From the NCBI GenBank assembly GCA_019429305.1, contig JAHYIR010000018.1, positions 1 through 40,509 of the forward strand: a stretch of 40,509 nt of DNA, written 5' to 3'. The notes below the pieces were generated by a model that was given only the letters and a program-made list of their open reading frames with translations, was not told the DNA's origin and made no database searches. How positions within the stretch are numbered: position 1 is the first letter of the stretch; the number at the start of each line of letters is the position of its first letter. Positions 1 to 40,509 of the stretch are shown piece after piece. Position numbers and translations under genes: made by a program. The stretch is from Candidatus Cloacimonadota bacterium. Lineage in GTDB: Bacteria > Cloacimonadota > Cloacimonadia > Cloacimonadales > JAJBBL01.

Positions 1-38
1 TAAAGCTACGATTACAAAAAAAATCTTGGGAGGAAAAA

Positions 39-3000
39 ATGAAGCAGAGATATATTATAATGGTAGTCCTTATCGGGCTACTAGTCATATTATCGGTCAA
101 TTTATCTTATGCTCAATTTGCCGGAGGTGACGGTTCTGAAGAAAATCCCTATCTGGTTGAATCGGCAGAGCATCTTAATGAGGTAAGAAACTATCCAAAG
201 GATCATTTTAGGCAGATTACCGATATTGATTTAGGTGATTTTGCCCAGGGAGAAGGTTGGGAAACGATAAAAGAGTTCTTCGGTACATACTACGGTTCCG
301 GCTATTCAATAACAAATCTCAAGATCCATAGAACAACAACTGACAATGTCGGTTTGTTTGGTTCAGCAAATGAAGCTACAATAGGAGGAATAAAACTCAT
401 AGATGTTGAGATCTATGGTCGAGATAATGTAGGTAGTCTATTAGGATGGAACGAGAACAGTAATATAGAATTGAACTATGTATCCGGTTTTATTCATGGT
501 AGATCAAACACCGGCGGACTTGTGGGATATCAAAATAATGGATTACTCATAGAGAGTTCCTCTACATCACACGTAGAAGGGGCTCAGAACATTGGTGGTA
601 TTGTTGGATCATTGAACTATGGTGAAGTAAAGAACTGTTTTGCTTTAGGAACTATTCACGGAGAGAGATACATAGGTGGATTGATAGGGTCCTATGCTGC
701 AAATGGAATAGTATTTAACAGTTATGCTGCCGGTAGAGTATCCGGAGAAAGAGATACCGGCGGTCTAATTGGTTATGGAAACGGCACAGCCGTTAATAGT
801 TATTGGGATATGGAAATAACAGGACAAAGAAGGTCGGCAGGTGGTGAAGGAAGAAGAAAGCAAGAAATGACTTACCCCTACGATCCTGATACCTATGTAG
901 ATTGGGATTTTGTTTATAAATGGTTAGAAGATGAACATAATCTCAATGAAGATTACCCTTATCTTTTCAGAGCTCCGAGCGATATAATCCCATGGCCTTT
1001 ATTCTCAGGCGGTGATGGAACTGAAAACAATCCTTTCTTGGTAGAAAACGCTTTTCAATTAAATTGGATCAGACATCCTAATTTTTTAACAAAGAACTAT
1101 CGGCAGATAAGTGACATTGATTTAGGAGTTGCTCCATGGAATTTGAATGAGGGTTGGTTACCGATCGGAAATGCTCCCACCCCTTATGGATTTACCGGTT
1201 ATTACGATGGGAATGGATATAGCATCGTTAATTTGTTTATTGATCGTAATTCCGCTGATGTGAATTGGGATCAGTTAGGATTATTCGGATTCATTTATGA
1301 CTCAGCTTTTGTGCAAGGTCTAAATCTTGATAATGTTAATATCTCAGGAAGGAATTTTGTCGGTGGTCTTTCCGGTCTTATCCAACTATCGAATATTATA
1401 CATGTTAAAGTATCAGGGCATATTAAGGGTATATCGTGGGTAGGAGGAATTACCGGTGTAGCTGCTCACTGCTCAATAGAAAGCAACTATTGCTCTGCTC
1501 TAATCGAAAACATAGCCGGTAGTCCTGCTTTAAGAGGAGTTTCCGGCGGTTTGGTTGGCTTTAGCAGTTGGTCGGAATTTTCTAATAGTACAGCAACGGG
1601 AGATGTACTCTCTGTATTTGGGGGTTTAGTTGGCGGACTGATAGGAGAAGCGACTCATTCAAGTGTAATTGATTGTTCAGCTACCGGCGATATTACTTCC
1701 TCAAATCACTCTTTTGTGGGTGGAATTGTAGGTTATGCAGCCAGTATTAATATCACCAATAGTTTTGCTACCGGTAATATTGAGGGCAATGAAGCGGTTG
1801 GAGGATTAGCGGGGGAAATTGTAAGCAATTCCGTGATTAATCAGAGTTATGCTACCGGTACGGTAACAGGGGATTTTGCCGTTGGAGGATTAGCAGGATA
1901 CTCCGGTTTACCGGTACCATTTGCTCAACCCTGTTACATCGAAAATTCTTATGCCACAGGTGATGTACATGGCAATAGTCATGTTGGTGGTTTGGTCGGT
2001 TTTCATGGTCCAATAGGAAATGTCGAAAATTGCTATTCTATCGGACCAGTTAACCGCGGAGAAGCCGGTCACCATGTAGGTGGATTGATAGGTTATAATG
2101 CAGGTAATGTTGCCAATTGCTTCTGGGACAGAGTAACTTCAGGTCAAGAATACTCTGCTGCCGGTACCGGATTACTTACTGTTGATATGTTACCGTCTAA
2201 TGATATATACACTAATTGGAATTTTCAGAACATCTGGGATCTAAGAAACTATACAACCTATCCCTATTTGAGATGGCAAGCTGATCCTGCAGTTCAAAAC
2301 TATCCTCCTCATGGATATCATAAAGTCTTTCGTGATAGAATCTGGTATTGGGAATCTTTCCCGGTACTATGGGACCGTGATCAGGGAGGATATCAAGATG
2401 GTAGTATAGTACTTGATCCTCTAACTAATCACATGAATACCGTACTTGTTTATAACGAAGAATATGGAATAATGTTTTTTCATTATACTGATTGGCATAA
2501 TGTTTATGATTTTCATAGTACCAGAGGATATAAACTGGGTCTTATTGATCAAAATGAGTATAGTTTAATAGTCGAAGGAGACACCGGTACTCCGGAAAAC
2601 ATTGAATTCGACGCTGAAGTAGCTTTATATCCCCGTAGTATGCTCCCCGAAAACTTTATCGGCTATTTCATACCACAAACACAATGTGTCTTCGATGCCT
2701 TCTCTGAGATCATTGACGATTTGGTTATTATCCAATCGGAAGAATGGGGTTTATACCGTAACGAATTTGACCAATGGGAATATGATGTTAATATCGAACC
2801 GAAGGTTCTCTATGGCAAATTTTACGCTGTAACCCCTCGCGAAGATCTGACCGAAACCATATATTTTCAGTGGAATATTCCGACAGAACCAGAATATTGG
2901 GTGCCGCGTCCTAAACCTGAATTTTTTGTTTATACAGAGAAAGCCGCTTATGAATCGTTTTTCATAGAATATATCGAAGACGATGAAGATGTACTGGAGG

Positions 3001-3581
3001 TTGCCGTCTTTGCCGATGACGAATGTGTCGGTGCAACGGTCTTTCTTGGCGGTTATCCCTTCGAGATTCTCGCTTATACTGATGAATCGCATATCGGTGC
3101 TGAGATTAGTTTTGTCATTCATCGTAGCGGTCAGAGAAGCGAACCGGAGGTCATAAGAGTCGTTGATGCAAAGGATAATATCAGTGGTGAATACTCATTG
3201 CAGATTCTAAAACCTCTACGACAGAGATACACTGTAGTCAGGTTAGGAACAGGCGAATATGAACCGGAGACAGAGATCAAGCCGCTAATCATGTTGTCAC
3301 AAAACTATCCTAATCCCATTGTCTTTAAAACGGCAGACCGGTTCAACATAACCTCTATACCATTCTATGTCTCTCAAGACAGAGAAGTTACACTCAGTAT
3401 TTACAATATCAGGGGTCAACTTGTTAAGACACTCTATTCAGGTATTGTCATTGAAGGGAGACACTCTATCGGTTGGAATGGAATGAATGATCAGAATCGT
3501 ACGGTTGGTTCCGGTGTCTATTTCTACCGCTTGGAGAGCGGAGATACTGTCATCACCAGAAAGATGCTGATCATCAGGTAA
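39..3581 (+). CDS. Secreted GLUG-repeat surface protein with C-terminal sorting/FlgD-like domain
   Basis: A 1180-residue predicted exported protein. Residues 1-26 form a signal peptide (basic start, long hydrophobic run, SYAQ cleavage region). The body is made of two tandem modules: a head with GGDGxExNPxLVExAxxLNxxR near residues 28-48 and again near 323-343, each followed by many GLUG-type repeats (VGGLVGY, IGGIVGS, VGGLAGE and similar, alternating with SYATG/CFALG turns) and closed by an S/C-YWD/FWD...SG or TGQ segment. Such repeats are expected to form a beta-helix-like extracellular stalk. The last 90 or so residues contain QNYPNP, then an IYNIRGQLVKTL...GWNG...SGVYFYRL pattern and a basic end, as in type IX secretion or FlgD-like C-terminal domains. 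The start is supported by GGGAGGAAAAA just upstream of the ATG. Ligand and role are unknown; surface adhesion is an inference. Confidence 0.9.
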   Translation: MKQRYIIMVVLIGLLVILSVNLSYAQFAGGDGSEENPYLVESAEHLNEVRNYPKDHFRQITDIDLGDFAQGEGWETIKEFFGTYYGSGYSITNLKIHRTTTDNVGLFGSANEATIGGIKLIDVEIYGRDNVGSLLGWNENSNIELNYVSGFIHGRSNTGGLVGYQNNGLLIESSSTSHVEGAQNIGGIVGSLNYGEVKNCFALGTIHGERYIGGLIGSYAANGIVFNSYAAGRVSGERDTGGLIGYGNGTAVNSYWDMEITGQRRSAGGEGRRKQEMTYPYDPDTYVDWDFVYKWLEDEHNLNEDYPYLFRAPSDIIPWPLFSGGDGTENNPFLVENAFQLNWIRHPNFLTKNYRQISDIDLGVAPWNLNEGWLPIGNAPTPYGFTGYYDGNGYSIVNLFIDRNSADVNWDQLGLFGFIYDSAFVQGLNLDNVNISGRNFVGGLSGLIQLSNIIHVKVSGHIKGISWVGGITGVAAHCSIESNYCSALIENIAGSPALRGVSGGLVGFSSWSEFSNSTATGDVLSVFGGLVGGLIGEATHSSVIDCSATGDITSSNHSFVGGIVGYAASINITNSFATGNIEGNEAVGGLAGEIVSNSVINQSYATGTVTGDFAVGGLAGYSGLPVPFAQPCYIENSYATGDVHGNSHVGGLVGFHGPIGNVENCYSIGPVNRGEAGHHVGGLIGYNAGNVANCFWDRVTSGQEYSAAGTGLLTVDMLPSNDIYTNWNFQNIWDLRNYTTYPYLRWQADPAVQNYPPHGYHKVFRDRIWYWESFPVLWDRDQGGYQDGSIVLDPLTNHMNTVLVYNEEYGIMFFHYTDWHNVYDFHSTRGYKLGLIDQNEYSLIVEGDTGTPENIEFDAEVALYPRSMLPENFIGYFIPQTQCVFDAFSEIIDDLVIIQSEEWGLYRNEFDQWEYDVNIEPKVLYGKFYAVTPREDLTETIYFQWNIPTEPEYWVPRPKPEFFVYTEKAAYESFFIEYIEDDEDVLEVAVFADDECVGATVFLGGYPFEILAYTDESHIGAEISFVIHRSGQRSEPEVIRVVDAKDNISGEYSLQILKPLRQRYTVVRLGTGEYEPETEIKPLIMLSQNYPNPIVFKTADRFNITSIPFYVSQDREVTLSIYNIRGQLVKTLYSGIVIEGRHSIGWNGMNDQNRTVGSGVYFYRLESGDTVITRKMLIIR

Positions 3582-3685
3582 AAGAATAGGGACACAGATG
3601 GGCACGAAAAAAGGATCTATAGGGCATATTGATAGATGTGCTTTTCTGTTGATAGAATGAATAAATGTATATAATCAGTAACAAA

Positions 3686-3719
3686 GGTATAGTATGGGGT
3701 CAATGCCCCATACTATACC
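3686..3719. repeat. Perfect 14-bp inverted repeat
   Basis: The arms GGTATAGTATGGGG (3686-3699) and its exact complement (3706-3719) are separated by six bases. There is no T-run on either side, so it is not a classical intrinsic terminator, although it lies about 105 bp downstream of the preceding stop codon. It could be an RNA processing or 3'-end stabilising hairpin, or a repeat-element remnant. Confidence 0.75.
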
Positions 3720-3756
3720 GCATTTATAAGGAATAACAATGAACATAACCGACAAA

Positions 3757-3822
3757 TGTCATTCTGAGTGTTCTGCCAGCGGCTTTGTGTTTTACCCGAG
3801 CAGAATGTATCGCAGGATGACA
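3757..3822 (+). repeat. Palindromic interspersed element, copy 1
   Basis: The element runs from TGTCATTCTGAGTG to GCAGGATGACA, with inner arms TTCTGC and GCAGAA around a loop of roughly 24 bases. A reverse-complement relative lies at about 36955-37021 and shares CTGAGTGTTCTGC on one side and GCAGAATGTATCG on the other. The family looks like a widespread non-coding 'TCATTCTGAG' repeat; no transposase is associated here. Confidence 0.65.
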
Positions 3823-3918
3823 AATGCACAGACTGAAGTCTATGTTACGAACAACTGTCTTCCTGAGTGTTTAGCAATGAAATGGTCAGACCACTCAGGG
3901 TGACAATATGGAGTATCT

Positions 3919-6321
3919 ATGAAATATTGGGTCTTTATTACTATTAACCTACTTATGCTATCAACTCTTCTTTCAGTGACCTGGGAGATCAAGCAAGACG
4001 GAACGGGAGACTTTACGACTATAGGAGCCGGTATTACTGTTGCTCAGGATGGTGATACACTCCTTGTCTATCCCGGTATCTATTATGAAAGGATCAACTA
4101 TCAGGGGAAGAATATTACCATCACCAGTCTCTATGACGGCGATGAATATGATGAGAGTTATATCGCTAATACAGTAATAGACGGCAACCATGAAGGTACT
4201 GTGGTGATATTCAATTCCGGAGAGACGAGAGATGCAATTCTTAACGGCTTTACTATCCGTCACGGAAAAGGAGAACCACATAGTGCACCCCATTTCCCTG
4301 GTCTAACGGTTGGTGGAGGAGTTTATATTTCTGAGGCTTCACCTATCATTAACAATTGTATCATTGAAAAAAACTATGCTCTTTCCGGTGGAGGTCTTAG
4401 TTTAATGAGAAATGGTCATCCCTTACTAAAGGGTAATACCATTAGATTTAACTCTTCAAGTGTTCATGCAGCCGGTATTTTAGCTTCCAGCTTGCCAACC
4501 GATTATTCTAACATAGAATTTTCTACTCAATCGATGAATAGCATATATCTTAACAGTGGTCTGTTCGGTAATGACTTATACTTCAGCAACTCTGAACAAT
4601 CTGCAGTCGTAATAGATACATTTACGGTTCTACACCCTGATGAATTTTTTATCAGATTTGGTATACATAGTGATCCAGAACTAAACATATCAATCAATAA
4701 TGGTAAGATAGATCCCATATCTGCTGACCTATTCGTTAATCCCTGTGGAAATGATACAAATAGCGGATTATCCCCTTATGAGCCCCTACAAACAATATCT
4801 CGGGCAATGGCAACAATTTTACCGGATAGTTTACAGCAACGGACTATTCATCTTGCAGAAGGAGTATACTCACCATCAATCAACAATCAATTATTCCCGG
4901 TGCAATTGAGAAAATATATATCACTGCAAGGAACTGGGAAAAATGTAACCATACTTGACGGTGAATTCAAAACCCTGTTATTAGGTGTACTAGGTTCAAG
5001 AGAACAAAATGATATACCTGTTGTTAGGAACTTTTCTGTAAAAAACGTGACATTGATAAATGGTGGAAACGAAATACATTATGTCGCTGCAGGAGGCATT
5101 ACTTTACAATTTACAGCAGATTTTATCTTTCATAACATTGATATAACTAATTGCCATACTGGCAATCCTAGCACTTTTCGTAGTATTAGCGCCGAGGGTA
5201 ACTATTCTCTTAAAAATATTCATATTTATGATAACACCGGAGGTACTAACGCATTGAATCTCAATCATTTACGTGATAGTTATAATTTTTATGCTGAGAA
5301 TATAAGGATAAGAAATCAACAACCTGGTCCATCTGATCTCGATATCGTCGGTTATGGTGGTGGGATGAGAGTTGCAATGCAAGGTTCTGAGTTTCAGCTC
5401 CCTTTAGTATCAGTAGGAACTATAGTAAATCTTGAAATTACTGACTGTTTCATTGACAATACCACTTCCGGTTTACCTTTCGGAAATCTCATGTTTATAA
5501 GACCTGGTTCTTTCAGGGTTATCAATGCAACTATCGGCAATAACCACTCTACTAATAATACCGGCGGTGGTCTATCTATTCTAGAAGAGGGAGTTCATGT
5601 AGAAGTTATCAACTCAATTATTTATGGTAATTTTCCTCATAACATAGCATTAAGAAATAACCATGAAATACCCAGCAGTCTAACGGTGTCACATTCTTTG
5701 GTAGGTGGTGGACTGGCTGGAATATATTACTCGGGTAATTTTGATGTTCATTGGGGTGAAGGTAACATCGATGCCGATCCTTTATGGCTGGAAGTGGTTG
5801 ATCCTGACTATGACGGCGATTATCATTATATGTTATCGGAACACTCTCCGGCAAGAAATGCCGGTACTCTCGATATACCGAACTTCGAGTTCCCTCTCTA
5901 TGATCTGGCAGGTAATCCTCGCATCTATGGTGATTCCATAGATATAGGTGCTTACGAATGGAACCCGGAAGCCAGTATAGATGATAACGATACTTATCAT
6001 GCTATCTCATTACATAATTACAATCTTCATAACTACCCTAATCCTGTTGTGAGCTTAAAGGGTATGGGTAGAGGAAAAGGTGTAGGCACCAATATCAGTT
6101 TTATTATGCCGAAAGAGGGACATGTCGTGATCGATATCTATAATGTCAAAGGACAGTTTATCAGAAGATTGATCAATGCTTATATGGTAGCAGGAGAGTA
6201 TAATTTCTTATGGAACGGCAAAGATGAGCAGGAGAGGATAGTTGCTACCGGATTCTACATGTATAGATTAGAGATAGACGGAGAAACAGTAGCTACCGGA
6301 AGATATACGTTTATTAAATGA
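3919..6321 (+). CDS. Secreted right-handed beta-helix protein with C-terminal sorting/FlgD-like domain
   Basis: An 800-residue predicted exported protein with an N-terminal signal peptide (about residues 1-19). The sequence right after it (DGTGDFTTIGAGITVAQDGD) is the usual entry to a pectin-lyase-like beta-helix, and the next 140 residues carry helix turns such as DGNHEGTVV, NGFTIRHG and GGGVYISEASP. A second helix start appears around residue 272 (VNPCGNDTNSG...PLQTISRAM), resembling DUF1565-type proteins. Near 615-690 a 'DPLW...SPARNAG...DLAGNPRIYGDSIDIGAYEW' pattern matches the choice-of-anchor Q type of end module. The C-terminus has NYPNP followed by IDIYNVKGQFIRRL...FLWNGKDE...GFYMYRL, the same sorting-type tail as in the upstream gene. 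GGAG lies five bases before the ATG. No catalytic residues could be assigned; enzyme activity is not claimed. Confidence 0.88.
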   Translation: MKYWVFITINLLMLSTLLSVTWEIKQDGTGDFTTIGAGITVAQDGDTLLVYPGIYYERINYQGKNITITSLYDGDEYDESYIANTVIDGNHEGTVVIFNSGETRDAILNGFTIRHGKGEPHSAPHFPGLTVGGGVYISEASPIINNCIIEKNYALSGGGLSLMRNGHPLLKGNTIRFNSSSVHAAGILASSLPTDYSNIEFSTQSMNSIYLNSGLFGNDLYFSNSEQSAVVIDTFTVLHPDEFFIRFGIHSDPELNISINNGKIDPISADLFVNPCGNDTNSGLSPYEPLQTISRAMATILPDSLQQRTIHLAEGVYSPSINNQLFPVQLRKYISLQGTGKNVTILDGEFKTLLLGVLGSREQNDIPVVRNFSVKNVTLINGGNEIHYVAAGGITLQFTADFIFHNIDITNCHTGNPSTFRSISAEGNYSLKNIHIYDNTGGTNALNLNHLRDSYNFYAENIRIRNQQPGPSDLDIVGYGGGMRVAMQGSEFQLPLVSVGTIVNLEITDCFIDNTTSGLPFGNLMFIRPGSFRVINATIGNNHSTNNTGGGLSILEEGVHVEVINSIIYGNFPHNIALRNNHEIPSSLTVSHSLVGGGLAGIYYSGNFDVHWGEGNIDADPLWLEVVDPDYDGDYHYMLSEHSPARNAGTLDIPNFEFPLYDLAGNPRIYGDSIDIGAYEWNPEASIDDNDTYHAISLHNYNLHNYPNPVVSLKGMGRGKGVGTNISFIMPKEGHVVIDIYNVKGQFIRRLINAYMVAGEYNFLWNGKDEQERIVATGFYMYRLEIDGETVATGRYTFIK

Positions 6322-6454
6322 TATACTTAAAAAACCAAAGGAAGCAGAGCAAGTACTGTCCACTAATACACACGGATGATAAACAATAAACACGAATAAA
6401 AAGACAAATTATTATTTACATACAATCTATAAGCGACAGAAGGTCGTCTTTGAT

Positions 6455-7612
6455 TTATTTAAGCAGTTCTGTAGATGAGAATTTGCGGTAGAGAGAGAAA
6501 CCTTCGAGTATTTCGAGATCTTCAGGAGTAGTTTTCTCGAGAATTAGTCTAGTGATTAATTCTCCTAATCCGGGTCCGAGCATAAAACCCTGTCCACAAA
6601 CTCCGGCGGCATTGATAAAATTAGGATGTTCTTTAGTTATTCCTACAATAGGGAAACCGTCAGGAGTCATCGGATATTGTCCGCGCCAAGTTCTTCTCAC
6701 TTTGAGATTCGCCAGACGGGGATAGATATTAAGCATTCTTTTGGTTATCTGAGGAAGAAAGACCGAGGTAGAATCGTTATCAATTCCCCAGATCGGTGGA
6801 TCAGGGGTTAAACAGAAAACGACCTGCCCTTCATAGTTCTGATAAAAGTAAAAATTTGCCGAATCTTTAGTTGGTCTGATATCAACAACCATGGGACCGA
6901 AAAACCTTTTAACCGGCTCTGAAATTCCTGCCTCGTGGTTGTCCGGTCTGACCGGTATTTCGATATTGAGCAATCGGGCAATTTCTGCAGCATAGTTCCC
7001 AGCAGCATTTATCACATACCGAGCAGTATAAGATCCCTTATTTGTTATAACTGAGTAGGAGCTATCAACCATCGCTTCTAAAGCAATTACCTGCTCATTG
7101 AATCGATATTGAGCACTCTGCTGCAAACTCTTATAGTAGAGAGCGTTAATGGCTAATAAAGGTGAAGCAGAGCCATCTTCCGGTGAATAAGTAGAACCAC
7201 GCAGATCAGTCATATTGATACCGGGCACAAGCTCTCTGTACTCTTCAGGAGATATCCATTCAATATTCAATCCGTAGGAGTGTTGAATTTTCATCGTCTC
7301 TTTGAGAGTATGTTCATCCTTTTCCGTGTAGGCGGGAAAACTATAGCCGTTAGACATCCATTGAATATCGTCACCATGTTGTTCTTGCCAATTGGCGAAG
7401 ATTTCGAGACTTCTCAGGCAGATCCTTATCTTTCCTTTATCAGAGTGAGTAGCACGTAAACCTCCGATCGCTTTCTTATTATTTCCCTGTCCGGCAGAAG
7501 GCAGGGCATCGATGACAAGTACTTTGAGTTTTTCTGCAGAGAGAGCCAGAGCTACAGGTACACCAATTGAACCGGCCCCGATAACGATAACATCATAAAT
7601 ACTATTCGTCAT
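6455..7612 (-). CDS. FAD-dependent oxidoreductase, DAO family (amino-acid dehydrogenase catalytic subunit-like)
   Basis: A 385-residue flavoprotein. The N-terminus has the dinucleotide-binding motif VIVIGAGSIG followed by an acidic beta-strand end (LVIDA), and the C-terminus has the usual DAO closing pattern (RRTWRGQYPMTPDGFPIVG...AAGVCGQGFMLGPGLGELI). This matches sarcosine oxidase beta, HcnC, opine/hydroxyproline dehydrogenase beta and archaeal proline dehydrogenase beta subunits, which oxidise a secondary amine or amino acid and pass electrons to a partner. The start used is the internal ATG at 7612: it has AAGGAG seven bases upstream and overlaps the stop of the upstream gene by 11 bp, indicating translational coupling. 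A longer form starting at 7639 is possible but has no better signal. The substrate cannot be read from sequence. Confidence 0.85.
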   Translation of the reverse strand: MTNSIYDVIVIGAGSIGVPVALALSAEKLKVLVIDALPSAGQGNNKKAIGGLRATHSDKGKIRICLRSLEIFANWQEQHGDDIQWMSNGYSFPAYTEKDEHTLKETMKIQHSYGLNIEWISPEEYRELVPGINMTDLRGSTYSPEDGSASPLLAINALYYKSLQQSAQYRFNEQVIALEAMVDSSYSVITNKGSYTARYVINAAGNYAAEIARLLNIEIPVRPDNHEAGISEPVKRFFGPMVVDIRPTKDSANFYFYQNYEGQVVFCLTPDPPIWGIDNDSTSVFLPQITKRMLNIYPRLANLKVRRTWRGQYPMTPDGFPIVGITKEHPNFINAAGVCGQGFMLGPGLGELITRLILEKTTPEDLEILEGFSLYRKFSSTELLK

Positions 7613-9692
7613 CTGATTTCTCCTTTTCTGCATCAACAAAGTATTTCAAGGGTACTTCAATAAAAACAGGCCTTTTGGTATTGGACACAATTTCAGTTTC
7701 GGGAACACCCTCTTCACGGAAGATCTGCCTGATCAAGGTATCACAGGTTTTACTCCCGCAAGGTCCCATACCAAGCCGTGTCAATGCTTTGATCTGATTG
7801 ATGTCGGTCACCCCTTTTCTGATCAATTCTCTTACTTCACCGACCTTAACCCTCTCGCACAGACAAACCATAGCATCATCATTGGTTTTTGTCGTAATAA
7901 CCGGTTCATCTAAAGGTTTGGTCAACTCTTCATTCTGTATTCGGAAAGCTACTATTCTTTTAGCAATTGATCTCGGAGCTTTTATTTTAACTAAATTGGT
8001 CTTAGAGTTCTTGTGAGTTATAACATTCACCACCGGTAACTCGGCTAAAGAATTACCGTCAATATCAACTGCTATGACCGTGTCACCTTTATTGACAGGA
8101 TAATTAGAAACCTCATAGGGAACTGTTACGATTGGATTCTCTCTGTCCTGCCGGAAATCAACCAGTGTTATAGCTAATCCGGGACAGATGGTCAAACATT
8201 GATGACAACCGGTACAATCATTTTTGAAAATTGGTAATCCCATGATGGGATCATCAAGTAGTTCGATAGAATCGAGCGGACAAACTGTGGTACAAGGATT
8301 GCAGGGAATTTCTTGCAGACAGTGAATAACCGGAAAGACTCCCTCCTCTCTATCGGGAAAAATCTGAGGATATGTTTTACCCGGATGTCTCTTCAAAACT
8401 TCTGCTTTATCATACCACTCAGCAGGAATATCATCTATCTCTGCTCCTAAATATTTAGCTAACTTCAGTCCGATGATTTTGCCGTTGAACATAGCTGATG
8501 ATGCTTCTGCTATTTCATCAGAATCTCCGGCTGCAAAAACCTTAATTCCTGCCTTCTCTGCCTCTTCAGTAAATTCATTGAGCGGTTCCAAGCCAACAGC
8601 AATGAGAATAGTATCACAGAGAAATGTTTTTTCAGTACCTCTGATCGGTTGAAAATCTTTATCTATTTCTACTATAGTAACAGATTCCACACCATCCTTT
8701 CCCTGAGCGGATAGCACAGTATGTGAGGTATATATGGGGACGCCAAGACGTTTAAGTTTGTCACTATGGACTTTATAGCCACCACATGTCGGCATAGCTT
8801 CAACCAGTCCAACAACTGTTATTCCTGCCTGTATAGCATGATATCCGGCAATTAAACCGACATTACCACCACCAACGATGAATAATCTCTCCGAAGGTCT
8901 CACTAAATCGCGATTCGCCAATGTTTGAAAAGCTCCGGCTCCATAGATACCGGGCAGAGTATTTCCAGGAAAGCGCAAAAACTTCTCTCTCGCTCCAGCG
9001 GTATTGAGAATGATCCTTGGTTCGACAATTTTATAAGAATCATCCTTTAAGATACCGACCTTTTTATCTTTAAAAACAAACAGAGCGGTGGAGTTAAGCC
9101 AAACACTACAATTGGGATATTCTTCAATTTTATTGGCCAGCATTTTCCCGATATCAATACCCCTTGTTCCGGCATAAGAATCTTCTACCGAACCGAAGAA
9201 TTTATGGGTTTGAAGAACGAGCTTACCACCCAATTGGTTCTTATCATCTATAAGGATAATTTGATATCCATAATTTGCCAACTCTATAGCAGCAGAAAGA
9301 CCGGCAGGTCCTCCGCCAATTATCAAGATATCGGTTTTATACTCTTTTATTTCGGATATCTTGATCGGTTCCTCTTCTAATGGTAGTTCTGGTAAACCGT
9401 CCATACTTTCGACAATCATATTCTCTTTGACTTTTACCATGCAAGATTTAACAGGAATACCGTTAGCAATTACCCCGCATTTAGCACATTGTCCATTAGC
9501 GCAGAACATACCTTGCGGAGTATGATCCAGAGGATGGTAACCAAAGATCTTTATCCCATTTGCTATTAAGGCCGAAGCAATTACCTCCCCTTTCCTTGCC
9601 TTCAGAGGTAGCTTATTCCAGTAAAATGTGACCTCTTCCTGCTGACCGATTTCGAGAACATGATGTTCTTTAATACGGTTTTTGTTATCCAT
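7602..9692 (-). CDS. Multidomain FAD/Fe-S oxidoreductase (fused electron-transfer subunit of an amino-acid dehydrogenase)
   Basis: A 696-residue four-part fusion. (1) N-terminal 2Fe-2S domain with C64, C69, C72 and C84, as in HcnA or sarcosine oxidase alpha. (2) FAD/NAD pyridine-nucleotide disulfide oxidoreductase core: GGGPAG at 127-132 and a second Rossmann motif VGGGNVGL near 275. (3) Ferredoxin-like segment near 455-510 with CNPCTTVCP and CTGCHQCLTICP plus an extra upstream Cys five residues before the first, enough for two 4Fe-4S clusters with one unusual spacing. (4) C-terminal BFD-like 2Fe-2S domain with CLC near 608 and CGSKTC near 645. In related enzymes (archaeal proline dehydrogenase, LhpBEF, HcnABC) these parts are separate subunits. 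The next gene supplies the DAO-type catalytic subunit, so the pair probably forms one amine/amino-acid dehydrogenase feeding electrons to NAD, ferredoxin or quinone. GGAGAG precedes the ATG. Confidence 0.85.
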   Translation of the reverse strand: MDNKNRIKEHHVLEIGQQEEVTFYWNKLPLKARKGEVIASALIANGIKIFGYHPLDHTPQGMFCANGQCAKCGVIANGIPVKSCMVKVKENMIVESMDGLPELPLEEEPIKISEIKEYKTDILIIGGGPAGLSAAIELANYGYQIILIDDKNQLGGKLVLQTHKFFGSVEDSYAGTRGIDIGKMLANKIEEYPNCSVWLNSTALFVFKDKKVGILKDDSYKIVEPRIILNTAGAREKFLRFPGNTLPGIYGAGAFQTLANRDLVRPSERLFIVGGGNVGLIAGYHAIQAGITVVGLVEAMPTCGGYKVHSDKLKRLGVPIYTSHTVLSAQGKDGVESVTIVEIDKDFQPIRGTEKTFLCDTILIAVGLEPLNEFTEEAEKAGIKVFAAGDSDEIAEASSAMFNGKIIGLKLAKYLGAEIDDIPAEWYDKAEVLKRHPGKTYPQIFPDREEGVFPVIHCLQEIPCNPCTTVCPLDSIELLDDPIMGLPIFKNDCTGCHQCLTICPGLAITLVDFRQDRENPIVTVPYEVSNYPVNKGDTVIAVDIDGNSLAELPVVNVITHKNSKTNLVKIKAPRSIAKRIVAFRIQNEELTKPLDEPVITTKTNDDAMVCLCERVKVGEVRELIRKGVTDINQIKALTRLGMGPCGSKTCDTLIRQIFREEGVPETEIVSNTKRPVFIEVPLKYFVDAEKEKSDDE

Positions 9693-9880
9693 CTATCTCT
9701 CCAATAATATCATTCAACTTTATTATATACCTTCGCTTTTAAAAAAAAACTCCCGGCAATGTCAATAAAAACTGAAATATCAGCTCTATAATGTTAAGCA
9801 GTGCTATATCTTATGAATTATGAGCCATTTCAAAAGATTCATGCTGCATATAAGAAAAATTTGCCATTTCATCAAAGAGT

Positions 9881-9909
9881 GTTACATTAAGTGATGTAGG
9901 AACTATAAT
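9881..9909 (+). promoter_or_regulatory. Candidate sigma-70-like promoter for the radical SAM gene
   Basis: GTTACA at 9881-9886 (four of six matches to TTGACA) is separated by 17 bp from a perfect TATAAT at 9904-9909, about 45 bp before the start codon at 9955. A 5-bp inverted repeat TACAT...ATGTA (9883-9898) overlaps the -35 box and spacer and could be an operator. The call is by eye only. Confidence 0.5.
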
Positions 9910-9954
9910 AGTATTAATCTGTTTAGGAATAATACTTAGCATGAGGAATAAGCA

Positions 9955-10839
9955 ATGAAACTATCACTGGAAAAGTGTAATCTATGTCCGAGAATGTGTA
10001 ATGTCAACCGGTATGAAACAGTTGGGTACTGTAAAGCTGGTGATAAAATAAAATTGAATCTTTATCAACTGCACTTTGGAGAAGAACCAAACTTAAGTGG
10101 TCAGAATGGTAGTGGCACGATCTTCTTCGCTCACTGCAACCTCAAATGCTTATACTGTCAAAACTTCACGATCAGTCATTTCGGTTGGGGAAGAGAGGTA
10201 GAACAATCTGAACTCGTAGAGATCATGTTCAACTTACAAGACAGCGGAGCACATAATATAAACTTGGTTACACCGACTCATTATAGTTTGCAGTTAATTG
10301 GGGCTTTAAAACAGGCGAAGTCACAGGGCTTATCTATCCCGGTCATCTGGAACACTAATGCCTATGAGAACGTTGATACATTAAAAGAGCTTGCTGGCTT
10401 AGTTGATATTTATCTTCCCGACTTTCGCTATTATGATAATGAAGCTGCCAGAATTTATTCTGATTCAGAGAATTATTTCGAGATAGCATCAGCCGCCATC
10501 TTGGAAATGCACAAGCAAGTAGGTCAAATAAAAGAGAAAAAGGGTCTTGCCTATAAAGGTTTGATGATCAGACTGCTAATTATGCCAGATAATAAAAACC
10601 GTGTAGATAAGCTATTGGAATGGATATACCAAAACCTTGGTCAAGAAACCTATATCAGTTTAATGGGTCAGTATTATCCAACCTATAGAGCGGTAGCCTA
10701 TCCGGAAATAAACCGTTCGGTCTCATTGGACGAATATGATTTTGCTTTAGAGGTACTGAATAAGTTTGGATTCGAAAATGGTTTTATCCAGGAACGAGGA
10801 AGTACAGACGATTGGACTCCAAAATTCATAAAAACATAG
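9955..10839 (+). CDS. Radical SAM protein, PflX/PflA-like
   Basis: A 294-residue radical S-adenosylmethionine enzyme. The 4Fe-4S motif CNLKCLYCQN has C61, C65 and C68 in the CxxxCxxC spacing. An N-terminal Cys cluster (C8, C11, C15: CNLCPRMCNVNR) plus GYCKAG near 24-29 is typical of the PflX branch of pyruvate-formate-lyase-activase-like proteins rather than PflA itself. Motifs LVTPTHY, WNTNAYE and YLPDFRYYD fit this branch. The C-terminus is GFIQERGSTDDWTPKF. No glycyl-radical enzyme is nearby, so the target is unknown. GAGGAATAAGCA upstream supports the start. It is followed after 18 bp by trxB and likely cotranscribed. Confidence 0.85.
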   Translation: MKLSLEKCNLCPRMCNVNRYETVGYCKAGDKIKLNLYQLHFGEEPNLSGQNGSGTIFFAHCNLKCLYCQNFTISHFGWGREVEQSELVEIMFNLQDSGAHNINLVTPTHYSLQLIGALKQAKSQGLSIPVIWNTNAYENVDTLKELAGLVDIYLPDFRYYDNEAARIYSDSENYFEIASAAILEMHKQVGQIKEKKGLAYKGLMIRLLIMPDNKNRVDKLLEWIYQNLGQETYISLMGQYYPTYRAVAYPEINRSVSLDEYDFALEVLNKFGFENGFIQERGSTDDWTPKFIKT

Positions 10840-10857
10840 AGGACAAAAAAATAGAAA

Positions 10858-11820
10858 ATGAAAGAACCTTTAAAGTATGATGTTGCTATTATTGGTGGTG
10901 GTCCGGCAGGTTTAGGTGCAGCTATCTATTCTGCGCGTGGAGGTTTGAAAACCTTAGTTATTGAAAAGGGGTTAATCGGAGGTCAGATACTGCTAACAGC
11001 TGATGTAGATAATTATCCCGGCTTTGAAGAAACTATCTCAGGTTATGAACTCATAGAAAAGATGCAAAAACAGGCACTTAAATTCAATGCAGAATTTAGG
11101 GAAGAAGAGGTCAGTGCAATTAGTTTAGAGGGATTATGTAAAATTGTTGAGACTGATAAGAATACTTATCGTGCAAAAGCAATCATATATTGCGCCGGAG
11201 CACATCCCCGCAAATTAGCCGTTCCTGGTGAAGAGAGATTTACCGGACGTGGTGTTTCTTATTGCGCCACCTGTGACGGGGCACTCTTCCGTGATAAAAC
11301 TGTTGCAGTTATTGGTGGAGGAGATTCAGCAGTAGAGGAAGCAGAATTTCTTACCCGTTTTGCTGATAAGGTATATCTAATCCATCGGCGTGATCAATTA
11401 AGGGCAGTTCATGCCGTACAGGAACGTGCCTTTAAGAACAAGAAGATCGAGTTTATCTGGGACACGGTAGTACACGAGATTGTTGGTGAAGTTAAAGTCG
11501 AAAAACTGATTCTGTTCAACAAGAAAAAGAACATGATTTTTGATTTGAAGATAGATGGTGTTTTTGTTTATGTCGGCATTATTCCTAATAACAGTTTGAT
11601 CGAATCTCGTATTGAACTGGATTCGCAAGGTTTTGTGCTTACTGATGATAACAGACAGACCAATATTCCCGGAATCTTTGCAGCCGGTGATATCATCCAT
11701 AAAGTCCTCCGTCAGGTAGTTACAGCAGTCAGTGATGGTGCTACAGCTGCCTTTTCTGCAGAGAAGTGGATACAGGAAAATTTGGATAACTTTAACCCTC
11801 CAGCAAAGAAACTTAAATAA
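10858..11820 (+). CDS. trxB: Thioredoxin reductase
   Basis: A 320-residue NADPH-dependent flavoenzyme that reduces thioredoxin in the cytoplasm. The FAD motif [10 protein letters not shown] is at residues 13-22, the redox-active CATC at 136-139 and the NADPH-binding [13 protein letters not shown] near 153-165. It ends with the FAD-closing segment GIFAAGDI...[12 protein letters not shown]. Length and domain order match low-molecular-weight TrxB. No thioredoxin gene is in the window. It sits between the radical SAM and MltB-like genes with 18-bp and 36-bp gaps, consistent with one transcript. Confidence 0.93.
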
Positions 11821-11856
11821 AACATCCCGTTATAGTAAGAAAAAGAGAAATGATCT

Positions 11857-12711
11857 ATGCTTACGCTCAAAAAGTATCATATCTATTGTATCATAGCCTT
11901 AATGTTATTCATAGTTGGATTAATGGGACCGGAGAACAGTGAAGAATTCTTTGTCGAATATGCACCAAAACTAACTGAACTTGCATCAAGATTAGAAGAA
12001 CGGGGTATTCCTAAAGAATGGTTTTGGGAACAGATTGAGCGTGAGAACTTTCAATTTCATGCCAATATGGAGAATTATTTTCTCAATATGGCAGAGCATC
12101 GATTTGACCGTGGAGAGATCACTGTAACTGATTATAAACAACATTTCGGTGTTGAAAGAAAAATCAGGTTAGGACGAATCTTTATTGAAGAGAACAAGGA
12201 ATTACTCTCTCAGATAAAAACCCGTAACGGTATCGATTATGAGATAATGGTTGCAATTCTGGGCATGGAAACCAACTTTGCAGAACAGCGGCAACGAGGA
12301 AATTTTTATGTTTTTGACGCCTTAGTTTCTCAATATCTCCTTATTCCGAGAAGAGAGAATTATGCAGTTAATCAGTTTGTGGCTCTCTATATATTTATGG
12401 ACAAAATTAATCGAGATACAGATTACTTTATCGGTTCCTTTGCTGGTGCCAGTGGTTGGGGACAGTTTATACCGGCATCATTAAACAGCTTTTTTATCTC
12501 TTTCGATGGTGTTGATGAACATATAGATATATTTTCAATTGAGGATAATCTGGCTAGCATCGAAAATTATTTACATCAACACGGTTTGCGTGAATCTACA
12601 ATGCAATCTGAACAGCACCGCCGGAACGCAGTCTTCGCTTATAATAGAAACGAAGCTTATGTTCAGGCGGTTTTATACATCTACGAAGAATTGAAAAGAA
12701 CCTGCTTCTAA
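11857..12711 (+). CDS. MltB-like lytic murein transglycosylase
   Basis: A 284-residue exported protein with an N-terminal hydrophobic segment (residues about 9-24) and an SLT_2/GH103-type catalytic domain. The segment ILGMETNFAE places the predicted catalytic Glu at residue 138. Later motifs FIGSFAGASGWGQFIPAS and VFAYNRNEAYVQAVL match the conserved substrate-groove regions of MltB. The enzyme would cleave the MurNAc-GlcNAc bond in peptidoglycan to give anhydro ends. There is no lipobox Cys, so unlike E. coli MltB it may be anchored by the uncleaved N-terminal helix or be soluble in the periplasm. Its stop lies two bases from the end of the convergent degP-like gene. Confidence 0.85.
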   Translation: MLTLKKYHIYCIIALMLFIVGLMGPENSEEFFVEYAPKLTELASRLEERGIPKEWFWEQIERENFQFHANMENYFLNMAEHRFDRGEITVTDYKQHFGVERKIRLGRIFIEENKELLSQIKTRNGIDYEIMVAILGMETNFAEQRQRGNFYVFDALVSQYLLIPRRENYAVNQFVALYIFMDKINRDTDYFIGSFAGASGWGQFIPASLNSFFISFDGVDEHIDIFSIEDNLASIENYLHQHGLRESTMQSEQHRRNAVFAYNRNEAYVQAVLYIYEELKRTCF

Positions 12712-12713
12712 GT

Positions 12714-14174
12714 TTAGTCTGCTAGATTAATCGTTATGTATCTATTGACTCCATCACGATTGAGGACATAGAGGAGGATTATATTTCGTCCTTCTTGTTC
12801 ATATTGATCTTTGGCTTCTCCAATAGCTCTTTCGTAATCAGTGATCGAATTTATTCTATTATGGTTTACTTCTTTAATAACATCTCCAACTCTTAGTTCG
12901 GAACGAGAAGCTGGTGAATTACTTTCTACTGCTGAGACAACTACCCCATAATCAGAGGTGATCTCTAATCTTGTAGCAAACTCACTTTGCAAATCCCTTA
13001 CTTCTAACCCCAACCAAGGTGAACTGTCCGGTTCAGAAACCTGCCTAGCAACTGTATCATCCGGCATCTCCGCTAATTCTACATATATCGTTCTTTGTTG
13101 TTTGTTACGTATGATAGTTACTGGCATTCTTTTACCTATTTCTGCATTAGCAACTAAAATTCTGAATCTTGGAACATTGTTAACCTCTTGATCATTGAGT
13201 TTGATGATCACATCACCATTTCTTAAGCCGGCTTTATCGGCTGGGGTATTACCTTCTACTTGAGCGACCAGTACACCGCCAATCTGTTCCAGACCTAATG
13301 TTTCCTGCAAATCGGGAGTAATCTCTTGTGGCAATATTCCCAAATAAGCTCTCACTACTCGGCCATGTTGTAGAAAGTCAGAAACAACTTTTTTAGCTAG
13401 ATTTATCGGTATGGCGAAACCTATACCTATGTTACCACCACTTGTGCTTGTAATAGCGGCATTTATACCAATTGCTTCTCCTCTAATGTTTAACAATGGT
13501 CCTCCACTATTGCCGGGATTTATCGCTGCATCTGTCTGAATGTAATCTTGGTACAGGGGAGATGATTCCCCAAAATTGAGTGAAGCACGGCTTGTTGCTG
13601 AAATCACTCCTACTGTAACTGTTCTTTCTAATCCTAACTGACCGAAAGGATTACCGATAGCAATAGCCCAGTCTCCAATATCAAGATTATCTGAATCACC
13701 CAGAGGAATAGCAACTACCCTCTCATTTCTGGGAACAGAAATTTTAATAATGGCTACATCAGTCATCGGATCTAAACCAACAACCTCTGCCCGGTGTTTG
13801 GCTTTATCTGCTAAAGTAACAGTTATCGTTTGATTATCTCCTTTGTCGACGACATGATTATTTGTTAAAATATATACTTCTTGCCCTTCTTGTCTGAATA
13901 TAAATCCACTTCCTATCGATACGGATCTTCTAGTCTCCGGCATCGGTCCAAAAAAGAAGCGAAACAGATCATCATCAAAAGGAAACCTACCTCTTGGTAT
14001 GCGCGCTTCTACTTCGGCTTCAACCTGTATATGAACTACGCTCTCCCGTACATTTCTCACTACTTCCACAAAAGGGCTTTTACCATCACTGGTCAATGGA
14101 TACTGTGCTCCAAGCTGTAAACTCAGCATCATTATTGCTATTACTCCGACAATCATAATACTTTTCTTAGACAT
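12714..14174 (-). CDS. DegP/HtrA-family periplasmic serine protease with two PDZ domains
   Basis: A 486-residue exported protease-chaperone. The signal peptide covers about residues 1-23. The catalytic triad is visible as H107 (NNHVV), D139 (DPMTDVAII) and S223 (NPGNSGGPL). Two PDZ domains follow, near residues 275-365 and 385-480, each with the GLxxGDVIxxxN-type ligand groove strand (AGLRNGDVIIKLND; SELRVGDVIKEVNH). This is the Do-like layout that degrades or refolds damaged envelope proteins. GGAGG seven bases upstream supports the start. It is transcribed divergently from the pyrophosphatase gene across a 284-bp AT-rich gap. Confidence 0.93.
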   Translation of the reverse strand: MSKKSIMIVGVIAIMMLSLQLGAQYPLTSDGKSPFVEVVRNVRESVVHIQVEAEVEARIPRGRFPFDDDLFRFFFGPMPETRRSVSIGSGFIFRQEGQEVYILTNNHVVDKGDNQTITVTLADKAKHRAEVVGLDPMTDVAIIKISVPRNERVVAIPLGDSDNLDIGDWAIAIGNPFGQLGLERTVTVGVISATSRASLNFGESSPLYQDYIQTDAAINPGNSGGPLLNIRGEAIGINAAITSTSGGNIGIGFAIPINLAKKVVSDFLQHGRVVRAYLGILPQEITPDLQETLGLEQIGGVLVAQVEGNTPADKAGLRNGDVIIKLNDQEVNNVPRFRILVANAEIGKRMPVTIIRNKQQRTIYVELAEMPDDTVARQVSEPDSSPWLGLEVRDLQSEFATRLEITSDYGVVVSAVESNSPASRSELRVGDVIKEVNHNRINSITDYERAIGEAKDQYEQEGRNIILLYVLNRDGVNRYITINLAD

Positions 14175-14398
14175 CTGAAATCCTCCATCATAATTAGCAT
14201 TCTCATTTTTATAATATAAATCTTTCCTTACGTTTATACTAATTTCTTATTGTTTACATAATTAACTACAGATTGCTCTTCTTTGTTACAAGACTCTGCA
14301 TGTTCGTTTATGCTTGTTTGAAATAAAAAACATAGCAACTTACTGACCAAACAATCAAACTCTGGAAACAAACTCTTAAAGTCATGTCTTCTAAAATA

Positions 14399-14427
14399 TT
14401 GACAAGATAGGTAAATTCAAAATAAAT
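14399..14427 (+). promoter_or_regulatory. Candidate promoter for the membrane pyrophosphatase gene
   Basis: TTGACA at 14399-14404 is a perfect -35 box. The best -10 match after 16 bp is AATAAA (four of six), about 32 bp before the start codon, which has a strong GGGAGG ribosome binding site. The weak -10 makes this tentative. Confidence 0.35.
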
Positions 14428-14458
14428 GAGATCCATTTAAATTTAGGGAGGATTCCTG

Positions 14459-16726
14459 ATGAGTCTCTGGTTTTCTATTGCTCCTTTTGGTGCTATAAGT
14501 GCGCTTTTCTTTGCTTATGTTTTTTATAAGAATATGAAAAGCAAACCTGAAGGTAATGAGACAATGGTTGAGATTGCAGAGTATATCAGAGACGGTGCTA
14601 AGGCATATCTTAAACAGCAGTATAAAATAGTAGCTCTCTTCTTTCTCTTTGCCTTTGCTGTTTTCCTCTTTCTGGCATTATACTTCAAAATTCAGCACAT
14701 TTGGGCACCCTTTGCCTTTATCTCAGGTGGCTTCTTCAGTGGATTAGCCGGTTTTATTGGCATGAAAACAGCTACTTATGCATCAGGAAGAACAGCCGAA
14801 GCTTGCCGTGAGAGCTTGAATTCGGGTCTCAAAATAGCATTTCGATCAGGAGCAGTGATGGGGCTCAGTGTAGTTGGATTGAGTTTAATAAACATCTCTA
14901 TCTGGTTTGTTATTCTAAAACTTTCGATGAATCTTCCCGAAACCAATTATTTTCATGTCACGGGTAATACCGAATTAACTTCCATAATGTTAGCGTTTGC
15001 TATAGGTGCTTCTTTTCAGGCACTATTTGCCAGAGTTGGTGGTGGAATTTTTACGAAAGCAGCTGATGTAGGTGCCGACTTAGTCGGTAAGTTAGAGAGT
15101 GATATCCCGGAAGATGATCCCCGTAATCCTGCTGTCATAGCAGACAATGTAGGTGATAATGTTGGTGATGTTGCTGGCATGGGAGCAGATCTTTACGAAT
15201 CATATAGTGGTTCTATATTGGCTACTGCGGTATTAGGAGCTGCTGCTTTTATGGCTACACCTAATTTACAAATGAACGCTATAATATTACCGATGTGTCT
15301 TGCCGGCTTGGGAATTTTATGTTCAATAGTCGGTATTCATGTAGTAAGAACCCACGAATCATCAAGCCAAAAGGAACTCCTAAGGTCTCTGTCAAAAGGT
15401 GTTTGGTTGAGTTCTGCTTTCATTTTCATAGCATCTTATTTTTTAGTACGATTTCTTTTACCAGATAATACAAATCTTTGGCGATCAATTATTGTTGGAT
15501 TATTGACTGGAATCATTATTGGTAAATCAACAGAATTTTTTACTTCGCATGAGTATTATCCAACCAGAGGAGTAGCTAAACAGGGTAAAACAGGTACTGC
15601 TACATTGATTATTGATGGAGTATCTGTTGGTATGATGTCAACAAGCGTACCTGTAATAACACTTGGTATGGGAATAATCCTTAGTTTTGGATTTGGTAAT
15701 CGCTGGAATTGGCATGATCTAGCTAATGGTCTCTATGGTATCGGGATCGCAGCTGTTGGTATGCTCTCAACTTTAGGTATAACTTTAGCGACAGATGCCT
15801 ATGGTCCCATTGCCGATAATGCAGGTGGTAATGCCCAGATGAGTAATTTGGGAGAAGAGGTCCGGGAAAGGACTGATGCCTTGGATGCCTTAGGGAATAC
15901 AACTGCTGCCACCGGTAAAGGGTTTGCTATTGGTTCTGCTGCACTAACTGCTATGGCTCTTTTATCTGCCTATATAGAAGAGGTCAAAATGGCTTTAAGT
16001 AGGACAGGAGTAGAAGAGTTTATTATTGGTGGTACTAATATTATTCAAACCTCAACTGCCTCGATACAGCACTTTATTGAGTTTTATAACATCACTCTTG
16101 TTAACCCAAGAGTGTTAATTGGTCTCTTTGTCGGCTCGATGACAGCTTTTGTTTTCTGTGCTTTAACCTTGAAATCAGTTGGTAGAGCAGCTGGTAAAAT
16201 GGTCAAAGAGGTAAGACGGCAATTCAATGAGAAGAGTGGTATTCTTGATGGTAAAGAGAAACCTGATTATGCTATCTGTGTGGAGATTTCAACAAAGGCA
16301 GCTCAAAGAGAAATGATCCTTCCCTCTTGTTTGGCATTTGTGATACCATTAATTGTGGGCTTGACATTAGGTGTTGCAGGTGTTATGGGTTTATTAACAG
16401 GTGCCTTAACATCCGGATTCACCTTAGCAATCATGTTAAACAATTCCGGTGCTACCTGGGATAATGCCAAAAAATATATAGAAAGTAACAAATATGGCGG
16501 CAAAGGTTCAATTGCCCATAAATCTGCTATAACTGGCGATACTGTAGGCGATCCTTTCAAAGACACTTCAGGCCCTTCTCTTAATATTCTGATAAAACTA
16601 ATGAGTATGGTAAGTATAATTTTTGCTGGTATAGTAGTATCATATTCACCATTTGTTGAGTCCTTCTATGATAGACCACAACAACAAATCGAACAACATT
16701 ATTATCCAGAAGAGAGTATTGACTAA
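14459..16726 (+). CDS. hppA: Membrane-bound ion-translocating pyrophosphatase, K+-dependent type
   Basis: A 755-residue polytopic inner-membrane pump with about 16 predicted helices that couples PPi hydrolysis to H+ or Na+ export. The catalytic loop ADVGADLVGKLE is near residue 203, followed by DDPRNPAVIADNVGDNVGDVAGMGADL. The second substrate region DAYGPIADNAGGNAQM and the C-terminal GDTVGDPFKDTSGPSLNIL are intact. At the K+-specificity site the sequence is GNTTAATGKG (near 479-488), with Ala where K+-independent enzymes carry Lys, so it should need K+. All known Na+-pumping members are K+-dependent, but K+-dependent H+ pumps also exist, so the ion is undecided. The patatin gene follows after 48 bp in the same direction. 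Confidence 0.93.
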   Translation: MSLWFSIAPFGAISALFFAYVFYKNMKSKPEGNETMVEIAEYIRDGAKAYLKQQYKIVALFFLFAFAVFLFLALYFKIQHIWAPFAFISGGFFSGLAGFIGMKTATYASGRTAEACRESLNSGLKIAFRSGAVMGLSVVGLSLINISIWFVILKLSMNLPETNYFHVTGNTELTSIMLAFAIGASFQALFARVGGGIFTKAADVGADLVGKLESDIPEDDPRNPAVIADNVGDNVGDVAGMGADLYESYSGSILATAVLGAAAFMATPNLQMNAIILPMCLAGLGILCSIVGIHVVRTHESSSQKELLRSLSKGVWLSSAFIFIASYFLVRFLLPDNTNLWRSIIVGLLTGIIIGKSTEFFTSHEYYPTRGVAKQGKTGTATLIIDGVSVGMMSTSVPVITLGMGIILSFGFGNRWNWHDLANGLYGIGIAAVGMLSTLGITLATDAYGPIADNAGGNAQMSNLGEEVRERTDALDALGNTTAATGKGFAIGSAALTAMALLSAYIEEVKMALSRTGVEEFIIGGTNIIQTSTASIQHFIEFYNITLVNPRVLIGLFVGSMTAFVFCALTLKSVGRAAGKMVKEVRRQFNEKSGILDGKEKPDYAICVEISTKAAQREMILPSCLAFVIPLIVGLTLGVAGVMGLLTGALTSGFTLAIMLNNSGATWDNAKKYIESNKYGGKGSIAHKSAITGDTVGDPFKDTSGPSLNILIKLMSMVSIIFAGIVVSYSPFVESFYDRPQQQIEQHYYPEESID

Positions 16727-16774
16727 AAAAACTACTGTTCGGTCTATTGATTCTGTTATTTTTGATAAGTATTT

Positions 16775-18943
16775 GTGAGAAATGTAAGGATGTTAAAGAA
16801 AGTATTCTTATCCCTTGCTCTTGTTTCTATTATCATCAGCCTTAGTGGTATTGAACCTAAGGTTGGATTAGCTCTGAGTGGTGGTGGAGCCAGAGGATTA
16901 GCACATATAGGTGTGCTAAAAGTAATCGATGAAGCGGGTTTACAGATAGATTACATATCGGGAACAAGTATAGGAGCTGTTGTTGGTGGACTTTATGCAG
17001 TTGGGTATTCAGGAGAAGAGATTGAGGATTTATTCCTCAATCACTTTGATTGGGATCTAATGCAACTTGATACTGTCGCCCGTTCTGATTATTATATCGG
17101 AGAAAAACGCTGGAGTAATCAATACAATTTTAGTTTTCTGTTAAGTGATAATTTCATTCCATCTCTTCCACAAGGTTTTATTGATGGGAACAAATTGCTT
17201 GGTCAGCTCTTTGATTATTTCTATCCTTACAGCCATATTGAAGACTTTAATTTTCTTCCCATTCCATTTTCTTGTACTGCAACAGACCTTTTAACCGGTG
17301 AAACTATAATCCTGAATTCAGGAAATCTACTGGAAGCGATTCGTTCATCAATGTCGGTTCCATCTATTTTTGCACCCTTTTCTCTTGATAATAGATTATT
17401 AATAGACGGAGGAATAAAAATGAATTTACCGTCTTCAATTCTGTTGGATAAGGGGGCTGATTTTATTATAGGGGTAAAGGTTACTTCTGAATTGCGAGAT
17501 AGAGATCGTTTAACTAATCCGATCGCAGTCCTCGATCAAACAATTAACATTAGTTCTTCAGAAAAAACTTTGGAAGCCATTGATGAATGTGCTCTCATAA
17601 TTGAACCGATCTTAGATAATTTTTTGGCTACAGATTTCAAACATGCTCAAGCTATAATAGCTGCTGGAGAAGAAGCAGCCAAATCTATCATGAATGAACT
17701 AATTTCGCTATCTAACCAGCAAGAAAAACTTAATGATCAACAGATTAGTATTTTACCTGATGTTATTGTTTTTGATAATATTTATGTTGAAGGTAATCAA
17801 TTTATCAGCAGCACAAAAATCAGAGATTATAGTGGTTTGCTATCCAATACCCCTTTAACAAAGAATGATATATTAGCAGGAATAGAAGCAGTCTATAACT
17901 CTAACCTTTTTAGATATGTCTATCCGGTTATCAATCAAACAGAAGAAGGATATACCCTAACTCTACGGGTCACTGAGAAAGCCCGTAATCAATTAGGCAT
18001 AAATATCCGTTATAACGACAGAGATGATCTGATTCTGGGTGGAGTTATTGAGATGCGTAATTATATAGGCAAAAACTCCAACCTTATGGTAGGAGTGAGC
18101 ATTGGCGGTCAACGCGAGCTGCTATTCGATTACGTTAAGAATTTTGGCAGAGAATGGGGCGTGTATTTCCGTATTTTCCCCTATCTCAATGAACATACTC
18201 TCTATTTTTACAACGAGAATCAAGAAAAGATTTATAGTAGTAATTCCCTTGAATATGGCTCTGTTATTGGGATTGGTGCTTATGCGTTTAATCGTTTTAT
18301 AATCGAGTCATATCTTTTTCATTTTAATAAGAAACTCTATCGTGATATCTCTGAATATGAAATTGATGATGATTTCGTCTCTTCAGGTGTTGGTATCAAA
18401 TTTTATCATGAAACTCTTGATGATTTAGTATTTCCAATGACCGGACATCAAGCTCTAATAAAGTACTCATACGCTGATGAAAACGTTCTGAGTGATTTTT
18501 CATATAACAAGTTCTATGGCAGATTTCAGATTATTCTTCCACTAAATCAAAACTACTCTCTTCGATTACAGTTTGAGTATGGTTCTTACTTTGACGAGGA
18601 TACTATTAATTTTGATCCTTTTTACGTTGGTGGTTTTGACAGTTTCTTAGGTCTGTACCCTTATGAAAAAAGTGCTCCAAATATCAAGATCTTAACTGTA
18701 GGTAATAGGTATCGGCTCGGAAAGAATATATTTGCTGACTTACAATTCAATATTGGTAATACAGGAATATACGATCTATGGGAGATTGATTCAACGACTC
18801 TACTTGGTGGAGGATTAAAAATTGGTTATCTGAGTATAATAGGCCCTTTAAGGGGTGGCTTCGGTTTCAATCGGCAGGGTGGCTTTGTTTCTTATATATC
18901 AATTGGTTATGATTTCGATATCTTTGAGTTTTCCAGAAGGTAA
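16775..18943 (+). CDS. Patatin-like phospholipase fused to an Omp85/BamA-type barrel
   Basis: A 722-residue exported protein resembling PlpD-type (type Vd) secreted lipases. After a signal peptide (KKVFLSLALVSIIISLSG) comes a patatin domain: oxyanion motif GGGARG (36-41), nucleophile elbow GTSIG with S65, and the dyad motif DGG at 211-213. A POTRA-like segment follows near 335-405 (VFDNIYVEGNQFISSTKIRDYSG...LRVTEKA). The C-terminal 300 residues show alternating aromatic beta-strands and end in GFGFNRQGGFVSYISIGYDF, as in Omp85 surface-antigen barrels. It probably cleaves lipid acyl chains at or beyond the outer membrane. The first start is a GTG at 16775; an ATG at 16790 (M6) fits the signal peptide better, but neither has a clean ribosome binding site. 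Confidence 0.88.
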   Translation: MRNVRMLKKVFLSLALVSIIISLSGIEPKVGLALSGGGARGLAHIGVLKVIDEAGLQIDYISGTSIGAVVGGLYAVGYSGEEIEDLFLNHFDWDLMQLDTVARSDYYIGEKRWSNQYNFSFLLSDNFIPSLPQGFIDGNKLLGQLFDYFYPYSHIEDFNFLPIPFSCTATDLLTGETIILNSGNLLEAIRSSMSVPSIFAPFSLDNRLLIDGGIKMNLPSSILLDKGADFIIGVKVTSELRDRDRLTNPIAVLDQTINISSSEKTLEAIDECALIIEPILDNFLATDFKHAQAIIAAGEEAAKSIMNELISLSNQQEKLNDQQISILPDVIVFDNIYVEGNQFISSTKIRDYSGLLSNTPLTKNDILAGIEAVYNSNLFRYVYPVINQTEEGYTLTLRVTEKARNQLGINIRYNDRDDLILGGVIEMRNYIGKNSNLMVGVSIGGQRELLFDYVKNFGREWGVYFRIFPYLNEHTLYFYNENQEKIYSSNSLEYGSVIGIGAYAFNRFIIESYLFHFNKKLYRDISEYEIDDDFVSSGVGIKFYHETLDDLVFPMTGHQALIKYSYADENVLSDFSYNKFYGRFQIILPLNQNYSLRLQFEYGSYFDEDTINFDPFYVGGFDSFLGLYPYEKSAPNIKILTVGNRYRLGKNIFADLQFNIGNTGIYDLWEIDSTTLLGGGLKIGYLSIIGPLRGGFGFNRQGGFVSYISIGYDFDIFEFSRR

Positions 18944-18972
18944 TGTTGTATTAAGTTAAATACATTGTACTC

Positions 18973-19581
18973 TTATTCATCCCTACCAAATAAGAATTGT
19001 CCAAGAACTTCTAATTGGTTGAATAGACATTCTTTGCGGCAGTTGTTTTCAACCGTAATATCAGCCAGTTCTCTCTTGGTCTCATCAGAAAACTGAGAAC
19101 GAAATCTCTGCTCAATTTCTGCTGCGGATAATTTATCACGTTCAACTAACCTCTGCAATCTAACCTCGTGTGAAGCTGAGATATTGATAATCAAATCAAA
19201 CATGCCTTCAATTCCGGTTTCGAAAAGTAATGGTACCTCGAATACAATAACTTCAGTGCTTGAAGAATTGATCAAATCTTGAATTTGAGCTATAATTAAG
19301 GGATGTAATATACTATTCAGGATTTTTAACTTCTCAGGATCATCAAAGACAATGTCTCCCAATTTTTTTCGATCTATTTGACCATCCAATAGTATCTCTT
19401 TCCCAAAAACCTCAACTACTCTCTCTTTAACTTTCTCCTTAAGCAAAAGATCATGTCCGACAATATCTGAGGAAACAGTTATAAAGCCCTGTTTTTTGAA
19501 CCATTCTACAGCTAAGCTTTTCCCGCTTCCGACACTACCGGATATTCCAATAACAAATAGTTCTCTCTTATTGTCATTCAT
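18973..19581 (-). CDS. coaE: Dephospho-CoA kinase
   Basis: A 202-residue P-loop kinase for the last step of coenzyme A synthesis (phosphorylation of the ribose 3'-OH). The Walker A motif GSVGSGKS is at residues 15-22, SSDIVGHDLL gives the conserved acidic substrate-binding residue, and VFEVPLLFETG with the LID region VERDKLSAAEIEQRFRSQ is characteristic. The start has only a weak ribosome binding site. It lies 75 bp downstream of cdaA on the same strand and is the last gene of the folP-cdaA-coaE group, converging on the patatin gene. Confidence 0.93.
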   Translation of the reverse strand: MNDNKRELFVIGISGSVGSGKSLAVEWFKKQGFITVSSDIVGHDLLLKEKVKERVVEVFGKEILLDGQIDRKKLGDIVFDDPEKLKILNSILHPLIIAQIQDLINSSSTEVIVFEVPLLFETGIEGMFDLIINISASHEVRLQRLVERDKLSAAEIEQRFRSQFSDETKRELADITVENNCRKECLFNQLEVLGQFLFGRDE

Positions 19582-19656
19582 TTCTTGATTTTACCTTTTT
19601 TTTACCTTATTAATCACATACATAATTCTCTTAGTTTCTTTTTCATAAATGCCTTA

Positions 19657-20403
19657 CTATTTAGTTGAATCAGCGATAATCTGAGCTAACAATTCAACAT
19701 TTATACCTGCCTGAATGACTCCATTCATAGCTACAGATATTCGTCCTGTCTCTTCAGAAACTACAATTGACAAAGCATCACTCTCCTCAGTGATACCGAT
19801 GGCAGCTAAATGACGAGTTCCATATTGTCTGCGATATTCGATGTTTTGAGATAGTGGTAATACTACTTTAACAGCTATAATCCTCTCTTTACGTATAATT
19901 ATAGCTCCGTCATGTAAAATGCTATTCTTATCAAATATTGAAGTAATAAGCTTGCTAGAAAGAATCGCATCAATTTTCTCTCCCGTTTCAATAAATTTGC
20001 TTAGTTTGATATTATTCTCAATAACAATAATAGCACCTTTCTTGAGGAATGACATTGTATCTACTGCATTTGTCAGAGGAGCATAAATAGATTTTTGGGG
20101 TATTCTTTGGAAGGGTGTTAGGATATTTGTATGACTAATCTTGGCTAAGATATTTCTGATCTCGGGTTGGAAGAGTATTATTATAACCAGTAACCAGTAA
20201 TCTTTCAGTATCCCTATTACTGCCAAGATCATTTCCAAGTTCAGTAATGAGGCAATAAGAAAGAATATTACTAGTAATACTACTCCGATAAGAATCTGAT
20301 ATCCGCCAAACTTTTTGGCTAATAGGATCAGCCGGTATAAAATCGCCCAAACAATTAATATATCAATAATATCGGTAACACTAGGTACTAAAAACTGCAT
20401 CAT
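19657..20403 (-). CDS. cdaA: Membrane diadenylate cyclase (c-di-AMP synthase), CdaA type
   Basis: A 248-residue protein with three N-terminal transmembrane helices (about residues 10-80) and a cytoplasmic DisA_N/DAC domain that makes c-di-AMP from two ATP. The DGA motif is at 165-167 (SILHDGAIII). The second motif, normally RHR, reads R197-H198-L199 (GTRHLAAIGITEESDA), so its last Arg is Leu. The following SIVVSEETGRISVAMNG is well conserved, which argues against loss of the fold. The ATG overlaps the folP stop in an ATGA arrangement, so translation is coupled. No CdaR regulator or GlmM gene is adjacent, unlike in Firmicutes. Activity is likely but should not be assumed given the altered motif. 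Confidence 0.88.
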   Translation of the reverse strand: MMQFLVPSVTDIIDILIVWAILYRLILLAKKFGGYQILIGVVLLVIFFLIASLLNLEMILAVIGILKDYWLLVIIILFQPEIRNILAKISHTNILTPFQRIPQKSIYAPLTNAVDTMSFLKKGAIIVIENNIKLSKFIETGEKIDAILSSKLITSIFDKNSILHDGAIIIRKERIIAVKVVLPLSQNIEYRRQYGTRHLAAIGITEESDALSIVVSEETGRISVAMNGVIQAGINVELLAQIIADSTK

Positions 20404-21614
20404 TCTCTTCTATCGGCTGAGTAAATACTCTGCAAAGTTTGTAGTAATTGTTGGTGATCTTTTACATCATGAATTCTTACTAAATGTACCATCTTCTGAA
20501 AAGCCAAAGCAGTAACAGCTAAAGAACCATTCAACCGTTCTTGTGAAGATGAACTATATATTCTATCTATAAAACTCTTCTTAGATGCTCCAAGCATGAC
20601 CGGAACACCTAAGGATTGAAACTCCTTCAAGCGCCGTAATATCTCCATATTATGTTCGAAAGCTTTCCCAAATCCAATACCGGGATCAATTATTATCCTC
20701 TCATCATTTATCCCTTCTTTTAAGCAATAGGTTATTCGTTCTTCAAAAAAATCAAGAAGTTCATCAACAACATCATCATATCTGGGGTCTTTTTGCATAT
20801 TTTGCGGTGTGCCTTGCATATGCATTAATATTACTGGTACATCAGGATAATCTCTGAGAACTTCAGTCATCTGTATATCAAACCGTAAAGCGGTGATATC
20901 GTTTACGATATCTGCTCCTGCTTCAATGGCTTTTCTTGCTACACTGGCCTTGTAAGTATCAACAGAAATGATTTTTTCCGGTTTCAACTCCCTAATTCTT
21001 ATAATTACTGGAATTATCCGCGCCAATTCTTCTTTTTCATCTATAGGTAATGCTCCGGGTCTAGTCGATTCTCCACCCACATCAACTATATCAGCACCCT
21101 CTTTATACATCTGTAATGCCTGTTTAACGGCATCTTCAAGTTGTAAAAACTCTCCACCATCTGAAAAGGAATCAGGAGTAATATTGAGAATACCCATCAG
21201 CTTAACCTGATTTAGAAATAATACCTTTTCACGGCAGTTTAGTTTATATTGATAACCGTTGCTGTGAATTTTCATTAGTTTTGCTAAATCAGTTCTGATC
21301 TTGGGAATACCGAATGTTGTGTAATGAGACAGTTTTTGAATCAGTTTGCGGATTTTATCAACTGTTCCCAATAAAATTATATCTGTTTCTTTTCTTTTGC
21401 CTTCAACAATACCGCGAGCAATAGCTGCATCACCACCAACTGTTAACATCTCTTGTTTGATAATATTGGCGGCACCTATTTCAACACCGGTTAACTTGAC
21501 TGGTAAAGCAAACGCTTTGGGTATCATATTCTCAACACCTTGTGAAGAGACATCGATACCTTTCAAAACTCTTCTCATATCTTCATAAGAAGACGGATCT
21601 ATTATTCTATTCAT
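20400..21614 (-). CDS. folP: Dihydropteroate synthase with N-terminal extension
   Basis: A 404-residue protein. The catalytic TIM barrel starts near residue 138 with GILNITPDSFSDGG and continues through DVGGESTRPGA, SVDTYKASVARKAIEAGADIVND, MHMQGTPQNMQ, DPGIGFGK and GASKKSFI, all typical of the enzyme that condenses p-aminobenzoate with the pterin diphosphate in folate synthesis. The first 135 residues form an extension (ANIIKQEMLTVGGDAAIARG, then ILLGTVDKIRKLIQKL) also seen in the long DHPS forms of archaea and several anaerobic bacteria; its role is unclear. It is the first gene of a minus-strand group with cdaA and coaE. Confidence 0.93.
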   Translation of the reverse strand: MNRIIDPSSYEDMRRVLKGIDVSSQGVENMIPKAFALPVKLTGVEIGAANIIKQEMLTVGGDAAIARGIVEGKRKETDIILLGTVDKIRKLIQKLSHYTTFGIPKIRTDLAKLMKIHSNGYQYKLNCREKVLFLNQVKLMGILNITPDSFSDGGEFLQLEDAVKQALQMYKEGADIVDVGGESTRPGALPIDEKEELARIIPVIIRIRELKPEKIISVDTYKASVARKAIEAGADIVNDITALRFDIQMTEVLRDYPDVPVILMHMQGTPQNMQKDPRYDDVVDELLDFFEERITYCLKEGINDERIIIDPGIGFGKAFEHNMEILRRLKEFQSLGVPVMLGASKKSFIDRIYSSSSQERLNGSLAVTALAFQKMVHLVRIHDVKDHQQLLQTLQSIYSADRRE

Positions 21615-21846
21615 AGTTCTTTATCAAAACCTGAGTTTTAAGTTTCCTAATTCGTTTACTTTGTCAAGCTGAGTGATATTCGGAATTATTACTTGCTAAT
21701 CCTGTCTGTGCATTTATCGAAAGTGGCAAAACAACTTAACTGTAAGAGATTTGTTATCCTTTTTTGCATCTGATCACTAAAAGTTAGACATAAAGTGAAA
21801 ATAAGTGTCTATTTTTTCTTAATGTTTAGTAATATCTATCTGCTTC

Positions 21847-22623
21847 TTACTGCAACTGATAGACAAAAGTAATCTGTCCTTTTTGGATAATATTTTGAGG
21901 GATAGAATTAAATTGCCACTGAGCTAAGGAATTAAGACTTAACTCCTCTAAAATGGCTTCATCTCTTTTTATGATGATCAGATCTGCTACAGAACCATCG
22001 GGATACACACTGAACTGTATTGTCACAGTAGCATTTCTTTGTAAACCGGCAGGATAATCCGGTACTACCTCTTTTACGATAGTTCTTTGTAGTATCTCAC
22101 CTTCTAAGTAATAAGCTGTAGGAGAATCACTGCTCCCCCCTATCAGCGATGCCAAATGGTCGAGATAATCATCTCCCGGCGCAGTAAGTGGTTGTTCCTG
22201 GATCCTTGTAGCATCTAAATCCCGGGCATCTTGAGCAATGCTACTTTTCATTCTGCTCATAGTATTACCAATATCATCACTTAATTTTATGGGAGTTGTA
22301 GCAACTTCTTGTTGTCGAGGTGTATCAATCCTTTCCAAAGGGTCATCAAATTCAGTCATAACTTTAGGTAAATCAACTCTTAAAGGGGCTAAATTTGTAC
22401 TCTGTCCTTCGGTAAAATCCCTAATTGCTGGCTCTCCAATAGTCCGTACCGGACGATAATCAGTAACTCGAGTAACAGGTATTCTTTCCATCCGAAAATC
22501 GAGAATTTCGATCTGTCTGAACAACTGTTCAGGAATAATTTCGTAGTAGATAAAAAAGCCGATAAGAATCAACAGGACATGTATTCCGATGGAGACAATA
22601 AGGGCTTTTCTTATATCTGTCAT
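21847..22623 (-). CDS. tonB: TonB-like energy transducer
   Basis: A 258-residue protein with a single N-terminal membrane anchor (ALIVSIGIHVLLILIGFFIY), a periplasmic linker and a C-terminal TonB_C domain near 165-258 (QRTIVKEVVPDYPAGLQ...VTIQFSVYPDGSVADLIIIK...ALAQWQF-like end SLAQWQFNSI). It should span the periplasm and transmit proton-motive-force energy from ExbBD to outer-membrane receptors. The linker is not the usual Pro-Lys/Pro-Glu run. The ATG overlaps the exbD stop by 4 bp and has GGAGGAG upstream. No TonB-dependent receptor is present in the window. TolA is a less likely alternative because of the YP motif region. Confidence 0.87.
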   Translation of the reverse strand: MTDIRKALIVSIGIHVLLILIGFFIYYEIIPEQLFRQIEILDFRMERIPVTRVTDYRPVRTIGEPAIRDFTEGQSTNLAPLRVDLPKVMTEFDDPLERIDTPRQQEVATTPIKLSDDIGNTMSRMKSSIAQDARDLDATRIQEQPLTAPGDDYLDHLASLIGGSSDSPTAYYLEGEILQRTIVKEVVPDYPAGLQRNATVTIQFSVYPDGSVADLIIIKRDEAILEELSLNSLAQWQFNSIPQNIIQKGQITFVYQLQ

Positions 22624-23036
22624 TGAAACTCCTCCGAGCTTATGATCTCGGTTGCAATAAAGAAACGATTCGTACCCGATAGCTTTGCTATATCGAGTAG
22701 TTTTACAACCTGCTTTAGCGGAATTTCCTGATCTGCTCTGATAACTACAACCTGCTCCGGATCATCAATCAACATTTCATTGAGAACTGTTGGTAAGGTT
22801 TCCCAAGTCACTGCCTGATCATTTACATACAAGTCTTCTTCTCGAGTTATAGTAACACTAATATTCCTATTATATTCATTCTGCAGCGTACTGGATGCAG
22901 GAAGGTTGACTTTTATCCCGGAATGGGTAATAAAATTAGATGAAATGAGCAAGAAGATCAGCAGCAGAAAAATCACATCAGCAAAAGAAATAAGCGTTAC
23001 TGATGAAACTCTTTTCTTAGCGAGACTTAGTTGCAT
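22620..23036 (-). CDS. exbD: Biopolymer transport protein ExbD/TolR family
   Basis: A 138-residue protein with one N-terminal transmembrane helix carrying the proton-path Asp (D20 in LISFADVIFLLLIFLLI) and a periplasmic domain with VVIRADQEIPLKQVVKLLDIAKLSG. Length and layout match ExbD/TolR. It overlaps exbB by 20 bp and tonB by 4 bp, and AGGAG lies eight bases before the ATG. It would form the ion-channel motor with ExbB and drive the downstream TonB. Confidence 0.92.
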   Translation of the reverse strand: MQLSLAKKRVSSVTLISFADVIFLLLIFLLISSNFITHSGIKVNLPASSTLQNEYNRNISVTITREEDLYVNDQAVTWETLPTVLNEMLIDDPEQVVVIRADQEIPLKQVVKLLDIAKLSGTNRFFIATEIISSEEFQ

Positions 23037-23652
23037 TTTTCTTTCTCCTGAAATCTAAAAGGAAATGATTTACATAATCCTCGATCTCTCTTGCCAGTGT
23101 TTCTAATCTTCCAACCAGATAATTATAGAACAGTATAGCGATAATCCCGACAGTCAAACCACCTACTGTTGTGAGTAGAGCTTCCCAGATACCCTGAGCT
23201 AATAAGCTGATATCAACCCCGCCCCCGGTTGATTCGATATTCATAAATACTTTAACCATACCGGTTACCGTACCAAGAAAACCTATTAGAGGTGCAACTG
23301 CCGCTATAGTAGCTAATCCACCCAGATTTTTCTCTAATTTATGTATTTCACTCTTGGCAGTAGTATCAACTACTTTCTCAACCTCATCCATATTAACCGA
23401 AAAGGCATCAATACCTTTAGCAAGGACATTTGCTAACGGATTTTCTGGATAATTTTCACATAATTTGATTGCTTTTTCCATCTGCTTGCTTTCTACTGAT
23501 TCTTTTACTTCATTAAGGAAGATATCATTAGGAAGTGAAGCTTTGTTAATTTTTAAAAGTCTTTCGATGATTATTGCTATTGCTACTATAGAAATAATTA
23601 AAAGAACGAGCATTAACCACCCGCCCTTCACAGCGATTTGAATTAAGGTCAT
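23017..23652 (-). CDS. exbB: MotA/TolQ/ExbB proton channel family protein
   Basis: A 211-residue inner-membrane protein with three transmembrane helices: an N-terminal one (GGWLMLVLLIISIVAIAII) and two near the end (LATIAAVAPLIGFLGTVTGMV; GIWEALLTTVGGLTVGIIAI). The GLLGTV-like motif GFLGTVTGMV is diagnostic. The start chosen is the internal ATG at 23652, which has GGAGGGAAT directly upstream; an in-frame ATG 33 bp earlier lacks such a signal and would overlap a leader inverted repeat. It is the first gene of the exbB-exbD-tonB group. Confidence 0.92.
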   Translation of the reverse strand: MTLIQIAVKGGWLMLVLLIISIVAIAIIIERLLKINKASLPNDIFLNEVKESVESKQMEKAIKLCENYPENPLANVLAKGIDAFSVNMDEVEKVVDTTAKSEIHKLEKNLGGLATIAAVAPLIGFLGTVTGMVKVFMNIESTGGGVDISLLAQGIWEALLTTVGGLTVGIIAILFYNYLVGRLETLAREIEDYVNHFLLDFRRKKNATKSR

Positions 23653-23679
23653 ATTCCCTCCGGATATGAAGTCATGTAA

Positions 23680-23712
23680 TGACAAGTTCCTTTTGTAGTA
23701 TTAAACTTGTCA
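23680..23712 (-). promoter_or_regulatory. Inverted repeat in the exbB leader
   Basis: Nine-base perfect arms TGACAAGTT (23680-23688) and AACTTGTCA (23704-23712) flank 15 bases, ending about 28 bp upstream of the exbB start. On the minus strand the first arm includes TTGACA, a perfect -35 box, but no good -10 lies at the right distance. It may be an operator or a leader hairpin. Confidence 0.35.
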
Positions 23713-23769
23713 ATTTATCTTTTTCTTTCTGCATTCAAATGACATCGTCAGTTATTTTTTTATCACAAA

Positions 23770-23800
23770 AAGGAGGTGCGATAAAAACTCGCACCTCCTT
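23770..23800 (-). terminator. Intrinsic terminator after the CsgG-like/TPR gene
   Basis: On the minus strand AAGGAGGTGCGA, a 7-base loop and TCGCACCTCCTT form a perfect 12-bp GC-rich stem, followed by TTTTTGTG. It lies about 43 bp past the stop of the TPR gene and upstream of exbB, so it separates the two transcription units. Confidence 0.88.
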
Positions 23801-23842
23801 CAAATCATTGATTCTCTACAATTATTCACCCATTACGCTTAA

Positions 23843-25444
23843 TTAATCAAAGAATGTTGGTCTTGTTTCCGTTATCAGCTGACCCAATAATTGTTTTCTG
23901 GTAGTTATATCCCTAGTTACAGATGGCTCGGAAGTTCTTGCTCCTGCAGAATCAAGATACTGATCAGCTCTATTAAATAATTGATTTGCTTCATTACGAG
24001 CATTGTCTCTTTCACTTATTAGTCTATCTGCTTCGGCGCCATAAGCAGTTCTTGCTTGTTCTTCCAGAGTCAGAAATGTCTCATACTTGCTATAACCCCT
24101 AATCTGATAAATCTGAGAAAGCAACATATATGGCTCATACACATTAGGATTTAGAGAGATCGCCTTATTGGCATCATTCTCTGCCTGATTTAGATTATTC
24201 ATAGCAATTTTCACATCTGCTAATCTGATATATACTGTTGGATTATTCTCTTCAAAAGCTAACAGTTGATTGAGAGTTTGTAATGCTTCTTGATTTCTTT
24301 CTAAGGTTCTATAAGACCCGGCAAGGTTAAGATAGGCAGTAGTATTTTGTGGGTCTCTTTCAATCTGATTACGATAATTGACAATAGCATTATCAAGCTG
24401 ACCTGTTCTTAAATAAGCAGCTGTTAACTTACGATTTATCAAATCATCTTCAGGATATCTCTCTGAGATAAATTCTAAGTGTGAAATTGATTCCCTGAAG
24501 TAGTTATTGTCAAATTGCAGAACACCGAGTCGGTAATGGGCACGTTCAAATTCCGGATTTAATTCTAAAGCTTCTTCAAAAGCTTCTATTGCTTCATATA
24601 TGAAGTTCATTTCAGCATATATATTGCCTATTCTGAACCAAACCATTTCATCCGGTTTGATTTCTGCCAATCTCCTTAATGTCACTATTGCATCTTCATA
24701 TTTACGAGAGAGACGTTGAGTTTCGGCTAGATTATTCAATATCCTTTCATCTTCGGGATTTAGTTCCAGTCCACGTTGATAGTAATACTCAGAATTTTCA
24801 TAATCATTAATCATGAATTTGATATATCCAAGATAGAAGAAGGCATCTATATTAGTTGGATCGATGTTAACTATTCTCATAAAGGTATCTCTTGCACCGG
24901 TATAATTATTGGTGCTCAACTGTTGTTCACCAATATTAAACAGTCTGATTAGCTCACCACCGGCTAATTCTCCGATCTTATCGATCAACTCTGTCTTTAA
25001 TCCTTGTTGTCTATCAGCACTTCTCTTTCTCAAATTAAAGGTTAACTGACTGATACTGCTAGATCTAACATTCATGACATTAGCTAGGACCCTTATTTCA
25101 GTTGCTGACAAGTCAGATATTGTTCCCCAAATAAGGATATCGGCACCAAGCTCTTGACCAATGACACCAGCTTGTGTACTAGTTATATTCTTAATGCTTG
25201 ATAAACCTAAATTAGACACTAATCTACTCGCCTGATTTTGATCTATCAACTCAAATTGTGGATAGTCCCTTAAAATAACAGTAAAATCACCTCTTCTGGC
25301 ATCCATCATCTGATTAGCCACAGTACGAACAGCTCTCTCTTGTGGCTCAAAATCCAATACAGCTACTTTTTGTACATTTGCATTTAACAAAGTGCTACTG
25401 AATATCAGCAACACTATACTGATTACCATTAATTTCATTCTCAT
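23843..25444 (-). CDS. Exported CsgG-like/TPR repeat protein
   Basis: A 533-residue protein with a signal peptide (VISIVLLIFSSTLLNAN). Residues about 20-150 resemble the CsgG/LpoB-type fold (KVAVLDFEP...FELIDQNQASRLVSNLG...IGQELGADILIWGTIS), a module found in outer-membrane assembly factors. From about 170 to 450 there are eight or so TPR units (for example DAFFYLGYIKFMINDYENSEYYYQRGLELNPE, given here only as type, with NP ends), suggesting a protein-binding scaffold. The C-terminus is Arg/Asn-rich coiled sequence. There is no lipobox Cys. The start at 25444 has GGAGGAG immediately upstream; an ATG 51 bp earlier is weaker. The gene lies downstream of two GWxTD genes and ends at a strong terminator. 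Exact function is unknown. Confidence 0.8.
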   Translation of the reverse strand: MRMKLMVISIVLLIFSSTLLNANVQKVAVLDFEPQERAVRTVANQMMDARRGDFTVILRDYPQFELIDQNQASRLVSNLGLSSIKNITSTQAGVIGQELGADILIWGTISDLSATEIRVLANVMNVRSSSISQLTFNLRKRSADRQQGLKTELIDKIGELAGGELIRLFNIGEQQLSTNNYTGARDTFMRIVNIDPTNIDAFFYLGYIKFMINDYENSEYYYQRGLELNPEDERILNNLAETQRLSRKYEDAIVTLRRLAEIKPDEMVWFRIGNIYAEMNFIYEAIEAFEEALELNPEFERAHYRLGVLQFDNNYFRESISHLEFISERYPEDDLINRKLTAAYLRTGQLDNAIVNYRNQIERDPQNTTAYLNLAGSYRTLERNQEALQTLNQLLAFEENNPTVYIRLADVKIAMNNLNQAENDANKAISLNPNVYEPYMLLSQIYQIRGYSKYETFLTLEEQARTAYGAEADRLISERDNARNEANQLFNRADQYLDSAGARTSEPSVTRDITTRKQLLGQLITETRPTFFD

Positions 25445-25612
25445 ATACTCCTCCACTATACCTTCTTCGCTTAGTCGAGTAGATTCCTGCTCCATTTAGT
25501 TACTAAACGCTTTTATTTATAATTATTACATATAAAATAATACCAAAGCACCTTACAACCAACAAAAAATGGTTCTCTGCATGGTAATTTTCTCTGTTTT
25601 AATTCAAACCGG

Positions 25613-26986
25613 TTACTCTAGTTTACTCATATCGAAATCTTCACCAAGAAATCTTGTCCAATTGCTTGCCGTATGTTCCATGTCATCATTTCTACTATAT
25701 ATAAGTCGAAAGTTACCATTCCCTTGAATATCTATGAAGAGATATATCATATTGAGATCTCTATACCTCCAAATCTGATATTCTTTTCTCGTTAACCGTG
25801 TATCAACATCAGTAATATTCTTTTCTGTCTCAGTTGGTTCACCATTTCTGATGTAAATTCTTCCCATATCTGTTTCCCAGCCATCTCGAAAATGCGAGTA
25901 ATGTTGATTTGCATAGTTAACCCTTTCTCTTACTGTTTCAATAAACTCATTTCTTTCAGACTGAGGATTTGGATCATTCAGTGTCCAGAATCTATCAATA
26001 AAGTTTCTTTTTGCCTCATTGCTCATATTATCCCAATTACGAAATCTGGAAGAGGGTAAAAAATAACGAATTAGCTGTTGTTCCTTTTCCAGATCTGCAA
26101 ATAGACTCTGAGTTGTAAAAATCCTTTCGCTGACCACGAAATAGTCAGAAACCATGCTTTGTCTATTAGTTACTCTGTCTAAAACACTAACTTCAATGTT
26201 ATAATATCCCAACCCTAAGGTATCTGCCGGAATTTGATGTATCATGTCAAAAGTAGTACCTTGACCTCTAATGTTGTTCGTTATTGTTGAGTCATACAAT
26301 TCATTAAAAATTCTAATTGTTTCTGTAATATAAGTAAATTGATCAACTGCAGGAAAAAGATTCTGAATCTCATAATAGAAGAAGATCGTATCTTGGTGTG
26401 CTCTCTCATAAATATGCAACGGATCGACATAGAACTGATAATCACCTCTGCGAAATTTTTCAAAACCCTGACTAGGAGGTTCTTTAACGATTCTTGATGA
26501 AAACTCCAGATCACTGATCATGCTATCAGATGAAAGATTCTCTAACACATTTGACCATTGAAAATGGTAATCTGTCAATCTGTCTTTAAAATCCAGAAGG
26601 AAATTGATGCCCGATTGTTCTTGAGATAGAGTCAGTTCAATTTTATCCAGATAATATTGTGTTCTGGAAAAAGTAGTTTCCCTATCTCTTACTCCAATAT
26701 AATGAGCAAATTCGTTCAAGACAGTGCTATTTCCATCTTCATCTTCCACACTGATCGTCACATCAACTGTTGCTAAAAATCCTTCATCTATTTCTACAAA
26801 AGCTATCTGATTGTATGGTATTTTGTAGTTAAAATGATACACAGTATTACCATGCTCATCTAAAAATCGATTTTGATCAATATGCATCTCAATGGTCTCT
26901 GCTCCGATTAGAAACGGGAACAAGATCAGTGAGATAATTATAAAGGGTTTAATCCATCCATTTGTCTTTAAGTTCATAATTTCCAT
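25613..26986 (-). CDS. GWxTD domain-containing protein (second of pair)
   Basis: A 457-residue predicted exported protein with an N-terminal hydrophobic segment (PFIIISLILFPFLIGAE). The N-terminal two thirds are beta-rich and lack a recognised domain. The C-terminal 130 residues hold the GWxTD module: FIDRFWTLNDPNP...ERVNYANQHYSHFRDGWETDMGRIYIRNGEP, then YQIWRYRDLNMIYLFID...GNGNFRLIYS. GWxTD proteins occur in FCB and Acidobacteria-type genomes and have no established activity. The first ATG (26986) overlaps the preceding gene by 38 bp; an ATG three codons later (26977) is equally plausible because AGAGG lies between poor and long spacing for the two. Probably translationally coupled. Confidence 0.82.
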   Translation of the reverse strand: MEIMNLKTNGWIKPFIIISLILFPFLIGAETIEMHIDQNRFLDEHGNTVYHFNYKIPYNQIAFVEIDEGFLATVDVTISVEDEDGNSTVLNEFAHYIGVRDRETTFSRTQYYLDKIELTLSQEQSGINFLLDFKDRLTDYHFQWSNVLENLSSDSMISDLEFSSRIVKEPPSQGFEKFRRGDYQFYVDPLHIYERAHQDTIFFYYEIQNLFPAVDQFTYITETIRIFNELYDSTITNNIRGQGTTFDMIHQIPADTLGLGYYNIEVSVLDRVTNRQSMVSDYFVVSERIFTTQSLFADLEKEQQLIRYFLPSSRFRNWDNMSNEAKRNFIDRFWTLNDPNPQSERNEFIETVRERVNYANQHYSHFRDGWETDMGRIYIRNGEPTETEKNITDVDTRLTRKEYQIWRYRDLNMIYLFIDIQGNGNFRLIYSRNDDMEHTASNWTRFLGEDFDMSKLE

Positions 26987-28091
26987 ATCCTCTTAAATCA
27001 TAGAAGATAAAAACTCTGTTAAGACTGTAGTAATACCATGTTATACTCGGCTCTCTTCCAATGGGAAAGACATCAGATACTATTTGATCCGGTTCCCCAT
27101 ACATGATATAGATTCTTCCCCTGTCTGTACGCCAGCCCGGTAGATATCTCCTGATTTCATAATTATTATCAGCGTAACGAACACGTTGATAAAAAGTTTC
27201 TTGATAAACATTCTCGGGAGTATAAGGATCAGGATCCATACTCCTCCAATAATCGTTAATAGCATTCTGTAGCAGATTTTCCGGCAATGATCTGAAGTAC
27301 TGATATTCATTTTGATTTATAATATAACGCAATTGAGCCAACTGGTCCCTGGGATTATATTTTTGCTGATAGAAATAGGCAACATTGGGGTAAATGGGGA
27401 AACTAATGTACTTCCTCTCACCATTATAGTTTTCTACTTCTAAACTAACCTCAGTTTCATGATCCAACAATTCATGTAATTCTTCTATGTCCCCTACAAT
27501 TATCTGATCTTCACTATCTTTGATGTTAATTACAATTCTTGTTGAGTCTGGTTGAAAAGTAAGATGTTGCAGCATTTGGATTGAGTCGTACTTACTTAGT
27601 AAGTATCTTTGATCCTTAATAATAAAAGCAAATTCATCGATTCTCACTTTAAAGAAAAGAAATCCAACTGTTTTAGAAGTATTTGGAAATATGAACGATT
27701 CTCTCAGCTCTTTCTTTCGCCCTGAAGCGTTATCCAAAATACTTATATAGAGTTGATACTCTCCCGGTTCTAGTTCCATCTCAAACTGTAATGGATAATA
27801 TTCCTTAGTGTAACTTATAGGCAGTAGATTATCCAATACCTCTGGTTTTAAGGTAAATTTCAGCATAGTCTGAGTTTGATAATTGATCTGTTCTTCGTCA
27901 GTATAGATAATGATAGATATACTGTTATCATAATTTATCTCTCTACCACTCACCTGAAAAAACAGATCACTATATGGGATTAGGATCATGTTCTTCGCAT
28001 AATTATCTATATGTTCAGAAATGAATTCCAACGCGGATAACAAAGCCGGCGAGATCAATAAGAGAAGGAATATCAGTTTAAAAACTTTCAT
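26949..28091 (-). CDS. GWxTD domain-containing protein (first of pair)
   Basis: A 380-residue predicted exported protein with a signal peptide (LIFLLLLISPALLSALE). It shares the layout of the downstream gene: a beta-rich region, then AINDYWRSMDPDP, RVRYADNNYEIRRYLPGWRTDRGRIYIMYGEPDQI with the GWRTD motif near residue 320, and a short closing block WYYYSLNRVFIFYDLRGYGNYEL. The two neighbours therefore look like divergent duplicates. Its start overlaps the end of dnaE by 14 bp, placing it in the dnaE transcript. The C-terminus is truncated relative to its sister (it stops soon after the ELKDKW segment). Function unknown. Confidence 0.82.
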   Translation of the reverse strand: MKVFKLIFLLLLISPALLSALEFISEHIDNYAKNMILIPYSDLFFQVSGREINYDNSISIIIYTDEEQINYQTQTMLKFTLKPEVLDNLLPISYTKEYYPLQFEMELEPGEYQLYISILDNASGRKKELRESFIFPNTSKTVGFLFFKVRIDEFAFIIKDQRYLLSKYDSIQMLQHLTFQPDSTRIVINIKDSEDQIIVGDIEELHELLDHETEVSLEVENYNGERKYISFPIYPNVAYFYQQKYNPRDQLAQLRYIINQNEYQYFRSLPENLLQNAINDYWRSMDPDPYTPENVYQETFYQRVRYADNNYEIRRYLPGWRTDRGRIYIMYGEPDQIVSDVFPIGREPSITWYYYSLNRVFIFYDLRGYGNYELKDKWMD

Positions 28092-31000
28092 TTATCCGTA
28101 CATTAACCTTAGCTTGATCATTAAACAGCTCTTTTACCCTCGAATTGAATTTTGAGCCCGGGAAAAAACTGTACTTCTGAGGTGTGATCTGCAAATAGTC
28201 ATACTTTGAGGTCTTAACGTTAAGGTTGATATAAAATTTTCCCGGTGACTCACGAGCTATATCTTCTAATGCCCCTATCATATCATGATTGAGTAATTCC
28301 TGCTTAATATCCATTGTAATTTCACCTTTGAAGTATTTTGCCAGTTCGTCAAAGCAGAGAATTTTATCGGGATAGATTCGTAGTATTGATGTATCAAAGT
28401 TATTTCCCACACCACGATAATCATTAGTTTTTCCAATAATGAGATATTTTCTTCCCTCATTCATGAGAGGTTCAAATTTTGCCACACTGCGATTAGGGAT
28501 TGCAACTTCAAATCTACCATATTGGTCTTCCATGACCATCACATATGGTACTTTGTTTCTATTATCTTTCCTTTTAATAATCTCGCTTACAACTCCGGCA
28601 ATTAATATCCTTTCTTTAGTATTAACTGCTCTCCTTTCCGAATATTTCTTTGTATTCATATTAGTAAAATATTCAATCTCTGTCTGGTATTTAAAAAGAG
28701 GGTGTCCGGAGAAATAGAATCCGAGTACCAGTTTTTCTTTTTCCAATTTCTCGGTCAAAGTCCACTCGTTTCTTTGCGGTAACATAGGTTTACAACCATT
28801 GGGAACAGATCCATCATCATCATCATCTTCCAGAATTGTGAATAGAGTTTGTTGTCCCCTCTTGCGTTCACTGCTGACACTATTGCCGTATTCAATAGCA
28901 CAATCAAGCCCTGCTGTTTTTTCCGAACGATTCCCTTCCAACTCATCAAGTGCTCCGGCATATATTAAACTCTCTATCACAGCCCTGTTGACAGCAGTAA
29001 GGTCTATCCGTGAGCAGAATTCGAATAAATCTTGGAAATTGCCATTTTCCTCACGTTCTTCAATTATCTTCTGGATAGCTACATCGCCGACATTTTTAAT
29101 CCCTCTTAAACCAAAGAGTATTTTATCTCCTTGCACAGTAAAATCTTTTAGGCAGAGATTTATATTGGGAGGGATAACCTCTATTCCCATATTTTTACAC
29201 TCTTCTAAGAAATAAGGGATTTTAGCCGGATCATTCTCCAGAGATAAGATAGCAGCCATAAATTCAATCGGATAATGACTTTTCAAGAAAGCTGTTTGAA
29301 AGGCAACATAGGCATAGCAAACTGAATGGCTCTTATTAAAGGCATATTTGGCAAATTCTATACACTTATCCCAGATCTTTGCTATTGTCTCTTCCGGAAC
29401 CCCTTTATCTTGAGCACCTTTAAAATACTTAGATTTTAGTTGGTGCATAACTTCCATATTCTTTTTTCCCATAGACTTGCGAAGAGTATCTGCCTCTCCT
29501 CCCGTAAAACCAGCCATTTCTCTGGAAATCTGCATTACCTGTTCCTGATAGACTATAACTCCATAGGTCTCTTTCAGTACTTTCTCTATGAGTGAATGAT
29601 CATAATTTACCTCTTCCTGCCCGTTTTTACGTCTGATGTAGGAATCGATATATTGCATCGGACCAGGTCGGTAAAGTGCTACCATCGCTACTAGATCAGA
29701 AAAAACATTTGGTTTGAGGTCTTTTAAGTATTTTTTCATTCCGGCAGATTCAAATTGAAATATGCCGTCTGTCTGACCTTTGGAAAACAATTTATACGTT
29801 TTACTGTCTGTCAGATCGACATTATCAATATCAAGTTCAATCCCTTGTGATTCCTTTATCAACTTTAAAGTTCTCTTAATAATCGTTAATGTTTTCAACC
29901 CTAAAATATCCATTTTCATCATCTTCAGAAAACTAAGCCATTTTCCTTCATACTGGACTAAAACAGCCGGTGGTCCTACTTTTTGATTACTGATAGCTAA
30001 TGGAACATAATTAGAGAGATCGTCCGGTCCGATAACTACACCCGCAGCATGGATCCCATGTTGCCGAATCAAACCCTCTAACACCAAGCCATATTTGATA
30101 ATCGATGAATAGAGGGGATTGTTATCCATTAACTCCCTGAATTCGGAATAATCTTCCAGACACTTTTCCAGGGTAATTTTGGGAATATTCGGCATCAGCT
30201 TAGTTATCTTATTCGCTTCAGCAGCAGGGATTTCCAAAACTCTAGCTACATCCTTGATGACTGACTTAGCCGCCAAGGTATTAAATGTAATTATTTGCGA
30301 GACACTGTTTCTTCCATACATTCTGATAACATAATCGATGATTTTGTTTCTCCCCTCAGCGCAAAAGTCGATATCAATATCAGGCATCTCGATACGGTCA
30401 GGATTAAGAAATCTTTCAAAGAATAGATTATGTGGCAAAGGATCTATTTTCGTAATACCTAATAGATAAGAAACTATACTACCTGCAGCAGAACCTCTAC
30501 CCGGTCCAACAGGAATATCATTTGCTCTGGCTGCATCAACAATGTCCTTAACTACCAGAAAATAGTTTTCGTAACCAAGATTATTAATGACCTGCAACTC
30601 ATACTCTAACCTTTCTTTAATCTCATTAGTAACTTGCGGATACAAAATAGGTAGGTTATCAAAACACAACTTCCTCAGATATGTTGTGTTATCGTTATAT
30701 TCTTGTGGAAGCCGGCATTTAGGAATCAGAAAAGATTGATAGTTTAGTGTGAAATCGATCTGCTCTGCTATCTTTATTGTGTTCTCGTAAGCCGCCGGTT
30801 CGTTGGGAAATAATCCTCGCATCTCCTCTTCTGTTTTGAAGTATAGTTGATCAGTTTCATACTTCAACCGGTTAGTGTCTTTTTGTGTTTTGGCAGTCTG
30901 AATACAAAGCAGAATGTCGTGGGCTTCAGCATCCTCTTTTTGTAAATAGTGACAGTCGTTGGTTACAACAAGCGGTGTATCAGTTCTTTTTGCCAAGTCA

Positions 31001-31563
31001 CATAAATCCGGAATGACTATCTTTTCCTCTTCCAGGCCATGATCCATTATCTCAATATAGAACCTGTCTGGGAAAATTTCTTTGTAAAAATCAACAACCT
31101 TTTCTGCTTCTTTTGTTCTCTTTTCTAATAATAATGACGGAATTTCCCCTTTAAGACAGGCAGATAAACATATCAACCCTTCTGAATACTCTCTCAGAAG
31201 ATTTTTGCTAATTCTCGGTTTGTAATAAAATCCCTCAAGATAGGATCGCGATGATAGTTTAATCAGATTTTGATAGCCAACACTGTTTTGTACAAGAAGA
31301 ATCAGATGATGTCGTCGATCATTCTTTGCTGCCGGACTATCCAGATCATTATTGATTATATATGCTTCGATCCCAATGATTGGTTTAACACCATTTTGCA
31401 GAGCAGTCTCGTAAAAATCTATTGCCCCTGCCATCGTACCATGATCAGTGATAGCTACAGCGGGCATTCCATATTGCTTAGTCAGATTGATTATTTTGTC
31501 AGTCCGGCAAGCACCGTCCAAAGCGCTGTATTGAGTATGATTATGTAAGTGAATAAACCCCAT
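28078..31563 (-). CDS. dnaE: DNA polymerase III alpha subunit
   Basis: A 1161-residue replicative polymerase of the DnaE1 type. The N-terminal PHP domain retains the metal-site motifs (HLHNHTQYS, TDHGTM, RRHHLIL, NDCHYL...AHD), so it is not obviously inactivated as in E. coli. The palm has GPGRGSAAGSIVSY and PDIDIDF (near residue 400) with the catalytic Asp residues, the fingers have NKSHSVCYAYVAFQTAFLK, and an OB-fold region is seen near 980-1060 (ILIAGVVSEIIKRKD...YGRFEVAIPN). Length fits the family. The ATG at 31563 has AGG at good distance; a TTG two codons upstream (31569) is less likely. The end overlaps the first GWxTD gene by 14 bp. Confidence 0.95.
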   Translation of the reverse strand: MGFIHLHNHTQYSALDGACRTDKIINLTKQYGMPAVAITDHGTMAGAIDFYETALQNGVKPIIGIEAYIINNDLDSPAAKNDRRHHLILLVQNSVGYQNLIKLSSRSYLEGFYYKPRISKNLLREYSEGLICLSACLKGEIPSLLLEKRTKEAEKVVDFYKEIFPDRFYIEIMDHGLEEEKIVIPDLCDLAKRTDTPLVVTNDCHYLQKEDAEAHDILLCIQTAKTQKDTNRLKYETDQLYFKTEEEMRGLFPNEPAAYENTIKIAEQIDFTLNYQSFLIPKCRLPQEYNDNTTYLRKLCFDNLPILYPQVTNEIKERLEYELQVINNLGYENYFLVVKDIVDAARANDIPVGPGRGSAAGSIVSYLLGITKIDPLPHNLFFERFLNPDRIEMPDIDIDFCAEGRNKIIDYVIRMYGRNSVSQIITFNTLAAKSVIKDVARVLEIPAAEANKITKLMPNIPKITLEKCLEDYSEFRELMDNNPLYSSIIKYGLVLEGLIRQHGIHAAGVVIGPDDLSNYVPLAISNQKVGPPAVLVQYEGKWLSFLKMMKMDILGLKTLTIIKRTLKLIKESQGIELDIDNVDLTDSKTYKLFSKGQTDGIFQFESAGMKKYLKDLKPNVFSDLVAMVALYRPGPMQYIDSYIRRKNGQEEVNYDHSLIEKVLKETYGVIVYQEQVMQISREMAGFTGGEADTLRKSMGKKNMEVMHQLKSKYFKGAQDKGVPEETIAKIWDKCIEFAKYAFNKSHSVCYAYVAFQTAFLKSHYPIEFMAAILSLENDPAKIPYFLEECKNMGIEVIPPNINLCLKDFTVQGDKILFGLRGIKNVGDVAIQKIIEEREENGNFQDLFEFCSRIDLTAVNRAVIESLIYAGALDELEGNRSEKTAGLDCAIEYGNSVSSERKRGQQTLFTILEDDDDDGSVPNGCKPMLPQRNEWTLTEKLEKEKLVLGFYFSGHPLFKYQTEIEYFTNMNTKKYSERRAVNTKERILIAGVVSEIIKRKDNRNKVPYVMVMEDQYGRFEVAIPNRSVAKFEPLMNEGRKYLIIGKTNDYRGVGNNFDTSILRIYPDKILCFDELAKYFKGEITMDIKQELLNHDMIGALEDIARESPGKFYINLNVKTSKYDYLQITPQKYSFFPGSKFNSRVKELFNDQAKVNVRINESF

Positions 31564-31635
31564 TTCCAACCTATCTTTTTCTTAACATTGACGTTATCTG
31601 ATATATAAACACTTTGTTCGTCCTCGCTCTAAACA

Positions 31636-31663
31636 ATTAATAAGAATTCACTTTTCCTGTCAA
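31636..31663 (-). promoter_or_regulatory. Candidate promoter for dnaE
   Basis: On the minus strand TTGACA (31658-31663) is a perfect -35 box, followed after 16 bp by ATTAAT (31636-31641, four of six matches to TATAAT), about 72 bp upstream of the dnaE start. Confidence 0.4.
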
Positions 31664-31785
31664 AAGTTAATCCATAAAATCTTTGATATTCTTCGTAACC
31701 CCGATTGGCAAGAGATTTTGTTGTAATCAATACGACAAAAAATTAATAACTCGTATCAAATGTGCTGCTTTAAGTTAGTTAAAAA

Positions 31786-31804
31786 GGGCGACCACCGGTC
31801 GCCC
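31786..31804. repeat. GGGCGACC hairpin repeat
   Basis: Perfect 8-bp arms with a 3-base loop, followed by CCTACA. This 'GGGCGACC...GGTCGCCCCTACA' wording resembles a short palindromic repeat that recurs in unrelated bacterial genomes (recollection, not searched). Confidence 0.65.
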
Positions 31805-31892
31805 CTACAATGTATTTATCTGTTTTATTCTTACTTTTCCGTTTACTCCGCGCTCTTTTTCCCCTCGCTAAACTTCAGTAGGTTTTTTCTCC

Positions 31893-31920
31893 GATCACTG
31901 ATTACTGATCACAGATCACG
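31893..31920 (+). repeat. GATCACT heptad array
   Basis: Four contiguous 7-base units: GATCACT, GATTACT, GATCACA, GATCACG. Related arrays occur at 39826-39846 and at the right end of the window (40495-40509). Confidence 0.8.
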
Positions 31921-32037
31921 GTTTTATTCTCCCGCTGGGGCATTATTGTACATCCTTTTTTAATCTGTGTGCATCCGTGGTTAATGCTTGCTCCTCTTAC
32001 AATAGACTTGCTATCCTCCTCCGAGCTTTTCTACCTA

Positions 32038-33579
32038 CTACATACTTTTCCCAATATGCCCTTTACCAACACCCTTGACCTTACATCCAAGCTGTAAATA
32101 CTGTCCTATCTTCTTATCGGTCAAGAAATTGGAACAATCAATGATCAATGGCTTTTTACCTGATAACTTTACAATTTCAGTCGGATTATACTCTATGTAT
32201 TCATTGTGCCCGACTGCGAAAATTATTACATCTGCTTCTCTTAAAGCTTTCTTTTTATCACTGAGTACTGGAATGTTCTCCATTTCAGCCCAATAATCAA
32301 CATAAGGATCATGTACTTTTGCAATAGCCCAAGACTCATTGAGAATTCTCACTAATGTCTCTGATGGAGAATGTCGGGTGTCTCCTAATTCTTCCAAATA
32401 TGATACACCCAAGACACATACGACGACATCTTCTAGCTGTGGAAACTCTTCTTTTATCAATTCAATTGTGTGTAAAGGCATAGTATCATTAATATTCACC
32501 GAATTAATAGCCATTTTCAAGGAACTGTTGAGATTAAAAATTGCATTCATAGCCCAGTTAGCAAGTACAGGATCCTTTGTCAGGCAATACCCGCCTACCC
32601 CTAAACTCGGTCTCAGCAGATTATCGTGTGTTCCCTTTCTTTTTCTGATCGCTTCTCTAACCTTGAAAATATCTACTCCGATTTTCTCAGCAAATTTTGC
32701 CCATTCCAATGTGAGAGCAATGTTGGTAGCCCGATATGAATTTTCCATCACCTTTGCCAACTCAGAGGCATTAGTATTCTCCAACTCTGTTAACGGGAAA
32801 TTTTTCGTATCTAAAACCCGATTTAGAAACTCTTTCGCCAATTCCTTACTCTTCTCGTTTACGCCAGAATAGACTCGCCAGAAGTTTCTGATCGACTTAA
32901 CATAGTTTGCCCCCGGCATTACTCTTTCATAAGAATGAGCTATCAACGGCGGGTTCTTTTTAATATTTATCCCTCTTTTAATAAATTCTTCTTCTATGAT
33001 CGGTTTTACAACTTTCTCACAAGTTCCCGGTGGAACTGTTGTTTCCACCAATATCATACATTCCGGTTGGATATGTTTACCGAGCGTTCGCATTCCATCA
33101 CGAAAAGCTGATAGGTCACAGTACCCTCTCTCTGCTTCTCCAAAAGCCGGTTTAGTTGCATCGAGTTGAATATCTACAACAACTATATCGGCAACTTCAA
33201 AGGCATAATTCAACCAGGTTGCCCGGAAACTTTTCTTCTTTACAACAGTCCTCTTGAATATCTCCGGAACCTCATCATCGGATGATTTAACAGGCGAAAC
33301 ACCACTGTTTATTACCGGCACTTTCCAATAAGATCTGGCAGAAGCTCTCTGCTGACCATGAACGAAAAACAACGGTTCTCCTTTTTCATTTTCCGCATCT
33401 GCTATTACAGTTGCCATCATACAACCAACAAAACCCATACCCTGTACTGCAACTATTTTTCTTCCTAACTGTTTCTGCTCCTGAGTGATCTTTTCCAGCA
33501 ATTTCCTCTCTTTTTGAGAATCCTTTTCAGTGGGGAGCACATATTCCTTCCCATCCGGTGCTAAAGAGATATTCTTCAT
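32038..33579 (-). CDS. Nucleotide-sugar dehydrogenase (UDP-glucose/GDP-mannose dehydrogenase family)
   Basis: A 513-residue NAD-dependent enzyme that would oxidise a nucleotide sugar to its uronic acid for surface polysaccharide. The Rossmann motif is QGMGFVGCMMATVIA near residues 46-60. The central helix has ELAKVMENSYRATNIAL and the catalytic Cys lies in GVGGYCLTKDP near residue 330. The C-terminal domain has VCVLGVSYLEELGDTRHSPS and VHDPYV. It is longer than typical UGD or WecC (about 430) because of an N-terminal extension of about 40 residues and an insertion near 70-110 (SYWKVPVINSG...VKSSDDEV). The start has GGAAGG upstream. The exact sugar cannot be told from sequence. Confidence 0.87.
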   Translation of the reverse strand: MKNISLAPDGKEYVLPTEKDSQKERKLLEKITQEQKQLGRKIVAVQGMGFVGCMMATVIADAENEKGEPLFFVHGQQRASARSYWKVPVINSGVSPVKSSDDEVPEIFKRTVVKKKSFRATWLNYAFEVADIVVVDIQLDATKPAFGEAERGYCDLSAFRDGMRTLGKHIQPECMILVETTVPPGTCEKVVKPIIEEEFIKRGINIKKNPPLIAHSYERVMPGANYVKSIRNFWRVYSGVNEKSKELAKEFLNRVLDTKNFPLTELENTNASELAKVMENSYRATNIALTLEWAKFAEKIGVDIFKVREAIRKRKGTHDNLLRPSLGVGGYCLTKDPVLANWAMNAIFNLNSSLKMAINSVNINDTMPLHTIELIKEEFPQLEDVVVCVLGVSYLEELGDTRHSPSETLVRILNESWAIAKVHDPYVDYWAEMENIPVLSDKKKALREADVIIFAVGHNEYIEYNPTEIVKLSGKKPLIIDCSNFLTDKKIGQYLQLGCKVKGVGKGHIGKSM

Positions 33580-34142
33580 ACTTAACCTTCCTTTTCTTGA
33601 ATTAATTGGAAAAAATTAGACCCTGTAGAATTGGCAAGGAAAAGTTGACTTCTAAACTCAATCCGGGAAGAAAAGAAAAATTGTGCATCCCACAGAAGCA
33701 AAGCAGGCCTCACCCACGGATGCACACAGATAACTGCTTTTTAACCGTTTGATCTATTTTTTACGGTTAAATCAGTGTTCTACACTCTTCCTGCTATACT
33801 CCCTTTGGGTTTTCATTAGTAACTAATCGCTGGTAATTATAACCATTTATTACTTGCTTAACTCCAATAGCACCCTGAAGGAGTGCCATCTGATAGCCTG
33901 CGACTTCAGTCGCAGGTATTGGTCACAGACCAATTTGGGTGGCGGGCGGGTATAGATCATCTTTATTCCAGACATTGAAATGTCTGGCTATCTTATTTCA
34001 TACCCCTCCGGGGCATTTATTCCCTTCTTGCTACTCTTCCAATGGAATTGCTACCCTTTATTCCAATGATTTTCATTGACTGTCTTACCCTCGAAAATTT
34101 TATGTTTTTTTATTATCAATGACACTTTAAATGGAGGAATAA
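33580..34142. other. Intergenic repeat region upstream of metK
   Basis: No credible gene and no recognisable SAM riboswitch. It holds a reverse-oriented fragment of the decamer module (CCACGGATGCACACAG near 33716), a degenerate CTAGTAG-like heptad stretch (TTAGTAA CTAATCG CTGGTAA, about 33807-33830), a cluster of four hairpins at 33897-34013, and a CCAATGGAATTGCT module near 34039. The metK ribosome binding site GGAGG closes the region. Confidence 0.72.
33897..34013. repeat. Cluster of four small hairpins
   Basis: Four perfect inverted repeats in 117 bp: CCTGCGACT/AGTCGCAGG (33897-33916), TTGGTC/GACCAA (33919-33933), CCAGACATT/AATGTCTGG (33968-33987) and CCCC/GGGG (34003-34013), with GGGTGGCGGGCGGG between the second and third. 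A related stretch with GACCAATATTGGATGGTGGGTGGG is at about 37293-37318. It resembles REP-like clusters, but no RAYT transposase is visible. Confidence 0.7.
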
Positions 34143-35102
34143 ATGATTAGAACAGCTGAATGTGTATCTCCGATGCATCCTGATAAAATGTGTGACCGCA
34201 TCTCGGACGCAATTCTCGATGCAGCTCTTAAGGAAGACCCTAAATCCCGCTCTGCTGTCGAAGTTATGGGTGGACACGGTATTGTAACTATAACCGGCGA
34301 AATGACTACTCATACCTATGTCAATGTCCGTGACATAGTAAATAGAATAGTAATAACAAAATATGGCATACAGAGTAATATAGTTCGTCAATCTCCGGAA
34401 ATATCTCGGGGTGTAGATGTTGGTGGAGCAGGCGATCAGGGAATTATGGTCGGTTATGCCTGTGCTGAAAATGAAGCTATGATCCCTCAAGAACTATATC
34501 TCGCTCGTAGTCTCTGTCGCTTTTTATATCACGAATATCCCTATGATGGAAAGACTCAGATCACTCTTAATAATGAAGGTCAGATAACTGCCGTAGTTGC
34601 AAGTTTTCAAAACTCTGAACAGGAAATACTCTCCGATTTGACTAAAGAGTGGGCTAAGAATAATAATCTGGTATTGTCCCATAACTATCTCTATTTTAAT
34701 CCGGCAGGAGATTGGGAAGTAGGAGGATTTGAGGCAGATACAGGTCTAACCGGTAGGAAATTGATCATAGATAATTACGGACCTCGTATCCCTATAGGCG
34801 GTGGAGCATATTCCGGAAAAGATGCCACCAAAGTTGATCGCAGTGCCGCTTATATGGCTCGCAAGATTGCCGTAGATATGCTTCGTCAAAAAGGTGCTCA
34901 AGAGGTTCTCGTTTATCTTGCCTACGCCATCGGAGTCGTTGAGCCAGTGATGGCAGTCGCTAAAATTGACGGCATTGACGAGAAAATAAATGGGTATAAC
35001 CTAACTCCCAGAGGCATAATTGACTTTCTCGGACTTGAGAAACCGATCTTCGAAGCCACTGCAGAATGGGGTCATTACGGTAATAACTTCCCTTGGGAAT
35101 AA
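34143..35102 (+). CDS. metK: S-adenosylmethionine synthetase, compact form
   Basis: A 319-residue methionine adenosyltransferase, about 65 residues shorter than E. coli MetK. Core motifs are kept in frame: SPMHPDKMCDRISDAILDA (H12 equivalent to the ATP-binding His), GGHGIVTITGEMTT, GGAGDQGIMVGYA, FNPAGDWEVGG, DTGLTGRKLIIDNYGP and GGGAYSGKDATKVDRSAAY with the P-loop. The end is GHYGNNFPWE without the usual C-terminal tail. Shortening is spread over the loop before QSPEISRGVD (the IGY...GFD segment is missing), the central domain and the C-terminus, so this is a compact variant and not a frameshifted gene. It should make SAM from methionine and ATP. GGAGG supports the start. Confidence 0.9.
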   Translation: MIRTAECVSPMHPDKMCDRISDAILDAALKEDPKSRSAVEVMGGHGIVTITGEMTTHTYVNVRDIVNRIVITKYGIQSNIVRQSPEISRGVDVGGAGDQGIMVGYACAENEAMIPQELYLARSLCRFLYHEYPYDGKTQITLNNEGQITAVVASFQNSEQEILSDLTKEWAKNNNLVLSHNYLYFNPAGDWEVGGFEADTGLTGRKLIIDNYGPRIPIGGGAYSGKDATKVDRSAAYMARKIAVDMLRQKGAQEVLVYLAYAIGVVEPVMAVAKIDGIDEKINGYNLTPRGIIDFLGLEKPIFEATAEWGHYGNNFPWE

Positions 35103-35207
35103 TCACATAGTAACAGAATTTTCGAATTATATGACACTTTTCTCTGTGTCATTTCGACTGAATACACCTTTATTTGTTATCTCGACTGGAGTGACACTCC
35201 TCCATTT

Positions 35208-35415
35208 TGTCATCTCGACTGGAGAAAGATTCACGCAGTGAGTCTTTCGTAACCGAGGAAATTCCTTCTTTGTGGCTGCTTCCGAGCTCGACGAAGTCAA
35301 TGGAGAGATCTCAGCACCGACCAGAATAATAAATCAACAATACAGATTGCTTAACCAACCACCGTGATGAGATGTCTCGACTACTCTTCGCTCCGCTCGA
35401 CATGACAAAAAGGGG
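35208..35415 (+). repeat. TCATCTCGACTGG direct repeat, copy 1
   Basis: A 208-bp unit from TGTCATCTCGACTGG to GACATGACAAAAAGGGG. It is about 90% identical by eye to copy 2, with one 10-bp insertion (CTCTTCGCTC region near 35384). The unit's ends are themselves inverted (TGTCATCTCGA.../...CTCGACATGACA). Confidence 0.88.
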
Positions 35416-35443
35416 GCTTCTCATAACATGACGCTTTTCACTG

Positions 35444-35641
35444 TGTCATCTCGACTGGAGAAAGATTCACGTAGTGAGTCTTTCGCAACCGAGGAAATTC
35501 CTTCTTTGTGGCTGCTTCCGACCTCGACGAAGTCAATGGAGAGATTTCAGAACCGACCAAAGTATTAAAAACATAATACAGATTGCTTAACCAACCACCG
35601 TGATGAGATGTCTCGACTACGCTCGACATGACAAAAAGGGG
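35444..35641 (+). repeat. TCATCTCGACTGG direct repeat, copy 2
   Basis: A 198-bp second copy in the same orientation, starting 28 bp after copy 1. It differs mainly by scattered substitutions and lacks the 10-bp insertion. The 'TCATCTCGACTGGAG...' wording belongs to a repeat style seen in many Bacteroidetes-like genomes (recollection). Confidence 0.88.
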
Positions 35642-35833
35642 ATAGTGCTTCACTCGAACCTAGGAAAACGCTTCATCGTGGTTACTTCCGATCCTTCGAC
35701 AAGCTCAGGACAGGGTTGACGCAGTCACATGACAAAAGTTAGTTAGGAGATATTGACTACATTAACTTAACTTGACACAACAAAGGTAAATAAACATATT
35801 TGAAACCTCTACAAACAAAGTATAGGAATAAAC

Positions 35834-36907
35834 ATGGCAAAATTCATGACGATTAACGAAGTATATGATCTGATAATTACTGTCTTTATCAACCTTGGTG
35901 TACCGGAAGAAGAAACGAAAATCTGTGCTGATATATTGATCGCTTCCGATCTCTCTGGCATTGAGTCGCACGGTATAGGTCGTTTGAAGATGTATTATGA
36001 TCGTATCAAAGCGGGTATTCAGAAACCTATAACCAAGATAGATATAATCTCCGACAAGGCAGCTACAGCAGTTTGGGACGGCAATCACGGTATGGGTCAC
36101 GTTATCGGTCATCACGCTATGCAAAAAGCAATAGAAAAAGCTCGTCAATTCGGGATAGGTTCGGTAGCTGTCAGAAACTCAACTCACTACGGGATCTGTG
36201 GTTACTATGCCAAAATGGCTATAAAAGAAAATATGATCGGTCTCACCTTCTCCAATGCCAGACCTTCCATAGCTCCTCTTTTTGGAGTAACACCCCTCTT
36301 GGGAACTAACCCTATCTGTTTCGGTGCCCCTTCTGACATGGATTATCCCTTTCTCTATGATGCCGCAACCTCAATAACACAACGTGGTAAAATAGAGGTT
36401 TATGCCCGTGAAGACAAAGCAACTCCGGAAGGTTTAGCCATAGACAAAGAAGGTAACCCCCACACAGAGTCGGTTCAACTTTTAAGGGATCTTACTCAAG
36501 GAACTGCCTCTCTTCTCCCAATCGGAGGAGACAATGAAATCACCGGCGGACATAAAGGATATGGTCTGGCTGCAATGGTTGAGATTCTCTGTGCTGCATT
36601 ACAGAACGGTAGTTATATGGATCAACTAACAGGTTCGGAAAATGGTAATTTGGCACCTTACAAATTGGGACATTTCTTTATGGCGATCAATATCTCTTTC
36701 TTTATCGATCCTCAAATATTTAAACAGACAGTCGGTAACATAATGCGAAAATTACTTGCTTCTCAGAAAGTTGTCGGACAAGAGAAGATCTATGTTGCCG
36801 GAGAAAAGGAATACCTTAACGAACAGCGCGTTAGAAAAGAGGGTATCTATATAACCGATAAACTCGAACAAGATATCGAATTCATGAAAAGAGAACTAAG
36901 TATCTGA
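35834..36907 (+). CDS. Ldh2-family malate/L-lactate dehydrogenase
   Basis: A 357-residue NAD(P)-dependent oxidoreductase of the malate/lactate dehydrogenase type II (Ldh_2, YlbC/AllD-like) family, unrelated to classic Rossmann MDH. Diagnostic motifs are ADILIASDLSGIESHGIGRL (S45, H46), MGHVIGHHAMQKAIEKA, VRNSTHYGICGYYAKMA with the catalytic-region His near 117, GTNPICFGAP, and GGHKGYGLAAMVEILCAAL. Length fits the family. Substrates in this family include malate, lactate, ureidoglycolate, sulfolactate and delta1-piperideine-2-carboxylate, so the assignment to one is not possible. AGGA seven bases upstream supports the start. It stands alone between repeat-filled gaps. Confidence 0.88.
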   Translation: MAKFMTINEVYDLIITVFINLGVPEEETKICADILIASDLSGIESHGIGRLKMYYDRIKAGIQKPITKIDIISDKAATAVWDGNHGMGHVIGHHAMQKAIEKARQFGIGSVAVRNSTHYGICGYYAKMAIKENMIGLTFSNARPSIAPLFGVTPLLGTNPICFGAPSDMDYPFLYDAATSITQRGKIEVYAREDKATPEGLAIDKEGNPHTESVQLLRDLTQGTASLLPIGGDNEITGGHKGYGLAAMVEILCAALQNGSYMDQLTGSENGNLAPYKLGHFFMAINISFFIDPQIFKQTVGNIMRKLLASQKVVGQEKIYVAGEKEYLNEQRVRKEGIYITDKLEQDIEFMKRELSI

Positions 36908-36954
36908 TACATCAAAATATTTAAGGGTAGCATGAAATATTGTTTATCAGTATT

Positions 36955-37021
36955 CTTAATCCTTCGATACATTCTGCTGTCAGTTAAAGCAAGAAACTAT
37001 CAGCAGAACACTCAGGACGAA
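36955..37021 (-). repeat. Palindromic interspersed element, copy 2 (inverted)
   Basis: The reverse complement reads TCCTGAGTGTTCTGC...GCAGAATGTATCGAAGGAT and matches the element at 3757-3822. Its inner arms (36973-36985 and 36995-37007) pair at 11 of 13 positions. The loop sequence differs from copy 1, while the arms are kept, which is what structure-preserving drift would produce. Confidence 0.65.
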
Positions 37022-37348
37022 ACAATTTTGTTAATATACGACAGTATTGAGGAAGAATGGTTGAATTAAATTGAATCTTTCATCCGCTTGTATTCTTTTT
37101 TTTATCTCTTCTAAGCTATCCTTCAAGTGGACTTCTCTACCTACTACTTACTTTTTTTCGCTCACTCTCTTAGTCTCTCCCTCGACTTTATCCCTTCAGC
37201 AAACTTTTAAGATGACACACATTTTTCTGTTGATTTCCGATTGCAGACAATAGAGCATCTCTTTTTTTAAAGCAGCTAGTTAAGTTTGATCGTAGACCAA
37301 TATTGGATGGTGGGTGGGATTCGATCATCCGGTATTACAACTAATGGT

Positions 37349-37444
37349 GTTAAGAAAACCGTACGAGAATCTGCTTCGCAGCTACTGTTAGACGGGCGAA
37401 GCGAGATGTTTAGCGAAAAAAGCAGATGCGAGAAGGTTTTTAAC
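37349..37444. repeat. Nested inverted-repeat structure
   Basis: Outer arms GTTAAGAAAACC (37349-37360) and GGTTTTTAAC (37435-37444) pair with a bulge. Middle arms ATCTGCTT (37369-37376) and AAGCAGAT (37420-37427) are perfect. Inner CTTCGC (37374-37379) and GCGAAG (37396-37401) give an alternative stem. This may be a folded RNA or a decayed palindromic element. Confidence 0.5.
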
Positions 37445-37479
37445 CGTTAATTGTAGAGCCGGGAGGTTTTCTTTGCCTA

Positions 37480-37503
37480 TTTCTTTTTCCGAAGAAAAAG
37501 AAA
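37480..37503 (-). terminator. Possible terminator hairpin after the sugar transferase gene
   Basis: Perfect 10-bp arms TTTCTTTTTC and GAAAAAGAAA around a 4-base loop, six bases past the stop codon. On the minus strand the loop is a C(TTCG)G tetraloop, which stabilises RNA hairpins. No T-run follows, so termination is uncertain. Confidence 0.35.
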
Positions 37504-37508
37504 AAACA

Positions 37509-39104
37509 TCATTGATAACAATCCAACGACTTCACTCTCCGGGTCAGGATATTAAACAGTGCCTTACAGAGATAAACACAATCGGTAGTAAAAGGTTTTT
37601 TCATGTGTCTTTCTAAATATTTCCTTTCCGATACAAGTAAATCGGGTAAATTAGTTACCTTATCTGCCGTATATACAGGGATCAGTCCCGGCTTGATCTT
37701 CAACCTCATCTCTTTTATATCGTTCGGATATTGCTCAAAGAAATGCACACTTAAAGCCCTCGTGCCGATTATCCGCAAATCACCTCTGAATAGGTTAATA
37801 AATTGTGGTAACTCATCAATCCAATATCTTCTGAAAAACCTGCCCCAATCCGTGATCCGGAAATCATTGGCAAATTTGCCGGAATTGGAGACGGAATGAA
37901 GAGTGTGAATATATTCTTGCAGATATTCAGAATAAGGATGCATCGTACGCAGTTTATAGCAAAAGAAGATCTTTCCGTTGAGCCCTACCCTTCGTAATTT
38001 AATTATTGGTCCGTAGGATGGATTAATATCTTGCGACGGTTCTTTTATCTTTTTTACAATGAAATACATCATCCCATCGATATCTTTATATCCCAACAGC
38101 TTGAAGCCGCAGAAATATAGCCGACCCAGAATCTCTGTTTCGGGTAAGGAACGATTTTTCCCTTGGGAAAGGGCAAAATAGAGTCCCTGAGTTAAGGGAA
38201 TCTTAGGCAAAATTCTTCGATAAATAAAGTCAAAGAAATAGAAGATATTTCCGAATAACTTCCCGAAACTCCTTTTAAACCTGTTATAACGTTGCCCTAT
38301 CGTTTCACCGCAACAGATAAAGACACCACCTTCGGCCAGATTCTCATTAACCTTGATGAAATAACGATTGACCCTTCTAAAATCATTCACCGGATGCAGA
38401 TTGATAAACAACTGCTGTGATCCGGGATCAAAATGCTCAATATTGAAGATTGTCGAGCTCTTAAGCACCATACTCGCTCTGTCGGAGAATGATGTTAAGC
38501 TGACAGTGTCATTTATGAAGTTGAACAATTCCGAACATTTATTCAGATAGTTTCTCCATAGTTTAAGCATTACCGTATCCGCGACTACATCCTCGCCAAA
38601 GGGAGGAACATACGGTAATACTTCCGCTAAATTTGAGCCGTTATTAGTATAGAAAGTACCGGTTCTCAATTTATCCGACTGAGTGATAAAAACTCCCCTC
38701 TCATCAATGTCAGTATCCTTATAAAACCTGAAAGTATAATAAACAAGAGTAAAGATTATCAGTTCTAAAATAGTTGTTAGAATTATGGTACCAAAGACGA
38801 TCAATCTGGAGTAAAAGAATAGTTGGAAGAAGTACATTGCCACAAAGACAATGGCTAAAGCCATAATATTGTCTCGCATTACACAAATAATTACATTGAT
38901 CAATTTCTTTGGTGGTTTGAAGTCGTATTTACACCCTAAAATTGAAACTACAATCCAGATAATGGTAAACCCGATCAAAGGTCGCGAATAATTACGAATT
39001 ATAATCCTCGTACCTGCCCGATGCCAAGCTACCAAAAAGAAAGCAAAGCCGACGATAAAGATATCAAGCAGGCAAAGAAAGCAACCATAAATCTTGTACT
39101 TCAT
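37509..39104 (-). CDS. Polyprenyl-phosphate sugar-1-phosphate transferase (long sugar transferase)
   Basis: A 531-residue membrane protein. The first 130 residues hold about four transmembrane helices (FLCLLDIFIVGFAFFLVAW; IGFTIIWIVVSILG; ALAIVFVAMYFF; IVFGTIILTTILELIIFTLVYY). A soluble middle part near 180-350 (FINLHPVNDFRRVNRYF...EGGVFICCGETI...GRLYFCGFKLLGYKDIDG) resembles the middle region of long Bacteroidetes sugar transferases and looks somewhat methyltransferase-like. The C-terminal 180 residues are the bacterial sugar transferase domain (RRVGLNGKIFFCYKLRTMHPY; FRITDWGRFFRRYWIDELPQFINLFRGDLRIIG). Usual GPRP is GTRA here. It would start lipid-linked glycan synthesis. The start used is ATG 39104 with AGGAG three bases before; a TTG ten codons upstream is weaker. 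Confidence 0.87.
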   Translation of the reverse strand: MKYKIYGCFLCLLDIFIVGFAFFLVAWHRAGTRIIIRNYSRPLIGFTIIWIVVSILGCKYDFKPPKKLINVIICVMRDNIMALAIVFVAMYFFQLFFYSRLIVFGTIILTTILELIIFTLVYYTFRFYKDTDIDERGVFITQSDKLRTGTFYTNNGSNLAEVLPYVPPFGEDVVADTVMLKLWRNYLNKCSELFNFINDTVSLTSFSDRASMVLKSSTIFNIEHFDPGSQQLFINLHPVNDFRRVNRYFIKVNENLAEGGVFICCGETIGQRYNRFKRSFGKLFGNIFYFFDFIYRRILPKIPLTQGLYFALSQGKNRSLPETEILGRLYFCGFKLLGYKDIDGMMYFIVKKIKEPSQDINPSYGPIIKLRRVGLNGKIFFCYKLRTMHPYSEYLQEYIHTLHSVSNSGKFANDFRITDWGRFFRRYWIDELPQFINLFRGDLRIIGTRALSVHFFEQYPNDIKEMRLKIKPGLIPVYTADKVTNLPDLLVSERKYLERHMKKPFTTDCVYLCKALFNILTRRVKSLDCYQ

Positions 39105-39388
39105 ATACTCCTGACCATCCGGACAAAGATACAACTACATTTTTCTCTGAGCAATAGCATTAACCTTAGATGTGTACTACTACTCATTTTTTATTATTTA
39201 CTTACCAATCATTTTTTGTCAACATATTTCACCCCCAACTTTTCTCTCCCTGCTTCGCTCCCAATCGACTTGCTTAACTCCCTTTGGTTTTTTGCTACTT
39301 ACTATCTACTACTTACTTCTTTTTCGCTCCCTCTCCCCCCTCGATTTTTCCTTCCAATGGACTTGCTATTCTTCTTCATGTTTTTTTA

Positions 39389-39420
39389 CTAGTAGCTAGT
39401 AGCTGGTAGCTAATAACTAT
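39389..39420 (+). repeat. CTAGTAG heptad array 1
   Basis: Contiguous 7-base units CTAGTAG, CTAGTAG, CTGGTAG, CTAATAA and a partial CTAT. Confidence 0.82.
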
Positions 39421-39589
39421 TTCTTCTTGCTACCCTTCCTCTGGTTTTTTCGCTCGTAACTTTTTTTCTCCCTGCTAATCCTTTCGCTAGTGCATCATAT
39501 TTTTTTTCTCCGTGTCCTCTGTGTCTCCGTGGTTAGTCTCCTTCTTGCTACACTCCCAATGGACTTGCTTTGCTTCTTTATGTTTTTTA

Positions 39590-39628
39590 CTAGTAGCTAG
39601 TAGCTGGTAGCTAATAACTAGTAACTAT
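39590..39628 (+). repeat. CTAGTAG heptad array 2
   Basis: Contiguous 7-base units CTAGTAG, CTAGTAG, CTGGTAG, CTAATAA, CTAGTAA and a partial CTAT. The first four units match array 1 base for base; the fifth is extra. Confidence 0.82.
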
Positions 39629-39643
39629 TCTTTCTTGCTAATC

Positions 39644-39846
39644 CTCCCAATGGACTTGCTTCACTTATAAAGGTTTTCATTATAAATTCTACATTATACA
39701 TTATACATTATACATTGTAAATTACTGCATCGCAGCTAAGCTCCCGCTGGTGCATCCGTGTGTATCCTTTTCTAATCTGTGTCTATCCGTTGTTAATGCT
39801 TGCTATCCTTCCTCTGGTTTTTCCAGTTCACTGATCACTGATCACA
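39644..39846 (+). repeat. Composite cassette, copy 1
   Basis: The order is CTCCCAATGGACTTGCTT, TTTTCATTATAAATTCT, ACATTAT heptads (four units, 39691-39718), CTGCATCGCAGCTAAGCTCC, CGCTGGTGCATCC, the decamer module, TTAATGCTTGCTATCC, CTTCCTCTGG and GATCACT heptads (39826-39846). Confidence 0.85.
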
Positions 39847-40169
39847 TCCTTCTACTTATATATGCATCACAAAAATCACTTTTCGGCAAAAATTCCTTTT
39901 TTTCCTCTTTATATTATCTCGTCAGTACCCTTATCTGTAAAGTATTTCAGAGAATCTAAAAAATAATCAAAATTCTTCCGGAACGCAATAAACCGGCATC
40001 TTGATTTCTAACATTTAGCTACACAATCACTTCAGCACCTTTATGGGATTATTTTTAGTGAAGTTAACAAACAAATCATGACTTCTATTTTTTTTATTTT
40101 ATAGGAATGTTTAGAAAGATTATTCTCTTTATCACTGGCTGAAGCCGGTGTTCCAATCTTCCTGCTACA

Positions 40170-40326
40170 CTCCCAATGGACTTGCTTCACTTATAAAGGT
40201 TTTCATTATAAATTCTACATTATACATTATACATTGTAAATAACTGCATCGCAGCTAAACTTCCGCTGGTGCATCTGTGTTCATTATTTTTCATCCGTGT
40301 CTATCCGTGGTTAATGCTTGCTATTC
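40170..40326 (+). repeat. Composite cassette, copy 2
   Basis: Same order as copy 1 but with three ACATTAT-type units (40217-40237) and a decamer string of four clean 10-base units (CATCTGTGTT, CATTATTTTT, CATCCGTGTC, TATCCGTGGT; 40272-40311). It lacks the CTTCCTCTGG and GATCACT end and abuts copy 3 directly. Confidence 0.85.
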
Positions 40327-40509
40327 CTCCCAATGGACTTGCTTCGCTTCTAAAGATTTTCATTATAAATTCTACATTATACATTGTACATTGCTGCATC
40401 GCAGCTAAGCTCCCGCTGGTGCATCCGTGTGTATCCTTTTCTAATCTGTGTCTATCCGTTGTTAATGCTTGCTATCCTTCCTCTGGTTTTTCCAGTTCAC
40501 TGATCACTG
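40327..40509 (+). repeat. Composite cassette, copy 3 (cut by window end)
   Basis: Same order, with units ACATTAT, ACATTGT and ACATTGC (40374-40394). From the CTAAGCTCCCGC block to GATCACTG it is nearly identical to copy 1. The sequence stops inside the GATCACT heptads. Confidence 0.85.

Follow-up and report, generated by a model that had tools for sequence, protein, structure and literature searches.

Proteins of the GWxTD family (TIGR04514, PF20094) are widespread, and to our knowledge no function has been assigned to them; literature searches for GWxTD proteins, for TIGR04514, and for a dnaE operon in Cloacimonadota turned up no relevant paper. Among the described systems closest to the locus analyzed here is the type IX secretion system (T9SS) of Bacteroidota, which comprises SprA/Sov, PorV, PorZ, and SprE/PorW and the GldLM motor. 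A passage of one paper gives the translocon as SprA, PorV, SprE, SkpA, and PorD, with SprE, PorD, and SkpA in the periplasm (PMC10994853), a passage of another lists Cloacimonadota among the phyla in which a T9SS may be present (PMC11285876), and a third paper cites a review of the system (PMC8542988). A text search found the word GWxTD in neither PMC11285876 nor PMC10994853. The locus resembles the T9SS in that SprA and PorV occur in GWxTD genomes, that cargo-like C-terminal domains are encoded in the window (the whole 40,509-nucleotide stretch of Candidatus Cloacimonadota DNA under study), and that TPR-GWxTD fusion proteins exist; it differs in that no GldM was found in the GWxTD genomes sampled and that GWxTD genes do not lie beside sprA. 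MacAB-type ABC exporter operons directly adjoin pairs of GWxTD genes in Zixibacteria-type genomes, whereas none was seen beside such pairs in the Cloacimonadota maps, whose ORFs are partly annotated. Finally, the tandem Ig/MG domains of alpha-2-macroglobulin and the FnIII pair of RbmA share a two-domain layout with residues 26 to 284 of the second GWxTD protein of the locus, although the fold is generic and the GWxTD domain of that protein falls outside the matched stretches.

Organization of the dnaE-GWxTD locus

The run of genes considered here comprises dnaE, two GWxTD genes (GWxTD-1, of type A, and GWxTD-2, of type B), a TPR gene, and a terminator:

28078 to 31563, minus strand: dnaE, the replicative DNA polymerase III alpha subunit, which opens the run (DnaE models over cut-off; PHP, NTPase, finger, and HHH domains)
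28078 to 28091, minus strand: 14-bp overlap between the dnaE stop and the GWxTD-1 start
26949 to 28091, minus strand: GWxTD-1 (type A), motif GWRTD (TIGR04514, 99.2 bits; PF20094, 53.5 bits)
26949 to 26986, minus strand: overlap between the GWxTD-1 end and the GWxTD-2 start, 38 bp, or 29 bp from the ATG at 26977
25613 to 26986, or from the ATG at 26977, minus strand: GWxTD-2 (type B), motif GWETD (TIGR04514, 91.1 bits; PF20094, 52.4 bits)
23843 to 25495, minus strand: TPR gene, its TPRs certain, with a likelier start at the ATG at 25444, ahead of a hydrophobic leader
23769 to 23801, minus strand: intrinsic terminator hairpin closing the run (−23.1 kcal/mol, z −7.3; stability matched by none of 200 shuffles)

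A sequence-only reading of this DNA had described the four genes as following one another with these overlaps, and its coordinates are right; the strong terminator that it placed after the TPR gene is borne out by the folding energy and the shuffles. Both GWxTD proteins exceed the cut-offs of TIGR04514 (28 bits) and PF20094 (26.9 bits), and neither had a match in PHROGs. Taken from the ATG at 25444, the TPR gene begins about 170 bp after GWxTD-2. Rfam found no RNA elements in the run, and a promoter scan, with 44 sites where 39 ± 6 were expected, gave no information.

Conservation of the gene order behind dnaE

The dnaE-GWxTD order is kept in relatives beyond what chance would give: 71 of the 75 Cloacimonadota genomes sampled have a GWxTD gene behind dnaE, in the same orientation (56/58, plus 15/17 further genomes that were read by eye from positions). 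The remaining four were unscorable, dnaE being absent or seemingly truncated at the edge of a contig: in G037 and G068 its 3′ end lies less than 100 bases from the contig end, in G064 the dnaE match ends before the end of the model, and G028 yielded neither a full dnaE nor a GWxTD gene. Such near-perfect keeping of the order across one whole phylum is unusual in itself. With starts taken from the longest ORFs and the near-duplicates L139 and L157 still included, 28 of the 29 named Cloacimonadota-type loci have a gap of −110 to +22 bases between dnaE and the GWxTD gene, with an overlap in 20, and 24 of 26 GWxTD-GWxTD pairs overlap, one near-duplicate pair being counted twice. The dnaE-GWxTD spacing is nearly constant in most Cloacimonadota; longer gaps occur in G038 and G054, and a 256-aa ORF separates the two genes in G012.

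The constant member behind dnaE is the B-type gene (about 445 aa). Families f1, f2, f4 to f10, and f12 have an A-type gene (about 375 aa) between dnaE and B; f3 and f11 have none behind dnaE, so that A is dispensable in these two families. Family f3 often has an extra GWxTD protein of about 200 aa encoded elsewhere, and all six such short proteins from the named loci score higher with the B profile. Downstream of B, Cloacimonadota usually carry a convergent gene, which we take to be yraN, followed by a barrel-like gene without a Pfam match and by TPR-type genes. Two loci titled Armatimonadetes (L094 and L097) show the gene arrangement of Cloacimonadota, or the B-YraN portion of it. Conversely, L138, titled Cloacimonadota, was counted outside the phylum, since its A-B pair is not adjacent to dnaE and its place in the tree is close to WOR-3.

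Does the neighborhood of dnaE reflect a role in replication? None of the 16 GWxTD-bearing genomes of other phyla has dnaE beside a GWxTD gene, and the link is therefore probably only transcriptional, as the sequence-only reading had supposed; its further suggestion, that dosage of the pair would be tied to replication, found no support. The linkage is best read as a phylum-wide frozen operon, which would set cotranscription and not a replication function. We consider it very improbable that dnaE ties the A/B pair functionally to replication or to the handling of the chromosome, with dosage or timing keyed to the replisome: such a tie would fit the order kept in the 71 genomes, the SMC genes immediately preceding B in L078, L080, and L135, and the phage-integrase-family (XerC/D-type) recombinase gene upstream of A in L073, but GWxTD lies away from dnaE in all 16 GWxTD genomes of other phyla, and the hydrophobic leaders of A and B imply export. 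A replication link was thus rejected as the function of the pair.

The TPR gene

The TPR gene is a conserved Cloacimonadota gene that neighbors GWxTD in this genome only and lies outside the conserved unit. Orthologues are present in 54 of 58 Cloacimonadota genomes, elsewhere in the chromosome, and adjacency to a GWxTD gene was seen in none of 20 GWxTD loci and none of 16 TPR-gene loci from other genomes. The TPR protein, earlier proposed as a scaffold and third partner of the two GWxTD proteins, was dropped from this role, as its orthologues lie apart from GWxTD. The exbB, exbD, and tonB genes downstream were likewise dropped as members of the unit; beside the TPR gene, none of the 16 other loci has a true dnaE, GWxTD, exbB, exbD, or tonB gene. 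The protein itself is exported-looking, and its earlier description as CsgG/TPR stands for the TPRs; the CsgG-like part is weak, since the matches of its first 165 residues all fall below cut-off (DUF3280 and LpoB, and FlgO in an orthologue) and the CsgG model was not listed at E ≤ 5. Two side observations concern the surroundings of its orthologues: in L177 and L181 the TPR gene has a PHP-like relative of DnaE in its vicinity, and about 3 kb from it in L192 there is a weak GWxTD-2 match (25% identity over 324 aa). Other phyla encode TPR-GWxTD fusion proteins of 650 to 790 aa, and in all six that were scanned the TPRs precede the GWxTD domain, so that a TPR partner of some kind is possible.

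A and B form a recurring pair

The idea that the two GWxTD proteins belong together gains from their distribution in other phyla. Outside Cloacimonadota, 12 of 61 same-strand upstream neighbors within 200 bp of a GWxTD gene are another GWxTD gene, and the phyla with A upstream and B downstream include Zixibacteria and WOR-3. The two types also occur apart: of 12 genomes that lack tandem pairs, 7 encode A-like as well as B-like proteins (G079, G115, G121, G122, G123, G141, and G146). A small ORF lies between A and B in the pairs of L133 and L168.

The order within the pairs is mirrored by the phylogeny. In a tree of 78 proteins, one clade (SH-aLRT 99) gathers the downstream member of each of the 26 pairs used, all upstream members lying outside it, and a tree of 58 proteins, which leaves out 19 single genes and the long-branched A protein of L030, supports the A/B split at 99/98. 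On the GWxTD domain alone, again without the A protein of L030, the split appears in 37% of bootstrap trees, and two WOR-3-type A proteins shift to the B side. A C-terminal E...W tail, searched for with a pattern written after inspecting these same sequences, is found in 30 of 33 B proteins versus 0 of 26 A proteins. The three B proteins missed are those of L039 and L156, which have the tail by eye, and of L036, whose tail lacks the E; among single genes, the pattern matches L084 on the A side and misses L135 and L164 of the B clade, where the tail is again seen by eye. An ancient A/B duplication is favored by the free trees and likely but not proven, because a clade restricted to Cloacimonadota survives AU testing (p-AU 0.466; 0.256 on the GWxTD domain alone).

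Domain layout of A and B

GWxTD-2 was modeled with confidence (pLDDT 92.7, pTM 0.76). Counted from the ATG at 26977, it is predicted to consist of a leader, two Ig-like domains (residues 27 to 150 and 150 to 285), a mixed alpha/beta GWxTD domain (about 290 to 430), and the conserved E...W tail. The model of GWxTD-1 is poor in the middle (pLDDT 78.3, pTM 0.52); its layout is a hydrophobic leader, read from the sequence, an Ig-like domain (about 19 to 140), a poorly modeled beta region (about 140 to 235), and the GWxTD domain (about 237 to 380), with the C-terminal tail absent.

The matches obtained with Foldseek and VIA are essentially to Ig-like domains, and profile searches of solved structures gave weak matches only. 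The Ig-like part of GWxTD-2 aligns with RbmA at Z 10.9 (105 residues, 3.1 Å) and with factor XIII at Z 10.8 (101 residues, 2.6 Å), while both domains together align with alpha-2-macroglobulin (7o7p_A) at Z 10.1 (192 residues, 3.4 Å), a score that many unrelated Ig folds tie. The best match of GWxTD-1 (Z 7.9; 94 residues, 3.0 Å) is within background. From their sequences, A and B are both predicted to be exported. Export had been claimed for both before, and the claim agrees with their exported-looking layout and with their neighbors in other genomes, which are often envelope genes.

Gene neighbors outside Cloacimonadota

Neighbors outside the phylum were counted after dropping 4 of 78 GWxTD genes as near-duplicates (L157 twice, L159, and L164). 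Among 49 non-GWxTD upstream neighbors, the families encountered were MacB (MacB_PCD; 8), RimO/MiaB-type radical SAM proteins (6), SMC (3), PorV (2), and PorZ-like proteins (2); the 42 downstream neighbors include ABC_tran (5), lipid A acyltransferase (3), LD-carboxypeptidase (3), NlpC/P60 (2), and SLT (2). GWxTD genes linked to RimO are A-like and those linked to SMC are B-like, as judged by profile scores and, for L135 and L146, by the 78-protein tree.

With MacB_PCD as the most frequent upstream family and ABC_tran among the downstream neighbors, it is tempting to speculate that A and B work in the periplasm as partners of an ABC exporter of the MacB/Lol type, helping to move a lipid, lipoprotein, or peptide. 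In L152, genes for an HlyD-type adaptor, an ABC ATPase, and two MacB permeases indeed stand directly before A and then B. Most contexts, however, including the Cloacimonadota maps with their partly annotated ORFs, lack such a transporter beside the pair, and we regard this role as unlikely.

Co-occurrence of GWxTD proteins with SprA and PorV

The distribution of GWxTD proteins was compared with that of secretion components in 146 genomes, 74 from Cloacimonadota and 72 from outside (72 different family codes), with genomes scored as GWxTD positive at E ≤ 1e-15. Outside the phylum, SprA is found in 15 of 16 GWxTD-positive versus 3 of 56 GWxTD-negative genomes (Fisher p 1e-11) and PorV in 14 of 16 versus 9 of 56 (Fisher p 2e-7), both p values being uncontrolled for ancestry, while the control LptD is found in 6 of 16 versus 17 of 56 (Fisher p 0.76). 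Within Cloacimonadota, SprA was detected in 74/74, PorV in 73/74, and GWxTD in 72/74 genomes, and the LptD model in 0/74, which makes it a poor marker there. Exceptions run in both directions: G104 has GWxTD without SprA or PorV, G129 has GWxTD without PorV, and G097, G135, and G136 have SprA without GWxTD at the threshold used. GldM was found in a single genome of the 146 (G130), itself without GWxTD; since G130 has GldM and no SprA match, the SprA model evidently misses some genomes.

Links to type IX-like secretion are also seen at the level of single loci. A PorV-family gene immediately precedes B in G134, as does one scoring below Pfam's cut-off in L144, and a PorZ-like propeller is encoded upstream of A in L077. 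In the window, the ORFs at 39 to 3581 and 3919 to 6321 both end in FlgD_ig domains, the former also with a sub-cut-off Por_Secre_tail match, and type IX-like cargo is therefore likely in this genome. None of 10 sprA loci has a GWxTD gene nearby.

The reading that we favor, tentatively, is that A and B are two exported paralogues that cooperate in the envelope and most likely assist, from the periplasm, an SprA/PorV-type (type IX-like) outer-membrane secretion pathway. The hosts would be FCB-group bacteria (Fibrobacterota, Chlorobiota, Bacteroidota, and their kin) without the known GldM motor. In this scheme, Sec would export A and B, which would then interact; their Ig-like domains might bind cargo, PorV, or each other, the GWxTD domain would act as a binding module, and the tail of B could provide an extra contact.

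Shared FCB ancestry could mimic the co-occurrence of GWxTD and SprA. Also counting against the favored reading are the sprA loci without a GWxTD gene, the exceptions in both directions, the dispensability of A in f3 and f11, and the MacB, RimO/MiaB-type, and SMC genes upstream of GWxTD in other phyla, which hint at different partners. A and B might instead be a general outer-envelope scaffold or assembly factor, for peptidoglycan, lipopolysaccharide, or outer-membrane proteins, the match with SprA reflecting old FCB-group genes only. This alternative, which we consider possible if rather unlikely, would sit well with the varied envelope genes downstream (the lipid A acyltransferases, LD-carboxypeptidases, NlpC/P60, and SLT proteins counted above), with the absence of GWxTD genes beside sprA in the 10 loci, and with the generic Ig-like folds of both proteins. 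Against it speaks the contrast between SprA, which is associated with GWxTD, and LptD, a general outer-membrane marker that shows no association outside Cloacimonadota, although the LptD model is a poor marker within that phylum.

The tracking of SprA, and not LptD, by A and B makes GWxTD proteins candidates for the missing periplasmic parts of the secretion system where GldM is not found. Going further, one may doubtfully picture a motor-less or differently powered type IX-like system outside the classical Bacteroidota, in which SprA and PorV-type shuttles work with an ancient Ig-GWxTD A/B pair that replaces the GldLM/PorKN periplasmic module, so that GWxTD would mark a second kind of T9SS. 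The helper role favored here gives a first testable job to a family without an assigned function, and GWxTD can serve as an easy marker for recognizing these lineages in genome data. The A/B division, the tail of B, the dnaE operon, and the SprA association of the GWxTD family do not appear in the papers searched. In the phylum of G130, GWxTD is found in 117 of 198 genomes.

Size variants and other settings of GWxTD genes

Within Cloacimonadota, a GWxTD protein of ~200 aa is encoded at loci L123, L124, L127, L128, L130 and L132 (the L132 copy being cut at 173 aa), and it scores higher with the type-B, GWxTD-2-like profile than with that of type A. In L123, whose neighbours were scanned, its gene adjoins genes of the LemA/TPM type. 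Outside the phylum, we found GWxTD proteins of 650-790 aa (L193-L196, L198, L199, L202, L207 and L209-L212), and all those scanned (6/6) are TPR-GWxTD fusions.

In one Bacteroidetes MAG (L170:1407-9375), a GWxTD gene lies ~3 kb downstream of dnaE, separated from it by three ORFs, a proximity that may reflect either chance or a relic of linkage. In the closest relative (family f9), GWxTD-2 is directly followed by two genes at L035:6844-7992, one encapsulated-ferritin-like and the other for an encapsulin.

Other features of the window

Two large GLUG/beta-helix proteins are likely type IX-like cargo:

39-3581 (+), C-terminal FlgD_ig, with a Por_Secre_tail match below cut-off
3919-6321 (+), C-terminal FlgD_ig

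Two further elements were located in intergenic gaps:

33871-33916 (-), Acido-Lenti-1 RNA (39.3 bits, cut-off 37), upstream of the gene at 32038-33579
31785-31810 (-), GC-rich, repeat-like hairpin followed by a T-run, upstream of dnaE

The core of this hairpin occurs only once in the window.
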